Positions 1 to 64,000 of a DNA stretch of 64,000 nucleotides are shown here, in pieces. The stretch spans positions 1,196,391 to 1,260,390 of the forward strand of contig NZ_BAAARN010000001.1 of NCBI RefSeq assembly GCF_039532215.1. The letters run 5' to 3'. Position 1 is the stretch's first letter, and each line of letters begins with the position of its first letter. The notes beneath the pieces are model-generated. The model saw only the letters and a list, made by a program, of their open reading frames with translations. It did not search any database and had not been told where the DNA came from. The translations under genes and the position numbers were made by a program. The stretch is from Pedococcus aerophilus. Its GTDB lineage: Bacteria; Actinomycetota; Actinomycetes; Actinomycetales; Dermatophilaceae.

Positions 1-276
1 GGTCTCGTACCGGATCGTCGTGATGCGGGCCATGATCTGCGTGCGCAGCTCCACGGGAGCCTCCTCGCAGGCGCAGGAGCGCTTGACGAGCGCCTTGAGG
101 GCCTGGTCGAGGTCGTACTGCTTGAGGCACGGGGAGCAGGCCTCGAGGTGGTGCGCGATCTTCTCGGTGTCGTCGCGCGTCATCTCGCCGTCGAGGTACT
201 CGTACACCCGGTGCAGCACCTCGGAGCAGTCTGCTCCTGCGGCGTCACCCTTGCCGGAGTCGCTTCCACACATCAT
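1..276 (-). CDS. rsrA: Mycothiol-system anti-sigma factor RsrA (partial, 3' end outside window)
   Basis: This gene runs off the left edge; 92 codons are visible. It encodes a small zinc-binding anti-sigma factor. In the known family it holds SigR inactive in the cytoplasm and lets go when disulfide stress oxidises its zinc cysteines. The zinc motif HxxxCxxC is visible (H43, C47, C50), with a second cysteine pair CAC at residues 68-70, as in RsrA. The start is one of two adjacent ATG codons; the first overlaps the sigR stop as ATGA, so translation of the two is probably coupled. Position directly behind sigR supports the call. Its promoter is the one in front of sigR. Confidence 0.9.
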
Positions 277-995
277 GAGTCCGCTCCCTGGGTCGCGAAG
301 CCGCGCTCGGCGGCGTAGTCGGTCAGCAGCTCACGCAGCTGGCGCCTGCCACGGTGCAGCCGGGACATCACGGTGCCGATCGGCGTCTCCATGATCTCGG
401 CGATCTCCTTGTAGGCGAAGCCCTCGACGTCGGCGAGGTACACCGCCATGCGGAAGTCCTCCGGCAGCGCCTGGAGCGCCCGCTTCACCTGCGTGTCGGG
501 GAGGTGGTCCAGCGCCTCGGTCTCGGCCGAGCGCAGACCCGCCGAGCTGTGCGACTCCGCACGGGCCAGCTGGTAGTCCTCGATCTCGGCGGCGTCCGAC
601 TGGAGCGGCTCGCGCTGCTTCTTGCGGTAGCTGTTGATGTAGGTGTTGGTGAGGATGCGGTACATCCACGCCTTGAAGTTGGTGCCCGGGCGGTACTGGT
701 GGAACGCGGCGAAGGCCTTCGTGTAGGTCTCCTGCACGAGGTCCTCGGCGTCGGCCGGGTTGCGCGTCGTGCGCAGCGCGGCCGAGTACAGCTGGTCGAG
801 CAGGGGCATGGCCTCGAGCTGGAAGCGGGCCTGCCGCTCCTCGGTGCTCTCGGTGGCCACGTCGACGGTCATGGCAGCAGCCTTGGCGTCGGCCACCGCG
901 TCGGCCACAGGGTCGGTCGACTCGTCGGTCACGACGTCGGTGGCACCACCGGTGGCACCGTCGGTCGCGGCGTCGGGGGCAGGGGTCTCAGTCAT
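273..995 (-). CDS. sigR: ECF RNA polymerase sigma factor SigR
   Basis: This is a group IV sigma factor for thiol-oxidative stress. Region 2 is recognisable ([16 protein letters not shown], then [11 protein letters not shown]) and so is a region 4 helix-turn-helix ([22 protein letters not shown]). The start is ATG at 995, behind a GGAGGG ribosome site; the product is 240 aa. An acidic Thr/Ala/Asp-rich tail of about 50 residues precedes region 2, and an internal ATG at 872 would give a 199-aa form. The reading frame also stays open upstream to 1211, so a longer isoform is possible, as is known for SigR of Streptomyces. The gene overlaps rsrA by 4 bp. A SigR-type promoter lies at 1179-1206, which indicates self-activation. 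Confidence 0.92.
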
Positions 996-1178
996 CGCCC
1001 TCCAGCCTAGCCCGCTCGTCGAGCGGCTCGGCCCGGTCGTCGTGGTGGCGCCGGCGGACAGGCCCAGCTCCACGGGTGCGGTGGTGCCGCTCTCGGGCGG
1101 CGAGGCGGTCAACAGTGGCACGGGGGCGGCTCCTGGTTGTTCCGGTGGGGTTCCGGTTGCGGATGGTCTCACCTCGTG

Positions 1179-1206
1179 CAACGGCGCCCCGCCGGGTGAC
1201 ATTCCC
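1179..1206 (-). promoter_or_regulatory. SigR-dependent promoter upstream of sigR
   Basis: On the minus strand the sequence reads GGGAAT, exactly 18 bases, then GTTG. This matches the SigR consensus GGAAT-N18-GTT. Transcription would start near 1172, leaving about 175 bases before the sigR ATG. Confidence 0.75.
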
Positions 1207-1213
1207 TGCACGG

Positions 1214-1219
1214 TAACCT
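1214..1219 (+). promoter_or_regulatory. Putative -10 box for a leaderless ferritin transcript
   Basis: TAACCT fits TANNNT and ends 6 bases before the ferritin ATG, so the +1 would fall on the start codon. No Shine-Dalgarno sequence is visible in front of that ATG. The same arrangement recurs elsewhere in the window. Confidence 0.4.
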
Positions 1220-1225
1220 CGGCCC

Positions 1226-1768
1226 ATGTCGCACCACGCCGGCCCCACGTTCGTGCAGCTGCTCGCGGAGCAGGTCAGGCACGAGTTCACTGCAAGCCAG
1301 CAGTACATCGCCATCGCGGTGTGGTTCGACGACCACGACCTCCCCCGCCTCGCGGCGCACTTCTACGCGCAGAGCGTCGAGGAGCGCAACCACGCGATGA
1401 TGATGGTGCAGTACATGCTCGACCGTGACTGGCCGGTGACGATCCCCGGCGTCGACGAGGTGCGCGGCGAGTTCGACAAGCCGACCTCCCCCATCGAGCT
1501 GGCGCTGGCCCAGGAGAAGGCCGTGACCTCGCAGATCGAGGCGTTGTTCCGCGCCGCGCGCGCGGAGGGGGACGTCCTCGGGGAGCAGTTCATGCTCTGG
1601 TTCCTCAAGGAGCAGGTCGAGGAGGTCTCCTCGATGAACACCCTCCTGACGATCGCCGAGCGCGCCGGGACCGACTGGTTCCAGATCGAGGACCACCTCG
1701 CCCGCGAGGCGGTCGGCGACGGCGGCGACGACGCGTCGGCCCCCGAGGCCGCCGGCGGGGCGCTCTAG
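1226..1768 (+). CDS. Ferritin-like iron storage protein
   Basis: The product is a 180-aa four-helix-bundle ferritin that oxidises Fe(II) and stores it as ferric mineral in the cytosol. Ferroxidase-type residues are visible: E in [10 protein letters not shown], and ERNHAMMM with the ExxH pair. A later QVEE near residue 130 fits the ferritin third-helix E/Q pattern. Length and spacing match non-haem ferritin (Ftn/BfrB type) rather than Dps. The gene is divergent from sigR/rsrA, which fits a role in limiting iron-driven oxidative damage. The ATG at 1226 has no clear ribosome site, and the -10-like box 6 bases upstream suggests a leaderless mRNA. Confidence 0.9.
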
Positions 1769-1783
1769 CTCCACCAGCGCCCC
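1757..1783. terminator. Hairpin between convergent ferritin and hydrolase genes
   Basis: GGGGCGCT and AGCGCCCC form an 8-bp stem around an 11-base loop that contains the ferritin stop codon. There is no T-run. It could end transcription from both sides of this 22-bp convergent gap. Confidence 0.4.
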
Positions 1784-1790
1784 GGGGCCA

Positions 1791-2435
1791 CTACGAGGAC
1801 GCTCGCACCAGTCCCGCGAGGAACTCCGCGCAGGCCGCGACGAGTGCGCCCGTGTCCTTCACCGTGTGCTCCCCCGGCACCGAGGACACCACATCAGGAT
1901 CCGGCAGCTCGGCGCGCACCTCCTCCGGGGTGCCGAAGGGGTCGCGCGTCCCCTGGACCACGTGCACCGGTATGCCGTGGGCGAGCGGCTCGCGCAGCTC
2001 GTGCGCCCGCGACGTCCCCGGCTTGCCGGGCGGGTGGAGGGGGAAGGACAGGCAGAGCACGGCGTCGGCACCCACGAGGTGCGCGGTGCGGCAGGCCACC
2101 CGGGCGCCGTTGCTCTTTCCGGCCACCACCCACGGGGCGGGCAGGCGACCCCGGCCCGTCGTCAGTGCGGCCAGGACCGGGAGCCACGCCTCGTCCTGCG
2201 GGTCCGGTCGCGGCGGGGTCCGCCGCCCGGCCACTCCCCAGGCCTGGTGGACCAGCGCGACGGCCCACCCCTGCGCGACGAGTCCGTCGCGGACGGCCAG
2301 GACGTCACGGCCGTCGACGCGGCCGCTGGCTCCGTGGGTCAGCACCACGGTCCCGAGCGCCCGGACGGGGCGCCGCACCTGCACGACGGCGGGTCCCAGA
2401 GGCGTGGGCACCTCGACCCTGCGCGCAGTCGTCAT
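1791..2435 (-). CDS. Alpha/beta hydrolase of the KANL3/Tex30-like type
   Basis: The product is a 214-aa cytosolic alpha/beta hydrolase. The oxyanion strand VVLTHGASG is near the N-terminus. The nucleophile elbow is GKSNG (G-x-S-x-G), and the candidate acid and base are D in GTRDPFG and H in GEHTVKD, so the triad looks complete. The compact single-domain size and lack of a lid fit the KANL3/Tex30-like group whose substrates are largely unknown. The ATG at 2435 overlaps the stop of the upstream SRAP gene (ATGA), so the two form an operon. I cannot name a substrate. Confidence 0.8.
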   Translation of the reverse strand: MTTARRVEVPTPLGPAVVQVRRPVRALGTVVLTHGASGRVDGRDVLAVRDGLVAQGWAVALVHQAWGVAGRRTPPRPDPQDEAWLPVLAALTTGRGRLPAPWVVAGKSNGARVACRTAHLVGADAVLCLSFPLHPPGKPGTSRAHELREPLAHGIPVHVVQGTRDPFGTPEEVRAELPDPDVVSSVPGEHTVKDTGALVAACAEFLAGLVRASS

Positions 2436-3364
2436 GCGGGGTTCACCCCGCCGTGGTTGGCGTCCTCGTCCTGCGTCGCAGCCCCGCTGCTCGGCACCGG
2501 GGCCGGGCGACCGCCGGTGCCGACGATCTCCCCCGTCATCGGGTCGACGACACCGTCGAGCTCCGACTCCCCGGCGGGTTCGATGAGCTGGGGTCCGTTG
2601 CTGCGGTTGGACGACACAGCCGTTCCTACGGGATGGGCCTCGAAGCGGCCGGGCTGCGCGAACGAGAGCAGCTGGCCGACCTCGGCCGGGTCGGTCAGTG
2701 CCGGGTCGAGCCAGGCGGCCCAGTCGGCGCGTTCGAGGACCAGCGGCTGGCGGTCGTGGATGCGGTCCAGGCCGGGCTCGGCCTCCGTGGTGATGATGGT
2801 GAACGTCGTGAGCCACGCCTGCGGGTCGTCCTTGTCGACGACCTCGCGGTCGCGCCAGAACTCGTAGAGCCCGGCGAAGGCGACGACGTCACCGTCCGCC
2901 CGGTGCATGAAGAACGGCTGCTTGCGCGGGTTGCCCTTGGCGTCGGTGGCGACGGGCGACTTCTGCCACTCGTACCAGCCCTGCGCCGGGACGAGGCAGC
3001 GTCGTGAGGCAGCAGCCTTGGCGAACGACCCCTTCTCCAGGACGGTCTCGGCCCGGGCGTTGATCATGCGCATCCCCATCTTCACGTCCTTGGCCCAGCT
3101 CGGGACCAGTCCCCACGTCAGGAGGCGGAGCTGGCGCACGGGAGGCGCGTCGGCGGCATACGTCTCGTCGGTGCCCCTCGGCACCCGCGAGAGGACGACC
3201 GGGGCCTGCTTGCTCGGGGCGAGGTTCCAGTCCGGGGCGCCGGCGGGCGGGCTCTGGGGGTTCTTGAGGATGCTGCGCGAGGGGTCTGCCGTGCGGTCCT
3301 GCTCGACCTCGAACTCCTCCACGAGCTCGTCGGGGTTCGCCGTCGCCGCATAGCGTCCGCACAT
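2432..3364 (-). CDS. SOS response-associated peptidase (SRAP/HMCES-YedK family)
   Basis: The 310-aa protein belongs to the SRAP family. Known members shield abasic sites in single-stranded DNA by forming a covalent link through their N-terminal cysteine. The start is ATG at 3364, so that Cys2 is exposed after Met removal (MCGRYA). The family motifs NARAET, CLVPAQGWYEW and the histidine block HDRQPL are all present. A C-terminal tail of about 60 residues is low in complexity and probably disordered. There is no Shine-Dalgarno site. TACCCT sits 7 bases upstream, consistent with a leaderless message. It is coupled to the hydrolase downstream. Confidence 0.92.
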   Translation of the reverse strand: MCGRYAATANPDELVEEFEVEQDRTADPSRSILKNPQSPPAGAPDWNLAPSKQAPVVLSRVPRGTDETYAADAPPVRQLRLLTWGLVPSWAKDVKMGMRMINARAETVLEKGSFAKAAASRRCLVPAQGWYEWQKSPVATDAKGNPRKQPFFMHRADGDVVAFAGLYEFWRDREVVDKDDPQAWLTTFTIITTEAEPGLDRIHDRQPLVLERADWAAWLDPALTDPAEVGQLLSFAQPGRFEAHPVGTAVSSNRSNGPQLIEPAGESELDGVVDPMTGEIVGTGGRPAPVPSSGAATQDEDANHGGVNPA

Positions 3365-3371
3365 GGTGGAC

Positions 3372-3377
3372 AGGGTA
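3372..3377 (-). promoter_or_regulatory. Putative leaderless -10 box for the SRAP gene
   Basis: On the minus strand TACCCT lies 7 bases before the SRAP ATG, which lacks a ribosome site. It fits TANNNT. Confidence 0.4.
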
Positions 3378-3461
3378 CGTGGCGACGCCGACCTGCCCCA
3401 TACGGTAGGAAGGGAGACGAAGGGGAGCACCTGTCTCCCCAGCCGTCCTATGGGAGTGATC

Positions 3462-4001
3462 ATGACCCTCGTCCGCCGTGTGGCCCGCCCGATGCTCGCC
3501 GCGATCTTCGTGGTGCAGGGGCTCGAGCAGCTGCGGCACCCTGCCGCGCTCAAGGCCAAGGTGGCCCCGTTCGCCGAGCAGGTCGCCCCGTTGGGGCTGC
3601 CGAACGACCCCGAGCTGCTGGTCCGCGCCAACGGCGCGACGATGGTGGGCGGCGGGGCCCTCCTCGCCACCGGTCACCTCCCCCGCGTGGCCGCCCTCGC
3701 CCTCGTGGGGTCCCTCGTGCCGACCACCTACGTCGGGCACCGCTTCTGGGAGGAGTCGGACCCGGCCACGCGCACCACCCAGCGGATCGGCTTCCTCAAG
3801 AACCTGGGCCTGATCGGTGGCCTGCTGCTGGCCTCCGTCGACACCGAGGGCAAGCCGGGCCTGGCCTACCGCGCGGGTCTGGCGGGCAGCTCCGCCAAGC
3901 GGGCTGCGAAGCAGACCCGTCGCGAGGCGAAGCACGCGGCCCACGCCGCCCGTCGCGAGGCCAAGCTCGCCGCGTCGCAGGCCCACGATGCCCTCACCTG
4001 A
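3462..4001 (+). CDS. DoxX family membrane protein
   Basis: This 179-aa protein has about four hydrophobic segments: [38 protein letters not shown] and [13 protein letters not shown]. The N-terminal layout with the [10 protein letters not shown] loop is typical of DoxX-type proteins, some of which take part in membrane redox complexes with thiol or superoxide enzymes. The C-terminal 45 residues are a highly charged, Ala/Lys/Arg-rich tail that is probably helical and cytoplasmic. The start at 3462 was chosen for GGGAG 5 bases upstream; the frame is open back to 3363. It overlaps aroA by 14 bp. The actual role is not shown by the sequence. Confidence 0.8.
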
Positions 4002-5352
4002 TCCCGTCCGACCCCCCGCCCGCGCGGTCGAGGGCAGCTGGACCGTCCCCACCGCCGACGGTCCCGTCGACGCCGACGTGGTCCTGCCCGGCAGCAAGTC
4101 GCTGACCAACCGCTTCCTCGTCCTGGCGGCCCTGGCCAACGGGCCGTCGCTGCTGCGGCGTCCCCTGCGGTCCCGCGACACGCTGCTCATGGCCCAGGCC
4201 CTGCGCCAGCTCGGCGCAGGCATCGAGGACACGACGTCGCACTCCGGGCAGCTCCCCGACTGGGTCGTCACCCCGGCGACCCTGCGCGGCGACGTGCAGG
4301 TCGACTGCGGCCTCGCCGGCACCGTCATGCGGTTCCTCCCCCCGGTCGCGGCACTGGCCGCCGGCCCGGTGACGTTCGACGGTGACGCCCAGGCCAGGGT
4401 TCGCCCCATGGGTCCGGTCCTGGAGGCCATGCGGGCGCTCGGCGCGGACCTCGACGACGGCGGCCGCGGCACCCTGCCGTTCACCGTGCGTGGTCGCGGC
4501 AGCATGCCTGGTGGAGCGGTGACCCTCGACGCCTCGGCGTCCTCCCAGTTCATCTCGGCGCTGCTGCTCGCCGGCCCGCGCTACGACGACGGTGTCACCA
4601 TTCACCACGAGGGCGAGCCCGTCCCCTCCGAACCCCACATCGAGATGACGATCGAGACGCTGCGCGACGCCGGCGCCCTCATCGACGACAGCGTGCCGAA
4701 CACCTGGCGCGTGGAGCCCTCGGAGATCAACGCGCTCGACGTGCAGGTCGAGCCCGACCTCTCCAACGCCGCACCCTTCCTCGCGGCCGGCCTCGTCACC
4801 GGCGGGCGGGTCACCGTGCCGAGCTGGCCCCACCACACGACCCAGGCCGGCGACGCGATCCGCGACATCCTCGACGCCATGGGCGCCGACGTGAACCTCA
4901 GCCGGGAGGGCCTGACCGTCTCGGGCACCGGGGAGGTCTCCGGCATCGACGTCGACCTGCACGACGCCTCGGAGCTCACGCCGGTCGTCGCAGCCGTCGC
5001 CGCGCTCGCCGACTCCCCCACCGTGATCCGGGGGGTGGCCCACATCCGCGGCCACGAGACCGATCGACTGGCCGCCCTCGCTCGCGAGCTCGGGACGCTC
5101 GGCACCGTGGTCACCGAGACCGAGGACGGCCTGCGTATCGAGCCGAAACCGTTGCGCCCCAGCCTCTTCCACACCTACGCCGACCACCGGATGGTCATGG
5201 CGGGCGCGGTGCTCGGGCTGCGCTGCGAAGGCCTGGTCATCGAGGACGCCGGCACCGTGGCGAAGACGCTGCCCGAGTTCACCCAGCTCTGGCACCACCT
5301 CGTGGCACCGGGCACCCTCGGCGCACCGAGCACCAGCGCAGCGAGCGCATGA
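3988..5352 (+). CDS. aroA: 3-phosphoshikimate 1-carboxyvinyltransferase (EPSP synthase)
   Basis: This is the sixth shikimate-pathway enzyme. It transfers the enolpyruvyl group of PEP to shikimate-3-phosphate, leading to chorismate and the aromatic amino acids. Visible motifs are the substrate loop [22 protein letters not shown], the [12 protein letters not shown] block, and the C-terminal [11 protein letters not shown] and ADHRMVMAG. Two inside-out domains fit the 454-aa length. The ATG at 3988 lies inside the DoxX gene and its ribosome site is weak. It ends in a 4-bp overlap with rsgA, so the two are probably translated together. This aroA-rsgA pairing is common in actinobacteria. Confidence 0.95.
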
Positions 5353-6386
5353 GCCGCAAGGCCTCCGACTACGACGAGAGCGACGTCCGGGTCCGCCCGA
5401 GTCGTCGAGGATCGCGCCCGCGGTCCAAGGACCGGCCCGCCCACGAGGACGCCGTCCCGGGGTTCGTCATCGCCGTCGACCGCGGGCGCTACACGGTGCT
5501 CATCCCCCGCGGCAAGGGCCGCAAGGCCGAGCCAGAACGCCTGGTGACGGCCATGAAGGCACGCGAGCTCGGCCGCAAGGGCATCGTCGTGGGTGACGAC
5601 GTCGGCCTGGTCGGCGACACGACCGGCAACCCCGACGGCCTGGCCCGCATCGTGCGGCTGACCCCGCGACGTTCGGTGCTGCGGCGCAGCGCCGACGACA
5701 CCGACCCCGTCGAGCGCGTCCTCGTCTCGAACGCCGACCAGCTCGTCATCGTGTCGGCCCTGGCCAACCCCGAGCCCCGGCCTCGGCTCATCGACCGGTG
5801 CCTCGTCGCGGCGTACGACGCCGGCCTCGAGCCGCTCCTCGTCCTGACCAAGGCAGACCTCAAGGACCCCGCGGAGTTCCTCGGCAGCTACGCACCGCTC
5901 AACGTCCCCAACGTCGTGACCTCGACGGGCGAGTCCGGGTTCGACGGCCTCGAGGGTCTCACCGAACGCCTCGTCGGCCGCGTCAGCGTCTTCGTCGGCC
6001 ACTCCGGCGTCGGCAAGTCGACCCTCGTCAACGGCCTGGTGCCCGACGCGCGCCGGGCGGTGGGGATCGTCAACGACCACACCGGAAGAGGTCGGCACAC
6101 CTCGTCCTCCGCGGTCGCCCTGCGCCTGCCCGACGGCGACGGCTGGGTCATCGACACCCCGGGCGTCCGCTCCTTCGGGCTCGCCCACGTCGACCTCGGG
6201 CGGATCATCCAGCACTTCCCCGAGCTCGAGGCCGGCACCGGTCTGTGCCCCCGCGGGTGCACCCACGACGAGGAGGAGTGTGCCCTCGACGCCTGGGTCG
6301 CCTCCGGTCAGGCCGGGCCGGCCGGAGCCTCCAGGCTGGAGTCCCTGAGGCGGTTGCTGCGCGCCCGCTCGGGTGAGGGTGACTGA
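5349..6386 (+). CDS. rsgA: Ribosome small subunit-dependent GTPase A
   Basis: RsgA is a circularly permuted GTPase that helps mature the 30S subunit. The order of G-motifs shows the permutation: TKAD (G4) precedes GHSGVGKST (G1), [10 protein letters not shown] (G2) and DTPGV (G3). An N-terminal OB-fold and a C-terminal zinc motif ([12 protein letters not shown]) flank the GTPase domain. The 345-aa length is usual. The ATG overlaps the aroA stop by 4 bp. The last 79 bases overlap the end of the convergent, damaged gene on the other strand. Confidence 0.95.
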
Positions 6387-6893
6387 GCCACCCCCACCCG
6401 AGGCCCCCACACCAGGTGGCCCGCCATCGCGAGAAGTGTTGCCAGGACAGGCATTCCGAGCAGGAGCGCCAGCTGTGCCCGTAGCGGCATGACCGTCAGG
6501 GTGGTGTCGTCGAGCCGCCCGGTCCACCACAGGAGCACGGCTGGACCGACGACCGCGACGACCGCACCCGCTCGAGCCAGCACCTGTCGCCGTCGCAGCA
6601 GCAGTCCTCCTACGACGAACGCCGGAAGCAGCGGTGCGCCCTGGCCGGCGAAGAGCAGCATCCCAGGGACGACCGCCAGGCGGCACCAACGCCGCCACCC
6701 GGAGGCGTGCCGCGCCACGGAGCCGACGCCGACACCGGCACCGAAGACAGCGGCGAGGACGACGATCGCGAGCGTCCCGGACCAGCTGAACTCCGGCGGT
6801 CGACACGAGCCGCATCCACCCGCGCGCGAGCACACCCCACCCGGCACCGAGGGCCGCGCCCAGGACGACGGCACGCGCCATACCGAGGGGCAT
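6308..6893 (-). pseudogene. Frameshifted integral membrane protein gene
   Basis: Two minus-strand frames together read as one membrane protein of about 195 residues. The first frame starts at ATG 6893 (MPLGMARAVVLGAALGAG..) and runs well as far as RLVST. The second continues with PEFSWSGTLAIVVLAA and several further hydrophobic helices to the stop at 6308. Related actinobacterial proteins, as I remember them, read through this point as STDPEFSWSG. The join near 6796-6800 lacks two bases for that reading. The change is either a real inactivation or a sequencing error. The start overlaps the stop of the upstream SodC-like gene as TGATG. The 3' end overlaps rsgA. Function unknown. Confidence 0.6.
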
Positions 6894-7432
6894 CACCACT
6901 CCACGGGCAGGCAGGCGAGGCGGTCCCCTGCCTTGCCGTCAGGCGCCGTGGGGAGCTCGTGGACCACGACGGACCGCTGGCCCGGCGTCGGGACGAACGG
7001 CACGTGCGTCACGGACTGGCCGTTGCCACCGCCGTTGACGGTGAAGTCCAGCCAGACCTCGGTCTGGTCGCTCACCGAGGTCGGCGGCGTGCCCGTGTGG
7101 TTGTAGTGACCCCCGGCCGCCGCTCCCGCACCGGCGATGCACGGGCCGTTGTGCAGGTGCGCACCGAACGTGCGCCCGGCCTGGCCGGGGTCGACACCGT
7201 GGACGACGAGGACGGCCGAGGAGGCGTCACCTCCTCCCACGAGCGTCAGCGACGCGCGGGCCTCGGCGAAGGGTGCGCCCTTGGCGTCGAGGAGCAGTCG
7301 CAGGTCGCCCCGGAATGAGCTCGCGACGCCTGCCACGGCCGGGGTCAGCGTGGCGCCGGCAGCCAGCACGGCCGTGCAGGCCACCGCGATCCCGGCCCTG
7401 CGCAGAAGGGGTGAGGTGCCGGTGCGGTCCAT
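6893..7432 (-). CDS. Secreted Cu/Zn superoxide dismutase-like protein
   Basis: The 179-aa product has a Sec signal peptide (basic start, then GIAVACTAVLAAGATLTPAVAG). The mature part has the SodC beta-barrel layout: FGAHLHNGPC with the first two copper histidines, GGHYNHTG, a EVWLDFTVN strand, then RSVVVHE with the fourth histidine and AGDRLACLPV at the end. The two cysteines could form the conserved disulfide. The canonical zinc and electrostatic loop (HVGDLGN) is replaced by a shorter EVWLDF segment, as in many actinobacterial members, so catalytic activity is likely but not certain. The ATG at 7432 follows AAGGAG. A divergent ECF sigma gene lies upstream. Confidence 0.75.
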   Translation of the reverse strand: MDRTGTSPLLRRAGIAVACTAVLAAGATLTPAVAGVASSFRGDLRLLLDAKGAPFAEARASLTLVGGGDASSAVLVVHGVDPGQAGRTFGAHLHNGPCIAGAGAAAGGHYNHTGTPPTSVSDQTEVWLDFTVNGGGNGQSVTHVPFVPTPGQRSVVVHELPTAPDGKAGDRLACLPVEW

Positions 7433-7573
7433 GGTGCTCTCCTTGGGTGAGGACGTACGACGCTGACACCCCACAGACGCGCCCCGGCACCGTCCCGGGT
7501 GACACCTCGAACCTCCTGAGGTCCTCGGACCTCGTTGTCACCCAACGGGTCCGCCCACTCGTCTGTCGAGGTG

Positions 7574-8125
7574 ATGGAGTCCATGGGCGTGCTGGCGAGG
7601 AGCACCGCCGGCGTGGTGGGCACGGCCCCCGCGCTGGAGGCCGATGCGCTCGTCGTCACGCTCTTCACGGCAGAGTCCGCCCGCCTCGTCTCGCTGGCCC
7701 GGTTCTTCGTCGACGACCGCACCGCGGCCGAGGACCTCGTCCAGGAGGCGTTCATCCGGCTCGCCCGCAGCAGCCACCGCATCCGTGACCCGGAACGCGC
7801 CGCGGCCTACCTGCGCTCGATCGTCATCAACCTGGCCCGGGACCACAACCGGCGAGGGCTGGTCTCGTTGCGCCACCGACCGCCAGCGGTCCCGGACGAG
7901 CCGTCGGCCGAGGAGATGGCCACCGCGCTCGAAGGGCGGCGCGAGGTCGTCGAGGCGATCCGCGCACTGCCCCGGCGCCAGCGCGACTGCGTCGTCCTGC
8001 GCTACTACCTCGAGCTGGGCATCGACCAGGTCGCCGAGACCCTCGACCTGTCACCCAACTCGGTCAAGACCCACCTGCGTCGCGGTCTACGGACCCTGGG
8101 CGCACGACTGGAGGAGCAGCGATGA
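7574..8125 (+). CDS. ECF-type sigma-70 family RNA polymerase sigma factor
   Basis: This is a short sigma factor of 183 aa from the ATG at 7574. Region 2 is seen in DRTAAEDLVQEAFIRLARS and AAAYLRSIVINLARDHNRR. Region 4 is seen in LPRRQRDCVVLRYYLELGIDQ and LDLSPNSVKTHLRRGL. The linker is short, as in the SigE/SigM-like ECF groups. A second ATG at 7583 is an alternative start; neither has a clean ribosome site. The stop overlaps the next ATG by 4 bp, and that gene encodes a membrane protein which may act as its anti-sigma partner. The target promoters are unknown. Confidence 0.88.
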   Translation: MESMGVLARSTAGVVGTAPALEADALVVTLFTAESARLVSLARFFVDDRTAAEDLVQEAFIRLARSSHRIRDPERAAAYLRSIVINLARDHNRRGLVSLRHRPPAVPDEPSAEEMATALEGRREVVEAIRALPRRQRDCVVLRYYLELGIDQVAETLDLSPNSVKTHLRRGLRTLGARLEEQR

Positions 8126-8730
8126 GCGCCCTCGAGGACCGGCTCCACGAGGCCCTGGCAGCAGAGGGCCGCCGCCGGGTGCCGTCGGAAGACCTGTTCA
8201 CCAGGGTCGTCGACAGCATCGACCACGACCGATCCCGCCGACGTCGCCAGCGGGTCCTCACCGCCAGCGGCGCCACCGCGGTGGTGGCGGCGACCGTCGC
8301 CGTGGCGCTGTTCACCCCGAGAGGAAAGGACGGACTCGACATGCCCTGGTGGATCCTGGAGGTGGCGACGACGGTCGTCCTGCTCGGTGTCGCGCTGTGG
8401 CTCGGACCGTTCATCAAGCGGTTCGGACGTGCCTACGCGGCAGACGTCTTCCACGACAACCCGTTGACCGGCAAGAGCTACATCGTCCTCACCGACATCG
8501 TCTACTACCTGATCTTCGCCGCCTACATCTTGTTCTCGGTGCACTTCGCCCCGCAGGAGGAGTGGAACAACACCATCTCCGAACGCGTCACCGCCGAGCA
8601 GCTGACGTTCGAGGTGGGCCGGCTCGGCGGCATCCTGCTCATCATCGGGATCCTGCACGGGCTCAACATCCTCCTCATGCCCGTCCTCGGACGGCTGTTC
8701 TCCCTGAACCGGCGCCTCCCCCGGGACTGA
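8122..8730 (+). CDS. Membrane protein coupled to the ECF sigma factor
   Basis: I do not recognise a named family in this 202-aa protein. The first 45 residues are charged and probably cytoplasmic (LHEALAAEGRRRVPSEDLFT, then a RSRRRRQR patch). One membrane segment follows at about 48-64. Three more hydrophobic segments come after residue 75 (WWILEVATTVVLLGVALWL; IVYYLIFAAYILFSVHF; GGILLIIGILHGLNILL). The 4-bp overlap with the sigma gene and the soluble N-terminus suggest it binds or controls that sigma factor. No zinc HxxxCxxC motif is present, so it is not a classic ZAS anti-sigma. Confidence 0.6.
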   Translation: MSALEDRLHEALAAEGRRRVPSEDLFTRVVDSIDHDRSRRRRQRVLTASGATAVVAATVAVALFTPRGKDGLDMPWWILEVATTVVLLGVALWLGPFIKRFGRAYAADVFHDNPLTGKSYIVLTDIVYYLIFAAYILFSVHFAPQEEWNNTISERVTAEQLTFEVGRLGGILLIIGILHGLNILLMPVLGRLFSLNRRLPRD

Positions 8731-8750
8731 CCCCCAGGACTGACCCCCAG
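8725..8750. repeat. 13-bp tandem repeat over the stop codon
   Basis: GACTGACCCCCAG occurs twice in a row; the first copy contains the stop codon of the preceding gene. Probably a slippage duplication. Confidence 0.8.
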
Positions 8751-8757
8751 GACACGA

Positions 8758-8797
8758 CGACCGCGCCGCCCCCCGAGGTCGGGGGGCGGCGCGGTCG
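8758..8797. terminator. Bidirectional terminator hairpin
   Basis: The arms 8758-8774 and 8781-8797 are a perfect 17-bp inverted repeat around the loop GAGGTC. It lies between convergent genes (the sigma/membrane pair and the end of the dpp operon) and can serve both. There is no strong T-run, as is usual at this GC content. Confidence 0.8.
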
Positions 8798-8815
8798 GTG
8801 CTCGTGCGAGGTCGC

Positions 8816-9856
8816 TCAGACGGCGTTGTCGGCACCCTCGGTGAGGTCGATCGTCTCGATGATCTCCCGGGGCTGGGCGAAGTGGCAGGCCGACAGGTGC
8901 TCGCCGGCGCCGTCGGGGCGCAGCTCGAGCAGGGGCACGTCGGTCTTGCACTTGTCCTGCGCCTTCCAGCACCGCGTGTGGAACCGGCACCCCGACGGCG
9001 GGTTCGCCGGTGAGGGGACGTCGCCCTTGAGGACGATCTGCTCCTTCTTGTCACGCAGGGTCGGGTCCGGCACGGGGACGGCCGACAGCAGCGCCTGGGT
9101 GTAGGGGTGGGTGGGGCGACCGTAGATGTCGTCCTCCTCCCCCAGCTCTGCCATCTTGCCGAGGTACATCACGCCGACGCGGTCGGAGATGTGACGCACC
9201 ACGGACAGGTCGTGGGCGATGAAGATGTAGGACAGGCCCAGCTCGTCCTGCAGCTTCTCCATCAGGTTGACGACCTGCGCCTGCACCGACACGTCGAGCG
9301 CGGAGACCGGCTCGTCGCAGATCAGGACCTTCGGGTTGAGCGCGATGCCGCGGGCGATGCCGATGCGCTGGCGCTGACCGCCGGAGAACTGGTGCGGGTA
9401 GCGGTTGATGTGCTCGGGGTTGAGCCCCACGAGGTCGAGCAGGTCCTGGACGGCCTTGCGACGACCCTTCTTCGGCACCACGTCGGGGTGGATGTCGAAG
9501 GGCTCCCCCACGATGTCGCCGACCGTCTTGCGAGGGTTGAGCGAGGTGTAGGGGTCCTGGAACACGATCTGGATGTCGCGGCGGAGCCGACGCATGGCGC
9601 GGCCCTTCTGCGCATACATGTCGACGCCGTCGAACACGACCGAGCCGGCGGTCGGCTCCTCCAGGCGCATCAGGAGACGGCCCAGGGTGGACTTGCCACA
9701 CCCGGACTCACCGACGATGCCCAGCGTCTCGCCCTTGAGGAGCTCGAAGCTGACGCCGTCGACGGCCTTGACGTGGCCCACCGTGCGGCGCAGCACGCCA
9801 CCGCGGATGGGGTAGTGCTTGACCAGGTCGGTCGCGGTCAGAATGGCTTCAGCCAT
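8816..9856 (-). CDS. dppF: Peptide ABC importer ATPase (DppF/OppF type)
   Basis: One of the two ATPases of a peptide/nickel-type importer, 346 aa. It has Walker A GESGCGKST, the Q-loop VFQDPYTSLNPR, the signature FSGGQRQRIGIARG, and Walker B VLICDEPVSALD with the D-loop and the HD switch histidine. The C-terminal oligopeptide extension has three cysteines (GCRFHTRCWKAQDKC), the usual Fe-S-like motif of DppD/F proteins. The ATG at 9856 overlaps the end of dppD by 8 bp. This is the last gene of the operon; the strong hairpin at 8758 follows. Confidence 0.93.
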   Translation of the reverse strand: MAEAILTATDLVKHYPIRGGVLRRTVGHVKAVDGVSFELLKGETLGIVGESGCGKSTLGRLLMRLEEPTAGSVVFDGVDMYAQKGRAMRRLRRDIQIVFQDPYTSLNPRKTVGDIVGEPFDIHPDVVPKKGRRKAVQDLLDLVGLNPEHINRYPHQFSGGQRQRIGIARGIALNPKVLICDEPVSALDVSVQAQVVNLMEKLQDELGLSYIFIAHDLSVVRHISDRVGVMYLGKMAELGEEDDIYGRPTHPYTQALLSAVPVPDPTLRDKKEQIVLKGDVPSPANPPSGCRFHTRCWKAQDKCKTDVPLLELRPDGAGEHLSACHFAQPREIIETIDLTEGADNAV

Positions 9857-10898
9857 TGAGGACCTCCTCGGCGAAGTGGCAGGCGGACTCACGGCCGGGA
9901 GCGATCTCCCGCAGCGCGGGACGGTCCTCACGGCAGACGTCCTGGGCGAACTTGCAGCGCGGGTTGAACGCACAGCCCTGCGGGATGCGCATGAGGTTCG
10001 GAGGCAGGCCACCGATGGCTGCGAGCTGCTGGCCCTTCTGGTCGAGGCGAGGGATCGACTCGAGCAGACCCTTGGTGTACGGGTGACCCGGCTGGCGGTA
10101 CAGGTCGTAGACGTCCGCGCGCTCGACGATGCGACCGGCGTACATGACGGCGATCTTGTCCGCCACGTCGGCCACGACGCCGAGGTCGTGGGTGATGAGG
10201 ATGAGCCCCATCTGGCGCTCCTCCTGCAGCTCCTGGAGCAGGGCCATGATCTGTGCCTGCACCGTGACGTCCAGGGCCGTGGTCGGCTCGTCGGCGATGA
10301 GGACCGCCGGGTCGAGCGCGATGGCCATCGCGATCATGATGCGCTGGCGCATACCACCGGAGAACTGGTGCGGGTAGGCCTTCACCCGCTCCTTGGCCGC
10401 CGGGATCTGCACCCGCTGCATCAGCTTGACCGCACGCTCCAGGGCGTCGGAACGGTTGATGCCGCGGTGGACGCGGAACATCTCGGCGATCTGCCAGCCC
10501 ACCGGGAACACCGGGTTGAGCGAGGACAGCGCGTCCTGGAAGACCATGGAGATCTCCGGGCCGCGGGTCTTGCGCCGCTGCTCCTCGGGCATGGTCAGCA
10601 GGTCCTGGCCGCAGTAGCGGATCTGCCCCTTGGGGATCACCGCCGGCGGGACGTCGAGGATGCCCATGATCGCCTGGGCGGTCACGGACTTGCCGGACCC
10701 CGACTCGCCGAGGATCGCCAGGGTCTGGCCCTCGTAGAGGTCGAAGTTGACGCCGTTGATGGCCTTGGCGATGCCGTCGGGGGTGTGGAACTCGACGTGG
10801 AGGTCTTCCACCTCGAGCAGCAGACCGTCCTTGGCGTGGTACTGGGACGCGGACGGGGTCTTGCCGCGCTGCGTACCGGTCGTGTCAGTTGTCGTCAT
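9849..10898 (-). CDS. dppD: Peptide ABC importer ATPase (DppD/OppD type)
   Basis: This is the second ATPase of the importer, 349 aa. Walker A is GESGSGKSV, the Q-loop VFQDALSSLNPV, the signature FSGGMRQRIMIAMA and Walker B VLIADEPTTALD. The C-terminal cysteine-bearing extension (GCAFNPRCKFAQDVC) is present. The first 20 residues are a polar, Thr-rich tail ahead of the domain. It sits 17 bp behind dppC. With DppF it would hydrolyse ATP to drive import through DppB/DppC. Confidence 0.93.
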   Translation of the reverse strand: MTTTDTTGTQRGKTPSASQYHAKDGLLLEVEDLHVEFHTPDGIAKAINGVNFDLYEGQTLAILGESGSGKSVTAQAIMGILDVPPAVIPKGQIRYCGQDLLTMPEEQRRKTRGPEISMVFQDALSSLNPVFPVGWQIAEMFRVHRGINRSDALERAVKLMQRVQIPAAKERVKAYPHQFSGGMRQRIMIAMAIALDPAVLIADEPTTALDVTVQAQIMALLQELQEERQMGLILITHDLGVVADVADKIAVMYAGRIVERADVYDLYRQPGHPYTKGLLESIPRLDQKGQQLAAIGGLPPNLMRIPQGCAFNPRCKFAQDVCREDRPALREIAPGRESACHFAEEVLNG

Positions 10899-10915
10899 GA
10901 AGGTGTCTTTCCCGC

Positions 10916-11848
10916 TCAGCGCGACTTCGGGTCGAAGGCGTCACGCACGGCGTCGCCGAGCATGATGAAGGCCAGCACCGCAAGGGACAGGAACAGGCTG
11001 GGGAACAGCAGGATGTGCGGGTAGGTCCGCAGCGCGACGAGCGCGTCGGAGATCGCCACACCCCAGGAGACCGCCGGCGGCGTCAGACCGATGCCGAGGA
11101 AGCTCAGCGTCGCCTCGACGGTGATGAAGACACCGAGGTTGATCGTGGCGACGACGATGACCGGCGCCAGGGCGTTGGGCATGACGTGGGCACGGATGAT
11201 CCGCCACGGACTCGCCCCGAGGGCGCGAGCCGCCTGGACGTAGTCGTTGGGCTTGACCTGCATGACGCTGGAGCGCATCAGGCGGGCGATGCCCGGCCAG
11301 CCGAAGATGGACAGCACGAGCACGACCTTGCCGACGACCACGAGGTACGGGGAGTTCTCGTCGTTGGGGAAGGTGGACATGAACAGGATGCCGCCGAGGA
11401 GCAGCGGGATCGCGAAGAAGATGTCCGTGACGCGCGAGACGAAGCTGTCGAGGAAGCCGCCGTAGTAGCCGGCGAGCACACCCATGACCAGTCCGATGAC
11501 CACCGTGGCGATCGTCGTGAAGACACCGACGAGGATCGAGGCGCGGGCGCCGTAGATCGTCCGGGCGTAGATGTCGTAGCCCTGGATGTCGCGACCGAAC
11601 CACGCGTCGCCACCGGGCTTCTCGCGGGCCTGCTTGAGGATCGCCTCGTTGGGGTCGACGTTGGTGAACAGCTGCGGCAGGGCTGCCATCAGCACGAACA
11701 CGGTGATGAGCCCGACGGACACCCAGAAGATCGGGTTCCGCTTGAGCTGCCGCCAGGCGTCGGACGCCAGCGAGCGGCCCTCGTCCGCCGAGCCTCCGGC
11801 GGGCTGGCCCGCCTCGGAGGAGACGGCGATGGTCGATGCCTCAGTCAT
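10916..11848 (-). CDS. dppC: Peptide ABC importer permease (DppC type)
   Basis: This inner-membrane permease of 310 aa has the OppC N-terminal region followed by five or six transmembrane helices. The EAA loop that docks the ATPase is visible (VQAARALGASPWRIIRAHVMPN). After the first helix there is a periplasmic stretch with GDAWFGRDIQGYDIYART, typical of DppC. The ATG at 11848 overlaps the dppB stop by 8 bp. Substrate type cannot be told from the permease alone. Confidence 0.93.
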   Translation of the reverse strand: MTEASTIAVSSEAGQPAGGSADEGRSLASDAWRQLKRNPIFWVSVGLITVFVLMAALPQLFTNVDPNEAILKQAREKPGGDAWFGRDIQGYDIYARTIYGARASILVGVFTTIATVVIGLVMGVLAGYYGGFLDSFVSRVTDIFFAIPLLLGGILFMSTFPNDENSPYLVVVGKVVLVLSIFGWPGIARLMRSSVMQVKPNDYVQAARALGASPWRIIRAHVMPNALAPVIVVATINLGVFITVEATLSFLGIGLTPPAVSWGVAISDALVALRTYPHILLFPSLFLSLAVLAFIMLGDAVRDAFDPKSR

Positions 11849-12767
11849 GGCTGATCCTCGGGTCGAGCACGCCGTACAGGAGGTCGACGAGCAGGTTAAC
11901 GATGAGGAAGACGAGCACCAGGATGGTCACGGTGCCCACGACGCTCACCGGGTCGCGGTTGCGGATGCCGGTGAAGAGGAACCCACCGACGCCCTGGATG
12001 TTGAAGATGCGCTCGGTCACGATGGCGCCACCGAGCAGGCCACCGAAGTCGGCGCCGATGAAGGTGACGACCGGGATGAGCGAGTTGCGCAGGGCGTGGA
12101 TGCCAAGGATGCGCGGACGCCCCAGGCCCTTGGCCACCGCCGTGCGCAGGTAGTCCGCGCGCAGGTTCTCGACCAGGTTCGTGCGGGTGAGGCGGGCGGC
12201 ATACGCGATGGACGCACTGCCCAGCACGAACGCGGGGAGGATCAGCTTGTAGTAGGTGACGTCGGACCCGACGGTCGCCGGGAAGATCGGCCACTTGAGG
12301 CCGAAGTAGTACTGCAGCGTCACACCGATCACGAAGACCGGGATGGAGATGACGAACAGCGTGCTCACCAGGACGAGGTTGTCGATGAACTTGCCCTTGC
12401 GGATGCCCGCGAGGACACCGGCGAGGATGCCGATGACGGTCTCGAAGAGGATCGCCATGCCGGCCAGCTTGGCCGTCGTCGGGTAGCGCAGCTCGAGCTC
12501 GTCGAGGACCTTCAGGTCACGGAAGTTCGTGCCGAGGTCGCCCTGGGCGAGGTTGCCGAGGTAGGTGAAGTACCGGATGAAGAACGGGTCGTTGAGCCCG
12601 TGCTTCTCACGGAAGTCGGCCACGAAGGCGGCGGGGCAGGGCCGCTCACCGCACAGGCCGATGGTCGGGTCGCCGGGCAGGGCGTAGACCATGAAGAAAA
12701 TGATGAACGTGGCACCAAGCAGCACCGGGATCATCTGGATCAGTCGCCGAAGGATGTACTTGTACAC
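11841..12767 (-). CDS. dppB: Peptide ABC importer permease (DppB type)
   Basis: The permease starts at GTG 12767 behind a near-perfect ribosome site (AAAGGAGGTGA), the strongest in the window, giving 308 aa. The N-terminal helix MYKYILRRLIQMIPVLLGAT is followed by a periplasmic loop with two cysteines (LCGERPCPAAF), then the transmembrane core and the EAA loop (DYLRTAVAKGLGRPRILGIHALRN). It lies about 250 bp behind dppA, separated by a hairpin. The strong ribosome site may offset reduced read-through. Confidence 0.93.
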   Translation of the reverse strand: MYKYILRRLIQMIPVLLGATFIIFFMVYALPGDPTIGLCGERPCPAAFVADFREKHGLNDPFFIRYFTYLGNLAQGDLGTNFRDLKVLDELELRYPTTAKLAGMAILFETVIGILAGVLAGIRKGKFIDNLVLVSTLFVISIPVFVIGVTLQYYFGLKWPIFPATVGSDVTYYKLILPAFVLGSASIAYAARLTRTNLVENLRADYLRTAVAKGLGRPRILGIHALRNSLIPVVTFIGADFGGLLGGAIVTERIFNIQGVGGFLFTGIRNRDPVSVVGTVTILVLVFLIVNLLVDLLYGVLDPRISHD

Positions 12768-12934
12768 GTCACCTCCTTTGGTTTGACGCACGCAGGATGG
12801 GGTGTTCCCGCAGGCGTGGCTGGACGAGCCGGGACGCTACCTCAGGTAGGCGCCGATGCCCATCACAACATAGTCGTACAGGGGTGGGGCGGGGCAGCAG
12901 GCGGGTCTCGCCACGACTGTCCCCGGACAGGCCA

Positions 12935-12965
12935 TCGGCCTGCCGGCACTGGGCCGGCAGGCCGA
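12935..12965 (-). terminator. Hairpin between dppA and dppB
   Basis: TCGGCCTGCCGGC and its complement form a perfect 13-bp stem with a 5-base loop. It follows the dppA stop by about 50 bp. It probably acts as a partial terminator or 3'-end protector, giving more binding protein than permease, as in many ABC operons. Confidence 0.65.
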
Positions 12966-13015
12966 CGACGCTGTCTGGATCCGCTCACCCGGTGGGGCGG
13001 GCGGTCCGGGTCGAC

Positions 13016-14677
13016 TTACTTCAGCGCGAGGCTGGAGAAGTCGATGGTGCCGAACGCGGTGATCTTCACGCCGGTGACCTTGTCGGACCAGCCGAAGGTC
13101 GCGGTGGAGTACCACATCGGGATGGCCGGCATGTCGTTGGCGAGCAGTGCCTCGGCCTCCTGGTACTTGGCGTTGGCCTGAGCAGCATCCGTGGCCGCAG
13201 CACCCTCGACGAGGAGCTTGTCGAACTCGGGGTTGCTGTACTTGCCATCGTTCGAGGACGCGCCGGTCTTGAAGATCGGGGCGAGGAAGTTCTCGATCGA
13301 CGGGTAGTCCATCTGCCAGCCGGTGCGGAACATGCCCTTCTGCTTGCCCGCCGCGATGTTGCCGCGGAAGGTGGAGAAGTCGACGACCGGGGTCGCGACG
13401 CAGTCGGTACCGAGGGCACCCTTGATGGAGTTGCAGGTCGCCTCGACCCACGCCTTGTGAGAAGCGTCGGCGTTGTAGGCGATCGTCATCTTGCCGCCCT
13501 TGAAGCCGCCGGCCTCGTCCAGCTTGGCCTTGGCCTTGGCAGCGTCGAAGGTGCAGTACTCGCCACAGGCGTTGGCCTTGTAGCCGTCGACGACCGGGGA
13601 GACCCAGCCGGTGGCGGGCTGACGGGTGTTGTTGAAGATCTGCTTGATGATCGTCGGGCGGTCGATGGCCATGGAGATGGCCTGGCGCACCTTCGGGTCG
13701 GCGTAGTTCGGGTCGACCTTGACCGGCGCGAACGTGATGGTCTGGATGACACCAACAGCCTTCTGGGCGTTGCGGTCAGGCAGGTCCGTCTTGTACTTGT
13801 CGTCGATCATCGCCGAGGACGGGACCTCGTCGGTGACGTCGAGGTTGTTGGCCTGGACGTCGGTGTAGGCAGCGTCAGCGTCCTGGTAGATCTTGAACGT
13901 GATGTTGTCGAGCTTGCCACCGAACTTGCCGGAGTAGTCAGCGAACTTGCTGAGCTTGATCTCGGTGTTCTTGGTCCAGGAGTCGAGCTTGAACGGGCCA
14001 GCGCCGACCGGCTTCTCGCCGTAGGCCTTGGGGTCCGCGAAGAAGGAGTCCGGCAGCGGCGAGAACGCCGAGTAGCCGAGACGGACCGGCATGTTGGAGA
14101 CCTTCTCCGTGGTCTTGATCGTGAAGGTGTAGTCGTCCTTCACGGCGAGACCGGAGAGCTTGTCGGCCTTGGGGGTGAAGCCCTTGCAGGGGTCTTCCTC
14201 GTCCGTGCCAGCACACTGCATGTCACCGAAGCCCTCGATGGGCTCCATGAAGTACCCGGAGGACTGGGCGTTCGGGCCGAAGGCGGCGTAGTTCCAGGCA
14301 TCGACGAAGTTCTTCGCCTTGACCTCGGTGCCGTCGTGGAACTTGTAGCCCTTGACGAGGGTGACGGTGAAGTTCTGGTTGTCCGTGGACTCGATCTTCT
14401 CCGCGATGTCGTTCTCGGGAGCAGCGCTCTCGGGGTTGTAGTGGACGAGCTTGGCCGTGATGGCGTCGAGCACGTTTCCACCACAGGTCTCCGTGGTGTT
14501 GCTGGGGATCAGCGGGTTCTGGGGGTTGCACCCACGGACCGTGACAGCGCCGCCGGTCTGGCCTCCGGCGCTGGAGCTGGTGTCCGTGGAGTCGGAACCG
14601 CCACCACAGGCTGCAGCGAGCAGCGCAACGGTGGAGATGCCGGCAACCATGGTCACCGTGCGAGTAAGTCCTCGCAT
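13016..14677 (-). CDS. dppA: Peptide ABC importer substrate-binding lipoprotein
   Basis: The 553-aa product is a family 5 solute-binding protein anchored to the outer face of the membrane. The signal peptide ends in a lipobox (LLAAAC) and is followed by a Gly/Ser/Thr-rich linker. Family motifs are visible: FTVTLVKGYKFHDGTEVKAKNF, VGAGPFKLDSW, and the VRQAISMAIDRP signature. Six cysteines in the mature part (GCNPQN, ETCGGN, QCAGTDEEDPC and others) suggest disulfides. The ATG at 14677 follows AGGAGGA. It is the first gene of the dpp operon. Confidence 0.93.
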   Translation of the reverse strand: MRGLTRTVTMVAGISTVALLAAACGGGSDSTDTSSSAGGQTGGAVTVRGCNPQNPLIPSNTTETCGGNVLDAITAKLVHYNPESAAPENDIAEKIESTDNQNFTVTLVKGYKFHDGTEVKAKNFVDAWNYAAFGPNAQSSGYFMEPIEGFGDMQCAGTDEEDPCKGFTPKADKLSGLAVKDDYTFTIKTTEKVSNMPVRLGYSAFSPLPDSFFADPKAYGEKPVGAGPFKLDSWTKNTEIKLSKFADYSGKFGGKLDNITFKIYQDADAAYTDVQANNLDVTDEVPSSAMIDDKYKTDLPDRNAQKAVGVIQTITFAPVKVDPNYADPKVRQAISMAIDRPTIIKQIFNNTRQPATGWVSPVVDGYKANACGEYCTFDAAKAKAKLDEAGGFKGGKMTIAYNADASHKAWVEATCNSIKGALGTDCVATPVVDFSTFRGNIAAGKQKGMFRTGWQMDYPSIENFLAPIFKTGASSNDGKYSNPEFDKLLVEGAAATDAAQANAKYQEAEALLANDMPAIPMWYSTATFGWSDKVTGVKITAFGTIDFSSLALK

Positions 14678-14701
14678 TGATGTCCTCCTACTTAGGGTCT
14701 G

Positions 14702-14717
14702 CCGTTCGTGTGAACGG
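14702..14717. repeat. Inverted repeat in the dppA leader
   Basis: CCGTTC and GAACGG flank GTGT, 25 bases upstream of the dppA ATG. It may be an operator or an mRNA hairpin near the ribosome site. The surrounding 14678-14896 stretch holds the dppA promoter region; I could not fix a convincing -35/-10 pair. Confidence 0.4.
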
Positions 14718-14896
14718 TCGGTCCGGGCTGCCCACCGGTCGGAGTGCAGCCCTGTAACGCCCAGGGCGTCGTGTTGTGGGACCCATGAAAGAGCAAGGAG
14801 GGAGTAAAGGCGACGCTCCGGGCCAACCCGAGACAAAAACGTGATCGTCCCGATGCCCGCCCGGAAGCAGATCTTCGGCGGGAGTGGCTTTTGGAC

Positions 14897-15370
14897 CTAT
14901 TGGGACGTGTTGCTCACGATCTCGCCCCACACGGCCTCGGCTCCCGAGTGGCCGACCCTGACGGTCCACACGACGACCACCGCTGCCGCTGCCGTGACCA
15001 GCACGGACAGCCCGGTACGCAGCCCTGCCGAGCGACCGCCCGCACCGTCACCGCGGGTGCGGTGCACCTGGACGAGCACCGCGGTCAGGAGCAGGGCGCC
15101 GGCGATGAGCGGCAGCGGGTCGGCCAGCTCACCGTGCTCGAGGGCGGCCCGGCCCCCGAGCCGACGCTGCAACGCCTCCCCCGACTCCTTCGCCACGAAC
15201 GTCATCGCGGTGACCACGAGGTCGGCGGCCACGACGAGCCATCCGGTGGCCGGTCGCGCAGGGCGGCGCCAGGCCCAGACGAGAGTGACCACGGCCATCA
15301 GCGGCAGGAGCACCACGACTCCGTGGACGACGAGCGCGTGGACGGGAAGTCCGAAGATGGTGTCGAACAC
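14897..15370 (-). CDS. DUF2231 membrane protein
   Basis: This 157-aa protein has four hydrophobic segments: VHALVVHGVVVLLPLMAVVTLVW, TGWLVVAADLVVTAMTF, PLPLIAGALLLTAVLV and VLVTAAAAVVVVWTV. The opening GLPVHALVVHGVVVLLPL and the late VRVGHSGAEAVWG are the conserved histidine motifs of DUF2231, a family thought to bind haem or act near redox enzymes; no function is proven. It starts with GTG at 15370 behind AGGAG. It is divergent from hisN. No operon partner is evident. Confidence 0.85.
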   Translation of the reverse strand: MFDTIFGLPVHALVVHGVVVLLPLMAVVTLVWAWRRPARPATGWLVVAADLVVTAMTFVAKESGEALQRRLGGRAALEHGELADPLPLIAGALLLTAVLVQVHRTRGDGAGGRSAGLRTGLSVLVTAAAAVVVVWTVRVGHSGAEAVWGEIVSNTSQ

Positions 15371-15530
15371 GGCGGCTCCTGCGGTTCGGTCGGGCCCCGG
15401 GTGGGTGGTGAAGTCGGGACCTCGGGCGCTCCGACGCTAGTGGTGCGGCGGGCTCCGCGGCACCCCGTGCGGCTGGGAGATTGCTGTGAGTGCTCCCGTG
15501 GCGGTCACTCGCCGGAGCAGGACCACGGGC

Positions 15531-15536
15531 TAGCGT
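15531..15536 (+). promoter_or_regulatory. Putative leaderless -10 box for hisN
   Basis: TAGCGT lies 6 bases before the GTG start of hisN; there is no Shine-Dalgarno site. Confidence 0.45.
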
Positions 15537-15542
15537 GGGCGG

Positions 15543-16334
15543 GTGCCCTACGACGACGACCTGCGCCTCGCCCATGTCCTGGCGGACGCCGTCGAACGCA
15601 TCACCATGGCGCGCTTCCGCGCCGAGGACCTGGTCGTGGAGTCCAAGCCGGACATGACGCTGGTCAGCGACGCGGACCGCTCGGCGGAGGAGCTGGTCCG
15701 CTCGCAGCTCAAGCGCACCCGCCCTCGTGACGCCGTGGAGGGCGAGGAGTTCGAGACGACCGGGCACGGTCCCCGACGCTGGGTCATCGACCCCATCGAC
15801 GGCACGCACAACTTCGTCCGCGGCGTGCCCGCGTGGGCCACGCTCATCTCCCTCGTCGACGAGGGGCAGCCCGTCCTGGGTCTGGTCGCGGCGCCCGCCC
15901 TGGGCCGGCGCTGGTGGGCCGCAACGGGATCCGGCGCCTGGTCAGGTCGCAGCCTCACGGCCGCGAAGCGGATCCACGTCTCGCGGGTGCCTCGCATCGA
16001 GGACGCCTCGCTGTCCTACTCGAGCCTCTCGGGCTGGCGTGCCCTCGACCGCCGCCAGCAGTTCCTCGACCTCACCGACGAGTGCTGGCGCACCCGTGCC
16101 TACGGCGACTTCTGGTCGTACATGCTCGTCGCCGAGGGTGCGGTGGACATCGCCGCCGAGCCCGACCTCGCCGTCTACGACATGGCCGCGCTCGTGCCCA
16201 TCGTCACCGAGGCGGGCGGCCGGTTCACCTCGCTCGCCGGGGAGGACGGCCCCTGGGGCGGCAACGCGCTCGCGACCAACGGACTGCTGCACGACGAGGT
16301 CCTCGGCCGCCTCGGCACCGACGCCCGCGCCTAG
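15543..16334 (+). CDS. hisN: Histidinol-phosphatase of the inositol monophosphatase family
   Basis: The 263-aa enzyme has the lithium-sensitive phosphatase fold. The metal sites are visible: E-E in VEGEEFE, D-P-I-D-G-T in [12 protein letters not shown], and the late aspartate in [12 protein letters not shown]. In actinobacteria this sequence type (with [22 protein letters not shown]) is the HisN that removes phosphate from histidinol phosphate in histidine synthesis. A role on inositol phosphates cannot be ruled out from sequence. The GTG at 15543 directly follows a -10-like box by 6 bases, suggesting a leaderless mRNA. Confidence 0.85.
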
Positions 16335-16358
16335 GCGACGGACGTCGGTGCGTCCCCG

Positions 16359-17756
16359 TCAGTTGGGGACGACGCTGACCTCGCCCACGCCCAGCGCGCG
16401 GATCGCGTCGGCATACGTCGAGGCGTCGCCGACCACGACGACCGTCCACTCCCCCTGCACCCAGCGGCGGTAGGCGTCCGTCAGCTCCTGGGGCTCCAGG
16501 CCGCGCATCTGCTCGAGGTTGCGGGTGGTGAACTCGGTGGTGAGTCCTTCGAGCGCCATCGACGACGCCTCGTCGGCGACGGCGTCCGCGGTGGCGTAGC
16601 GACCGGGGGCGGTCTTGCTCACGAAGTCCACACCGGCGCGCACCTCCTCTTCGCCGAAGCCGTCCCGCCCGCTGCCGAGGATCTCCAGCAGCAGCTGGAC
16701 GGACTCGACCGTCGCGTCGGCACGGACCGAGCCCGAGGTGAGGAAGAGGCCGCCGGAGCTGCGCGGCCGGAAGACCGAGCGGATGCCGTAGGTGTAGCCC
16801 TTCTCCTCGCGCAGCACCGCGTCCACCCGCGCGTTGGGTGAGCCGCCGACGATGAACCCGAGGACGGGGTATGGCGCCCAGCCGCCCTCGGCGCGCCGGT
16901 CCGGACCGGCGCACCCCACGAGCACCTCGCTCTGGACCGAGCCGGGGCGGTCGACCAGGACGATGCGCGCGGCGTCCGGCGCCCGGCGTGCGGGGACGGC
17001 GGCGGGGACCTCGACCTCGGCGCGCCAACCGCCGAGCGTGCGCTCGACCATCGCGACGACGTCGAGGTCGGACAGGTCACCGGCCACCACGACGGTCATG
17101 CCCTGCGGGCCGATGTGGCGGGCGTGGAAGTCGACCACGTCCTGACGGGTCAGCGCCGAGATCGACGCAGCGGTGCCTGCCGACGGGCGGGACGCGCGGT
17201 CCTGCGGGTCGTAGAACGTGGCGACGAACTCGCGCGCGGCCCGCTGGGGTGCGAGCGCACGCTCCTGCTCGATCTCCGCGAGCCGGGTGCGACGGATGCG
17301 GTCCACCTCGGACTGCGGGAAGACCGGCTCGGACACCGCCAGGGTGAGCAGCTCGAGGGCTTCCTCGAGGCGTCGCTTCGGCACGTCGAGGTCGACGCCG
17401 ACGCCGGCTTCGTTGACCGAGGCCCCGAGCGCGATCCCCTTGCGCTCCAACAGCTCTGCGAACTCCTCCGGGCTGTGCTCGGCCGTCCCCTCGTCGAGCA
17501 GTCGTGCCATCACGGTGGCCACGCCCTCGACCTCGCGCGGCTCGGCGGACAGCGGCAGCGGGATGGCCGTGCGGACCGAGACGACGTACTGGCCGGGGAT
17601 GTCGTAGGTCAGCACCTCGATGCCGTTGGGCAGGGTGCTGCGGGTGGGCACGGGGAAGCTCCACGGCCCGGGCGGGGTCACCTCGGGACGCGGCGCCCCG
17701 ACGGGGGCGTCCTGCGCGGTGGCGGTGTCGACCGCCGTGGTGTCACGGGTGCTCAT
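16359..17756 (-). CDS. M16 family peptidase-like protein, non-catalytic partner
   Basis: A 465-aa member of the M16 (pitrilysin/processing peptidase) family. The zinc motif HxxEH is absent: the matching place reads MARLLDEGT. The substrate-side motif REEKGYTYGI with the conserved R/Y pair is kept in the C-terminal half. This is the pattern of the alpha-type subunit that works with a catalytic M16 partner. The partner is the gene immediately upstream; the ATG overlaps its stop by 4 bp. The two most likely form a heterodimer that degrades peptides. Confidence 0.87.
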   Translation of the reverse strand: MSTRDTTAVDTATAQDAPVGAPRPEVTPPGPWSFPVPTRSTLPNGIEVLTYDIPGQYVVSVRTAIPLPLSAEPREVEGVATVMARLLDEGTAEHSPEEFAELLERKGIALGASVNEAGVGVDLDVPKRRLEEALELLTLAVSEPVFPQSEVDRIRRTRLAEIEQERALAPQRAAREFVATFYDPQDRASRPSAGTAASISALTRQDVVDFHARHIGPQGMTVVVAGDLSDLDVVAMVERTLGGWRAEVEVPAAVPARRAPDAARIVLVDRPGSVQSEVLVGCAGPDRRAEGGWAPYPVLGFIVGGSPNARVDAVLREEKGYTYGIRSVFRPRSSGGLFLTSGSVRADATVESVQLLLEILGSGRDGFGEEEVRAGVDFVSKTAPGRYATADAVADEASSMALEGLTTEFTTRNLEQMRGLEPQELTDAYRRWVQGEWTVVVVGDASTYADAIRALGVGEVSVVPN

Positions 17757-19036
17757 GCTGCGTCCTCCTGCGCCGCGACGAGGTGGCGCACGACGGCTCT
17801 GCTGCGGGGGTCGAGCCAGGCCTGCGCCGCGGCGCGCACCTGCTCGGGGGTCACCTGGGCCAGCCGGTCCAGGAAGGTGTTGATGAACTGCGCGTCGCCG
17901 TGCAGCAGCGCGTGCTGGCTGATGAGGTCGGCGCGCTCCTCCTGCCCGGAGAGCGCGGAGAGCCAGCTGCGCTCGGACTGCGCCATGGCCGACTCGGCCT
18001 CGATGGCGGTGGGGCCCTCCTTCGCGAAGCGTTCGAGCTCCTCGACGACCGCGGCCTCGATGGCCTCCGGGTCCTGGCCCTCGGCGACGTCGACGACGAA
18101 GAAGCCCAGGCTGACACCGTCGACGAAGCCCATGGCGTGCGCCTGCACGGCGTTGGCGACCTGCTCGCGGCGGACCAGCCGCTGCACCAGGCGCGAGGTC
18201 GACAGCCCACCCAGGGCGTCGATCGCCAGCGCCGCGGCGAAGAACTCCTCGGTGTTGTCGGCCGGGAGACGGAACGCGATGTGCAGGCGGTCGTTGGGCA
18301 CCGGTCCCGGGCGGTCGACGCGGACCGGCTCGGAGATCGGCTCGAGCTGCGGCAGGTTGGCCCGCGGCGCCTCGGCGCTCGGCGGCAGGTGCCCGAAGTA
18401 GCGCTCGGCGGCGGCGAACCCCTCCTCGGCAGTGAGGTCGCCGACGAGGGTGAGCACGGTGTTGTTCGGGCCGTAGTAGCGCCGGAAGAACTCGTGGACG
18501 TCCTCGACGCTCGCCGCGTCGAGGTCCTCCATCGATCCGATGGTGGGGTGGTGGTACGGGTGCCCCTCGGGGAACGCCGCGGCATACACCTCGATCAGGG
18601 CCTTGCCGTAGGGCACGTTGTCGTAGCGCTGGCGCTTCTCCTCCTTGACCACGTCACGCTGGTTGTCGAGGTTCTCCTGGTTGACCGCGTCAAGCAGGAA
18701 GCCGTGGCGGTCGGCCTCCATCCACAGGGCCAGCTCGTAGGCGCCCTTGGGGACGGTCTCGAAGTAGTTGGTGCGGTCGAACCACGTCGTGGCGTTGAGC
18801 CGCCCACCCTCGGCCATGAGCCGGGTGAAGTGCTCACCGCTGGCGATGTTGCGCGAGCCCTGGAACATCAGGTGCTCGAAGAGGTGCGCGAACCCGGTGC
18901 GTCCGGCGACCTCGTGGCGGGAGCCGACGTTGACCCAGAGGTTGACGGTGACGTTCGGGACGCTGGTGTCGGGAGAGACCACGACGCGCAGCCCGTTGGG
19001 CAGCGTGCGCTCGTGGATGGGGTAGTCCAGGGGCAT
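17753..19036 (-). CDS. M16 family zinc peptidase, catalytic subunit
   Basis: The 427-aa protein keeps the inverted zinc motif HLFEH (HxxEH) near residue 55, with the distal glutamate in DNQRDVVKEEKRQR. The start LPNGLRVVVSPD and the GHPYHHPTIGS block are typical of the family. It is probably cytosolic, as there is no signal peptide. It leads an operon with the non-catalytic M16 partner. There is no ribosome site before ATG 19036; TAGGGT stands 6 bases upstream, so the message may be leaderless. Confidence 0.92.
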   Translation of the reverse strand: MPLDYPIHERTLPNGLRVVVSPDTSVPNVTVNLWVNVGSRHEVAGRTGFAHLFEHLMFQGSRNIASGEHFTRLMAEGGRLNATTWFDRTNYFETVPKGAYELALWMEADRHGFLLDAVNQENLDNQRDVVKEEKRQRYDNVPYGKALIEVYAAAFPEGHPYHHPTIGSMEDLDAASVEDVHEFFRRYYGPNNTVLTLVGDLTAEEGFAAAERYFGHLPPSAEAPRANLPQLEPISEPVRVDRPGPVPNDRLHIAFRLPADNTEEFFAAALAIDALGGLSTSRLVQRLVRREQVANAVQAHAMGFVDGVSLGFFVVDVAEGQDPEAIEAAVVEELERFAKEGPTAIEAESAMAQSERSWLSALSGQEERADLISQHALLHGDAQFINTFLDRLAQVTPEQVRAAAQAWLDPRSRAVVRHLVAAQEDAA

Positions 19037-19042
19037 GGCTGC

Positions 19043-19048
19043 ACCCTA
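19043..19048 (-). promoter_or_regulatory. Putative leaderless -10 box for the M16 operon
   Basis: On the minus strand TAGGGT is 6 bases from the ATG, and no ribosome site is present. Confidence 0.45.
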
Positions 19049-19096
19049 GGCGAACCATCCCGCCCCCGCCCGGAGCATCCGGCTGGGCCGGGTGCG

Positions 19097-20515
19097 TCAG
19101 AAGGTGCGGCTGCCCTGCTCGCGCGCCTGCGCCACCGACTGTGCCGGGGGCTTGCGGTCGGCCGGCACCCGTGGCAGCGACGGTGCGTAGCCGTCACCGA
19201 GCTGTTCGATCGCCGTGCGGGCGAAGACCTGCTGCTCGGTCACGGTGCGCTCCGAGCGACCACGGCCGACGAAGCTGACCGCCCAGTGCAGCAGCGTGGT
19301 GAGGCGGTGCTTGAACCCGATGATGTAGACGAGGTGGACTGCCAGCCACAGCAGCCAGGCGACGAACCCGCTGAAGTGCAGCTTGCCGATCGAGGCGACG
19401 GCGCTGAACCGCGAGATGGTCGCCATCGACCCCTTGTCCTTGTAGACGAAGGGTCCGGCCGGCTCCTTGCCCGCGAGCCGACGCTTGATCTGGTCGGCGG
19501 CGTAGCGCGAGCCCTGGATCGCGACCTGGGCGACGCCCGGGTAGCCCTTGAGGGCAGCCATGTCACCGACGACGAAGACCTCGGGGTGACCCGGGAGGGT
19601 GAGGTCGTCGTTGACCTCGACGCGACCGGCCCGGTCGACCGAGGCACCCGACTGCTCGGCCAGCTGGGCGCCGAGCTCGGAGGCCTGGACACCGGCGGCC
19701 CACACCTTGGTGACCGACTCGATGCGACGGACCGAGCCGTCGGAGTCCTTGACGTCGATGCCGGTGGCATCCACCCCGGTGACCATGGCGCCGAGCTGGA
19801 CCTCGACCCCGAGGCTGCGCAGCTTCTCGGCCGCCTTGGCGCCGAGGTGGTCGCCGAACGCCCCGAGGACGGTCGGCGCCGCATCGAGCAGGATGATCCG
19901 CGCGCGGGTGGTGTCGATGGCCCGGAAGTCGCGGCGCAGCGTGCGGCGGGACAGCTCGGCGATCTGGCCGGCCATCTCCACGCCGGTGGGGCCGGCGCCG
20001 ACGACGACGAACGTCATCAGCCGCTCGATCTCCTTCGGCGTGCTGGCCAGCTCGGCCCACTCGAAGGCCCCGAAGATGCGGCCGCGCAGCTCGAGGGCGT
20101 CGTCGATGGACTTCATGCCTGGCGCGTACTTCGCGAAGTGGTCGTTGCCGAAGTAGGACTGGCCCGCCCCCGCTGCGACGAGCAGCGAGTCGTACTCCGT
20201 GACCGTCTCGCGGTCGAGGACGCGGGAGGTGACGGTCCTGGCGGCCAGGTCGATCTTCGTGACGTTGCCCAGCAGCACGCGGGCGTTGTCCTGGCTGGCC
20301 AGCACCTCGCGGGTGGCCGGGGCGATCTCGCCCTCGGAGAGGATCCCGGTCGCCACCTGGTAGAGCAGAGGCTGGAACAGGTGGTGCGTGGTCTTGGCGA
20401 TCAGCGTGATGTCGACATCGGAGCGCTTGAGCGCCTGGGTGCCGAACAACCCACCGAAGCCTGAGCCGACCACGACGACGCGGTGGCGGGGCTGGGTGTG
20501 GACCTCGTGCGACAT
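19097..20515 (-). CDS. ndh: Type II NADH dehydrogenase
   Basis: This 472-aa flavoprotein passes electrons from NADH to the quinone pool without pumping protons. The FAD site GSGFGGL is at the N-terminus (after HRVVVVGS), the NAD site is FVVVGAGPTGVEMAGQ, and FVVGDMAALKG is the second FAD contact. A hydrophobic C-terminal stretch (FVAWLLWLAVHLVYIIGF) anchors it to the membrane, as in actinobacterial Ndh. The ATG at 20515 follows AGGAG at about 8 bases. An in-frame upstream extension is not needed. It stands alone between the M16 operon and a secreted-protein gene. Confidence 0.93.
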   Translation of the reverse strand: MSHEVHTQPRHRVVVVGSGFGGLFGTQALKRSDVDITLIAKTTHHLFQPLLYQVATGILSEGEIAPATREVLASQDNARVLLGNVTKIDLAARTVTSRVLDRETVTEYDSLLVAAGAGQSYFGNDHFAKYAPGMKSIDDALELRGRIFGAFEWAELASTPKEIERLMTFVVVGAGPTGVEMAGQIAELSRRTLRRDFRAIDTTRARIILLDAAPTVLGAFGDHLGAKAAEKLRSLGVEVQLGAMVTGVDATGIDVKDSDGSVRRIESVTKVWAAGVQASELGAQLAEQSGASVDRAGRVEVNDDLTLPGHPEVFVVGDMAALKGYPGVAQVAIQGSRYAADQIKRRLAGKEPAGPFVYKDKGSMATISRFSAVASIGKLHFSGFVAWLLWLAVHLVYIIGFKHRLTTLLHWAVSFVGRGRSERTVTEQQVFARTAIEQLGDGYAPSLPRVPADRKPPAQSVAQAREQGSRTF

Positions 20516-20668
20516 ACCGACACTCTCCTGTGAAAGACGAAGGACGGCTACCCCGTGTGGGGTGCCGTCCTCGATGACGCCTGCTCCTGCGTCAACAAGG
20601 GTAGCGGCGTCGGTATGCCCCGCGCGCACCCCGGTGCGTGCGCTGCGACGCGCGTCACGTCACGGATC

Positions 20669-21910
20669 TCATCCCGTGGATGCGGTGGACGCCGCTCCCG
20701 AGGGCTCGGACGGTGCGGGCGTGGTCGACTCGGGCTCGGGGACCGTCGGCTCGGGCTCCGGCGGGGTGGTGGTCGTCGGCTCGGGTGCGGTGGGCTGCGG
20801 CGCAGGAGTGGTGCCGGTCGGGGCGGGGGTCGTGGTCGAGGGGGTGGAGCCGCTCGACGTCGGTGGGGTCGTCGGGGTGCCGGTCGGGGTCGTCGTGCCG
20901 GGCCGGGTCGTCGAGGACGTCGTCGGTCGAGTCGGGCCCTTCGTGCCCTTGGCCTTGTCCTTTGCCTTCGCCTTCGCCTTCGCCTTTGCCTTGACGCTGT
21001 CCTTGGCCTTGTCCGGCGTGGCGGCGGCCATGCTGCTGGCCCGCCCCCCGGAGCCGACGCGGAAGGCCACGTCGTCCAGGGCGGCCAGCCCGTGGCGCGA
21101 GAAGAAGGAGACCCACTGGGTCACGGCGGCGACGTACTCCCCCGACCAGTTGTAGGTGCGGATCGCGCCGCGCAGGTCCCCGGCGCGGGAGAGGTCGCGA
21201 CCGTCACGGCAGAGGTAGTCCGCGGTGGCCAGGGCTGCGTCGAAGACGTTCTGGGGGTCACGGCGACCGTCGCCGTCGCCGTCGCGACCGGCCCAGCGCC
21301 AGGTCCCCGGGATGAACTGCAGCGGTCCGACGGCCCGGTCGAAGTCGCTCGCACCGTCGTAGGCGCCGCCGTCGCTGTCGCGGACCACGGCGAACGGACC
21401 GCCGTCGAGCAGGGGTCCGTAGATGGCCGGCGTCACGCGGTGGTCACCGTCGACCTGGCGCCCGCCGATCGACCCGGACTCCACCTGGCCGATCGCGGCG
21501 AGGTGGGCAGGCCGGAGGTGACAGCTCTTCGAGGCCTTCGCCGCGGCCTTGACGTAGGCGTCGGCGAGCACGGCCTGGGGAGTCCCCGCCGCCGGCAGCG
21601 AGCCGGTCCTGGCCTTGGTCGGGGGCTTCGGCGGCTTCCGTGGCACGACAGGGCGCTTGGCGGCGGCCGTGGCTGCCGCGCTCGCCACGACAACGCGGAT
21701 GCTGCCGTCGGCGTCGTCGAAGGACCACGCGTCGGGGACGTCGGCCGGCGGGGCGAGCGAGGCCGGGGCGGCCGAGGCGGTCGACACCGGGGCAGGGAGC
21801 CTCTCCGAGGCGGGGACCGCTGTCGTCAGCTCGCGGGCCGGGACCGTCTGGGCGACGACGGCTGCGACGAGGGCGAACAGCACCCCCAGCTTCACGACGT
21901 GCCTGCGCAC
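20669..21910 (-). CDS. Secreted lytic transglycosylase-like protein with Lys/Ala and Pro/Thr tail
   Basis: The 413-aa product starts with GTG at 21910 and has a signal peptide (VVKLGVLFALVAAVVA). Residues about 110-285 form an SLT/MltB-like domain: HLAAIGQVESG with the likely catalytic glutamate, then RAVGPLQFIPGTWRWAG, NVFDAALATADYLC and IRTYNWSGEYVAAV. It would cleave peptidoglycan glycan strands to anhydro-muropeptides. The last 120 residues are odd: a block of alternating Lys-Ala, then a long Pro/Thr/Ser-rich stretch. Such tails fit a cell-wall spacer or an anchor to acidic polymers. There is no sorting motif. Confidence 0.8.
   Translation of the reverse strand: MRRHVVKLGVLFALVAAVVAQTVPARELTTAVPASERLPAPVSTASAAPASLAPPADVPDAWSFDDADGSIRVVVASAAATAAAKRPVVPRKPPKPPTKARTGSLPAAGTPQAVLADAYVKAAAKASKSCHLRPAHLAAIGQVESGSIGGRQVDGDHRVTPAIYGPLLDGGPFAVVRDSDGGAYDGASDFDRAVGPLQFIPGTWRWAGRDGDGDGRRDPQNVFDAALATADYLCRDGRDLSRAGDLRGAIRTYNWSGEYVAAVTQWVSFFSRHGLAALDDVAFRVGSGGRASSMAAATPDKAKDSVKAKAKAKAKAKDKAKGTKGPTRPTTSSTTRPGTTTPTGTPTTPPTSSGSTPSTTTPAPTGTTPAPQPTAPEPTTTTPPEPEPTVPEPESTTPAPSEPSGAASTASTG
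20946..21005. repeat. Hexamer repeats encoding a Lys-Ala block
   Basis: Degenerate GCCTTC/GCCTTT/GCCTTG hexamers in tandem encode alternating Ala-Lys on the minus strand. The tract may vary in length by slippage. Confidence 0.7.
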
Positions 21911-22100
21911 CGACCCGACCCCTGTTCGACGATGCCACGGCCGGTGCCGCAGCGGACCCGTCCACCCTGCCCGTCAACCTGGACCGTCACCGCCCGGGCG
22001 CGGACGAACGGCACGAACGGACGAGGAGCAGAGCGGACATGCGTCACACCCGTCACGCGGGCCCCACCCGGTCTCATGGGGTGGACGCCGGGCGGGGTGC

Positions 22101-22604
22101 TCAGAAGAGGCGGGTCGCCCGGACCTCCTCCGACTCCTCGAGCGCCAGCAGGAACCGCTTGCGGTCCAGCCCACCGGCGTAGCCGACGAGGCTGCCGTCG
22201 GCCCCGATGACCCGGTGGCACGGGACGATGACGGCGATCGGGTTGCGGCCGTTCGCCGCCCCCACGGCCTGGCTGAAGCCCACGTCACCGAGAGCCCGCG
22301 CAAGGTCGCCGTAGCTGCGGGTCTGGCCGTACGGGATCTCGCGCAGCAGCGCCCAGACGCGTTGCTCGAAGGCGTTGCCCACCGGGGCCAGCGCGAGGTC
22401 GAAGGTGGTGCGGTCCCGGGCGAAGTACTCCCCCAGCTGCTCGCGGACGTCGGCGACCACGCGGTCGTCGCGCTCGCCCCACGAGGCCGGCTCCGGGGTG
22501 TGCTTCGCGCCGTCCATGTGCACCGCGGCCAGTGCTCCGTCGTGGGCGACGAGGGTGAGGTCGCCGATCGGTGACGGCACGACGGTGTGGGTCCGGGTGG
22601 TCAC
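22101..22604 (-). CDS. ogt: Methylated-DNA-protein-cysteine methyltransferase
   Basis: The 167-aa suicide enzyme removes O6-methyl groups from guanine in DNA. The acceptor motif is intact (IAVIVPCHRVIG), as are the RSYGDLARALG DNA-binding helix region and the GYAGGLDRKRFLLALE end. The N-terminal domain lacks the Ada zinc cysteines, so it is the Ogt type. The ATG overlaps the stop of the upstream HIT gene by 4 bp, so the two are made together. Confidence 0.93.
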   Translation of the reverse strand: MTTRTHTVVPSPIGDLTLVAHDGALAAVHMDGAKHTPEPASWGERDDRVVADVREQLGEYFARDRTTFDLALAPVGNAFEQRVWALLREIPYGQTRSYGDLARALGDVGFSQAVGAANGRNPIAVIVPCHRVIGADGSLVGYAGGLDRKRFLLALEESEEVRATRLF

Positions 22605-23020
22605 GGCGGTGGGGCGAGTGCGGCGCTGACGCGGGCGGCATACTCCTGCGCCTCCTCGTCCGAGGTGTACTTGGTCCGCGGCCAGAAGAAGCCGCGCAGT
22701 CCGTCCCCCTTCGTGCGTGGCACGACGTGGACGTGCAGGTGCGGGACCGACTGGGAGACGACGTTGTTCATCGCGACGAACGAGCCCTGCGCCCCGAGGC
22801 CCGCCACGACCGCGCCGGCCGTGCGCTGCGCTGCGCCCATGAGGACGGGGAGCAGCTCGGCGGGCAGGTCGGGCAGCGTGTCGACGTGGATCCGCGGGAC
22901 GAGCAGCACGTGGCCCTTGAACACCGGGCGGGTGTCGAGGAACCCGAGGACGAACGGCTCGTCGACCACGACGGTGGCCGGCACCGTGCCGTCGACGATC
23001 TGGCAGAAGATGCAGTCCAC
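22601..23020 (-). CDS. HIT family nucleotide hydrolase
   Basis: A 139-aa histidine-triad protein of the kind that hydrolyses nucleoside phosphoramidates or adenylylated compounds. The triad is HLHVHVV near residue 95. The N-terminal CxxC (DCIFCQIVDG) is the usual partial zinc site. It starts with GTG at 23020; TAGGGT sits 7 bases upstream and no ribosome site is seen, so the message is probably leaderless. It is the first gene of a two-gene operon with ogt. Confidence 0.92.
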   Translation of the reverse strand: MDCIFCQIVDGTVPATVVVDEPFVLGFLDTRPVFKGHVLLVPRIHVDTLPDLPAELLPVLMGAAQRTAGAVVAGLGAQGSFVAMNNVVSQSVPHLHVHVVPRTKGDGLRGFFWPRTKYTSDEEAQEYAARVSAALAPPP

Positions 23021-23027
23021 GCGAGCG

Positions 23028-23033
23028 ACCCTA
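23028..23033 (-). promoter_or_regulatory. Putative leaderless -10 box for HIT-ogt
   Basis: On the minus strand TAGGGT is 7 bases from the GTG start; no Shine-Dalgarno site is present. Confidence 0.45.
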
Positions 23034-23080
23034 GCCCCAGCGTCGGACAGCCCGTGGGGGTCGGCCCGCGCCGCGGGGGT

Positions 23081-23872
23081 TCAGGCCTTCTTCGGCGGGC
23101 GGGGCAGGAAGTAGCTCGTGCGCTCGCGGTACTCGGCGTAGCCGGGCCGCTCCCCCATGTGCTTCTCCAGGAGCTTGGCCCCCGTCGCGAAGACGAGGAA
23201 GTACGTCATGACGACCGGCGACAGGACGGTCAGGACGCCGGGCCAGGCGCTCGCGGCCACGACGTAGATCCCCCACCAGACGCAGGAGTCGCCGAAGTAG
23301 TTGGGGTGGCGGGTCCACGACCACAGGCCGCGGTCCATGACCTTGCCCTTGTTGGACGAGTCGGCCTTGAACGCCTTCAGCTGGGCGTCGCCGACCGCCT
23401 CGAACGTGAGGCCGACCGCCCACAGCAGCAGCCCGAGCACGGCCACCCACGCGATCCCGGGTCCCGAGGCCGCACTCACCTGGATCGGCAGCGAGACGAA
23501 CCACACGGCCAAGCCCTGGACGAGGTAGACCTTGCGGATGGCCACCGCCGTGGGGTTGCCGGACTCCTTGGACAGCATCTCCTCGTAGCGCGGGTCCTCA
23601 CCCTTGCCGGCGTTGCGCCGCGTCACGTGCCAGGCGAGGCGCAGGCCCCAGGCCGCGACGACGACCACCAGTGCGATGCGACGCCACCCCGCGCCGTCGC
23701 CGACGAGTGCGGCCACGACGGCCACGACGACGAACCCGAGCCCCCACGTCGTGTCCACCACGGCCACCCGACCCTGCCGGGCGCCGACGACCGCGGTCGC
23801 CGCCATGAGGACGACGACCGCGAGGAGCGAGAGACCGGTGACGGCCAGGAAGTTCGAGCTGTCGAAGGTCAT
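23081..23872 (-). CDS. DUF1295 (steroid 5-alpha-reductase-like) membrane protein
   Basis: The 263-aa membrane protein has six or seven hydrophobic segments. The family C-terminal signature is clear: LWSWTRHPNYFGDSCVWWGIYV, followed by LEKHMGERPGYAEYRERTSYFLP. Family members resemble 5-alpha-reductases and isoprenylcysteine methyltransferases and may reduce or modify lipids. It is the last gene of the lipid operon, and its ATG overlaps the stop of the upstream methyltransferase by 4 bp. TACGAT lies 6 bases before the ATG, so an extra internal promoter is possible. The substrate is unknown. Confidence 0.85.
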   Translation of the reverse strand: MTFDSSNFLAVTGLSLLAVVVLMAATAVVGARQGRVAVVDTTWGLGFVVVAVVAALVGDGAGWRRIALVVVVAAWGLRLAWHVTRRNAGKGEDPRYEEMLSKESGNPTAVAIRKVYLVQGLAVWFVSLPIQVSAASGPGIAWVAVLGLLLWAVGLTFEAVGDAQLKAFKADSSNKGKVMDRGLWSWTRHPNYFGDSCVWWGIYVVAASAWPGVLTVLSPVVMTYFLVFATGAKLLEKHMGERPGYAEYRERTSYFLPRPPKKA

Positions 23873-25185
23873 GACCAGATCGTAGGCCGCTGGGGCGGCA
23901 GGCCCGACGTGCCACGGTCCGGACGGACCGAGAGGATCTGGTCGACGCCCATGCGGCCGTCACGGAACGCCATCGAGCCACCCACGAGGTAGAGCCTCCA
24001 GACGCGGGCGACCTCCTCGCCGACGAGGGCGACGGCGCGGTCCCAGTTGGCCTCGAACGTGTCGTGCCACGCGTCGATCGTGCGGACGTAGTGCTCGCGC
24101 AGGGCGTGCACGTCACGCACCTCCAGGCCCGACTCCTCGATGAGGTCGACCGTCTGGCCGATCGGGCGCATCGTCATGTCCGGGGCGATGAACGACTCGA
24201 TGAACGGCCCACCGCCGGGGTGGCGTCCCCGACGCGACATCTGCTGGATGAGGACGCGTCCGCCGGGTCGCACGCGGTCGTGCAGGACGGACGTGTAGGT
24301 GCGGTAGTTGCGCTCGCCCACGTGCTCGCCCATCTCGAGCGACACGACGGCGTCGAAGTCGCTGTCCGGCACGTCGCGGTAGTCCTGGAGCCGGATCTCG
24401 ACCCGGTCCTGGAGCCCGCGCTCGGCGATCCGGGCGTCGATGAACTTCTTCTGCTCGGCGGCGATCGTCACACCGGTGACCTGCGCACCGAAGTGCTCCG
24501 CGGCGTACAGGCTCATCGAACCCCAGCCACAGCCGATGTCGAGCAGGCGCATCCCGGGCTCCAGCCCGAGCTTGCGGCAGACGAGGTCGAGCTTGTCGCG
24601 CTGGGCGTCCTCGACCGTGTAGTCGGGGTCGTCGGACGTCCAGTAGCCGCACGAGTACGCCATGTGCGGGTCGAGGATGAGCTCGTAGAAGTCGTTCGAC
24701 AGGTCGTAGTGGTGGTGGATCGCCTGCTTGTCCCGACCGAGGCTGTGCAGGCGCCCCTTGATGACGGCTTGGCTCGCCGGCGGCGGGAGCGGAACTCCTA
24801 GTGCCCCAGCACTCTTCGCGACCTTGACGACCGCGGCGATGGTCGAGGGGGTCGGACGTATGCCGCCCAGCCCGCGCTCGTGCGCGACGTCCCACACGTG
24901 GGTGAGGGCCGTGTCGAGGTCACCCTCGACGTCGAGCTCACCGGTGACGTAGGCCTGGGACGCACCCAGCTCGCCGGGGTGGCGCAGCAGGCGCCGCAGG
25001 GCACGCGGGGAGCGCAGGACGACGTGGGGCGCGTCCTGCGGCCCGGCCGCGCTGCCGTCCCACGCCGTGAGGCGGACCGGGAGCTCGCCACCGACGAAGG
25101 GGGCCAGCGCCTCGGCGATCTCGGTCGCGACGCCGGTGGTGGCCGACGTGGTGGTGCTGGTGCTGGTGGTCTGTGTCGCGGTCAT
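23869..25185 (-). CDS. Cyclopropane-fatty-acyl-phospholipid synthase-like SAM methyltransferase (first paralogue)
   Basis: A 438-aa S-adenosylmethionine enzyme expected to act on the double bond of membrane phospholipid acyl chains. The SAM loop is LLDIGCGWGSMSLYAAEHFG. The family active-site cysteine is kept (MAYSCGYW), preceded by IHHHYDLSNDFYELILD. After the SAM fold it reads SLEMGEHVGERNY and APDMTMRPIGQTVDL, unlike the IHKYIFPGG form of true CFA synthases, which points to a different methyl product. The N-terminal 15 residues are Thr/Ser-rich. It overlaps its paralogue upstream by 4 bp. The pathway is inferred from neighbours. Confidence 0.85.
   Translation of the reverse strand: MTATQTTSTSTTTSATTGVATEIAEALAPFVGGELPVRLTAWDGSAAGPQDAPHVVLRSPRALRRLLRHPGELGASQAYVTGELDVEGDLDTALTHVWDVAHERGLGGIRPTPSTIAAVVKVAKSAGALGVPLPPPASQAVIKGRLHSLGRDKQAIHHHYDLSNDFYELILDPHMAYSCGYWTSDDPDYTVEDAQRDKLDLVCRKLGLEPGMRLLDIGCGWGSMSLYAAEHFGAQVTGVTIAAEQKKFIDARIAERGLQDRVEIRLQDYRDVPDSDFDAVVSLEMGEHVGERNYRTYTSVLHDRVRPGGRVLIQQMSRRGRHPGGGPFIESFIAPDMTMRPIGQTVDLIEESGLEVRDVHALREHYVRTIDAWHDTFEANWDRAVALVGEEVARVWRLYLVGGSMAFRDGRMGVDQILSVRPDRGTSGLPPQRPTIWS
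23879..23884 (-). promoter_or_regulatory. Putative internal leaderless -10 box before the DUF1295 gene
   Basis: On the minus strand TACGAT lies 6 bases before the DUF1295 ATG, inside the end of the preceding coding region. It could give separate expression of the last operon gene. Confidence 0.3.
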
Positions 25186-26519
25186 CGGCCGCCTTCCCTC
25201 TGGAGAACGAGCTGCTGGACGTCGAGGTACCCGGAGCGGAAGCCCGCCCGCGAGTACTCGAGGTAGAAGTGCCACATCCGGTCGAAGACCTCGTCGAATC
25301 CGAGCTGGTGGACCCGGTCGAGCGCACCGAGGAACCGCTCGTCCCACAGCCGCAGGGTCTCCCCGTAGTGCTGGCCGAAGGACAGCCGCTCGGTGACGCG
25401 GAGCGAGGTCTGCTCGCGGTTGACGTCCACGATGGCCTGCGTCGAGGGAAGGAAGCCGCCGGGGAAGATGTACTTGTGGATCCACGTGTAGGTGTAGCGC
25501 GTGGCGAGCATCCGGTCGTGCGGCATGGTGATGGCCTGGATGGCCACCTTGCCGCCCGGCGCGAGGACGCTGTCGATGGTGCGGAAGTACTCGCCCCAGT
25601 ACTCGTGGCCGACGGCCTCGATCATCTCCACCGAGACGACCGCGTCGAACTGGCCCTCGACGAGGCGGTAGTCGAGCAGCTCGACGTCGACCGCGTCGGC
25701 GAACCCGGCGGCGGCGATCCGCTCGCGGGCCAGGGCCTGCTGCTCCGAGGACAGCGTCACGGACAGGACGGTCGCGCCGCGGCGGGCCGCGCGGATCGCG
25801 AGCTCACCCCAGCCGGTGCCGATCTCCAGCACCCTGCTCCCCTCACCCACGCCGGCCGAGTCGAGCATGCGCTCGACCTTGCGACCCTGCGCCTCGGCGA
25901 GGTCGTCCCAGGCCGGGACCGAGGCAGGACGGCTGACCGTGACGGTCTCCCCCGCGACCGGGCCACCCTTCTGCTCGCTGCCGGCGAACAGCGCCGACGA
26001 GTAGCTGAGGGTGCTGTCGAGGAAGGTGGCGAACATGTCGTTGGACAGGTCGTAGTGCCGCGCGATGTTGCTGCGGGTGTTGGCCGTCGAGTTCTTCTCG
26101 GTGTGCGGCATGCGCGCGACGTACACGGCGCGCAGCTTCTGCAACGGCTCGGGGACGAGCGTGGCCATCTGCGCGGCGAACACCTCGAGCAGGCCACCGA
26201 GGTCCTCGGCGTTCCAGTCGCCGGCCATGTAGGACTCACCGAAACCGATGAGGCCGTTGGCCCCCACGGCCTCGAAGAAGGCGTCGGGGCGCTCGAGCAC
26301 CATGAGCGGAGCGTTCGGGTCGGTGGCGGCGCCGCCGACGATGGACTCGCGGCCGATCTGCACGCGCACCGGCAGGCGCTTGACGGCCGACATGAAGATC
26401 CGTCGGGCGAGCGCGCCCTCCACGACGCGACGCGCCTTGGCGCGGCGCGCGGTCAGGCCGGGCCAGCGGGCCGGGTCGATGGCGGGGCTCATGGCGAGCC
26501 CTGCGGTGGCGGTGGTCAC
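25182..26519 (-). CDS. Cyclopropane-fatty-acyl-phospholipid synthase-like SAM methyltransferase (second paralogue)
   Basis: The 445-aa enzyme starts with GTG at 26519 behind AGGAGG, overlapping the DUF1365 stop as GTGA. Its SAM loop is VLEIGTGWGELAIRAARRG. It has SVEMIEAVGHEYWGEYF and IHKYIFPGGFLPS, the typical end of CFA synthases. The place of the active-site cysteine reads LSYSSALF, so Cys is replaced by Ser, as I recall for the subfamily found in clusters with DUF1365. Its job may be methylene or methyl transfer to unsaturated acyl chains at the inner membrane face. It is coupled to both neighbours. Confidence 0.87.
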   Translation of the reverse strand: MTTATAGLAMSPAIDPARWPGLTARRAKARRVVEGALARRIFMSAVKRLPVRVQIGRESIVGGAATDPNAPLMVLERPDAFFEAVGANGLIGFGESYMAGDWNAEDLGGLLEVFAAQMATLVPEPLQKLRAVYVARMPHTEKNSTANTRSNIARHYDLSNDMFATFLDSTLSYSSALFAGSEQKGGPVAGETVTVSRPASVPAWDDLAEAQGRKVERMLDSAGVGEGSRVLEIGTGWGELAIRAARRGATVLSVTLSSEQQALARERIAAAGFADAVDVELLDYRLVEGQFDAVVSVEMIEAVGHEYWGEYFRTIDSVLAPGGKVAIQAITMPHDRMLATRYTYTWIHKYIFPGGFLPSTQAIVDVNREQTSLRVTERLSFGQHYGETLRLWDERFLGALDRVHQLGFDEVFDRMWHFYLEYSRAGFRSGYLDVQQLVLQREGGR

Positions 26520-27247
26520 TGGACTGCCTCCTGGTGGTGGGAAGGACGGGGTTGGACCGGCAGGCGACGCAGCCACAGCCAGATGCCGTGGAGGCGGATC
26601 CGTGCCGAGACGGACAGTGGTTCGAGGGGTTGCGTCAGGGCGAGGCGCACGACGGTGCGGGTGGTGACCGGCAGCGCGTGCCCGGTCATGCCGGCGACGA
26701 AGGCCGGGCGACCCGGGCGTCGCAGGACGACCTGCACCATGACCTTCTCGTCGGGCTCGGGGACGGTGAGGCTGTAGGAGCCCGACACGTCGTTGAACGG
26801 GCTGACGTACAAGGCTTTGTCGACCTCGGCGCGGCCGAACTCGTCGGCGTGGACGAGGTAGGCGTGCCGGTCGCCGTAGGTGTTGTGGACCTCGACCACG
26901 GTGCACACGAGGGCACCGTCCGGGTCGTGGCACCAGTGCACGCTGATGGGGTTGAAGACCGTGCCCAGGACCCGCGGCACCGCGAGCATGAGGATCTTTC
27001 CTCCGCGCAGGTCGATGCCCTGCGTCGCCAGGAAGGTGTCGAGGTTCTCGCGCAGCGTGCGGTCCGGGTCGCCGAGGTGGTCGCGCGCCTCGAAGCTCGC
27101 CAGCCGCTGGAGCCGGCCGAGCCGCGGCAGGTCGTCGAGGTCGACGAGCCAGCTGTGGCTGCGGGTGCGGAAGCGGTGCGCGACCGGCTCCTTGCGGGCG
27201 TGGTGGACCGACGTCGCGTAGATGCGCGTCGCGGGCGAGGCCCTCAT
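26516..27247 (-). CDS. DUF1365 family protein
   Basis: This 243-aa protein belongs to DUF1365, a family almost always found between an FAD amine-oxidase-like gene and a CFA-like methyltransferase. The signature stretch is visible: TRIYATSVHHARKEPVAHRF at the start, FNPISVHWCHDPDG with a conserved His/Cys, and FNDVSGSYSL. Its biochemical role is unproven; a part in unusual fatty-acid formation is inferred from this constant context. The ATG overlaps the stop of the FAD gene by 4 bp and its own stop overlaps the next start. It is probably soluble. Confidence 0.9.
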   Translation of the reverse strand: MRASPATRIYATSVHHARKEPVAHRFRTRSHSWLVDLDDLPRLGRLQRLASFEARDHLGDPDRTLRENLDTFLATQGIDLRGGKILMLAVPRVLGTVFNPISVHWCHDPDGALVCTVVEVHNTYGDRHAYLVHADEFGRAEVDKALYVSPFNDVSGSYSLTVPEPDEKVMVQVVLRRPGRPAFVAGMTGHALPVTTRTVVRLALTQPLEPLSVSARIRLHGIWLWLRRLPVQPRPSHHQEAVQ

Positions 27248-28644
27248 CGGGCGACGGCTTCCCTGGGCCTGGTGTCCACCACCGGCTCGTCCCAGTCGAC
27301 ACCGAGGGCCGCAGCGGCCCTGGCCCCGGACAGCGCGCCATCCTCGTGGAACCCCCACCCGTGGTACGCACCGGCGAAGGCGATCCGCGAGGTGTTGATC
27401 TCGGGCAGGCGTCGCTGCGCCGCAACAGATTCGGGCGTGTAGAGGGGGTGCTCGTAGCTCATCGTGTCGATGACCTTCGACTGGTCGACGCAGTCCACGC
27501 CGTTGAGTGTGACGAGGAAGCGCACGTCCGGCACGTCGAGGCGCTGCAGCCGGGTGAGGTCGTAGGTGACCAGGACACCGGTGCCGCCGTCGCTCTCGGG
27601 CCGGCGCCAGTAGTTCCACGAAGCCCGGGCGCCGCTCGTGTGCGGCAGCACCGACTCGTCGGTGTGCAGCTGGGCGACGTTGCTGGAGTAGTGGATCGCG
27701 CCCAGCACGTCGGCCTGGAGCTCGGTGGGCTCGCTGAGCAGGGCGAGCGCCTGGTGCGGGTGGGCGGCGATGACCACGGAGTCGTAGGTCTGGCTGTCAC
27801 CGTGGGCGTCGACCACGACGACGCCGTCTGGCGTCTCGGTGACCGAGCTGACGGGCGTGGCCAGCCGGACCTCGTCGATGCCTGCTGCCAGCGCCTCGAC
27901 GTAGCGCTTCGAACCCCCGGTCACGGTCCGCCAGGTGGGCGAGCCGAAGACCGTGAGCATCCCGTGGTGGTCCAGGAACTCGAAGAGGTAGCGCGCGGGG
28001 TACTGCAGCGACACGTCCGGGTCGCACGACCAGACCGCGGCGACGACGGGCTCGAGGAAGTGGCGGGTGAAGTACGGGCTGAAGCCCACCCGGGCGGCGA
28101 ACGCACCGAGCGTCTCGTCGCGGTGGGCGTCGGACGCCTCGCGTGACAGGACGTCGCGGGCCTCGCGGTGGAACTTCTTCACCTCGGTGAGCATCCGCAG
28201 GTAGGACGGGTTGGTGAGGTTCGCGGCGCGCGGGAACAGGCCCTTGGCCTTCTTGGCGCCGGCGTACTCGAGGCCGGACTCGTCGTCGCGGACGGACATG
28301 CTCATGTCGGAGTCCTGCGTGGCCACCCCGAGCTCACCGAAGAGGCGCAGCAGCGTGGGGTAGGTGCGGTCGTTGTGCACGATGAAACCGGTGTCGACAC
28401 CGATGGTGCGGTCGCCGACCTGCACCTCGTGCGTGTCGGCGTGGCCGCCCAGGCGGGCGTCGGCTTCGTACAGGGTCACCGGGCCGCGCGTGCCGAGCAC
28501 GTGGGCGGCCGTGAGGCCTGCGACTCCGCTGCCGATGACGGCGCGGCGTGGTGCTGACATGGTGGTCCATCCGTTCAGGGGGTCGACGTGCTGGTCATTC
28601 GTCGTGCGGGGTCCGGCGGATTGCCCGGGGGCGGCGGTGCTCAT
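27244..28644 (-). CDS. FAD-dependent amine-oxidase-like oxidoreductase
   Basis: A flavoprotein with the N-terminal dinucleotide fold VIGSGVAGLTAAHVL, then YEADARLGGHADTH and VDTGFIVHNDRTYPTL, as in the desaturase/amine-oxidase group tied to DUF1365. The C-terminal FAD contact is RIAFAGAYHGWGFHEDGALSG. In related clusters this protein is thought to oxidise or desaturate the acyl chain. The start is uncertain: ATG 28644 overlaps the upstream stop by 4 bp, the rule in this operon, and gives 466 aa; ATG 28560 would remove a 28-residue polar tail and match most relatives. It feeds straight into DUF1365. Confidence 0.88.
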   Translation of the reverse strand: MSTAAPGQSAGPRTTNDQHVDPLNGWTTMSAPRRAVIGSGVAGLTAAHVLGTRGPVTLYEADARLGGHADTHEVQVGDRTIGVDTGFIVHNDRTYPTLLRLFGELGVATQDSDMSMSVRDDESGLEYAGAKKAKGLFPRAANLTNPSYLRMLTEVKKFHREARDVLSREASDAHRDETLGAFAARVGFSPYFTRHFLEPVVAAVWSCDPDVSLQYPARYLFEFLDHHGMLTVFGSPTWRTVTGGSKRYVEALAAGIDEVRLATPVSSVTETPDGVVVVDAHGDSQTYDSVVIAAHPHQALALLSEPTELQADVLGAIHYSSNVAQLHTDESVLPHTSGARASWNYWRRPESDGGTGVLVTYDLTRLQRLDVPDVRFLVTLNGVDCVDQSKVIDTMSYEHPLYTPESVAAQRRLPEINTSRIAFAGAYHGWGFHEDGALSGARAAAALGVDWDEPVVDTRPREAVAR

Positions 28645-29849
28645 GCCGTTCCGGGAGGTCTGGCGGCCGGCACCAGCCAGCGGGCGGTCTGCCGGGAGGC
28701 CACGGCCACGACGGTCTCGAGTGGGCCGCGCAGGGGGACGAGGGCGAAGAAGGCACCGACGGCGGTGACCACGAGGACCTGGTCGTCGTAGTGCTCGGGG
28801 AGCTCCCAGTCGGGCCACCAGCCCTGCGCCATCATCAGCACGTGCAGGGTGTAGAGGGACAGGGTCATCGCCCCCGCACCGAACACGGCAGCCCACACCC
28901 GGGGAAGGAACCGGGTCAGGAGCACGCAGAGCCCGGTCAGGGCGAGCGCGCTGCCGATCGTGTGGGCGAGGTCGAGGGGGGTGCCGGAGTGCGGCGTCAC
29001 CACGGCGAGCCACCACCACGATCCGGTCGGGGTCGTCCCGCTGAGCCCGTGGGTCAGCAGCGCGTCGAGGGCGGCCGGGTCGGCCAGCGACGGGTCCGGC
29101 GTGGCGGCGTCGGGGTAGGTGGCCGCCAGCGAGGCGCGGGCACCCGGCCGGGCGAGGAGCGCCCGGGAGACCACCTGCGCCGCGAGCGCGAGGACCGCTC
29201 CGCCCACGAGCAGGCGCGCAGCGGTGGCGGGGCGTCCGAGCGGGAGGCGGCCGAGCGCCATACCGGCCAGGAGGTAGGCCACCCAGACGGCGGCCGGGTA
29301 GTAGCCGGTGAGCAGCAGCTCCCCCAGCAGGTGCGCGGGCCGCAGGAGGTCCCCAGGCGTGGGGCTGCCGACCTCGTGGGAGGGCAGCAGCGGCCTGATC
29401 AGGTGCGATCCGACCGGGACGGCGAGCACCCAGGCCACGGCCCACCCGGCGAGCGCTCGCGGCCCCAGGCCGAGGAAGGGCAGCCCGAGGACGAACAGGA
29501 CGGCGTAGGAGGCGAGGATCACCGCGATCACGGTGGGCACAGCCCCGAGCGCGAGCCCGAGGGCGCCCACGAGCAGCGCCCGGACGACGAGGCGCACGGA
29601 CACCGCGGTGCGCTCACGTCCTCGCACCGGCTCGGACCGTCCGCTGACCAGGGCGAGGCTGACGCCCGCGAGCACGGCGAACAGTGCCGATGCGCGACCA
29701 CCGGCGAGCTGCTGGACCCACGGCACCTCGGTGCCGACCCGGCCGGGGAGCACGTGCGTGGCCATCATCCCGAAGAGCGCGAGCGCCCTGGCGACGTCGA
29801 CGCCGACGACCCGCCCCGGCGCGACGTCCGGGAGGACGGGTTCGCTCAT
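28641..29849 (-). CDS. DUF418/heparan-acetyltransferase-like membrane protein
   Basis: The 402-aa protein has about ten hydrophobic helices. The N-terminus GVDVARALALFGMMATHV with a membrane-embedded histidine is the hallmark of the DUF418/DUF1624/HGSNAT group, which moves acyl groups across or onto the membrane. The C-terminal part LSLYTLHVLMMAQGWW carries a further histidine. It belongs to the lipid operon: 47 bp behind the SDR gene and overlapping the FAD gene by 4 bp. Its acyl donor and acceptor are unknown. Confidence 0.8.
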   Translation of the reverse strand: MSEPVLPDVAPGRVVGVDVARALALFGMMATHVLPGRVGTEVPWVQQLAGGRASALFAVLAGVSLALVSGRSEPVRGRERTAVSVRLVVRALLVGALGLALGAVPTVIAVILASYAVLFVLGLPFLGLGPRALAGWAVAWVLAVPVGSHLIRPLLPSHEVGSPTPGDLLRPAHLLGELLLTGYYPAAVWVAYLLAGMALGRLPLGRPATAARLLVGGAVLALAAQVVSRALLARPGARASLAATYPDAATPDPSLADPAALDALLTHGLSGTTPTGSWWWLAVVTPHSGTPLDLAHTIGSALALTGLCVLLTRFLPRVWAAVFGAGAMTLSLYTLHVLMMAQGWWPDWELPEHYDDQVLVVTAVGAFFALVPLRGPLETVVAVASRQTARWLVPAARPPGTA

Positions 29850-29896
29850 GACCTCATCCTGTCAGCCGGGGTGCACGATCGCGCGCCCGACCGTGC

Positions 29897-30637
29897 TCAC
29901 CACGGCAGCGTGGCGCCGTCCCTGAAGAAGCCCCCGGTGGGTCCGTCGTCGGGCAGGGTCGCCGCCCACACCACTCCGGGGGCGCTCGCGGCAGCAGTCC
30001 GCTCGCCACCGGCGGAGGGCGAATCGGGGCAGACGGTGTTGACGAGGATGCCGCCGGTGGCGAGCTCCGCGGCGAGGAGGCTGGTCAGGGCGTTCAGGGC
30101 CGCGGCGCCGATCCCGTATGCCGCGTCGGCGCCGGCGCGCGCGCCGAGCCCGAGCACCGGGTCACCGTGGGAGCCTGCCCCGCTCCCGACGTTGACCACC
30201 CGGGGGTGGTCGCTGCGCAGCAGCAGCGGCAGGAAGGCCCGGGTGAGGCGCCAGGCACCGAACAGCGCCACGTCGAGAAGCTGACGGGCCTGCTCGAGGT
30301 CGGCCCCGGTCACGGTTCCCGCCCACGGCTCGCGCTCAGTCGGCTCCCGGTCGCCCGGCCGGCTGTGCGCGGTGGTGTTGACGAGGATGTCGAGGCGGGC
30401 TCGTGAGGCCACCACGGCCGCCACGGCCGCGTGCACCGACTCGTCGTCGGTCACGTCCAGGTCGACCCCCAGCGGCTCGAGCGCCGGGAGGTCGACGACG
30501 GCGTCCTTGGCCGCCTCCGCGGTGCGAGCAGCCACCAGCACGACGGCCCCGGTGAGCGACAGCTGCCGGGCGACCTCGAGTCCGAGACCGGTGTCGACGC
30601 CGGTGACGAGGGCGACCGGCGTGGGGGTGGTGTTCAC
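29897..30637 (-). CDS. Short-chain dehydrogenase-like protein with a degenerate active site
   Basis: The 246-aa protein has an SDR fold. The cofactor loop is TGVDTGLG (residues 12-19). The catalytic region keeps the serine (VNVGSGAG) and Tyr174, but the lysine of YxxxK is Ala178 (AYGIGAAALNAL), and NNAG reads NTTA. It may therefore bind NAD(P) without normal catalysis or serve a regulatory role. It starts with GTG at 30637 behind GGAG. It heads the lipid operon on the minus strand, about 140 bp downstream of a small secreted-protein gene. SDR genes are frequent in LitR/CarH-linked clusters. Confidence 0.8.
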   Translation of the reverse strand: MNTTPTPVALVTGVDTGLGLEVARQLSLTGAVVLVAARTAEAAKDAVVDLPALEPLGVDLDVTDDESVHAAVAAVVASRARLDILVNTTAHSRPGDREPTEREPWAGTVTGADLEQARQLLDVALFGAWRLTRAFLPLLLRSDHPRVVNVGSGAGSHGDPVLGLGARAGADAAYGIGAAALNALTSLLAAELATGGILVNTVCPDSPSAGGERTAAASAPGVVWAATLPDDGPTGGFFRDGATLPW

Positions 30638-30667
30638 GAGCGCTCCGCGGGGAAGGACGGGTGGGTG

Positions 30668-30770
30668 GACCCCGACGTGCCGGAGCGGGTCGCGACACGT
30701 CGGGGTCGGTCAGGGCGCCGCTGCCGGTCGGCCGGCAGCAGGCGCGGAACGGCGTGGGCGCTCAGCGCCC
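30668..30770 (-). terminator. Cluster of three hairpins after the secreted-protein gene
   Basis: A perfect 12-bp stem (30668-30679 with 30696-30707), a 7-bp stem CTGCCGG/CCGGCAG (30721-30738) and a 6-bp stem GGGCGC/GCGCCC (30756-30770) lie in a row. They probably end transcription of the 30779 gene, so the SDR operon would need its own promoter here or read-through. Confidence 0.6.
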
Positions 30771-30778
30771 GACCCCGG

Positions 30779-31087
30779 TCAGGAGCACCAGGGGTAGACG
30801 AACAGGCTCTTGTCCCCGGCGCGGTGGTCGGCGAGCACGACGCTCAGGGGCAGCGGGTCGGGCAGGGACGCGACGTCGGTCCCGGCACGGGGAGTGACGC
30901 CGACGGCGACGGCGGTGGAGATGGGCAGGCCGTCCTTGGCCACGGCGCTGAAGACCCCCAGTCCCTTGAGGGCGTTCATACCGGCCCGCATGCAGGCGGT
31001 GTCGGGGGCGGCACTGGCCGACGTGGCGGGGACGAGGACGGCGGAACCGACCAGGGCGAGGGCGGCGGCGACACGGGTGAGCTTCAT
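30779..31087 (-). CDS. Small secreted protein of unknown function
   Basis: The product is 102 aa with a clear signal peptide ([18 protein letters not shown], cleavage probably after TSASA). The mature part is about 75 residues with two cysteines, one near its start (DTACMRAG) and one at the very end (YPWCS), which could form a disulfide. I recognise no family. ATG 31087 follows ATGGAG. It is divergent from the CarH-like regulator and shares with it a 175-bp control region that contains an inverted repeat, so it may be part of the light-linked regulon. Confidence 0.65.
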   Translation of the reverse strand: MKLTRVAAALALVGSAVLVPATSASAAPDTACMRAGMNALKGLGVFSAVAKDGLPISTAVAVGVTPRAGTDVASLPDPLPLSVVLADHRAGDKSLFVYPWCS

Positions 31088-31164
31088 TGCTGTGCACTCC
31101 ATTCGACGGGGACGAGGTGGTCGCCTCGACCCCTGATCGAGACGACCGGCTGGGGGCGCACCGA

Positions 31165-31194
31165 GTGAACAATGTTTGTCCAACGTTGCGTCAC
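31165..31194. promoter_or_regulatory. Candidate operator of the CarH-like regulator
   Basis: CAATGTT and AACGTTG flank TGTCC (31170-31188), and the outer GTGA and TCAC extend the symmetry to 30 bases. TTGTCCA from its centre recurs at 31222-31228. It lies between the divergent secreted-protein and regulator genes and is unusually AT-rich for this genome. Confidence 0.5.
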
Positions 31195-31249
31195 CCGAGA
31201 TCCTGCTCCTGTCCGGAGCCGTTGTCCAGACTTTGCCCAAGGTGGGGGC

Positions 31250-31255
31250 TACGCT
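31250..31255 (+). promoter_or_regulatory. Putative leaderless -10 box for the CarH-like gene
   Basis: TACGCT lies 6 bases before the GTG at 31262; no Shine-Dalgarno site is visible. Confidence 0.45.
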
Positions 31256-31261
31256 GCGCTC

Positions 31262-32140
31262 GTGTACACGATCAGCCACGCCGCACGGCTGACCGGCGTC
31301 CCCGCGGCGACGCTGCGCGTCTGGGAGCGGCGCTACGGGCTGGTCGCCCCGATCCGCACCGACGGCGGCTACCGCCTCTACGACGAGCGGGCCCTGCAGG
31401 TGGTCCGGGCGATGTCCTCCCTCGTCGCCGCCGGTTGGGCCCCGAAGCAGGCTGCGGACCACCTCCTCTCCGACGAGGGCGGGGTCCCACCCGCACAGGC
31501 ACCGGAGCCGGCCACCGACCAGGAGTTCGACGCCCTGGCCCGCGGCGCTGCCGCCCTCGACCCGGTCGCGGTGTCCGCCGCGATGGACGACGCGTTCTCG
31601 CGCGGGACCTTCGAGGACGTCGTGGACTCCTGGCTCATGCCCTCGCTGCAGGTCGTCGGCACGTGGTGGCGCGACGGACGGGTCGACGTCGCCGGCGAGC
31701 ACGTCGTCAGCGCGACCGTCCACCGCCACCTCGGCGCGGCCATGGAGGCGACGCCCTTTCGCAGCTCGGGCCCCCTCCTCGCCGTCGGCCTCGCCCGTGG
31801 TTCGCACCACGAGCTCGGGGTGCTGGCGTTCTCGGTCGTGCTCCGCCGCCGAGGCGCCCGGGTCGTCTACCTCGGCACCGACCTGCCCGCCCAGGACTGG
31901 GTCAACGTCGTGCGACGGCGCTCCCCCGTGGCTGCGGTCGTCGGGGCGCCCATGCGGACGGACGTCATCGCGGTGCGGGAGACCGCCGACGCCCTGCGCG
32001 CCAACCATGCCGGGTTCCCCGTGTACGTCGGCGGCGGGGCCCAGGACGAGGTGGGGCACGGCACCATCGCCCTCGGGCACACGATCCGCGACGCCGCAGA
32101 CCGCCTCGAGGTCGACCTCGGTCTCGACCTGCGGCGCTGA
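31262..32140 (+). CDS. MerR family regulator with B12-binding domain (CarH/LitR-like)
   Basis: The 292-aa protein starts with a MerR helix-turn-helix (YTISHAARLTGVPAATLRVWERRYG, continuing to GGYRLYDER). A helical bundle and a Rossmann B12 domain follow. Three features match CarH/LitR photoreceptors: Trp136, nine residues, then Glu146-His147 (W-x9-EH), and His183 in SHHELG, which would be the lower axial ligand of adenosylcobalamin. The spacing is almost the same as in Thermus CarH (W131, E141-H142, H177). The protein would bind DNA in the dark and release on illumination. It is divergent from the lipid operon and a small secreted gene. The GTG start appears leaderless. Confidence 0.85.
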   Translation: MYTISHAARLTGVPAATLRVWERRYGLVAPIRTDGGYRLYDERALQVVRAMSSLVAAGWAPKQAADHLLSDEGGVPPAQAPEPATDQEFDALARGAAALDPVAVSAAMDDAFSRGTFEDVVDSWLMPSLQVVGTWWRDGRVDVAGEHVVSATVHRHLGAAMEATPFRSSGPLLAVGLARGSHHELGVLAFSVVLRRRGARVVYLGTDLPAQDWVNVVRRRSPVAAVVGAPMRTDVIAVRETADALRANHAGFPVYVGGGAQDEVGHGTIALGHTIRDAADRLEVDLGLDLRR

Positions 32141-32162
32141 GGCGCCTCGCGACTCGTCGGGC

Positions 32163-34610
32163 TCAGACGGTCAGGCGGGCCTGGAGCGCGTCGGTGAGCA
32201 GGGCCACGAGGGCCTCGAGCTGGATGTCCTCCGAGGACGAGACCTCCTCGTCCGAGCCGTCCAGGGCGCGGGCCGCCAGGCCCGCCTTGTCGTCGATGAG
32301 CTGGGCGACCTTGGAGTCGATGGTCTGCGCCGCGATGATGCGCCACGCCGTGACCGGCTCCTCCTGCCCGATGCGGTGGACGCGGTCGATGGCCTGCGTC
32401 TGCTCCGCGTCGGTCCACGACAGCTCTGCGAGCACGACGTTGGAGGCGACCTGGAGGTTCAGGCCGACACCGGCAGCGCTCAGCGAGCAGACGACGACGG
32501 CGACCTCGGGGTCGCTCACGAAGGCGTCGATGTTGGCCTGGCGCTGCTTGGGCGTCTGGTGGCCACGGATCGAGGAGTAGCGCAGCCCGCGCTTGGCGAA
32601 GGTCTCCTCGGCGACGTCCATGACGTCGATGTGCTTGGCGAAGAAGACGACCTTGCCGACGCTGCGCGCCAGCTGGGCGGCGTAGTCGGCGGCGAGGCCC
32701 GCCTTGGCCTGGCCGATGCGGCGCATGACCCCGAAGACGTTCTCCTCGGTTGCCGAGGAGTTGGTGTCCTCGCGCTCCCATCGGGCCACGCGGCGGACCA
32801 GCTCGTGGTCGATGCCGGCCACCATGACGCTGGAACGGCGGTTCTCGAGGGCGGAGTCGTAGCGCGAGACCAGGCGACGGGCGAGGTCGCGCTCGGCGGC
32901 GCGGATGGAGCGGCCCGCCTCGTCGTCGAGCTCGACCGGAAGGTCGGCGATGCGGCGGGCGGGGATGTCGGAGGCGACGTCGACCTTGCGCCGGCGCACG
33001 ATCCCGAGGTCGATGACGCTGCCTCGCGCCGCGGTGTAGAAGCCCGAGTCGGCCGGGGTCAGCCCGGTCTCCTCGAGGGAGTGCATGAGCTGGGCCAGGG
33101 GCTTCTTCTCGTCGATCCAGCCGAGGAACTGCCAGATCGCGCGGAAGTCCTCGATGTCGTTGATGAGGGGCGTGCCGGTCAGGGCCATGAGCAGCGGACG
33201 GACCGTGCGCTGGCGGATCTTCTCGGACAGCTGCAGCACGTGCTGTGAGCGCTGCGAGGTCTTGTTCTTGATGAAGTGCGCCTCGTCCACGACCATGCCG
33301 CGGAAGCCGAGGTTGCCGAGCCAGCCGACGTGACGGTCGAGCACCTCGTAGTTGACGACGACGATGTCGGCGAAGCCGTCGATCCCGTCACCGTTGCCGT
33401 GGACGACCGTCGCCGTGCGGCGCGGGGTCCAGAGCGCGGCCTCGCGGGCCCAGTTGGTCTTGACGACGTTCGGCACGACGACGAGCAGGGGGTAGGCGCC
33501 GGCGGCCTCGGCAGCGAGCAGCGCCTGGGCGGTCTTGCCCAGGCCGGGCTCGTCCGCCAGGAGGAAGGTCCGGTGGCCCTCCGCGGCTGCGGCCACGAGC
33601 TGGGCCTGGTGGTGCATCAGCTCGAGCCCGGCTGGGGCCTTCACGGAGGCGTCCTCGGGCAGGTCCATGCAGGACGAGGCGCCGCCGTACTCGAACGAGC
33701 GGAACAGCGGACCGAGCAGCTCCCAGCTGCTCAGCCGTCCGGTGGGCCGCTTGTGGTCGACGGCCGAGAAGTCGGGGGCGAGGAAGGGGTTGGCGAGCTG
33801 CCGGGCGACCACGGACTGCGGCACGACGCGGCGCTCAACGGCCACGGGGGCGTCGTCGGGCTGCGGCTCGGGCTCGGGCTCGTCGGGCACCTCGAACCCG
33901 GCTGCGAGCTGCATCTCCCGCTTCAGCGTGGCGGCGTCGTCGGAGACGGGGGCGTCCTCCGGGAGCAGGACCAGCAGCGAGGTGTCACGGGCCGCGGTCT
34001 TGGCGAGGATGGTGGCCACGCCGTCGAGCCGCTTGAGCTGCTCGGTGCGCTGCGCCTCGGTGCTCTCCGCGTCGGTCCTGATCCGCGCACGCTCCTCGCG
34101 CACGAGCAGGGCCACGACCTGGAACTTGGTCCGTCCCGAGGGCCGCACCTTGCCGCGCTGGGCAGCGGCCTCTACCTCGCGCACCGCACGCGCCAGGACC
34201 GGGATCATCCCCTCGTTGTCGAGGTCGCGGACCCGGCGGGGCGAGCGCTGCCCACCCTGCCCGCCACCACGGCGGGCACCGCCCGCGCGGGACGGACCAC
34301 CACTGGCGGCACCACTGCGCGTGGCACCGGACTGGCGCTGGCCTCGAGCCAAGAACTTCTCCTCCGAAGGACCGCGACGAGCGGACGGGCGGACCCGGCG
34401 CGGGGACGCCGGGACGATCGGGGCGCCGGCGGTCGTCCCTCCCGGGACACCCCCTCGACGCGACCGGACCCACCGGTCGAGCGACCGGGGCGGGGGCGGA
34501 TCTGCTGCCCCTGCGGTGGAACCGGTGGCCCGGGCGTCCGCGACCGCCGTGCACCGAGCCGAGTCGGGGCGAGAGGGGCGGTACGGCGCCTGGGCCGGTA
34601 CTGCGCTCAT
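32163..34610 (-). CDS. SNF2 family DEAD/DEAH-box helicase
   Basis: An 815-aa SNF2-type ATPase that probably remodels DNA-protein complexes. Residues 1-140 are a basic, Gly/Arg/Ser-rich disordered region. The ATPase core has Walker A DEPGLGKTAQ, DEAH (VVDEAHFIKN), motif III MALTGTPLIND, and in the second lobe VCSLSAAGVGLNLQVA and QAIDRVHRIGQ (motif VI). An acidic stretch (DEPEPEPQPDD) separates head and core. ATG 34610 lies 7 bp after the stop of the RpiR gene, with only a distant AGGGG, so translation may depend on the upstream gene. The link to a sugar regulator has no obvious reason. Confidence 0.9.
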   Translation of the reverse strand: MSAVPAQAPYRPSRPDSARCTAVADARATGSTAGAADPPPPRSLDRWVRSRRGGVPGGTTAGAPIVPASPRRVRPSARRGPSEEKFLARGQRQSGATRSGAASGGPSRAGGARRGGGQGGQRSPRRVRDLDNEGMIPVLARAVREVEAAAQRGKVRPSGRTKFQVVALLVREERARIRTDAESTEAQRTEQLKRLDGVATILAKTAARDTSLLVLLPEDAPVSDDAATLKREMQLAAGFEVPDEPEPEPQPDDAPVAVERRVVPQSVVARQLANPFLAPDFSAVDHKRPTGRLSSWELLGPLFRSFEYGGASSCMDLPEDASVKAPAGLELMHHQAQLVAAAAEGHRTFLLADEPGLGKTAQALLAAEAAGAYPLLVVVPNVVKTNWAREAALWTPRRTATVVHGNGDGIDGFADIVVVNYEVLDRHVGWLGNLGFRGMVVDEAHFIKNKTSQRSQHVLQLSEKIRQRTVRPLLMALTGTPLINDIEDFRAIWQFLGWIDEKKPLAQLMHSLEETGLTPADSGFYTAARGSVIDLGIVRRRKVDVASDIPARRIADLPVELDDEAGRSIRAAERDLARRLVSRYDSALENRRSSVMVAGIDHELVRRVARWEREDTNSSATEENVFGVMRRIGQAKAGLAADYAAQLARSVGKVVFFAKHIDVMDVAEETFAKRGLRYSSIRGHQTPKQRQANIDAFVSDPEVAVVVCSLSAAGVGLNLQVASNVVLAELSWTDAEQTQAIDRVHRIGQEEPVTAWRIIAAQTIDSKVAQLIDDKAGLAARALDGSDEEVSSSEDIQLEALVALLTDALQARLTV

Positions 34611-34617
34611 CGTACCG

Positions 34618-35496
34618 TCAGCGCAGCCCCTGCGGGCGGCGGCGTCCCGAGAGCGCCGACAGCGTGGCGGCGAGGGACACCGAGACCTCGTCCGGTCGTC
34701 GCTGCGCGACCCGGATGAAGAGCACGTCGACCACGGTGAGCTGGGCCATCCGGCTCGACATGGCGCCATACCGGAAACGGGTCTCGCGGGAGACTGTGGT
34801 GAGCACGGCGTCGGCGCCGCGGGCCAGCGGTGAGCCCGGGAAGTTGGTCACGGCGACGGTGAAGGCGCCTGCCGCCCGGGCCACCTCGAGGGCTGCCAGC
34901 GACTCCTCGGTCTCCCCCGAGTGCGAGAAGGCGATGGCGACGGAGCCCGTCGGCAGGACGGCCGCCGAGGTGAGCGCGAGGTGGGCGTCGGTCCAGGAGT
35001 TGGCGAGGCAGCCGATGCGGCGCAGCTTGTGCTGGAGGTCCTGCGCGGCCAGGCCGCTCGACGCCGAGCCGTAGACGTCGACGACCGGCGCCCGTTCGAT
35101 GGCGTCGACGACGCGTTCCACCTCGTCCAGGTCGAGCGCGTCCGCGGTCTCCTCGACCGCGCGCGCCTCCTGGTAGGCGAGCTTGCGCACCACGGCCCGG
35201 AGCCCGTCCGCCGGGTCGATGTCGCCGTCGGCCACCCCGAAGTCGATCCGCCGGCCGTCCTCCCCCGCCGCCGCCCGCGCCAGCGCCAGCCGGAACTCCT
35301 TGTAGCCCGTGAACCCGAGCCGGCGGCAGAACCTGGCGACGCTGGCCGTCGAGGTCTCGCAGTGGGTGGCGAGGTCGCCGATCGAGCGGGACGACGCGGC
35401 CGCGGGGTCGGCCAGCGCAGCCGCGGCGAGCCGCCCGGCCGCCGGCGTCAGCTCCGGCAGGGACTGGCGCAGGCGCACGAGCAGGTCCTCGGCCAC
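34618..35496 (-). CDS. RpiR/MurR family transcriptional regulator
   Basis: A 292-aa regulator with an N-terminal RpiR helix-turn-helix (SRSIGDLATHCETSTASVARFCRRLGF is within it) and a C-terminal SIS sugar-phosphate domain (VDVYGSASSGLAAQDLQHKL, then IAFSHSGETEESLAA). MurR in E. coli senses MurNAc-6-phosphate and represses genes for MurNAc recovery. Here the divergent operon encodes an anhydro-MurNAc kinase, so the same signal is likely. It starts with GTG at 35496 behind GGAGGGGGAGGG. The shared control region has a GGTATACC palindrome. Confidence 0.88.
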   Translation of the reverse strand: MAEDLLVRLRQSLPELTPAAGRLAAAALADPAAASSRSIGDLATHCETSTASVARFCRRLGFTGYKEFRLALARAAAGEDGRRIDFGVADGDIDPADGLRAVVRKLAYQEARAVEETADALDLDEVERVVDAIERAPVVDVYGSASSGLAAQDLQHKLRRIGCLANSWTDAHLALTSAAVLPTGSVAIAFSHSGETEESLAALEVARAAGAFTVAVTNFPGSPLARGADAVLTTVSRETRFRYGAMSSRMAQLTVVDVLFIRVAQRRPDEVSVSLAATLSALSGRRRPQGLR

Positions 35497-35556
35497 GACG
35501 CCCTCCCCCTCCGGCTCGCCGGTTCCTCGGGTTCGCGTCCCGACTGTCGGAAAAAC

Positions 35557-35598
35557 TTTACACAGGTATACCGATATGCGGAACAAAGTGCCATATTG
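35557..35598. promoter_or_regulatory. Divergent control region with a GGTATACC palindrome
   Basis: This AT-rich stretch lies between the RpiR gene and the importer operon. It holds TTTACA (35557-35562), the 8-bp palindrome GGTATACC (35565-35572) and CATATT (35592-35597). It probably contains promoters for both directions and the RpiR operator; I could not settle exact -35/-10 pairs. Confidence 0.45.
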
Positions 35599-35659
35599 AA
35601 CGCATCGTCCGCTTGTGCGACCCCACGCCACCACCACGCCACCACTCAGGAGTGCCCCC

Positions 35660-37213
35660 ATGGAGACCATCCGCCCCCGCGGACTTCCGGTGCGATCGAC
35701 CCTCGTGGGTGTCGTCGCCACGACCGCCCTCGCCCTCTCCGGCTGCTCCGGCGGCGACGGCGGCTCCGCGGCCGGGGCCGACGGCCCGCTGGTCTTCGGC
35801 ATCAGCGCCGACCCGACCCAGACCATCCCGTGGCTGTCGACGTCGACCCAGTCGCTCCAGGTCCTCGGCCAGATCTACAGCAGCCTGCTCAACACCGACG
35901 CGGACCTCCAGCCGGTCGCCGGGCTGAGCAACCTGCCGGAGGTCTCCGCGGACGGGAAGACCTACACGTTCACCCTCAAGCAGGGCGTGAAGTTCGGCAA
36001 CGGCTCGGCTCTCGACTCCGAGGACGTCGTCTACACGTTCGAGAAGATCATGGACCCGGCGACCAAGGCGACCTCGGCGTCGTACTTCGCCTCGGTCGAC
36101 TCGGTGGAGGCCCCGGACCCGCAGACGGTCGTGGTGAAGCTCAAGGCCCCTGACGCGTCGTTCGTCTCGGCGCTGTCCAACGTCAACACCTCGATCGTCC
36201 CCTCCGACGTCCCGGTCGACAGCCTCACGACGACCCCCGTGGGCTCCGGCCCCTACCTGTTCGAGACCCGCACCCCGAACCAGTCGATCACGCTCAAGCG
36301 CAACGACGCCTACTACCAGGGCAAGCCCGGCCTGCCCTCGGTGCAGTTCCGGATCATCGCCGACGAGAAGGCGATGGTCTCCGCGCTGCGCACCGGCGCC
36401 GTGGACATGGCCGTCTTCGACAACTCGGTGACCGCCAGGACGGCGACCGGGGGCAACGTCAAGGTGTCCACGGTCGACCAGCTGAACTTCCACGTGCTCC
36501 AGCTCCGTGCCGATGCGCCGGCCCTCAAGGACGTCGACGTGCGCCTGGCCATGTCGTGCGCCATCGACCGCAAGCAGGTGCTCGACACCGCGGCCCTGGG
36601 CGCCGGCAAGCTCACCGGCCCGATCACCTCGCCGGCGTTCCGCTCCGACCCCGACGCCCGGCCCTGCCCGACGCGCGACGTCGCCAAGGCCAAGGACCTC
36701 CTGGCCAAGGCCGGCAAGTCCGGTGGCTTCACGATCAACATGATCACCTCGCAGGGCCTCTACTCGACCGCGGTCAACGAGGCCCAGAACATCCAGGCCC
36801 AGCTCAAGGACGTCGGCATCACGGTGAAGCTGGAGACGCTGGACTCGGGCGAGTACGTCCAGCGCTGGCTCGCCGGCGACTTCGACACCGCCATCGCCCT
36901 CAACGGCGGCAGCAGCGACCCGAACACGATGTACGCCCGCTACTTCACGTCCACGGGCTCCTTCAACAAGGTCGCGGGCTACCGCTCCGCCTCGCTCGAC
37001 TCGCTCTTCGCCGAGGGCAAGGCCACCAGCGACGAGGCCGCTCGCAAGGCCGTCTACGCCAAGGTGTCGAAGGAGCTCGAGGACAACGCCGTCTGGGTGT
37101 GGACCTACACCGGCAACCTCTACATCGCCGCCAACAGCGGGGTGAAGGGGTTCGAGCCCAAGACGAACGCCGACCTCAGCACGCTGTGGAAGACCACGGT
37201 CTCCTCGTCCTGA
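35660..37213 (+). CDS. ABC importer substrate-binding lipoprotein (muropeptide-type cluster)
   Basis: A 517-aa family 5 solute-binding protein, exported and lipid-anchored: signal peptide STLVGVVATTALALSGC with a lipobox, then a Gly/Ser/Ala linker. Family motifs are present: YTFTLKQGVKFGNGSALDSEDVVYTFEK, a VGSGPYLFE block and VRLAMSCAIDRKQVL. It is the first gene of a six-gene operon that also encodes AnmK and a beta-lactamase-like hydrolase, so its ligand is probably a cell-wall peptide or anhydro-muropeptide rather than a general peptide. ATG 35660 follows CAGGAG. Confidence 0.88.
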   Translation: METIRPRGLPVRSTLVGVVATTALALSGCSGGDGGSAAGADGPLVFGISADPTQTIPWLSTSTQSLQVLGQIYSSLLNTDADLQPVAGLSNLPEVSADGKTYTFTLKQGVKFGNGSALDSEDVVYTFEKIMDPATKATSASYFASVDSVEAPDPQTVVVKLKAPDASFVSALSNVNTSIVPSDVPVDSLTTTPVGSGPYLFETRTPNQSITLKRNDAYYQGKPGLPSVQFRIIADEKAMVSALRTGAVDMAVFDNSVTARTATGGNVKVSTVDQLNFHVLQLRADAPALKDVDVRLAMSCAIDRKQVLDTAALGAGKLTGPITSPAFRSDPDARPCPTRDVAKAKDLLAKAGKSGGFTINMITSQGLYSTAVNEAQNIQAQLKDVGITVKLETLDSGEYVQRWLAGDFDTAIALNGGSSDPNTMYARYFTSTGSFNKVAGYRSASLDSLFAEGKATSDEAARKAVYAKVSKELEDNAVWVWTYTGNLYIAANSGVKGFEPKTNADLSTLWKTTVSSS

Positions 37214-37224
37214 CCGCACCCTCC

Positions 37225-38202
37225 ATGACGCTCTTCTCCGCCCTCGCCCGGCACCCCGTGCTGCGCCGTGTCGTCGAGGCCGTGCTCACCCTGCTCGGGG
37301 TCTCGGTCCTCACCTTCACCCTGCTGCGCGTGCTGCCCGGCGACCAGATCACCGCGAGCTACGGCATCGAGGCGGGCAGCCTCAGCCCCGAGCAGCTGGC
37401 CCAGCTGCGGGACTACTACGGCCTCGACCAGCCGCTCGTCGCGCAGTACTTCTCCTGGCTCCAGGGGGTGCTCACCGGCAACCTCGGGATCGCCACGAAC
37501 TCCCGCCAGAGCGTCCTCGACCTGACCACGCAGGCGTTGCCCAACACCATCGAGCTGGCCGTCCTGTCGATCCTCGTCGGCCTGCTGCTCGGCGTGCCCG
37601 GCGGGTTGCTCGCCGCGAGCCGGCCCGGCGCCACGCGTGACAACGGCACCCAGCTGGCGAGCCTCCTCGCCCTGTCTCTGCCGACGTTCCTCGTGGCGAC
37701 CGTCGCGTCGACATGGCTCGCGAACACCTTCGGGTGGAACCCCAACGGAGAGGAGTTCGCCACTCCTGCAACAGATCTCGGGCGCAATCTCCAGCAGATG
37801 CTCCTGCCTGCTTTGGTGCTCGGGGTCAGCATCGCCTCCCCCGTCTTCCAGACGACGCGGGCGTCGGTCCTCGCCATCCGCGACGAGGACTACATCCGTA
37901 CGGCGCGCGCCAAGGGCGTGGCCGGCCGTCGCCTCCAGGTGCGGCACGTCCTGCGCAACGCCCTGATCCCCGTGGTCACCATCGGCGGGCTCCAGTTCGG
38001 GTTCCTGCTCGGCGGCGCCCTGGTCATCGAGCAGATCTTCTCGATCCCCGGCATCGGCCGCCAGGTGCTCCTCGGGCTCAACCAGAAGGAGTATGCCGTC
38101 GTGCAGAGCACGGTCCTCGTCATCGCGGTCATGTTCGTGGCCGTCAACCTCGCGACCGACCTGCTCTACCGGCTCGTCGACCCCAAGGTGCGTGCCGAGT
38201 GA
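37225..38202 (+). CDS. ABC importer permease (DppB type, muropeptide-type cluster)
   Basis: A 325-aa permease with the DppB layout: first helix VLTLLGVSVLTFTLLRVLPGD, a long outside loop, then five helices and the EAA loop DYIRTARAKGVAGRRLQVRHVLRN. It closes with a helix and RLVDPKVRAE. The ATG at 37225 is 11 bp past the binding-protein stop and has a weak ribosome site. Its stop overlaps the GTG of the next permease by 4 bp. It works with the second permease and the double ATPase. Confidence 0.92.
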   Translation: MTLFSALARHPVLRRVVEAVLTLLGVSVLTFTLLRVLPGDQITASYGIEAGSLSPEQLAQLRDYYGLDQPLVAQYFSWLQGVLTGNLGIATNSRQSVLDLTTQALPNTIELAVLSILVGLLLGVPGGLLAASRPGATRDNGTQLASLLALSLPTFLVATVASTWLANTFGWNPNGEEFATPATDLGRNLQQMLLPALVLGVSIASPVFQTTRASVLAIRDEDYIRTARAKGVAGRRLQVRHVLRNALIPVVTIGGLQFGFLLGGALVIEQIFSIPGIGRQVLLGLNQKEYAVVQSTVLVIAVMFVAVNLATDLLYRLVDPKVRAE

Positions 38203-39080
38203 GTGCCGAGACCACCGTCGCCGTCCCCGTCCGCACCTCGCGACGCACGGAGGTGCTGGGGGCCTTCGCACGCCCCACCGCAGTCGTCGGGCTCGTCCTC
38301 ACCGCCGCCGTGGTCCTGCTGGCCCTGGCCGGGCTGCTCGGGCTGACGCCGTACGACCCGGCGAGGCAGGACGTCATCTCCTCCCTGCAGGGCCCGTCCG
38401 GCGCCCACTGGTTCGGCACGGACCAGTTCGGCCGCGACATCTTCTCCAGGGTCGCCTCGGGCCTAGCCAACTCGCTGCGCATCGCCATCGTCTCCGTGGG
38501 CGCAGCCGGTCTCGTCGGGATCCTGCTGGGCGTCCTCGCCGGCTACTACGGCGGCCTGCTGGACCGGGTCGTCGGCGTCATCACCAACGTGCTCTTCGCG
38601 TTCCCCTCACTGCTGCTCGCCCTCGCACTGGCGGCGACGCTCGAACGCAGCTGGGTGACGGTGAGCCTGGCGATCGGCGCGGTCTACATGCCGATCTTCG
38701 CCAGGGTCGCGCGGGGGCCGGTGCTGACCCTGCGCTCGGTCGAGTACGTCACGGCCTCGACGGCGATCGGTCGGTCCCGCCTGTCGACGCTGTTCGCGCA
38801 CGTCGTGCCGAACATGCGGGGCATCCTCGTCGTCCAGGTCACCCTCTCACTGTCGTGGTCGATCCTCACCGAGGCGGCCCTGAGCTTCCTCGGGTTCGGC
38901 ACACCGCCACCCGCCGCGTCCCTGGGGGGCATGGTGTTCGACGCCCAGACGCTGTCGACGATCGCCCCGTGGATGCTCGCCTTCCCGGGTGCAGCCCTGG
39001 TGGTGTTCGTCGTCGGCCTCAACCTCGTCGGTGACAGCCTGCGCGCCGCCCTCGACCCGCGCAGCAGGGGTGGACGATGA
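38199..39080 (+). CDS. ABC importer permease (DppC type, muropeptide-type cluster)
   Basis: A 293-aa partner permease. The typical GAHWFGTDQFGRDIFSRV periplasmic motif follows the first helix, and the EAA loop is EYVTASTAIGRSRLSTLFAHVVPN. It starts with GTG at 38199, overlapping the previous stop by 4 bp, and its own end overlaps the anmK ATG by 4 bp. The unbroken coupling implies a fixed stoichiometry with the kinase and transporter. Confidence 0.92.
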   Translation: MSAETTVAVPVRTSRRTEVLGAFARPTAVVGLVLTAAVVLLALAGLLGLTPYDPARQDVISSLQGPSGAHWFGTDQFGRDIFSRVASGLANSLRIAIVSVGAAGLVGILLGVLAGYYGGLLDRVVGVITNVLFAFPSLLLALALAATLERSWVTVSLAIGAVYMPIFARVARGPVLTLRSVEYVTASTAIGRSRLSTLFAHVVPNMRGILVVQVTLSLSWSILTEAALSFLGFGTPPPAASLGGMVFDAQTLSTIAPWMLAFPGAALVVFVVGLNLVGDSLRAALDPRSRGGR

Positions 39081-40282
39081 AGGTCCTCGGCATGATCTCC
39101 GGAACCTCCCACGACGGCATCGACGTGGCGGTGTGCGACTTCCGGGTCGACGGCGAGACGCTCGTCGGTCGGGTCGAGCACGCCGGCTCCACGGCGTACA
39201 GCCCACAGCTGCGGGCCGCGTTGGTGGCCGCCCTGCCTCCGTCGCCGACGTCGGCGGACGCCCTGACACGCCTGGACACCCTGATCGGCCGCGAGTTCGC
39301 GGCCGCTGCGGTGGCCGCCCTGCACGAGCACCAAGCCCTCGGGCTCGGTCCGGTGGACGCCGTCTGCTCGCACGGACAGACGGTCTTCCACTGGGTCGAG
39401 GGCGGCACCGCCGAGGGGACCCTCCAGCTCGGCCAGCCCGGCTGGATCGCCGAGGCCGTCGGGCTGCCGATCGTCAGCGACGTGCGCACCGCCGATGTCG
39501 TCGCCGGCGGACAGGGCGCCCCACTCGTACCCGTCCTCGACACCCTCGTGCTGGAACCGCTTGTCGCACAGGGACGGACCGTGGCCGCCCTCAACCTCGG
39601 GGGCATCTCGAACGTCACCGTCTGCGCGCCCGGAGCCGACCCCGTGGCCTGGGACATCGGTACGGCGAACGCCCTCATCGACGCCGTGGTGGCGGCCGAC
39701 CCGTCGACCCCGCTGGCCTACGACCGCGACGGGTCGATCGCCCGTTCCGGCACGGTCGTCCCGGGGCTGCTCGAGGTCCTGCTCGACGAGCCCTACTACC
39801 GCGCCCCGGCACCCAAGAGCACCGGCAAGGAGCTCTTCCACGCCGCCTACGTCGACGACGCGGTGGCGCGGCACGGCTCGGCCGTCGCCCTCCCCGACCT
39901 CGTGGCCACCCTGGTCGAGCTCGCGGCACGGACCGTCGCGGACGCGCTGGCCGACCACGAGGTCGACGAGGTGTTCCTGTCCGGTGGAGGGGTGCGCAAC
40001 CCCGCCCTCGTCGACGCGCTCGCGGCGGCAGCCCCGGGAGTGCGGTTCTCGACCATTGCCGACCTCGGCCTCGACCCGGACGCCAAGGAGGCCGTGGCCT
40101 TCGCCCTCATCGGGTGGGCCACCATGCACGGCATCGCCGGCAACGTGCCGACGTGCACCGGGGCGAGCGGCCCCCGGGTGCTCGGTCGCGTCACCCCTGC
40201 GCCTGCTGGCGGAGGGGCGCTGCCGGTATCCGGCGGGGTCACCCCACGCAGACTGGTCCTGGAGGACGTGGTGCGCCCGTGA
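39077..40282 (+). CDS. anmK: Anhydro-N-acetylmuramic acid kinase
   Basis: The 401-aa enzyme opens the 1,6-anhydro ring of anhMurNAc and phosphorylates it to MurNAc-6-phosphate. The phosphate loop is GMISGTSHDGIDVAV; further family blocks are SHGQTVFHW, VSDVRTADV, LNLGGISNVT, WDIGTANALIDA and the C-terminal SGGGVRNPALVDAL. The product would be the natural signal for the divergent MurR-like regulator. No MurQ etherase is in the window, so the next step must be encoded elsewhere. It is coupled on both sides by 4-bp overlaps within the import operon. Confidence 0.93.
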   Translation: MKVLGMISGTSHDGIDVAVCDFRVDGETLVGRVEHAGSTAYSPQLRAALVAALPPSPTSADALTRLDTLIGREFAAAAVAALHEHQALGLGPVDAVCSHGQTVFHWVEGGTAEGTLQLGQPGWIAEAVGLPIVSDVRTADVVAGGQGAPLVPVLDTLVLEPLVAQGRTVAALNLGGISNVTVCAPGADPVAWDIGTANALIDAVVAADPSTPLAYDRDGSIARSGTVVPGLLEVLLDEPYYRAPAPKSTGKELFHAAYVDDAVARHGSAVALPDLVATLVELAARTVADALADHEVDEVFLSGGGVRNPALVDALAAAAPGVRFSTIADLGLDPDAKEAVAFALIGWATMHGIAGNVPTCTGASGPRVLGRVTPAPAGGGALPVSGGVTPRRLVLEDVVRP

Positions 40283-41496
40283 CCACACCACCTGCGGCGC
40301 GCCGCGCCGGGCAGGAGCTCCGGGGCGTCGAGGAAGCCGCTCGGTCCCTGCTCGACCTCGGCAGACCGGGGGCGCAGCCGGCCGGGGCCGTCGTCGGCGT
40401 CCTCCTCGACGGCGTGGAGTCGGTGGCGGCCGAAGGATTGGCCGTCCTCGGTGACGGCAGGGCGCAGCGGCCGATGACCGTCGACACCCTGATCGACCTC
40501 GCCTCGGTCACCAAGGTCGCCTCCACGACGGCCCTCACGATGCGACTCGTGGCCGACGACGTCCTGCGGCTCGACGAGCCGGTCGCCACGTACCTGCCGA
40601 CCTTCGCCGGGATCGGGTCGGGGGTCGGGGTCGGAGGACGTCACCGCGCGGCGGTGACGGTCCGGGACCTGGTGCAGCACACCTCCGGGTTGCCGCCGTG
40701 GCTGCCGTTGTACTGCCGCACCACCGACCGCGGCGAAGCCCTGGCCATCGCTGCTCAGACGCCCCTCGCCCGCGACCCGGGGACCGCCTGCACGTACTCC
40801 GACCTCGGGATGATCGTCCTGGGTGCGGTGCTCGAGGCCGTCACCGGACTGCGCCAGGACGCCGCGCTCGCGCGCCTGGTCCTCGAGCCGCTGGGACTGG
40901 GCCACACCGCATACGGCCCGGTCCCGGCCGACCAGGCCGCGGCCTCGGCGGACAGCGACGTGGTGGAGCACACCATGGTCGCCACCGGCGACCCCTACCC
41001 CACCCCGCACCAGGTCCACGACTTCGACGGCTGGCGGGACGCCCCCGTCGTCGGCGCAGCCAATGACGGCAACGCAGCCCACGCCCTGGCTGGTGTCGCC
41101 GGCCATGCGGGGTTGTTCGCGACGATCCCCGACCTCCTCACCCTCGCCCGTTCCCTCGTCGACCCCGAGGTCGTGCCCGAAGGCGTGATCCGAGAGTTCA
41201 CGAGACCGCAGCGGCTTGCGTCCGACCGGTCACTCGGGTTCGCGCTGATGACGGCAACCGTTGCAGGAGAGCGAGTTCCGCTCGCCGTCCACGTCGGGTT
41301 CACCGGGACCTGGCTCGGGGTGGCACTCGACCGCGACCTCGTCGTGGCCGCCGCGGCCACGCGGTTGCACGGCACCACCGGCTCGATCCGACGACCGGGC
41401 ACGAGCCGAGACCACCTCGTCACCACGACCGAGATCGCAGCGACCGCGCTCGACCACCTCGACCTCGCCCGGCAGGAACGGACAGGAGCACGATGA
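40279..41496 (+). CDS. Serine hydrolase of the beta-lactamase/penicillin-binding class C family
   Basis: A 405-aa protein with the class C serine-enzyme fold. The nucleophile motif is SVTK (SxxK) in DLASVTKVAST; the second motif is YSD in ACTYSDLGM, in the place of YxN; the third is near HVGFTG (HxG). There is no signal peptide, so it should act in the cytosol, probably as a peptidase or amidase on the imported wall peptide. Bacillus mur clusters also hold such a gene next to murQ/murR. It starts with GTG at 40279 and is coupled to anmK and the ATPase. Confidence 0.85.
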   Translation: MTTPPAARRAGQELRGVEEAARSLLDLGRPGAQPAGAVVGVLLDGVESVAAEGLAVLGDGRAQRPMTVDTLIDLASVTKVASTTALTMRLVADDVLRLDEPVATYLPTFAGIGSGVGVGGRHRAAVTVRDLVQHTSGLPPWLPLYCRTTDRGEALAIAAQTPLARDPGTACTYSDLGMIVLGAVLEAVTGLRQDAALARLVLEPLGLGHTAYGPVPADQAAASADSDVVEHTMVATGDPYPTPHQVHDFDGWRDAPVVGAANDGNAAHALAGVAGHAGLFATIPDLLTLARSLVDPEVVPEGVIREFTRPQRLASDRSLGFALMTATVAGERVPLAVHVGFTGTWLGVALDRDLVVAAAATRLHGTTGSIRRPGTSRDHLVTTTEIAATALDHLDLARQERTGAR

Positions 41497-43229
41497 GCAG
41501 GTCCACCACCGCCCACGCCTCAGGGAGCTCGGCGGGAAGCCCCGCAGGCACCCCTGCACCACTGCTCGCCGTCCGTGACCTCACGGTCAGCTTCACCACC
41601 CCCCGCGGGCCGGTCAGGGCGGTCAAGGGAGTCAGCCTCCGCCTCGACCGTGGTGAGACGGTCGCCGTCGTCGGCGAGTCCGGGTCGGGCAAGTCGACGC
41701 TCGCCTCGTCGATCAACCGGTTGCTCGCCCGCAACGGCCACATCGAGTCGGGGAGCATCCGCCTCGACGGCACCGAGCTCACCGAGCTGGGCGAGAAGGC
41801 GATGACCGGCATCCGCGGGAGCCGCATCGGCACGGTGCCGCAGGACCCGATGACCAACCTCAACCCGGTGATGCGGGTGGGCGCCCAGATCGTCGAGGCC
41901 CTCGAGGTGCACGGTCGCGCCACCGGGAGGGCCGCCGACGACCAGGCGGTCGACCTCCTGCGTCGTGCCGGCATCGAGGACGCCGGCGCGCGGGCCCAGC
42001 AGTACCCCCACGAGTTCTCCGGCGGCATGCGGCAGCGCGTCCTCATCGCGATGGCGCTGGCCTGTCGACCGCAGCTCCTCGTCGCCGACGAACCCACCTC
42101 GGCTCTCGACGTCACGGTGCAACGCCTCGTCCTCGACCAGATGGCCGAGCTGGCCGCGGAGGTGGGGTCGGCCGTCCTGCTCATCACCCACGACCTGGCC
42201 CTCGCCGCGGAGCGCGCCGACCGGGTCGTCGTGATGTACCGCGGCGAGGTCGTCGAGCAGGGACCCTCTGCGCAGGTGATCGACGCGCCGCGCCACGAGT
42301 ACACCCGGGCCCTGCTGGCGGCCGCCCCGAGCCTCGCCACCCCGAAGATCACCCGCACGGACGACGCCCCCGAGATCGACTCGCAGAGGGACGTCGCCAC
42401 GAGGCCAGCCACCTCCGACGCCGTCACTGGTGCCGGACCCGGTCGTGAGGTGCTGCTGTCTCTTCGCGGCGTCGAGCGCCGCTACCGGCTCCGAGGTCGG
42501 CGCGAGCCCCTCGTCGCCGTCGACGGCGTGGACCTCGAGGTCCGGCGAGGGCGCACCGTCGCGATCGTCGGCGAGTCCGGCTCCGGCAAGTCGACCGCGG
42601 CACGGCTGGCGCTGCGGCTGGAGACCCCGGACGCGGGGGTGGCGAGCTACCGCGGCGTCGACCTGTCGACGCTGGGACGCAAGGAGCTCAAGGGATTCCG
42701 CCGCCAGGTGCAGCCGGTGTTCCAGAACCCGTACGCGTCGCTCGACCCGAGGTGGCCCGTCGCCGACGTCGTCGCCGAACCCCTGCGGGTGCACCGCATC
42801 GGCGACCGGCGCTCCCGCACCGAGGCCGTGCACGACCTCCTCGACAAGGTCGCCCTCCCCCGCAGCATCGCGGACCGGTACCCTCATGAGCTCTCCGGCG
42901 GTCAACGCCAACGCGTCGCCATCGCCCGAGCCCTGGCCCTGGACCCTGAGCTCGTCGTCATGGACGAGGCGGTCAGCGCCCTCGACGTGCTCGTGCAGGA
43001 ACAGGTCCTCGAGCTGATGGTGCAGCTCCAGCGCGACCTCGACCTCGCCTACCTCTTCATCAGCCACGACCTGGCCGTCGTGCGGCTGGTGGCCCACGAG
43101 GTGTACGTCATGCAGCGGGGCAGGGTCGTCGAGCACGGCGACCCCGTCTCGATCTTCGACCACCCGGAACAGGAGTACACCCAACGGCTGGTGGCCGCGG
43201 TACCCGGTCGGCGCCGGGTGCCCCGCTGA
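41493..43229 (+). CDS. Double ABC ATPase (fused DppD-DppF type)
   Basis: The 578-aa protein holds two complete ATPase domains in one chain. Domain 1 has GESGSGKST, PQDPMTNLNP, FSGGMRQRVLIAMA and LLVADEPTSALD. Domain 2 has GESGSGKST, FQNPYASLDPR, LSGGQRQRVAIARA and VVMDEAVSALD. A 45-residue polar linker joins them. Neither half has the C-terminal cysteine extension found in the separate DppD/DppF of this window, so the two transporters are distinct lineages. It is the last gene of the operon and overlaps the hydrolase gene by 4 bp. It would power both permeases. Confidence 0.92.
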   Translation: MSRSTTAHASGSSAGSPAGTPAPLLAVRDLTVSFTTPRGPVRAVKGVSLRLDRGETVAVVGESGSGKSTLASSINRLLARNGHIESGSIRLDGTELTELGEKAMTGIRGSRIGTVPQDPMTNLNPVMRVGAQIVEALEVHGRATGRAADDQAVDLLRRAGIEDAGARAQQYPHEFSGGMRQRVLIAMALACRPQLLVADEPTSALDVTVQRLVLDQMAELAAEVGSAVLLITHDLALAAERADRVVVMYRGEVVEQGPSAQVIDAPRHEYTRALLAAAPSLATPKITRTDDAPEIDSQRDVATRPATSDAVTGAGPGREVLLSLRGVERRYRLRGRREPLVAVDGVDLEVRRGRTVAIVGESGSGKSTAARLALRLETPDAGVASYRGVDLSTLGRKELKGFRRQVQPVFQNPYASLDPRWPVADVVAEPLRVHRIGDRRSRTEAVHDLLDKVALPRSIADRYPHELSGGQRQRVAIARALALDPELVVMDEAVSALDVLVQEQVLELMVQLQRDLDLAYLFISHDLAVVRLVAHEVYVMQRGRVVEHGDPVSIFDHPEQEYTQRLVAAVPGRRRVPR

Positions 43230-43316
43230 TGGCGGCCCCATGGCCGGCGCACCCCCGACAGGCACCCGGCCGGCACGCGCAGCAGACCTGACGGCGGCTG
43301 CATACCGGGACGATCA

Positions 43317-43330
43317 GCCACGATCGTGGC
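43317..43330. promoter_or_regulatory. Perfect 14-bp palindrome upstream of the PAS-ANTAR gene
   Basis: GCCACGATCGTGGC is a perfect palindrome 67 bases before the ATG at 43398. It may be an operator or a short hairpin. The rest of the 43230-43397 gap shows no gene. Confidence 0.35.
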
Positions 43331-43397
43331 GCGGGAGCCGCACCCACCCGCCTGCTGTGGTACATCTGTCAGACCATTCCTCGAGGCGAGAGACCCG

Positions 43398-44201
43398 ATG
43401 AGCACTGTCACGCCCAGCTCCTCCGTCGACGACCCGATCAGCATGGACGTGCCCGCCGATGTCGTCGAGGACGTCCTCGAGGGCTCGCTCGAGGACAAGG
43501 CGGTCAACCCCCCACCGGAACCGGAGGCTGCGGCGACCGGGGCGGCGGTCTGGGACCCGCTCAACGCCCTCACCGCAGGCACCGCCGAGCCTGCCGCCCG
43601 CTTCCGCTACGACGTGCGGTCCGGGGACTGGTGGTGGTCGCCGGGGATGTTCGACCTGCACGGCCTCACCGAGGGTGACGTCGAACCCAGCACCGAGCTG
43701 CTGATGTCCCACAAGCACCCCGAGGACCTGGCAGCGACGGAGCAGACCCTGCGCAGCGTCCTCGCGTCGGGCGAGCCGTTCTGCTGCCGCCACCGCGTGG
43801 TCGACACCCACGGTCGGGTGCGCGAGGTGCTGTCCGTCGGCGAGGCGGTCTGCGACGCCGACGGTCGGATCACCACGGTCCAGGGGTACTTCGTCGACCT
43901 CACGGCGGCCTTCAGCGCCGCGACCGAGCGCGCGAGCGCCACGGCACGCGCCATCGAGCAGCGTCGCCCCGCGGTGGACCCCACGATCGAGCAGGCCAAA
44001 GGGGTGCTCATCGCGGCGTTCCGCCTCAGCCCCGACGCCGCCCTCGAGCTCCTGACGTGGCGCTCGGAGGAGATCCGCGTCGACCTGTCCGTGGTGTCCC
44101 GCGGCCTCGTCGCCGAGTTCCACTCGCTGCAGGACGACAACCTGAGCGCGGCCCGGCGCGCCTGCGCCCACCTCGGGTTGATGGCGCTCGACGAGGACTA
44201 G
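43398..44201 (+). CDS. PAS and ANTAR domain regulator
   Basis: A 267-aa cytosolic protein. The first 55 residues are acidic and low in complexity. A PAS fold follows (FRYDVRSGDWWWSPGMFDLHGL, then HPEDLAATEQTL and GRVREVLSVGEAVCDADGR). Residues about 195-250 form an ANTAR RNA-binding domain (DPTIEQAKGVLIAAFRLSPDAALELL). In the known family, ANTAR proteins bind two-hexaloop RNAs and prevent transcription termination, with the PAS domain as sensor. ATG 43398 follows GAGAG. It stands alone between the import operon and the copper-type cluster. I found no obvious target hairpin pair next to it. Confidence 0.87.
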   Translation: MSTVTPSSSVDDPISMDVPADVVEDVLEGSLEDKAVNPPPEPEAAATGAAVWDPLNALTAGTAEPAARFRYDVRSGDWWWSPGMFDLHGLTEGDVEPSTELLMSHKHPEDLAATEQTLRSVLASGEPFCCRHRVVDTHGRVREVLSVGEAVCDADGRITTVQGYFVDLTAAFSAATERASATARAIEQRRPAVDPTIEQAKGVLIAAFRLSPDAALELLTWRSEEIRVDLSVVSRGLVAEFHSLQDDNLSAARRACAHLGLMALDED

Positions 44202-44222
44202 CCGGCTGATCGGTTCCGCGGC

Positions 44223-44738
44223 TCAACGCACCTGCACCTTGAGCAGCCGCAGGGCCGGGTGGTGGGTCTCCACCTCGTACGTCCCGGGCTGGTCGGTGAC
44301 GAGGTCGAGCGTCGCCGGCTCACCGGCGACGAGCTCGGCCTCCTTCTCGAAGCCGTGGGCGTGCAGCTCGTCGTCGTGGTCGCTGGTCACCGTGAGCCGC
44401 AAGGTCTGACCCACCCCGAGCTCGACGACGGACGGGCCCGGGTCGATCTTCTTACCGGTCACCGTGACCGAGAGCTGCTTGGCTCCTGCCGGCAGTCCGT
44501 CCGCCGCGGCTGTCGTGGGAGCCGTCGTGGGCGCCTGCGGCACCTCCGTGGCCGAGGGGCTCGTCGAGGGGCCGGCGGCCCCACCGGTCGCCGCCGTGGC
44601 GGCGGGCGCGGCGGGCGCGGCGGGCGCGGCGGGCTCTGTGGCCGAGGAGCAGCCGGCTAGCGCCAGTGCCGCGACGGCGGTGACGACTCCCCGGCGCAAG
44701 AGGGCGGAACGGTGGGTGTGCAGCATGGTTCGGGTCAT
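44223..44738 (-). CDS. Cupredoxin-like lipoprotein
   Basis: The 171-aa product has a signal peptide with a lipobox (ALALAGC), then a long Pro/Ala/Thr-rich spacer (about residues 32-80). The folded C-terminal 90 residues look like a cupredoxin-type beta-sandwich: LSVTVTGKKIDPG, LGVGQTLRLTVTSDHDDELHAHGFEKE, and ETHHPALRLLKVQV at the end. Histidine-rich segments (HDDELHAH, THH) could bind copper, though the classic Cys/Met ligands are missing. It overlaps copC by 4 bp, which supports a place in periplasmic copper handling. Confidence 0.72.
   Translation of the reverse strand: MTRTMLHTHRSALLRRGVVTAVAALALAGCSSATEPAAPAAPAAPAATAATGGAAGPSTSPSATEVPQAPTTAPTTAAADGLPAGAKQLSVTVTGKKIDPGPSVVELGVGQTLRLTVTSDHDDELHAHGFEKEAELVAGEPATLDLVTDQPGTYEVETHHPALRLLKVQVR
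44600..44634. repeat. 9-bp tandem repeat coding for Pro-Ala-Ala
   Basis: GGCGGGCGC-type 9-mers are repeated about four times in the spacer of the lipoprotein gene, encoding repeated Ala-Pro-Ala units. Likely to vary in copy number. Confidence 0.7.
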
Positions 44739-45352
44739 GGGTTCCTGGCCTTTCGGTGGCGGAGCAGGGAGCGGGTGAGGGGGTAGCCGAGGACCGCCAC
44801 GAGGGCGGCAGCGACGAGGGCCAGCCACGGGGGGCCACCCCCGTCGTGGCGCGCCGGCTCGGCGAGGACCGGGTCGGCGACCGTAGGGAGGGGGGTCGGG
44901 TCGGCGGCGGTGGTGGGGCTGCCGGCGGCACCTGTCCCGGCGGCGACGGTGAAGGTGAACGTGTCCGAGACGGGGTGCCCGTCGTCGGACGTGACCCTCC
45001 AGTCGACGCGGTACGTGCCGCCGCCCAGACCGGCACCCAGCGTCTGCCGGACCTCGTCGTCGACGACACGGGCCGGGCCGGTGGACACGACCTCGCCGTC
45101 GGGCCCGGTCACGCGCACAGCCGTGCCGACCCCGATCGGCGGCTCGTTGAACCGCAGGACCACCTCCTGAGGTGCGGACGCCACGCTCGACGCGGCGGCC
45201 GGTGTCGTCGACCGGAGCCGGGCGTGGGCGGCCGCCGGGCCCGCGGCGGCGACGCCGGTGGCCACCACGGCCACCGACGTCACCAGCAGGGCGAGGGTGC
45301 GGCGCAGCGACGCCCTGGGCCGGGAGGTGCCGGGTCGGGCGGAGCGCGTCAC
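44735..45352 (-). CDS. copC: CopC-like copper-binding protein with C-terminal membrane anchor
   Basis: The 205-aa protein has a Sec signal peptide ending at AAA-H, which leaves His43 as the mature N-terminal residue, the usual first Cu(II) ligand of CopC. Other ligand-type residues are in SDDGHPVSD. The Ig-like fold is recognisable (RLRSTTPAAASSVASAPQEVVLRFNEP, then TYRVDWRVTS). After a spacer there is one membrane helix (PWLALVAAALVAVLGYPL), so it is anchored outside the cell. It starts with GTG, overlapping the YcnI-type gene by 4 bp. No CopD domain is fused. Confidence 0.88.
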   Translation of the reverse strand: MTRSARPGTSRPRASLRRTLALLVTSVAVVATGVAAAGPAAAHARLRSTTPAAASSVASAPQEVVLRFNEPPIGVGTAVRVTGPDGEVVSTGPARVVDDEVRQTLGAGLGGGTYRVDWRVTSDDGHPVSDTFTFTVAAGTGAAGSPTTAADPTPLPTVADPVLAEPARHDGGGPPWLALVAAALVAVLGYPLTRSLLRHRKARNP

Positions 45353-46077
45353 GCCTCCACCCGGCGACGGCGAGCCACGACCTGGGCGCCGATCCCGAGC
45401 AGGGCGACGAGGAGCGCACCTCCCGCGAGCCCTCGGGCCACCGGGTCGGTGGGGTCGGCGTCGGCCCCGACGGGCGCTGCCGCCTCGGCACCGGCTGTGG
45501 TCGCGGCCACGGGGTTACCCCCGTCAGCGGCGGCGGTCACGTCGAACTGCGGAGCCGGGTGCTCTGGCTCGGGGTCACCCGCGGCCTGGGGGGTGGCCCA
45601 CTCGACGACCTCGCCGTCGCTGTAGGTCTGCGCCACCGGTAGCACGACGGTGCCGGACGTCGGCAGTGGTCCGGCACTGACGGCGAACTCCTGGTACTGC
45701 CCCGGCGCGATCGCCTGGTCGCCGGTGGCGGTCCAGGTCACCGTGCGCGCAGCCTTGGTGAGCGTGCTGCCGTCGAGGGTCACCGGCGTGGGGAGAGTCG
45801 CCTCGGTGACGGTGGCGGTCCAGCCCGGCAGCGGCCGCACCGACACGTGCCGGAACGGCTGGTCCTGAGGGAGTGTGAGCACCACCTTCGTCGTCGAGGC
45901 GTCGTCCGACTCGTTCGGCACCCTGAAGGTCAACCCGGCGTAGCTGCCGGCGACCGTCGAGTCCGGCTTGACCCTGACGTGGGCCGAGGCGGGGAGGGCC
46001 GAGGCGGCCAGCACGGCCAGGGCCAGGGCGGTGGCGGGGGTGGTGCGCGCGCGCAGGCGCGTGGAAAGAGGGTTCAT
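45349..46077 (-). CDS. YcnI-like (DUF1775) copper-associated protein
   Basis: A 242-aa exported protein. The signal peptide ends at SA-H, leaving His33 as the N-terminus of the mature chain, the mono-histidine copper site known in YcnI. The domain runs through HVRVKPDSTVAGSYAGLTFRVPNES and PGWTATVTE to GQYQEFAVSAG. A C-terminal helix (GGALLVALLGIGAQVVA) followed by arginines anchors it in the membrane. It leads the copC operon. ATG 46077 follows AAGGA at 9 bases. Copper-responsive control is likely, but I saw no clear operator. Confidence 0.88.
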   Translation of the reverse strand: MNPLSTRLRARTTPATALALAVLAASALPASAHVRVKPDSTVAGSYAGLTFRVPNESDDASTTKVVLTLPQDQPFRHVSVRPLPGWTATVTEATLPTPVTLDGSTLTKAARTVTWTATGDQAIAPGQYQEFAVSAGPLPTSGTVVLPVAQTYSDGEVVEWATPQAAGDPEPEHPAPQFDVTAAADGGNPVAATTAGAEAAAPVGADADPTDPVARGLAGGALLVALLGIGAQVVARRRRVEA

Positions 46078-46221
46078 CGAGGTGGGTCCTTCGTCTGGTG
46101 CGCCGGGACGCCGAGGAGCGTCACGGGCGCGGGAGTTCGGTGGGTGAGGTGGGCACCCGGCCGCGCTCCGCGCCATACGCACCCGTGCGTCAGGGACGCT
46201 GACGAGGGAGGAGGCGTTCGT

Positions 46222-46851
46222 TCAGGAGGTGGCCGGGGCGGGCGACCACGGGGGCCCCCGACGACCGACGTCACCGGGCACGACGACCGGGGCGGTGGGC
46301 GCCAGGAGGGCACCGAGGACGGTCGCCGGACGCAGCGCCGTGGGCAGCCGGACCGGAGCCGGCGGGGTCGGCCACACGAGTCCGGCGAGGAACCACACGG
46401 CTGCTTCGCCGCGCGCGAGCAGGAGGGCCAGCAGGACCGCTGCGCCGGCGTGCGCCACGACCATTCCCGCGCCCGCGAGCCCGTGGTGCGGCATCGCCGC
46501 CATGCCGGCGGCCCCTGCCTCGGCGCACACGGTGCTCGCCCCGTTCGTGAGGTGGTCGGCGTGGGCGTGCACGACGGTGACGCAGCTGCCGGCGGTGCTG
46601 GCGTACGAGAATGCTTGGTGCAGAACGAGTTGCGAGACCCCGAGCGCCGCGACCAACGCGGTGCGGCCGAGGCGCCGGTGGGTCACGAGGACGCCGACCC
46701 ACCACGTCGCGAACAGCAGAGCCGCCGCACCGGTCGCCGAGGGGGCGTTGCCCCCACCGACCAGGTGGGCACCGAGCGAGAGCCCGTATGCCGCAAGCGC
46801 CAGACCGAGGGCACGCGCGAGCCGCAGTGTCCCCGTCCCTGCCGCGACCAT
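46222..46851 (-). CDS. His-rich membrane protein near the copC cluster
   Basis: I do not recognise a named family. From ATG 46851 it has 209 aa with five or so hydrophobic helices. The long outside loop is rich in metal-ligand residues: SCVTVVHAHADHL, VCAEAGAAGMAAMPHHGL and MVVAHAG. The C-terminal 40 residues are Pro/Arg-rich. An upstream GTG at 46884 is possible. It lies 145 bp in front of the ycnI-copC-lipoprotein operon on the same strand, so a role in copper traffic is likely but unproven. Confidence 0.6.
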   Translation of the reverse strand: MVAAGTGTLRLARALGLALAAYGLSLGAHLVGGGNAPSATGAAALLFATWWVGVLVTHRRLGRTALVAALGVSQLVLHQAFSYASTAGSCVTVVHAHADHLTNGASTVCAEAGAAGMAAMPHHGLAGAGMVVAHAGAAVLLALLLARGEAAVWFLAGLVWPTPPAPVRLPTALRPATVLGALLAPTAPVVVPGDVGRRGPPWSPAPATS

Positions 46852-46937
46852 GCGCACCAGAGTACGCACCGCGCCCGCGAACACCGCAAAGCCCCGCGCT
46901 CCGCGGGCCTGGCAACGGCAGCAGTCGTGGCGGCCGG

Positions 46938-47306
46938 TCAGGCGGGGGCCATCGCCTCCAGGACACCGGCAAGGGTGCGCGGGCTGAACGGCTTGATGAC
47001 GTACCGGTCCGCCCCGGCGTCGAGTCCGCTCTGGCGGTCCTCGGGACGGGCCATCGCGCTGAGGAAGACGATCGGCGTCGACCGGAGGAAGGCCTCGCGC
47101 CGTAGGGACCGGCAGACGTCGAGACCGGTCACCCCCGGCATCACCACGTCGAGCACGATGACGGCGGGATGAAGGCCCCCGGCCAGCAGGGCGAGCGCGT
47201 GCTCGCCCGACTCCGCGGCGACCGGGTCGTAGCCGGCCATGCGAGCGGTGAGGGACACCAGATGACGGATGTCGGCGTCGTCATCGACGACCAGCGCCAC
47301 TGCCAT
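46938..47306 (-). CDS. Single-domain response regulator
   Basis: This 122-aa receiver domain has no output domain. The acidic pair VVDDDADIR, the phosphorylation site VIVLDVVMPG, the switch serine in IVFLSAM and lysine in VIKPFSP are all present, so it should be phosphorylated normally. ATG 47306 follows AGGAAGG. There is no kinase beside it; the nearest is the large histidine kinase at 51.6-54.3 kb. A perfect 8-bp-arm inverted repeat lies 42 bases upstream. Confidence 0.9.
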   Translation of the reverse strand: MAVALVVDDDADIRHLVSLTARMAGYDPVAAESGEHALALLAGGLHPAVIVLDVVMPGVTGLDVCRSLRREAFLRSTPIVFLSAMARPEDRQSGLDAGADRYVIKPFSPRTLAGVLEAMAPA

Positions 47307-47347
47307 GGTCGTGCCTTCCTGTCGTTTGAGCTGACCTGCCTGACCCC

Positions 47348-47367
47348 CGATGACAACGATGTCATCG
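47348..47367. promoter_or_regulatory. Inverted repeat upstream of the response regulator
   Basis: CGATGACA and TGTCATCG flank ACGA. The patch is AT-rich for this genome and sits in the promoter area of the response regulator. A regulator binding site is likely; which protein binds is unknown. Confidence 0.45.
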
Positions 47368-47506
47368 AACATCTCCGTGCGTGGACGTTTGGCCGGAGGC
47401 CGTCGCGAAGAGGTCCGAACAGCCGACCCCGCACCGCCTCCAACCGGGCAAGTCCGACACCCGCCCGCCCCCTGGCAGCCCGTTCGCCGACCCCGGCGTA
47501 CTCGAC

Positions 47507-47526
47507 CTACCCTCACGTGAGGGTAG
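47507..47526 (+). promoter_or_regulatory. 20-bp palindromic MerR operator in the merR promoter
   Basis: CTACCCTCACGTGAGGGTAG is a perfect 20-bp palindrome. It lies between CTCGAC (47501-47506) and TAGAGT (47524-47529), a -35/-10-like pair with a 17-base spacer. This is the usual place for MerR-type operators, 30 bases before the merR start, and points to self-control. Confidence 0.7.
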
Positions 47527-47557
47527 AGTCATCCCCCGGACCACCCTCGAGCCAAGG

Positions 47558-47953
47558 ATGCGTGTGACCTCCCCGCCCCGTATGCAGATCGGTGACGTCG
47601 CCGACCGCACGGGACTGTCCCTGCGCACCATCCGCCACTACGAGGAGGTGGGACTGCTGCCCGAGTCCCGCCGCAGTTCGGGCGGCTTCCGTCTCTACGA
47701 CGAGCAGGCCGTCGCGCGGTTGCTGCTCATCAAGCGGATGAAGCCCCTGGACTTCTCGCTCGAGGAGATGCGCGACCTCATCGACCTGCGCGACCGGCTG
47801 ACCGGACCCGACCTGTCGTCCGCCACCCGCGCCGACCTGCGCGAGCGACTCGCGAGCTACCACGCCCTCGTCGACCAGAAGCTGACCCGGCTGCGCCAAC
47901 AGGCGGACAGCGCGCAGGCCTTCGCCGACCAGCTCGCCGCCGAGCTGGCCTAG
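47558..47953 (+). CDS. MerR family transcriptional regulator
   Basis: A 131-aa MerR protein from ATG 47558 (ATG 47582 at MQIGDVAD is the other option). The helix-turn-helix reads MQIGDVADRTGLSLRTIRHYEEVGLLPESRR, followed by GGFRLYDEQAVARLLLIKRMKPL and a long dimer helix. The C-terminal part has no cysteines, so it is not a metal or SoxR-type redox sensor; the ligand is unknown. A perfect palindrome stands in its promoter. A SulP transporter gene follows 111 bp downstream and is probably in the same unit. Confidence 0.88.
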   Translation: MRVTSPPRMQIGDVADRTGLSLRTIRHYEEVGLLPESRRSSGGFRLYDEQAVARLLLIKRMKPLDFSLEEMRDLIDLRDRLTGPDLSSATRADLRERLASYHALVDQKLTRLRQQADSAQAFADQLAAELA

Positions 47954-48064
47954 CCCAGCCCCACCGCGCCATACCCCCTTTTCCCCCGACCTCAGGCCCC
48001 GCCACGACGACGTGCCGGGCCAGGCCGCCCCGCGGCCCCGAACCCACGTCCCAGGAGCACCATC

Positions 48065-49591
48065 GTGTCCGCCCCACCCGCACCCACCGCTGCCCCGGCC
48101 GCCCGCACGGCCGTCGAGGACGTCACCTCGGTCCGCGCCGCCCTGCGGTCACCGAAGCGTCTGCGCACCGAGGTCCTCGCCGGCCTCGTCGTGGCCTTGG
48201 CGCTGATCCCCGAGGCGATCTCGTTCTCGATCATCGCCGGGGTCGACCCGCGCGTCGGCCTGTTCGCCTCGTTCACCATGGCCGTCTCGATCGCCTTCCT
48301 CGGCGGCCGTCCGGCGATGATCTCGGCCGCCACGGGCGCGGTCGCCCTCGTCATCGCTCCGGTGATGCGCGACCACGGCATCGACCACCTCATCGCGACC
48401 GTGATCCTCGGCGGCCTGATCCAGGTCGCGCTCGGCGCCCTGGGCGTCGCGAAGCTCATGCGCTTCATCCCCCGCTCGGTGATGATCGGCTTCGTCAACG
48501 CGCTGGCCATCCTCATCTTCCTGGCGCAGGTGCCGCACCTCGTCGGCGTGCCCTGGGCGGTCTACCCGCTGGTGGCGGTGGGCCTCCTCGTGATCGTGCT
48601 CCTGCCGAGGCTCACCACCGCAGTGCCCGCCCCCCTGGTCGCGATCGTCGCGCTGACGGTGTTCACCCTCGCCACCGCACTGGCCGTCCCGACGGTGGGC
48701 GACGAAGGCACCCTGCCGGACAGCCTGCCCACACTGGGCCTCCCGAACGTCCCGCTCACCCTCGAGACGCTGTCGATCATCGGGCCGTACGCGCTGGCCC
48801 TCGCGCTCGTCGGGTTGATGGAGTCGCTGATGACGGCCAAGCTCGTCGACGACGTCACCGACACCCGCTCGGACAAGACCCGTGAGGCGTGGGGGCAGGG
48901 CGGCGCGAACATCATCACCGGCTTCTTCGGTGGCATGGGCGGCTGCGCGATGATCGGCCAGACGATGATCAACGTGAAGGCCTCGGGGGCACGGACCCGC
49001 ATCTCGACCTTCCTGGCCGGGGTGTTCCTCCTGGTCCTCGTCGTCGGGCTCGGCGACATCGTCGGCAGGATCCCGATGGCCGCCCTCGTCGCCGTCATGG
49101 TCATGGTGTCCGTCGGCACGATGGACTGGCACAGCCTGCGGCCGGCCACGCTGCGACGTATGCCGCGCAGCGAGACCCTCGTGATGGTCACGACCGTGGC
49201 CGTGGTCGTGGCCACGCACAACCTCGCGATCGGTGTCATCGTCGGTGTCGTGGTCGCCATGGTGCTGTTCGCCCGCCGCGTCGCTCACGTCGTCGAGGTC
49301 ATCGACGTCGGCCACCCCGACGAGCACACCCGGGTCTACGCCGTCGTCGGCGAGCTCTTCTTCGCCTCGAGCAACGACCTGGTCGACCAGTTCGACTACG
49401 TGGGCGACCCCGCCAACGTGGTCATCGATCTGTCGCGGTCCCACATCTGGGACGCGTCCACCGTCGCCACTCTCGACGCGATCACCACGAGGTATGCCGC
49501 CAAGGGCACGAGCGTGACGATCCGCGGCCTCGACGAGGCCAGTCAGGAGCGCCACGCTCGCCTCGCGGGACACCTCGGCGCAGGGCACTGA
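48065..49591 (+). CDS. SulP family anion transporter with STAS domain
   Basis: The 508-aa transporter has about 12 membrane helices. The SulP signature is EVLAGLVVALALIPEAISFSIIAG, with GGRPAMISAATGAVALVI and FFGGMGGCAMIGQT in the core. The C-terminal 100 residues form a cytosolic STAS domain (VYAVVGELFFASSNDLVDQF, VVIDLSRSHIWDASTVATLD). Members carry sulfate, bicarbonate or dicarboxylates; the sequence does not decide which. It starts with GTG at 48065 behind AGGAG. Confidence 0.9.
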   Translation: MSAPPAPTAAPAARTAVEDVTSVRAALRSPKRLRTEVLAGLVVALALIPEAISFSIIAGVDPRVGLFASFTMAVSIAFLGGRPAMISAATGAVALVIAPVMRDHGIDHLIATVILGGLIQVALGALGVAKLMRFIPRSVMIGFVNALAILIFLAQVPHLVGVPWAVYPLVAVGLLVIVLLPRLTTAVPAPLVAIVALTVFTLATALAVPTVGDEGTLPDSLPTLGLPNVPLTLETLSIIGPYALALALVGLMESLMTAKLVDDVTDTRSDKTREAWGQGGANIITGFFGGMGGCAMIGQTMINVKASGARTRISTFLAGVFLLVLVVGLGDIVGRIPMAALVAVMVMVSVGTMDWHSLRPATLRRMPRSETLVMVTTVAVVVATHNLAIGVIVGVVVAMVLFARRVAHVVEVIDVGHPDEHTRVYAVVGELFFASSNDLVDQFDYVGDPANVVIDLSRSHIWDASTVATLDAITTRYAAKGTSVTIRGLDEASQERHARLAGHLGAGH

Positions 49592-49716
49592 CGCCGGAGA
49601 GAGGAGACTGGCTCGTGACGCAGGTCGTCGGAGCCGTCGAACCGCCTCCGGTGACCGCACCCCCAGCACTTCGCACGACCACCACCGCACGACGCAGGAC
49701 AACCCGAAGGACACCG

Positions 49717-49779
49717 ATGAAGACTGAACAGCACGCACGTCGTGCCCACTGCACCCCCACGATGGGAGCCCGACGATGA
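49717..49779 (+). CDS. Possible 20-aa leader peptide coupled to RNase J
   Basis: A short frame starts at ATG 49717 behind GAAGG (6-base spacing), encodes MKTEQHARRAHCTPTMGARR, and ends in TGA overlapping the RNase J ATG as ATGA. The frame is open further back to a GTG at 49615 behind GAGAGGAG, which would give 54 aa. RNase J has no good ribosome site of its own, so ribosomes ending here may start it. Whether the peptide matters is unknown; chance is possible. Confidence 0.4.
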   Translation: MKTEQHARRAHCTPTMGARR

Positions 49780-51476
49780 GTCGCCGCAGCTCAGGACGTG
49801 GCCGCCGCACCAAGGACGCCCTCGCTCCCCTCCCGAAGGGCGGTCTGCGGGTCGTTCCCCTCGGCGGGCTCGGTGAGATCGGCCGCAACATGACGGTCTT
49901 CGAGCACGAGGGCCGCCTGATGATCGTCGACTGCGGCGTGCTTTTCCCCGAGGAGCACCAGCCCGGCGTCGACGTGATCCTGCCCGACTTCAGCTGGATC
50001 CGAGACAGGCTCGACACAATCGACGCCATCGTCCTCACCCACGGTCACGAGGACCACATCGGCGGTGTGCCCTACCTCCTGCGCGAGCGCAGCGACATCC
50101 CCGTGGTGGGCTCGAAGCTCACGCTGGCCTTCATCGAGGCCAAGCTCAAGGAGCACCGCATCACCCCCACCACGGTCGAGGTGCGCGAGGGCGACCGCCG
50201 CACCTTCGGGGCGTTCGACTGCGAGTTCATCGCCGTCAACCACTCCATCCCGGACGGCCTCGCGGTCGCCATCCGTACCGCTGCCGGCCTGGTCCTGCAC
50301 ACCGGTGACTTCAAGATGGACCAGTTCCCGCTCGACGGCCGGGTCACCGACCTGCGCGCGTTCGCCCGACTCGGCGAGGAGGGGGTGGACCTCTTCCTGT
50401 CCGACTCGACCAACGCCGAGGTCCCCGGCTTCACCATCTCCGAGGGCGAGCTCTCCCCCGCCATCGACACGGTCTTCCGCACCACCAAGGGCCGGGTCAT
50501 CGTCTCGAGCTTCGCCAGCCACGTGCACCGCATCCAGCAGGTGCTCGACACGGCGCACGAGCACGGCCGCAAGGTCGCCTTCGTCGGCCGCTCCATGGTG
50601 CGCAACATGGGGATCGCCTCCGAGCTCGGCTACCTCAACATCCCGCAGGGCCTGGTCGTCGACCTCAAGAAGCTCGAGAACCTCCCGGCGGACAAGATCG
50701 CCCTCATCTGCACCGGGTCGCAGGGTGAGCCGCTCGCGGCGCTGTCCCGCATGGCCCGTCGCGACCACCCGATCGAGGTCACCGAGGGGGACACCGTGCT
50801 GCTCGCCAGCTCGCTGATCCCCGGCAACGAGAACGCCATCTACCGCGTCATCAACGAGCTGACCCGCTGGGGCGCGAACGTCGTCCACAAGGGCAACGCC
50901 AAGGTGCACGTCTCCGGACACGCCAGCGCCGGCGAGCTCTCCTACTGCTACAACATCATCAAGCCCCGCAACGTGCTCCCGGTGCACGGCGAATGGCGCC
51001 ACCTCCGCGCCAACGCCGACATCGCGATCCGCACCGGCGTGCCCGCCGACAAGGCCTTCATCGCCGAGGACGGGTCGGTCATCGACCTCGTCGCCGGCAA
51101 GGCGCGCGTCAGCGGAAAGGTCCAGGCCGGCATGGTCTACGTCGACGGCGGTGCCGTGGGCGGTGCGACCGAGGAGACGCTGCACATCCGCCGGACGCTG
51201 GCCGAGGAGGGTGTGCTGACGATCGTCTGCATCGTCGACCCGGACACGGGCAAGCTCACGGAGGACCCCGACTACATGGTCCACGGCCTCGCCACCGGCA
51301 CCATCGACTTCACCGACGCGACCGCGGCCATCCAGCAGGCGCTGTTCAAGGCGTCCAAGGACGGCGTGGAGGACCTCGACCAGATCGAGGAGCTGGTCCG
51401 CAAGGCCACCTCCAACTGGGTGCACCGCAAGCACCGCCGCAGCCCACTGATCATCCCCGTGATCGTCGACGCCTGA
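49776..51476 (+). CDS. rnj: Ribonuclease J
   Basis: The 566-aa metallo-beta-lactamase/beta-CASP nuclease degrades and matures RNA from the 5' end and also cuts internally. The zinc motif is LTHGHEDHIGG; further ligands are in VNHSIPDG, LHTGDFKMD and the beta-CASP SGHASAGEL. The C-terminal region (EELVRKATSNWVHRKHRRSPLIIPVI) mediates dimer and tetramer contact. The N-terminal 15 residues are basic. The ATG overlaps a small upstream frame by 4 bp. It ends 113 bp from the convergent histidine kinase, with a hairpin between. Confidence 0.95.
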   Translation: MSRRSSGRGRRTKDALAPLPKGGLRVVPLGGLGEIGRNMTVFEHEGRLMIVDCGVLFPEEHQPGVDVILPDFSWIRDRLDTIDAIVLTHGHEDHIGGVPYLLRERSDIPVVGSKLTLAFIEAKLKEHRITPTTVEVREGDRRTFGAFDCEFIAVNHSIPDGLAVAIRTAAGLVLHTGDFKMDQFPLDGRVTDLRAFARLGEEGVDLFLSDSTNAEVPGFTISEGELSPAIDTVFRTTKGRVIVSSFASHVHRIQQVLDTAHEHGRKVAFVGRSMVRNMGIASELGYLNIPQGLVVDLKKLENLPADKIALICTGSQGEPLAALSRMARRDHPIEVTEGDTVLLASSLIPGNENAIYRVINELTRWGANVVHKGNAKVHVSGHASAGELSYCYNIIKPRNVLPVHGEWRHLRANADIAIRTGVPADKAFIAEDGSVIDLVAGKARVSGKVQAGMVYVDGGAVGGATEETLHIRRTLAEEGVLTIVCIVDPDTGKLTEDPDYMVHGLATGTIDFTDATAAIQQALFKASKDGVEDLDQIEELVRKATSNWVHRKHRRSPLIIPVIVDA

Positions 51477-51538
51477 TCCACCTGCGGGTATGGCGCGTGA
51501 CGGTCATTCGTCGCACGCCCACCGGCCCCGCGCCATAC

Positions 51539-51580
51539 GAACGCCGCGCCGCCCGACCACGGTCAGGGGGCGCGGCGTTC
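51539..51580. terminator. Bidirectional terminator between rnj and the histidine kinase
   Basis: GAACGCCGCGCC and its complement form a perfect 12-bp stem around an 18-base loop that can pair further inside. It lies between two convergent genes. Confidence 0.7.
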
Positions 51581-51588
51581 GCGCACGG

Positions 51589-54321
51589 TCACGCGTCGGC
51601 GACTCCGGCGAGGGGCAGGGTGAAGGTGAAGCACGCACCGCCGTCCGCGCCGCTCCCGGCGCGCATGTCGCCGCCGTGCAGCCGCACGATGTCCCTCGAG
51701 ATGGCCAGTCCCAGGCCCGACCCCTGGTGCGAGCGGGTGTCGGTCGCGTCGACCTGCACGAACGGCTCGAAGATCTTCTCGACCATCTCTGCGGGGATGC
51801 CGGTGCCGTGGTCACGCACCTCGATCGTGGCCCACGTGGCGTCCGTCGTGACGTCGAGGTCGATCGTCGCCCCGGCCTCGGAGAACTTCGATGCGTTGAC
51901 CAGCAGGTTGGCCAGCACCTGGACGATGCGGTCGGCGTCGACCCCGACCACCACCGGGGTCGGCGTGTAGCTCAGGCCGACCGACGCCTTCTTCAGCGCG
52001 GCCTCGGAGTCGAGGGCGGCCGCGGCGACGAGGTCGTCGACCGAGACCTCGGCCGGGTGGAGCACCAGCCGCCCGGTGCGCAGGCGCTCGGCGTCCAGGA
52101 TGTCGCTGACGAGGCGGACCAGGCGGTCGGCGCTGGTGGTCGCCAGCTCGACCATCCGCGCCGCCGGGGCCGGGAGCTCCCCCGCCGCCCCTCCGCTGAG
52201 CAGCCCGAGCGATCCCCGGAGCGAGGTGAGGGGGGTCCGCAGCTCGTGGCTGACCATGGCGGTGAACTGGTCCTTCATCCGCTCCACCTCCCGCACCCGA
52301 CCGATGTCGCGGATGATGACCACCGCACCGGCACCGGTCCGCATCGGGGAGACCACCCACTCGACGTCGAACCGAGTTCCGTCGTCACGCCGGTAGGCAC
52401 CCCGCTCCGGCAGCCCGCGCGCCGTCGTGGGGTCGAGCCCGGCGGCCGACACGGCGCCGGACAACCTCAGGACGTCCTTGTCGGTGTGCCCGAGGATGTC
52501 GTCGCGTGAACGCCTGACCAGGTCCTCGCCCGCGCGGTTGACGAAGGTGATGACGCCCTCGCCGTTGACGCCGAAGATCCCCTCCTCGACCGAGTCGAGG
52601 ACCGCGCCCATCCGATCGGTCAGCTCCTGCAGGGCCGCTGCCTGGGACGCGAGGTCGTCCTCGGCGTAGTGGCGCTCCACGCTGCGGCCCAGGTGCACAC
52701 CGACCTGGCTCATCACGTCGGTGACGGCGGGGTCCTCGGTGACGACGGCGCTGGAGAACATCTCCAGGACGCCCACGGCGACGTCCCGCACCCGGATCGG
52801 GAGCGCGACAGCCGTCTGGAGTCCGAGCGACTCAGCAGCCCGGTGCCACTGCGGCGCGCCCCAGTCCTTGGTGGTGCCCCAGGCGGGGAGCCCGCTGTCC
52901 ATGGCCCGGCCGACCACGGCCAGGTCCGCCAGCTCCGAGGCCTCGGTGACTCCCCGGAACTCGGTGTCGTCCAGGGCGGCGGACGCGGCCCACATGTGGG
53001 TGGAGGCGACGGTTCCGGGGCGGGGGGCGAGCCAGGCGTGTCCCACGTCCCAGCCACCGAACTCGCAGAGCGCTTCCAGCGTCCGGGCGACGGCCGCCTC
53101 GACACTCGCGGCGGAGTTGGCGGCAGCAGCCGCGGTGCCGAGGAGCTCCAGCACCCGCTGCTGGGTGGTCAGGGCGTCGGCGGCGGTCGCGAGCTCGCGC
53201 TGGAGCGCGCGATCTGTGGTGACGTCGCGGAAGCTCCACACGCGACCCACGACCTGGCCCTCCAGCAGCTGTGGCTGCGAGTACCGCTCGAACGTCCGAC
53301 CGTCCTTGAACGCGATCTCGTCGAAGCTCGTCGCACCGACGTTCTCGTAGAGCGCCGCCACCCCGGCCACGAAGGCCGACGGGTCGACGAGCTGGTCGAG
53401 CACCGAGGCCATCACCGCGTCGTCGTCACCGGCCTCCAGCAGCTCGGGGCTGACCTGCCACATCGTGGCGAACTTCTGGTTGTGTCCGACGACGTGACCG
53501 GCCTCGTCGACCACGAGCAGACCGTCGACCGTGGACTCGAGGGTCGCGGCGAGCAGGGCGGCCGACCTCAATGAGCGGGACCGGTCGACCAGCATGCGCT
53601 GCGCCTGCAGGCTCATGGCACAGAGCCAGTCGACGGCGTCGTCGACGTCCGCGGACGGCACCGCCACGATCGTCACCGTCCCGGGTTCCTCGCTCCCGCA
53701 GTCGCGCACGTGCTCGACGGCACCGGCCGTGTCCGGGTAGCTGCCCGAGGCCGACGGGTCGATCGCCACGAGGACGTCACCACCGCACACCACCTCGCAG
53801 CGCAGCGCCATGCACATCTCGCCGGAGGCACGGACGAGCGGCCGCAGGCAGTCGGCCAACCCCGCGCCCCCGCTGACCATGTCGACGAGGTGGCCGTGCG
53901 CGGCCACCTTCAGCTCCGACCGGCGCAGCGAGGTGACGTCGACGAAGACCCCGTCGAAGACACGCCCCTCCACGGGGTCATCGACGACGTTGGCCTCGTC
54001 GAGGACCCACACGAGCCGGCCGTCGTCGCGGACGATGCGGTACTCCGACACCAGCTCGCCGCGTCGGAAGCCGATCTCCTCCTGGCGCAGTGCCGCGTCA
54101 CGGTCCGCCGGGTGCAGGTGGTGGGACCAGTAGTCGTCGTCCTCCAGGATCTCGGTCGCGGTCGCCCCGAGGACGTCCTTGACGCCACCGGCGACGGCCA
54201 GGAACCGGCCCTGCTCCCCCGGCACCGCCCGGTACGTGACGACGCGTCGGATCTGGGACTCGACCTCGGGCAGGACGTCATGGGCGCGGGGATGTTCGGC
54301 TGTGGGGCTCACCTGCACCAT
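51589..54321 (-). CDS. Multi-sensor histidine kinase (PAS-PAS-GAF-PAS-HisKA-HATPase)
   Basis: A cytosolic kinase of about 910 aa. In order it shows a PAS fold with a PAC tail (VSEYRIVRDDGRLVWVLDEA), a linker, a second PAS (TVDGLLVVDEAGHVVGHNQKF), a GAF domain (about 410-560), a third PAS (VEEGIFGVNGEGVITFVNRAGEDL), then HisKA with the phospho-acceptor VSHELRTPLTSL and an HATPase with NLLVNASKFS, VRDHGTGIP and GSGLGLAIS. There are no membrane helices. The start is uncertain: ATG 54321 lies right after GGAGGA, and GTG 54318 is an alternative. No partner regulator is adjacent; the orphan receiver at 46.9 kb is one candidate. Confidence 0.92.
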   Translation of the reverse strand: MVQVSPTAEHPRAHDVLPEVESQIRRVVTYRAVPGEQGRFLAVAGGVKDVLGATATEILEDDDYWSHHLHPADRDAALRQEEIGFRRGELVSEYRIVRDDGRLVWVLDEANVVDDPVEGRVFDGVFVDVTSLRRSELKVAAHGHLVDMVSGGAGLADCLRPLVRASGEMCMALRCEVVCGGDVLVAIDPSASGSYPDTAGAVEHVRDCGSEEPGTVTIVAVPSADVDDAVDWLCAMSLQAQRMLVDRSRSLRSAALLAATLESTVDGLLVVDEAGHVVGHNQKFATMWQVSPELLEAGDDDAVMASVLDQLVDPSAFVAGVAALYENVGATSFDEIAFKDGRTFERYSQPQLLEGQVVGRVWSFRDVTTDRALQRELATAADALTTQQRVLELLGTAAAAANSAASVEAAVARTLEALCEFGGWDVGHAWLAPRPGTVASTHMWAASAALDDTEFRGVTEASELADLAVVGRAMDSGLPAWGTTKDWGAPQWHRAAESLGLQTAVALPIRVRDVAVGVLEMFSSAVVTEDPAVTDVMSQVGVHLGRSVERHYAEDDLASQAAALQELTDRMGAVLDSVEEGIFGVNGEGVITFVNRAGEDLVRRSRDDILGHTDKDVLRLSGAVSAAGLDPTTARGLPERGAYRRDDGTRFDVEWVVSPMRTGAGAVVIIRDIGRVREVERMKDQFTAMVSHELRTPLTSLRGSLGLLSGGAAGELPAPAARMVELATTSADRLVRLVSDILDAERLRTGRLVLHPAEVSVDDLVAAAALDSEAALKKASVGLSYTPTPVVVGVDADRIVQVLANLLVNASKFSEAGATIDLDVTTDATWATIEVRDHGTGIPAEMVEKIFEPFVQVDATDTRSHQGSGLGLAISRDIVRLHGGDMRAGSGADGGACFTFTLPLAGVADA

Positions 54322-54466
54322 TCCTCCCTGCACCGTCCTGCACGGTCACCGCCAGGCCCGATCGTAGAACCGCGAGAGACGTCCAGGCCGCTATTGCCCG
54401 AACACCGCGCGGTGGGGCCGGTGCCCACGCTCTCGCCGGTGGCTCCGCGACCACGGCCACATAGAC

Positions 54467-54751
54467 GTGGTGACGCTCGGCGGCTTCACCCTTGGCCGAG
54501 GCGTCTTCGAGCTGGGCTGGCGCTGGTCCGACGACGTCAAGCCCATAGCCGGGACGGAGTCGTGCCCGGTCCACCACACCGGGAAGTGCCGGTCCGGGCA
54601 GATGACCGTGCGATTCACGGACGGCACCGAGCTCGAGGTGGGTCCGGGGGACGTCCTGGACATCTACCCCGGCCACGATGCCTGGACCGTGGGCGAGGAA
54701 CCCTACGTCCTGGTGGACACCGGAGTCGCCGCGTACGCGGTCCCCAGCTGA
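54467..54751 (+). CDS. Cupin domain protein, start uncertain
   Basis: A small single-domain beta-barrel of 94 aa from GTG 54467. The cupin pattern is visible: GRGVFELGWRWSDDVKPIAGTESC, HHTGKCRSGQMTVRF with paired histidines, then GPGDVLDIYPGHDAWTVGEEP. Similarity to relatives seems to begin before the GTG (DHGHIDVVTLGG), but no good upstream start codon or ribosome site is seen, so the 5' end may be damaged. It could bind a metal. It is divergent from the histidine kinase. Function unknown. Confidence 0.6.
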   Translation: MVTLGGFTLGRGVFELGWRWSDDVKPIAGTESCPVHHTGKCRSGQMTVRFTDGTELEVGPGDVLDIYPGHDAWTVGEEPYVLVDTGVAAYAVPS

Positions 54752-54845
54752 CCGACCGGACCTGTCACGAACCTGCTGTCCCCGCGTAGCACGAGGCGGG
54801 CCTCCGACGCCCCGCCGGCGTCGTGGCAAGGGCGGCTCGGGCATG

Positions 54846-55563
<718 letters not shown>

Positions 55564-55608
55564 GGGGCGAGTCTCCTTCGTGTGTGCGGGAGCGGCAGGC
55601 GGGCTGAC

Positions 55609-55734
55609 TCAGGCGAGCTCGTTCTGCCGGGCGAGCTGGGCGCGGATGGCGTCCATGTCCACGGCATGAACTTGATCAATGACCCGCTCGAGGCCGGCTG
55701 CGGGCAGCGCTCCGGTCAGGATCGTGGTGCTCAT
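55609..55734 (-). CDS. 41-aa protein at the head of the sulfur operon
   Basis: A short frame from ATG 55734 with AAGGAAG 9 bases upstream. The peptide begins MSTTILTGALPAAGLERVID and ends in MDAIRAQLARQNELA; it is likely to be helical and soluble and has no cysteine. It is the first frame after the CstR operator at 55764 and lies 45 bp before DUF302. I know no family for it. Good ribosome site and position argue for a real gene. Confidence 0.55.
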   Translation of the reverse strand: MSTTILTGALPAAGLERVIDQVHAVDMDAIRAQLARQNELA

Positions 55735-55763
55735 GTGGGTACTTCCTTGTTCTGCTCAAGTGA

Positions 55764-55783
55764 GCATACCTACTGGGGTATGC
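55764..55783. promoter_or_regulatory. CstR/CsoR-type operator (minus-strand operon)
   Basis: GCATACCTACTGGGGTATGC has symmetric arms GCATACC/GGTATGC around a G-tract, the known CsoR/CstR operator form. It lies 30 bases before the 41-aa frame, over its likely promoter. Confidence 0.7.
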
Positions 55784-55860
55784 AACCTTCTCCCGGTCTC
55801 AGCCATTCCCATCGCCTCAGCAGATACCCGATGGGGCACATCACGCACGCTCTCCTCGAT

Positions 55861-55888
55861 TTGACTGGAATGCCCCCGGGGGTACTAC
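55861..55888 (+). promoter_or_regulatory. Promoter of the rhodanese/persulfide operon
   Basis: TTGACT, 16 bases, TACTAC. A CstR-type operator follows immediately at 55903. Confidence 0.5.
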
Positions 55889-55902
55889 CGTTGGAGTCAT
55901 CA

Positions 55903-55920
55903 GATACCCCGCTGGGTATC
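55903..55920 (+). promoter_or_regulatory. CstR/CsoR-type operator (plus-strand operon)
   Basis: GATACCCCGCTGGGTATC is a near-perfect inverted repeat just before the rhodanese start. A weaker half-site GATACCCGATGGGGCA is at 55823. Binding here would block transcription from the promoter at 55861. Confidence 0.72.
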
Positions 55921-55929
55921 GGAGTCCAG

Positions 55930-56268
55930 ATGAAGGCGAGCAGTCAGATGTCCGAGGTCAGCCTCGATGCGTTCACCGCAGCCCACGCCGACGGCGCATG
56001 CGTCATCGACGTCCGCGAGCCCGGCGAGTACGTCGGTGGTCACGTCCCCGGCGCTGTGCTGATGCCGATGGGACAGCTGTCCTCGCGCACGTCTGAGCTC
56101 GACCGGAACCGCCCCGTGTACGTCATCTGCGCCGGCGGCAACCGCTCCGGCGCCATGACCGACTACCTCGTCCACGCCGGCTTCGACGCCCTGTCCGTGG
56201 CGGGCGGCACCGCCGCCTGGGTCACCAGCGGCCGCGCGGTCGTGACTGGTCAGCGCCCCACCGCCTGA
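55930..56268 (+). CDS. Single-domain rhodanese
   Basis: A 112-aa sulfurtransferase that can carry a persulfide on its cysteine. The loop CAGGNRSG has the C-x4-R form of active rhodaneses. The domain start VSLDAFTAAHADGACVIDVREPGEY is typical. It begins at ATG 55930 behind CGGAG (ATG 55948 is an alternative). It is the first gene of the sulfide-oxidation operon, directly after the operator. Confidence 0.9.
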   Translation: MKASSQMSEVSLDAFTAAHADGACVIDVREPGEYVGGHVPGAVLMPMGQLSSRTSELDRNRPVYVICAGGNRSGAMTDYLVHAGFDALSVAGGTAAWVTSGRAVVTGQRPTA

Positions 56269-56327
56269 GCGCCTGAGCGCCTGACCGCCGACCCTCCTCA
56301 CGACCCGATCCCGGAAAGGACCACCCC

Positions 56328-57740
56328 ATGAACACCAGCACGAGCACGACCGTAAGCACCCCGGTCATCATCCCCATCGACACCCCCACCCTCGGGGACC
56401 GCTCCTACCTCGCCCATGACGGCCAGGTCGCTGTGGTCATCGACCCACAACGCGACATCGACCGGGTCCTGGCCCTGGCGTCCGACGCCGGTGTGCGCAT
56501 CACCGACGTCTTCGAGACCCACATCCACAACGACTACGTGACCGGTGGGCTGGCCCTCGCGCAGGCGACCGGCGCCCGCTACCACGTCAACGCGGCCGAT
56601 GACGTGGCCTACGAGCGCTCCCCCATCAGCGACGACGATGTCGTCGAGGTGTCCCCCACGATGCGGGTCCGCGCCATCGCCACCCCCGGCCACACCTTCA
56701 CGCACCTGTCCTACGCCCTTGAGGCTGCACCCGGTGATGGTGAGGCATTCGAGCCGGTCGGCGTCTTCACCGGTGGGTCGCTGCTCTTCGGCGCCACCGG
56801 ACGGCCGGACCTGCTCGGACACGACCACACCCACGACCTGGTCCACCACCAGTTCGCCTCGGCGCACCGCCTCGCCGAGGAGCTGCCCGAGCACACCCAC
56901 GTCCTGCCCACCCACGGCTTCGGGTCCTTCTGCTCCACCGGTTCCACCGGTGACACCACCGCCTCCACCATCGGTGACGAGAAGCGCCAGAACCCCGCCC
57001 TGACCCGAGACCAGGAGCGCTGGGTCGCCGACACCCTGGCCGGCCTGGACGCCTACCCGGCTTACTACGCCCACATGGCCCCAGCCAACGAGGCCGGCCC
57101 GAGCGCGCCCGACCTGACCGCGCCGCAGACGGTCGACAAGGTCACCCTCGCTGCGCACATCGCGGCCGGAGAATGGGTGGTCGACCTGCGCACCCGCACC
57201 GCGTTCGCCGCCGGCCACGTCACCGGCACCCTGAACTTCGGCCTCGACGGCCAGTTCGCCACCTACCTCGGCTGGCTCATCCCGTGGGGCACGCCACTGA
57301 CCCTGCTCGGCGACAGCGCGGAGCAGGTCGCCGACGCGCAGCGTGAGCTGGTCCGCATCGGCATCGACCACCTCGAAGGCGCCGCGACCGGCACCCCGGA
57401 CCAGTGGACCGACAACCCGCTCGGAAGCTTCGAGCGGGCCGTCTTCGCCGACCTGGCCCAGGTCCGTCACCACCGGCCCGTCACCGTCCTGGACGTCCGC
57501 CGGGCGTCGGAGTTCGACGACGGGCACATCGACGGCGCCGTGAACATCCCGCTCCACGAGCTGCTTTCCCGCATCGGCGACGTCCCAGCCGGTGAGGTGT
57601 GGGTGCACTGCGCCGGCGGCTACCGCGCCTCCATCGCCGCCTCCGTCCTCGCCGCCCGCGGCATCCCGATCGTGGCGGTGGACGACAGCTTCGGGGAGAA
57701 CGCCGCCAGCTCCGGCATGCCCATCACCGCAGCAGCCTGA
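56328..57740 (+). CDS. Metallo-beta-lactamase/rhodanese fusion, persulfide dioxygenase-like (CstB type)
   Basis: A 470-aa fusion. Residues 1-240 form a metallo-beta-lactamase fold of the ETHE1/CstB kind with ETHIHNDYVTGG (H65, H67, D69) and TPGHTFTHLSY (H122). The usual third iron ligand, Asp in TGD, is Gly150 (FTGGSLLFG). Two rhodanese domains follow: the first has no catalytic cysteine (LLGDS), the second has VHCAGGYRAS. CstB turns low-molecular persulfides into thiosulfate or sulfite. ATG 56328 follows GGAAAGGA. It is 60 bp behind the single rhodanese. Activity with the missing ligand is unsure. Confidence 0.85.
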   Translation: MNTSTSTTVSTPVIIPIDTPTLGDRSYLAHDGQVAVVIDPQRDIDRVLALASDAGVRITDVFETHIHNDYVTGGLALAQATGARYHVNAADDVAYERSPISDDDVVEVSPTMRVRAIATPGHTFTHLSYALEAAPGDGEAFEPVGVFTGGSLLFGATGRPDLLGHDHTHDLVHHQFASAHRLAEELPEHTHVLPTHGFGSFCSTGSTGDTTASTIGDEKRQNPALTRDQERWVADTLAGLDAYPAYYAHMAPANEAGPSAPDLTAPQTVDKVTLAAHIAAGEWVVDLRTRTAFAAGHVTGTLNFGLDGQFATYLGWLIPWGTPLTLLGDSAEQVADAQRELVRIGIDHLEGAATGTPDQWTDNPLGSFERAVFADLAQVRHHRPVTVLDVRRASEFDDGHIDGAVNIPLHELLSRIGDVPAGEVWVHCAGGYRASIAASVLAARGIPIVAVDDSFGENAASSGMPITAAA

Positions 57741-57795
57741 CCACACCCGACCTGACCACCGATCCTTCGCACACCCTCACCCAAGGAGAACCACC

Positions 57796-57975
57796 ATGTG
57801 CCGTCCCGTGAACTGCAAGGTCTGCGGCAAGACCACCTGGGCCGGCTGCGGCCAGCACGTCGACCACGTCATGGCCGGCGTTCCCCGCGCCGACCGCTGC
57901 CCTGGCCACAGCGCCGACGAGTTGGCCGCATCTGGTGGCGGCTCGTTCCTCGGCCGCCTCTTCGGCCGGAACTGA
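57796..57975 (+). CDS. Small cysteine-rich protein of the sulfur operon
   Basis: A 59-aa protein with a strong ribosome site (AAGGAG). It has a CxxC knuckle at the start (VNCKVCGKTTWAGCGQHVDHV) and a further Cys/His pair (DRCPGH), which together can make a small zinc ribbon or carry sulfane sulfur. The Gly/Ser linker and FLGRLFGRN end resemble a C-terminal helix for docking. It lies between the persulfide enzyme and the exporter, as I recall from other actinobacteria. Its function is unknown. Confidence 0.75.
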   Translation: MCRPVNCKVCGKTTWAGCGQHVDHVMAGVPRADRCPGHSADELAASGGGSFLGRLFGRN

Positions 57976-58071
57976 CCCGCACAACCCCCTCAGACCGGGC
58001 GCCGGCCGTCGTCCCCCCTGTCCGGCGGCGCCCTGACCGGGACGCGCACCCCCCTGCTGCGTCCTGGTCAA

Positions 58072-58111
58072 CCCGTCGGGGGTCGGCCCCCCTGCGCCTG
58101 CCCCCGACGGG
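58072..58111 (+). terminator. Hairpin between the small Cys protein and the TauE/SafE gene
   Basis: CCCGTCGGGGG and its complement form an 11-bp stem with an 18-base loop, 30 bases before the exporter start. It may be a partial terminator or a processing site. No T-run follows. Confidence 0.5.
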
Positions 58112-58140
58112 CCAACAAAACCTAGGAGAGAACACCTACC

Positions 58141-58953
58141 GTGTCGCCCTTGGTACTACCCCTTGGACTGCTCATCGGCCTCGCGCTCGGTGCGCTCGGC
58201 GGTGGTGGGTCCATCCTCACCGTCCCCGCCCTGGTCTACCTGCTCAGCCAGGACCCGCGTGCGGCCACGACCAGCTCGCTGCTCATCGTCGGAGCCACGT
58301 CCCTCATCGCCCTGGTCCCGCACGCCCGATCCGGCCGGGTCCGGTTCGGTCAAGGCCTGATGTTCGGCGCCCTCGGTACCGCAGGGTCTTTCGCCGGCTC
58401 AGCACTTGCCGCTCACGTCGACCCACAGGTCCTGCTGACCGCGTTCGCCGGGCTCATGCTCGCGGTCGCCACGCTGATGATTCGCCGCTCACTTCTCAGC
58501 ACCGGCGTCGCGGGTGACCTCGAGGACCCCACGGTTGAGCCCATCCTCACGTTCAACCCCATCACGTGCGCCTGCCCTCGGCTGGCGAAGGTCGTGGTCA
58601 CCGCGACCGCGGCGGGCCTGCTCACCGGGTTCTTCGGCGTCGGCGGCGGATTTGTCCTCGTCCCGGCACTCGTGCTGGCCCTGTCGTTCCCGATGCCCGT
58701 CGCCGTCGGCACCTCCCTGCTCGTCATCGCGGTCAACAGCGCCACCGCCCTGACCGCCCGCATCACCGTCGGCAGCACCCACCTGGACTGGAATCTCATC
58801 GCCGGGTTCACAGCCGCTGCCGTCGTCGGGAGCCTGTTCGGCGGACGCATCACCTCGCGCGTCAAGCCCTCCCACCTGACGCGTGCGTTTGCCGTCCTGC
58901 TCGTCGCCGTCGCGCTGTACACGGCTGCACGCAGCGTCCCCGCCCTGTTCTGA
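58141..58953 (+). CDS. TauE/SafE family sulfite/anion exporter
   Basis: The 270-aa membrane protein has eight hydrophobic segments in two similar halves, each with a Gly-rich helix (GLALGALGGGGSILTVPAL and GLLTGFFGVGGGFVLVPAL), the TauE/SafE hallmark. A loop with CAC (FNPITCACPRL) separates the halves. Family members move sulfite, sulfoacetate or thiosulfate-type anions. Its place after the persulfide enzyme suggests export of the sulfite or thiosulfate formed. It starts with GTG at 58141 behind AGGAGAG. Confidence 0.9.
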   Translation: MSPLVLPLGLLIGLALGALGGGGSILTVPALVYLLSQDPRAATTSSLLIVGATSLIALVPHARSGRVRFGQGLMFGALGTAGSFAGSALAAHVDPQVLLTAFAGLMLAVATLMIRRSLLSTGVAGDLEDPTVEPILTFNPITCACPRLAKVVVTATAAGLLTGFFGVGGGFVLVPALVLALSFPMPVAVGTSLLVIAVNSATALTARITVGSTHLDWNLIAGFTAAAVVGSLFGGRITSRVKPSHLTRAFAVLLVAVALYTAARSVPALF

Positions 58954-59054
58954 CCCGCGCGCGTCTGCGGCGTGAGTTCCTCACGGGGCAGACGCATGCC
59001 CACACCGTCACGACCTGCGCCGGGACCGACCCGGCGCGCCCTCGAAAGGAACCC

Positions 59055-59666
59055 ATGACCTGCCCCACGAACACCACCCCGACCGGCGCCCGGCTGCGCC
59101 GCCCGGCCGCCCTGGACGCTCAGGCGGTCCAGGACTGGCTCACCGCGACGGACGGACCCCGACTGCTCGACGTGCGCAGCCCCGCCGAGTTCACGACCGC
59201 GCACATCCCCGGGTCCTACAACGTCCCCTTGGACCTGCTGCGCGAACACGCAACGGAGCTACGCACCCATCTGGGAGACGACGTCGTCCTGGTCTGCCGC
59301 TCCGGTGCCCGCGCCGCCCAGGCTGAAACCGTGCTTGCCACCACTGGTCTGGAGAACCTGCACGTCCTGGCCGGTGGCATCACCGCCTGGGAAGCCGTCG
59401 GTGGCCCCCTGACGCGCGGCGCGCAGACGTGGGAACTCGAACGGCAGGTGCGCCTGGTCGCCGGCAGCATCGTGTTGGCCGGGGTGCTGACCAGCACCGT
59501 CGTCCCATGGACCAAGTGGATCTCTGCCGGCATCGGTGCGGGCCTGACGGGAGCAGCCGTGACGAACAGCTGCGCCATGGGCATGCTGCTGTCCAAGCTG
59601 CCGTACAACCGTCGCAACGCCCTTGAGCTGGCGGCAGTCCTGCGCGACCTGCGAGACGACCTGTAG
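59055..59666 (+). CDS. Rhodanese with C-terminal membrane domain (DUF2892)
   Basis: A 203-aa protein. Residues 20-120 form a rhodanese domain with the active loop VCRSGARAAQ (C-x4-R). Then come LERQVRLVAGSIVLAGVLTSTVV and WISAGIGAGLTGAAVTNSCAMGMLLSKLPYN, the two-helix DUF2892 anchor with a conserved cysteine. It would hold the rhodanese at the inner membrane near the exporter. ATG 59055 follows AAAGGA. It is the last gene of the operon; a strong hairpin follows. Confidence 0.9.
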   Translation: MTCPTNTTPTGARLRRPAALDAQAVQDWLTATDGPRLLDVRSPAEFTTAHIPGSYNVPLDLLREHATELRTHLGDDVVLVCRSGARAAQAETVLATTGLENLHVLAGGITAWEAVGGPLTRGAQTWELERQVRLVAGSIVLAGVLTSTVVPWTKWISAGIGAGLTGAAVTNSCAMGMLLSKLPYNRRNALELAAVLRDLRDDL

Positions 59667-59714
59667 CCCGCGGAAGGAGCAGCGCTTCGGCAGATGCGGC
59701 AGCGCAGAGACAGC

Positions 59715-59745
59715 AGAAGGCCCGGACCAGTGGTCCGGGCCTTCT
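59715..59745 (+). terminator. Terminator of the sulfur operon
   Basis: AGAAGGCCCGGACCA and its complement form a perfect 15-bp inverted repeat with a single middle base. It lies between the operon end and the convergent tRNA gene and ends in TTCT. Confidence 0.85.
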
Positions 59746-59761
59746 GTCGCTGACGCGTTGG

Positions 59762-59835
59762 TAGCGGGGGCAGGATTTGAACCTGCGACCTCCGGGTTAT
59801 GAGCCCGGCGAGCTACCGAGCTGCTCCACCCCGCG
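59762..59835 (-). tRNA. Initiator tRNA-fMet (CAT)
   Basis: The minus strand folds into a full tRNA of 74 bases: acceptor CGCGGGG/CCCCGC with the unpaired first position typical of initiators, a D-arm GAGCAGCTCGGTAGCTC, an anticodon stem CCGGG/CCCGG around CTCATAA (anticodon CAT), and a T-arm GCAGGTTCAAATCCTGC. The G-C pairs beneath the anticodon loop also mark an initiator. CCA is not encoded. Confidence 0.95.
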
Positions 59836-59964
59836 TCGGTGAACCCAACCTTACGGGACGCCTGCCGCCATCTCCAAATCGTCCCCGACGCGCCATACCG
59901 AGGAGTGCCCGGACCGGGTCACAGAGGCTGGCGACCGGCCCACGGGCCGGTCGCCAGCCTGCTG

Positions 59965-62900
59965 TCACGGGGTCGTCGCGCTCGGCGCCGGCGTGGTCGC
60001 GCTGGCCGACGGAGACGGCGACACGGTGACGCTGCCGCCCTTCGGCGAGGCGGCCACGGCCCGCTTGATCGCGTCGTCGAGCTTCTTCTGCGCCGTGCCG
60101 TAGGCCGCGAAGTCGTTCTTGCGCAACGCTTCCTGGCCTTCGGCGTACGCCGCCTGGATGTCGGCGAGCGCGGCGGCCAGCGCAGCCGGGTCGGCCACCC
60201 CCGTGCCACCGGACGGGCTCGACGTGCTCGGGCTGGGCGTCGGGGTACCGCCGCTGGTGCTCGGGCTGGGCGTCGGGGTCGGCGTGCTTCCCGTGCCCGT
60301 GCCGCCACCGGTGCCGGAGTCACCCGCGGTGGCTCCAGAGTTTCCGCCGAAGAGTCCGTCGAGGGCTCCGTCGAGGGTGTCCGACCACGCGAGCTTGTTG
60401 CCGAACGCCACCACCGTGGCGCGGGACAGCGGGAACGCCGTGGTGCTGTTGGCGCTGACGTAGATCGGCTGGACGTAGAGCAGTCCGCCACCGACCGGGA
60501 GGGTCAGCAGGTTGCCGAGCGTCACCCGCGAGCCCTGCTGGCGCGCGTTGTTGAGGAACTGCGACAGCGTCAGGCTGAACGCGGCCGAGGTCTGGTTCGA
60601 CGAGTTGATGTCGTTCTGGACCTGGCCGGGTCCTCGGACCTGGCTGTCCTTCGGGAGCTCGAGCAGGCGCAGCGTGCCGTAGTCGGCGCTGGGCTTGCCC
60701 GCCGTCGTCCCCGCGTCGGCGTCCACCGACAGGAAGCCCGAGAGCACCTGGCGGTCACCGACCGGCTTGAAGGTCGTCGTCAGGGAGAACTTGGCAGCGT
60801 CCTGGTCGGGCATCTTCAGCGTCAGGTAGTACGGCGGCTGGTCGACGTTCCGCTGCTCCTGGGCCGGGTCCTCGGGGACCTCCCAGAAGTCCTGGCCGCC
60901 GTAGAAGGAGGCCGCGTCGGTGACGTGGTAGCGGGTGAGCAGCTGTCGCTGGACCTTGAACAGGTCCTCGGGGTAGCGCAGGTGCGACATGAGGTCGCCG
61001 CTGATCTCCGACATGGGGCGCACCGTGTTGTCGAAGGCCGCGCTCCACGCCTTGAGCACCGGGTCCTTGTCGTCCCACGAGTACAGCTTGACCGAGCCGT
61101 CGTACGCGTCCACGGTCGCCTTGACCGAGTTCCGCATGTAGTTGACCTTGCCCACGCCGATCGCCTGGACGGCGCTGGAGCGCGCGGTGACGGAGTCGGA
61201 CGTCGCGCTGTCGACCTCGGTCAGGCGCGAGTACGGGTAGTCCGCCGAGGTGGTGTAGCCGTCGATGATCCACTGGATCCGGCCGTCCACCACCGCGGGG
61301 TACGGGTTGCCGTCGGGGGTCAGCCACGGCGCCACCCGCTCGACGCGCTCGAGCGGCTCACGGTGGTCGAGGATGCGGCTGTTGTCGGTCACCGCGTCCG
61401 AGAGCAGGAGGTTGAGCTCGCGGTACTTCAGGGCGTACGCGGCCTGGCGCGGGAAGGAGCTGAGCGCGACGCCACCCTTGCCGGAGTAGGTGTTGTTCTT
61501 CTGCCCGGCAGCGCTGTTGTCGGGGTAGTCGAACTCGCGCGGCGAGGCACCTGCTGCCGCACCCACGATGGAGTAGGTCGGCGACTTCTCACCGAAGTAG
61601 ACGCGCGGCTCGTACTCCCCGAGGGCGCCCGACGGCGGGATGTTGCGCTCGTAGAAGACCGGCTCACCGTCGGCCGTGCGCTGGTTCCCGTACGCGGCGA
61701 CGGCGCCGTAGCCGTGGGTGTAGACCGTATGGTCGTTGAGCCAGTTGCGCTGGTTGTTCGGCACCCCGGCGAGGTCGAGCTCGCGGACGGCCACCACGGT
61801 GTCGCGGACCTTGCCGTCGACCTCGTAGCGGTCGACGTCGAGGGCGTCAGGGAAGGCGTAGTAGGACTTCACCGACTGGAGCTGCTTGAACGTCGGCGAC
61901 ACCACGATCGGGTCCACCAGGCGGATGCCGGGGATCGTCTCCGCGTCGTCGCGCAGCTGGCCCTGGCTGGCCTCGGTCGTCGCCGTGTACGGCGTGGTCT
62001 TGATGTCCTCGATGCCGTAGGCGGCGCGGGTCGCCTTGATGCTGCGCTCGATGTACGGCTGCTCCAGCGACTTCTCGGACGGGCGCACCTGGAAGCGCTG
62101 GACCAGCGCCGGGTAGATGTTGCCCACGACGAGGGAGGTGATGACGAGCAGCGCGACACCGACGACGGGCAGGCGCCACGAGCGCGTCCAGATCGAGGCG
62201 ATGAAGATGCCCGCCACCATGATCGCGGCCACGGCCAGGATCGCCTTGGCCGGCAGGACCGCGTTGGCGTCGGTGTACCTGATGCCGGTCAGCAGCGTGG
62301 AGTCCTTGGTGGACAACGAGTAGCGGTCGAACCAGTAGGTCGCTGCCCGCACGAGCACGAGGACCGCGACGAGGATCGCGAGGTGCGTCCGGGTGGCGCG
62401 AGTGGTGCGCTCGGCTCGCGTCTGGATCTGGAGCCCGCCGTAGACGTAGTGCGTGAACGCCGCGGCCAGCAGCGCCATGACGAGGGCCATGGTGAGGAAG
62501 CCCAGCAGGAACCGGATCCACGGCAGGGTGAAGACGAAGAAGGACAGGTCGAGGTTGAACTGCGGGTCCTTGGTGCCGAACGAGCTGCCGTTGCGCCAGA
62601 GCAGGAACGTCTGCCACTGCCCGGCGGCACCGGTGCCCGCGAGCAGGCCGAGGACGGCGGGGACCGCGATGATCGCGACCTTGCGCAGCGGCTCGATGGC
62701 CTCGCGGTACTGGTCGAGGCTCTGCTGCTGGGCCGTGACTGGCGCGTAGATCGGGCGCGTGCGGTAGGCGATGAGCAGGCTGGAGGCCACGAGAGCCGCG
62801 GTGATGACGAAGCCGATGACGAACAGCACGACCTTGGTGACCAGCTGCGTCGTGAAGACGTTGGTGTAGCCGACCGACTGGAACCACAGCACCTCGGTCC

Positions 62901-63102
62901 ACAGCGATGCGCCGATCGAGCCGAGGAAGCCGAGGACCACGAGGATGAGGATCGTCGGCGCCAGCGGGCCGCGACGCCTGCGGAAGTTCAGGGTCGGGGG
63001 GCGACGACCGCCGGCCCCTGCCCCACCGGGTCGCGGCGTGCCCTCGCCCCGACCGCCTTCGCCGCCCGGTCGGTCCTGCCCGAACCACTCTGAAGAACTC
63101 AC
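59965..63102 (-). CDS. UPF0182 family membrane protein
   Basis: A very large protein (1045 aa) conserved across actinobacteria. The first 45 residues are Gly/Arg-rich. Seven membrane helices lie within about residues 48-330 (LAPTILILVVLGFLGSIG and others). A long extracellular domain follows, with NWLNDHTVYTHGYGAVAAYGN and GDRQVLSGFLSVDADAG as typical blocks. The C-terminal 130 residues have a Pro/Thr/Ser repeat segment and a charged helix. It starts with GTG at 63102 without a clear ribosome site. Its role is unknown; no partner gene is adjacent. Confidence 0.93.
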   Translation of the reverse strand: MSSSEWFGQDRPGGEGGRGEGTPRPGGAGAGGRRPPTLNFRRRRGPLAPTILILVVLGFLGSIGASLWTEVLWFQSVGYTNVFTTQLVTKVVLFVIGFVITAALVASSLLIAYRTRPIYAPVTAQQQSLDQYREAIEPLRKVAIIAVPAVLGLLAGTGAAGQWQTFLLWRNGSSFGTKDPQFNLDLSFFVFTLPWIRFLLGFLTMALVMALLAAAFTHYVYGGLQIQTRAERTTRATRTHLAILVAVLVLVRAATYWFDRYSLSTKDSTLLTGIRYTDANAVLPAKAILAVAAIMVAGIFIASIWTRSWRLPVVGVALLVITSLVVGNIYPALVQRFQVRPSEKSLEQPYIERSIKATRAAYGIEDIKTTPYTATTEASQGQLRDDAETIPGIRLVDPIVVSPTFKQLQSVKSYYAFPDALDVDRYEVDGKVRDTVVAVRELDLAGVPNNQRNWLNDHTVYTHGYGAVAAYGNQRTADGEPVFYERNIPPSGALGEYEPRVYFGEKSPTYSIVGAAAGASPREFDYPDNSAAGQKNNTYSGKGGVALSSFPRQAAYALKYRELNLLLSDAVTDNSRILDHREPLERVERVAPWLTPDGNPYPAVVDGRIQWIIDGYTTSADYPYSRLTEVDSATSDSVTARSSAVQAIGVGKVNYMRNSVKATVDAYDGSVKLYSWDDKDPVLKAWSAAFDNTVRPMSEISGDLMSHLRYPEDLFKVQRQLLTRYHVTDAASFYGGQDFWEVPEDPAQEQRNVDQPPYYLTLKMPDQDAAKFSLTTTFKPVGDRQVLSGFLSVDADAGTTAGKPSADYGTLRLLELPKDSQVRGPGQVQNDINSSNQTSAAFSLTLSQFLNNARQQGSRVTLGNLLTLPVGGGLLYVQPIYVSANSTTAFPLSRATVVAFGNKLAWSDTLDGALDGLFGGNSGATAGDSGTGGGTGTGSTPTPTPSPSTSGGTPTPSPSTSSPSGGTGVADPAALAAALADIQAAYAEGQEALRKNDFAAYGTAQKKLDDAIKRAVAASPKGGSVTVSPSPSASATTPAPSATTP
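60224..60279. repeat. 23-bp direct repeat in the UPF0182 Pro/Thr/Ser region
   Basis: A 23-base unit at 60224-60246 recurs exactly at 60257-60279, ten bases apart. It encodes repeated Thr-Pro-Ser-Pro-Ser-Thr segments. Recent duplication is likely. Confidence 0.85.
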
Positions 63103-63333
63103 TCCACGCCCGATCTGCCTCGCCGCCTCCCACGATGGGGGCCTGCTGGTAGTGGGACCAACTTACCGAGCGCTGCTGTGGTTCCCACGCCCGCCTGCAT
63201 CACGCCTTGGTGTCGGCTGGCAACCCGCTGGGTATGCCGCGTGCCCACCTCGTGGACAACCCTGTCGGTCCCCCGTCGGCACGGCCGCGGGTGCCGTGCG
63301 CGCCGACGCGCCCGGATGCGGCACGATGGGCGC

Positions 63334-63870
63334 GTGAGCCAGACGTCCCAACCTGTCGCCGACCCGCTGTCCATCGCTGCCCTCGACACCGAGAAGCACG
63401 TCGCAGCCTCCGGCTGGGACCAGAACCCGCGACTCTTCGCCCTGGTGCCGACCTCCGACCTGGTGGCCCGCGAGCCGCACCTGCGCGCCCAGCTCAAGGG
63501 GGCCGACCTCGCCGAGGGCGCGCTCAGCGCCATCGAGCAGGAGGACCTGCCGAAGACCTCCAACCTCGAGTCGCTCCTCGGCGGCATCGCCTGGCCCGAG
63601 AGCGTCGTAGGCGCAGCCCTGGCCGTCGAGCGGATCGTCGTGCCGCCGGAGGCCGAGCGCGACCTCCCGGTGCACGCCGAGTCCGCCGTCGACGCCCTGG
63701 CGGCCCACCCCAAGCGTCAGGACGTCCGACTCCTCGTCGCGGTCACCCGTGACGGCCAGAGCCGGTGCCTGCTGCGCCAGCGCGCCCACGACCGCGACGA
63801 CCAGGTGGCCCTCGGCGAGGACATCGCCCCGGGCCTGGTCCACGCGCTGCGCGCCACCCTCCAGGGCTGA
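63334..63870 (+). CDS. PPA1309-like actinobacterial protein
   Basis: A 178-aa soluble protein found throughout actinobacteria. Recognisable stretches are AALDTEKHVAASGWDQNPRL at the start, LVPTSDL, SLLGGIAWPESVVGAALAVER, and VRLLVAVTRDGQSRCLLRQR. No catalytic motif can be named and function is unknown. It starts with GTG 63334, with CACGAT (a weak -10) 6 bases upstream and no ribosome site, so a leaderless message is possible. It is divergent from the UPF0182 gene and convergent with the YlbL-like gene, an arrangement I recall as conserved. Confidence 0.8.
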   Translation: MSQTSQPVADPLSIAALDTEKHVAASGWDQNPRLFALVPTSDLVAREPHLRAQLKGADLAEGALSAIEQEDLPKTSNLESLLGGIAWPESVVGAALAVERIVVPPEAERDLPVHAESAVDALAAHPKRQDVRLLVAVTRDGQSRCLLRQRAHDRDDQVALGEDIAPGLVHALRATLQG

Positions 63871-63874
63871 CCGA

Positions 63875-64000
63875 CTACTTCGTGCAGGTCGGCAGGCTGT
63901 CGGCCCGCCCGGCGGCGATGGCCTCGACCGAGTTCTTCGCCTCGTCGAACGTGCTTATCCGCACGACGGTCAGGCCGTCCGGCACGTGGTCGACGACCTC
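63875..64000 (-). CDS. YlbL-like PDZ/Lon-type protease (C-terminal fragment)
   Basis: Only the last 41 codons are in the window; the gene continues past the right edge. The visible end reads EVVDHVPDGLTVVRISTFDE and then AIAAGRADSLPTCTK, the usual end of actinobacterial YlbL-type proteins (membrane anchor, PDZ domain, Lon-like serine/lysine protease). The catalytic residues are outside the window. It is convergent with the PPA1309-like gene, 4 bp apart. Confidence 0.7.
   Translation of the reverse strand, partial: EVVDHVPDGLTVVRISTFDEAKNSVEAIAAGRADSLPTCTK

Follow-up and report, generated by a model that had tools for sequence, protein, structure and literature searches.

A LitR/CarH-type photoreceptor-repressor of Pedococcus aerophilus probably (at a rough probability of 0.7) exerts direct control over the lipid-modification operon that lies divergent to its gene (Table 1). 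This soil-type actinobacterium appears to use a CarH-type B12 sensor for fatty acids, where better-known bacteria use one for pigments. Both are located in a window of 64,000 nt (the whole stretch of DNA that was analysed; assembly GCF_039532215.1, contig NZ_BAAARN010000001.1, positions 1,196,391-1,260,390 of the forward strand), to which all coordinates refer.

In the dark, the AdoCbl-bound regulator would assemble on two predicted operators (31163-31186 and 31220-31243) and silence both litR and the lipid operon. Blue or green light, by breaking the Co-C bond, or a lack of AdoCbl would release the regulator and permit transcription of litR and the operon. A UfaD-like FAD oxidase, a UfaO-like DUF1365 protein and CFA-type methyltransferases would then act on the cis-unsaturated acyl chains of phospholipids, which would become first methylated, then diunsaturated, and finally furan-bearing (or methyl-branched); the DUF1295 protein and the SDR are probable reductases in this modification, and the modified chains would scavenge singlet oxygen. 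The regulatory half of the reading has strong support, and the protein family, the signature residues, the repeats, their absence where the same genes lack this clade of LitR, and the conserved linkage are established by computation. AdoCbl binding, release by light, repression, co-transcription and the product are what we infer from them; light-induced methylated or furan fatty acids directed against photo-oxidation are our best guess for the product.

Table 1. Features of the litR region (positions in the window)
Feature	Position	Strand	Evidence
LitR/CarH-type regulator, 292 aa, GTG start	31262..32140	+	Pfam, CarH homology, signature residues, AlphaFold2
Predicted LitR operator 1, repeats TGGGCA/TGGACA, adjoining the litR start	31220..31243	-	Matrix 23.5 bits; relaxed consensus
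Predicted LitR operator 2, TGGACA and degenerate TGTTCA, operon side	31163..31186	-	Matrix 25.2 bits
Small secreted-type protein, 102 aa, which may open the transcript and belong to the regulon	30779..31087	-	
Hairpin GACCCCGACGTG...CACGTCGGGGTC between secreted gene and SDR	30668..30707		
SDR-family oxidoreductase	29897..30637	-	PF00106, E 1e-28
Acyltransferase-like membrane protein (HGSNAT_cat)	28641..29849	-	PF07786, E 8e-7
FAD amine-oxidase-like protein, candidate UfaD-type desaturase	27244..28560 (alternative ATG 28644)	-	PF01593, E 1e-30
DUF1365 protein, candidate UfaO-type furan-forming oxygenase	26516..27247	-	PF07103, E 9e-67
CFA1, CFA-type SAM methyltransferase	25182..26519	-	PF02353, E 7e-82
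CFA2, second CFA-type SAM methyltransferase	23869..25185	-	PF02353, E 7e-86
DUF1295 protein, candidate acyl-chain reductase, last of the overlapping run	23081..23872	-	PF06966, E 1e-74

The probable lipid-modification operon and its candidate products

The initial annotation had placed the lipid genes directly beside the MerR gene and joined most of them by 4-bp overlaps. The gene set itself stands, with the 102-aa secreted-type ORF intervening. The overlaps hold from the FAD gene through DUF1295 (FAD/DUF1365, DUF1365/CFA1, CFA1/CFA2 and CFA2/DUF1295) and extend to HGSNAT/FAD, provided that the FAD gene starts at 28644; the SDR and the HGSNAT-like gene are 47 bp apart. The acyltransferase, then labelled DUF418, belongs to the HGSNAT_cat family according to Pfam and has no DUF418 match at E 1e-3. 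Also at E 1e-3, the secreted-type protein matches no Pfam family.

The upstream part of the operon varies among relatives. An HGSNAT-like gene is present in four loci of the same genus (L036, L037, L040 and L055) and was not found in two others (L038 and L043); in the former four, neither the SDR nor the secreted gene has a match at the corresponding place. Two Knoellia loci and Janibacter HTCC2649 have homologs of the secreted protein (77-80%) in the neighbourhood of litR, and a strict tandem repeat precedes the homolog in two of the three (L111 and L121, not L128). In Luteipulveratus (L126), an SDR with 56% identity is encoded at a distance of some 2 kb from a litR. A hairpin similar to that in the window precedes the HGSNAT-like gene in L036, L037 and L040 (by eye); as a repeat family it was discarded, as a loose pattern finds just four places in the genome.

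UfaD is a protein of the FAD/amine-oxidase type, and UfaM is a CFA-type methyltransferase. As described for Rhodobacter in PMC7380195, furan fatty acids are formed by a UfaM-UfaD-UfaO pathway under ChrR, in which UfaO, a protein with DUF1365, makes the furan ring with oxygen derived from O2. The order of UfaD and UfaO given there is that of the FAD and DUF1365 genes in the window, and both sets include a CFA-type methyltransferase. This adjacency of an FAD oxidase and a DUF1365 protein, together with a CFA-type gene (likened to the pathway by gene kinds), speaks against the view that the products are methyl-branched, methylene or cyclopropane chains that tune the membrane under stress. Such products are nonetheless a serious contender, slightly less probable than their opposite and compatible with control by light: there are two CFA-type enzymes, and the DUF1295 protein, which is found with the set in 51 of 80 loci of the class, has a weak similarity to steroid 5-alpha-reductases (PF02544, E 6e-8). 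CFA1 carries Ser and Gln at two positions aligned with Cys and His of E. coli CFA (6bqc, 5z9o), which we take to be active-site positions of CFA.

Signature and fold of the regulator

The MerR protein at 31262 had been noted for a CarH-like W136-x9-E146-H147 and an H183 in HxxG. These residues are confirmed, and residues 1-237 align with Thermus CarH (3whp, 1.7e-25; 5c8d, 2e-25). A MerR HTH, a four-helix B12-binding_2 and a B12-binding Rossmann domain form the class I layout, and PF13411, PF00376, PF02607 and PF02310 all exceed their Pfam cut-offs. The regulator looks most like the B12-binding class I of LitR; the quick-method tree was made from 48 of the 81 regulator sequences, one of them unlabelled, and has no references for classes I-V. 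On sequence grounds, it is a CarH homolog outside the equivalog NF052513 (TransRegCarH), which is its best NCBIfam match, with 116 bits against a cut-off of 400. The AlphaFold2 model (mean pLDDT 93.6) has CarH chains as its top PDB matches; it superposes well on CarH crystals by single domains only, with a whole-chain TM of about 0.5-0.6 and an rmsd of 12-18 A for most.

With CarH of Thermus thermophilus, Bacillus megaterium and Myxococcus xanthus, the regulator shares the domain layout, the domain folds, the lower-ligand His and the Wx9EH motif, which caps the adenosyl group and, according to PMC9304148, helps to distinguish CarH from CarA in myxobacteria. PMC11796333 names W131, E141, H142 and H177 for TtCarH and gives a light signature GxxW/EH/GxxH/GxxxP, which is complete in the regulator (G133xxW136, E146H147, G180xxH183 and G205xxxP209). 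Among 25 lipid-linked sequences, G133, W136, E146, H147, H183, G205 and P209 are invariant, and G180 is present in 24. By contrast with CarH, the acid and the Ser of the full B12 motif D/ExHx2Gx41SxTx22-27GG (as given in PMC9304148) are replaced by S181 and G228, so that B12 binding may differ or fail; the His, the Gly and the GG are kept. The position of TtCarH H132 is occupied by R137, and by A, R, E or Q among the 25 sequences. PMC11796333 describes a TtCarH H132A mutant that is unable to monomerise and a CtMerR with Arg at this position that retains its light response.

The partly degenerate B12 motif and the variable H132 position would also fit a regulator with no useful light response, either a sensor of B12 or a CarA-like repressor independent of B12, which would use the same operators to control the operon and report AdoCbl supply or another signal. 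CbiC, the only corrin-synthesis gene that was searched for, was not found in the genome, so that corrinoid may have to be imported; a gene for an adenosyltransferase is present. However, the Wx9EH motif is intact in all 25 lipid-linked sequences, as is the rest of the light signature bar the single G180, and relatives of the regulator stand beside carotenoid-type genes (judged so by eye) with the same repeats, which makes a repressor blind to light improbable. Phytoene synthase was not found in the genome, and the CarH-type switch therefore seems to serve the membrane rather than a carotenoid.

Predicted operators and conserved linkage

The published CarH operator consensus, a tandem 11-bp nnnnTnnACAn, was scanned in strict and relaxed forms in 27 gaps, namely those of the window and of 26 of the 40 loci fetched from the family (matches in 99 of 149 genomes; a contig end cuts L075). 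The other 14 loci are without a divergent HGSNAT-like or FAD gene within 1200 bp. The scan covered the first 280 bases counted from the FAD gene in loci outside the genus (all of L044) and the whole gap in same-genus loci and the window (624 bases, with the secreted gene inside). Strict tandems are present in 23 of the 27 gaps and relaxed ones in 26, against 0.07 and 0.36 expected from first-order resampling (200 per gap), although the gaps are not independent draws because the loci are related. Outside the genus, all 20 gaps have the strict repeat; within it, just three of seven do, L037 is without even a relaxed repeat, and the window has only the relaxed form and the matrix sites.

A matrix built from 23 distinct strict sites in 20 loci of other genera (all non-genus gaps) ranks operator 2 first and operator 1 second in the 64-kb window, both within the litR-operon gap; the top site outside the gap scores 10.5, and the highest of 12 shuffled maxima is 13.9. 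Operator 2 matches neither form of the consensus, and three of the four relaxed matches in the window are outside the gap. Between the operators and the HGSNAT-like gene lie two inserted genes (secreted protein and SDR) and the hairpin. No -10/-35 pair, sigma-70 promoter or terminator match was found in 30600-31300, so that any overlap of the operators with a promoter is hypothetical.

A regulator gene that diverges from a complete FAD-DUF1365-CFA1 core recurs in 25 of the 40 family loci and in 37 of 80 named loci, which makes a chance arrangement very unlikely. In a wider sample from the class, 83 of 296 genomes gave 84 places, from which 80 DUF1365 loci were fetched, omitting the window's own place, one of the same genus and two weak ones. 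FAD genes are present in 71 of them, CFA1 in 68, DUF1295 in 51 and CFA2 in 39. The set of FAD, DUF1365, one or two CFA genes and DUF1295 is thus common across the class; the initial annotation had taken the second CFA and DUF1295 for an enlargement and the presence in a Gram-positive as special, and both are ordinary. Its proposal of CarH-type control over a lipid operon is supported in part: that element falls away, and the repeats, the signature residues, the fold and the adenosyltransferase speak for the proposed regulation.

The region upstream of the FAD gene was scanned in the 71 FAD-bearing class loci (the remaining nine have no FAD match). CarH-type repeats are absent from all 65 loci whose lipid genes lack a LitR of the Wx9EH clade (32 sigma/RskA-linked and 33 others); among the six with such a LitR nearby (L216 included), only one has them. 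Of the 71 loci, 32 include a sigma and/or RskA-type gene within the stretch that was fetched (27 sigma, 22 RskA-type; from ORF calls and BLAST clusters, with a Pfam check of one representative each over its N-terminal 130 aa; eight counted loci without a FAD gene are outside this figure). An ordinary ECF-sigma (SigK/RskA-like) stress operon with a MerR gene merely adjacent is nevertheless very improbable for the window, where nothing between 13000 and 42000 matches the clustered sigma/RskA-type proteins, ECF-sigma-like stretches (324-800 and 7643-8089) are more than 15 kb away, and the recurrent MerR linkage coincides with CarH-type repeats in the gap.

Repeats near other litR genes were scanned in 16 loci. 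Besides the three with a secreted-gene homolog, there are 13: a strict repeat occurs close to litR in seven of them and elsewhere in one (L114); none was found in L126, L117, L141, L107 and L138. Relatives of the regulator are divergent to idi and crtI in Micropruina and to idi in Tessaracoccus (both by eye), with the same repeats, as a photoregulator would predict. A wide regulon was not retained: a genome pattern scan gave four sites in 4.0 Mb against one in the reversed control. One site (L243), with weak TGAGCA units, is located some 120 bp upstream of a gene for an LLM-type oxidoreductase (by eye). The sole photolyase locus (L241) has no relaxed repeat.

Relation to known light-responsive systems

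Like the window, CarH systems have 11-bp repeat operators near the target of the regulator, but they control carotenoids, whereas the predicted target here is a fatty-acid operon. LitR-family control of ufaM is already known: in Pseudomonas, class II LitR proteins (PplR/PmlR) are described with light-induced ufaM, SDR, FAD and phrB genes (PMC9758184). Window and Pseudomonas share a LitR-family regulator and fatty-acid genes, but class II proteins have, according to that account, only the four-helix part and a LOV partner, whereas the regulator of the window has both B12 domains. The class II operator given there is TGTACA-N12-TGTACA; a paired TGTACA pattern of this type, tried on the 350 bases that precede litR in the 40 loci and the window, had no match and was rejected, whereas the 11-bp repeats fit. 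Nor does the regulator agree with class V as described in PMC9758184, which has no B12 domain and occurs mainly in Micrococcales. In Streptomyces, PMC12705666 describes a light-activated coenzyme-B12 LitR that promotes litS, the gene of the sigma factor that transcribes crtE; the window differs by its lipid target and has no adjacent sigma partner, and the regulatory sign could differ as well.

The window shares core genes and gene order with other actinobacterial FAD-DUF1365-CFA-CFA-DUF1295 sets, many of which are near ECF sigma/RskA-type genes, but differs in its regulator, has no such match within 15 kb, and has the secreted, SDR and HGSNAT-like genes in addition. The apparently new element is a LitR of the B12 type whose target, both conserved and direct, is the lipid module. 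We lean, by a small margin of confidence, towards a wider interpretation in which the AdoCbl LitR of Dermatophilaceae/Intrasporangiaceae and some Nocardioidaceae has become devoted to the light control of membrane acyl chains (as furan or methyl-branched acids) and also governs a small secreted protein and an SRPBCC protein, with no carotenoid pathway detected in the genome of the window. One lipid module would then answer to four sensors: ECF sigma/RskA, sigma-E/ChrR, class II LitR with LOV, and B12-type LitR.

If so, a B12 photoreceptor would act directly on membrane lipids instead of carotenoids and be the fourth regulator of a conserved photo-oxidative lipid module, in an organism that may depend on imported B12. 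Whether light induces furan or methylated fatty acids could then be tested in easily grown actinobacteria, and high-GC Gram-positives would offer a compact switch for green light together with its predicted operators. The available passages on furan acids in Agrococcus describe no UfaO-like enzyme. In Rhodobacter, the regulator is the anti-sigma factor ChrR instead of a LitR; a sigma-ChrR pair also adjoins FAD-DUF1365 on an Aminobacter plasmid.

Predicted operators between the regulator and the lipid genes

The strongest result of the analysis is the location of the two top-scoring operator predictions. A weight matrix trained solely on sites from other genera and run over all positions of the 64-kb window places both in the 174-bp gap that separates the gene of a small secreted-type protein from litR, the gene of the MerR-type regulator with B12-binding domains. 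The best site elsewhere in the window scores 10.5 bits, and 12 shuffles gave maxima of up to 13.9 bits.

CarH proteins of Thermus and B. megaterium are described as binding tandem 11-bp repeats of the form nnnnTnnACAn (PMC9304148). This published consensus, applied unaltered to the gaps that separate the regulator from the lipid genes, is present as a strict tandem in 23 of 27 related gaps (0.07 expected by resampling) and in a relaxed form (RCA for ACA) in 26 of 27 (0.36 expected). All 20 gaps from outside the genus of the window contain the strict tandem, as do three of the seven inside it; the gap of the window itself is a relaxed match without a strict tandem, and neither form was found in that of the same-genus locus L037. 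A control scan of the class sample covered 300 bases of sequence upstream of the same FAD gene: tandem repeats were found in 0 of 65 loci without a LitR carrying the Wx9EH motif (the adenosyl-capping motif of CarH) versus 1 of 6 with such a LitR nearby, so the repeats track this LitR clade and not the enzymes. If the regulator acts as CarH does, the operon would be silent only in darkness when B12 is available.

The minus-strand genes point away from the regulator and encode the 102-aa secreted-type protein, an SDR, an HGSNAT-like acyltransferase, an FAD oxidase, a DUF1365 protein, two CFA-type methyltransferases (CFA1 and CFA2), and a DUF1295 protein; four 4-bp overlaps link the last five, from FAD oxidase to DUF1295. 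The initial annotation had overlooked the small secreted gene and claimed a DUF418 protein, for which Pfam assigns PF07786 instead. Between the secreted gene and the SDR lies a hairpin (12-bp stem) that is possibly a leader element; by eye, similar hairpins precede the HGSNAT-like gene in the same-genus loci L036, L037, and L040. Two ECF-sigma-like stretches lie at the left of the window, more than 15 kb from the operon.

Features of the window and of related loci (L-numbered loci in their own coordinates)
Feature	Position	Strand	Remark
Regulator (litR), 292 aa	31262-32140	+	MerR HTH, B12-binding_2, and B12-binding domains (Pfam)
Predicted LitR operator	31163-31186		25.2 bits, best in the 64-kb window
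Predicted LitR operator	31220-31243		23.5 bits, second best in the 64-kb window
Secreted-type protein	30779-31087	-	No Pfam family
Hairpin	30668-30707
Lipid genes	23081-30637	-
ECF-sigma-like stretch	324-800	-
ECF-sigma-like stretch	7643-8089	+
Second MerR protein, same genome	L242 6351-7355
Secreted-protein homolog	L111 11020-11328
Secreted-protein homolog	L121 about 10939-11192
SDR/litR locus, Luteipulveratus	L126 7246-7974, 9258-10906

The regulator as a CarH homolog

The alignment with Thermus CarH covers residues 1-237 of the regulator (E 1.7e-25 and 2e-25). Its AlphaFold2 model (48 sequences; mean pLDDT 93.6, pTM 0.70) has CarH chains as top PDB matches; the whole-chain superposition is loose, as expected for hinged domains, and most chains of the CarH and CtMerR B12 domains fit at 2.6-3.2 Å over about 200 columns (3whp, 4.1 Å). 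The experimentally checked light-responsive signature GxxW, EH, GxxH, and GxxxP (PMC11796333) is complete in the regulator, and its residues are invariant across 25 lipid-linked rows, except for G180 in one row. Speaking against full identity with CarH, the regulator has lost two residues of the classic B12 motif (PMC9304148), namely its Ser and the acid two positions ahead of the ligand His, has an Arg at the position of TtCarH H132, and scores 116 of 400 bits, below cut-off, with the NCBIfam CarH equivalog. CtMerR likewise has Arg at this position, yet is described as green-light responsive (PMC11796333). The regulator is a CarH homolog that probably works in a CarH-like manner, with putative binding of AdoCbl.

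The genome (4.02 Mb, 10 contigs) belongs to the Phycicoccus/Pedococcus group: the nearest named source of a regulator relative is Phycicoccus sp. Root101 (79% identity; the scan may omit near-identical records). It encodes a PF01923-family cobalamin adenosyltransferase and has five B12-binding matches. Single-family searches of this genome, rated 100% complete, found neither CbiC nor phytoene synthase, which makes import of B12 probable and control of carotenoid genes by the regulator unlikely. A second, distant MerR protein in the genome is 31% identical over the matched part, and the relaxed tandem repeat was not found in the 14-kb stretch around its gene.

The lipid genes and their likely product

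The lipid gene set itself is not new but common in the class. Relatives of DUF1365 occur in 83 of 296 class genomes, and 80 such genes are accompanied by FAD (71), CFA1 (68), DUF1295 (51), and CFA2 (39). Of the 71 FAD-bearing loci, 32 have a sigma and/or RskA-type gene within the stretch that was fetched; no such match was found in the window between 13000 and 42000. Rv0449c-Rv0446c of M. tuberculosis is presumably such a lipid set. There, sigK is reportedly autoregulated via the Rv0449c promoter (PMC7509140). In Pseudomonas, ufaM and the genes around a class II litR (SDR, FAD) are described as light-induced (PMC9758184). Among the open-licence papers listed, titles and abstract openings point to none in which a B12-type LitR controls this lipid gene set in an actinobacterium. 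FAD-DUF1365 genes also occur on an Aminobacter plasmid, with sigma/ChrR and SDR, and on a Rhodococcus plasmid, with CFA and DUF1295. Photolyase/cryptochrome-type genes near DUF1365 in 10 of the 80 class loci (L187, L188, L190, L191, L193, L197, L200, L215, L219, and L232; Pfam check on one representative) again tie the lipid set to light.

UfaD (RSP1091) and UfaO (RSP1090, DUF1365) are described as converting methylated vaccenate via a diunsaturated intermediate to a furan acid (PMC7380195). The order of FAD and DUF1365 in the window is that of UfaD and UfaO, and a CFA-type gene comes next. At the positions of Cys and His in E. coli CFA (6bqc), Ser and Gln are found in CFA1; in the alignment of CFA2 to 5z9o and 7qos, the Cys is retained and the second position is Gln. 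These residues belong to the CFA active site. The substitutions make a non-cyclopropane methylation by the CFA-type enzymes plausible, with both substrate and product inferred.

Distribution of the linkage and of the secreted protein

The regulator is divergent to the full FAD-DUF1365-CFA1 core in 25 of 40 fetched family loci; L075 is cut off past FAD, in L071 core and regulator share one strand, and 13 lack the core. Among the named loci, 37 of 80 have the full divergent core. The linkage is clustered on the regulator tree (8 changes vs 15.6 by shuffling) and spans Intrasporangiaceae/Dermatophilaceae and Nocardioidaceae. In some relatives without the lipid core, neighbors read by eye from their first residues resemble isopentenyl diphosphate isomerase and CrtI (Micropruina) or an isomerase only (Tessaracoccus); these loci carry the same tandem repeats. 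Regulator relatives in Chloroflexota (Roseilinea, Thermoflexales; L155, L157, and L159; 33-36% identity) also lack the core. In 33 of the 37 named lipid-linked loci, the gene ahead of litR on its strand encodes an SRPBCC protein (PF10604, Polyketide_cyc2, in the representative); such a gene was not found in loci L080, L081, L082, and L104 of the window's genus. The SRPBCC gene lies about 450 bp upstream of litR in L042 and most lipid-linked loci.

Near litR in Knoellia and Janibacter HTCC2649, homologs of the secreted-type protein show 77-80% conservation, against 40-42% identity for litR itself. A strict tandem repeat is present upstream of its gene in L111 and L121 but not in L128. The protein looks like an unrecognized member of the LitR regulon. 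In Luteipulveratus (L126), where the tandem repeat was not found, an SDR 56% identical to that of the window lies near litR, which is divergent to a protein resembling an ECF sigma factor by eye, as in a LitR-LitS-like pair.
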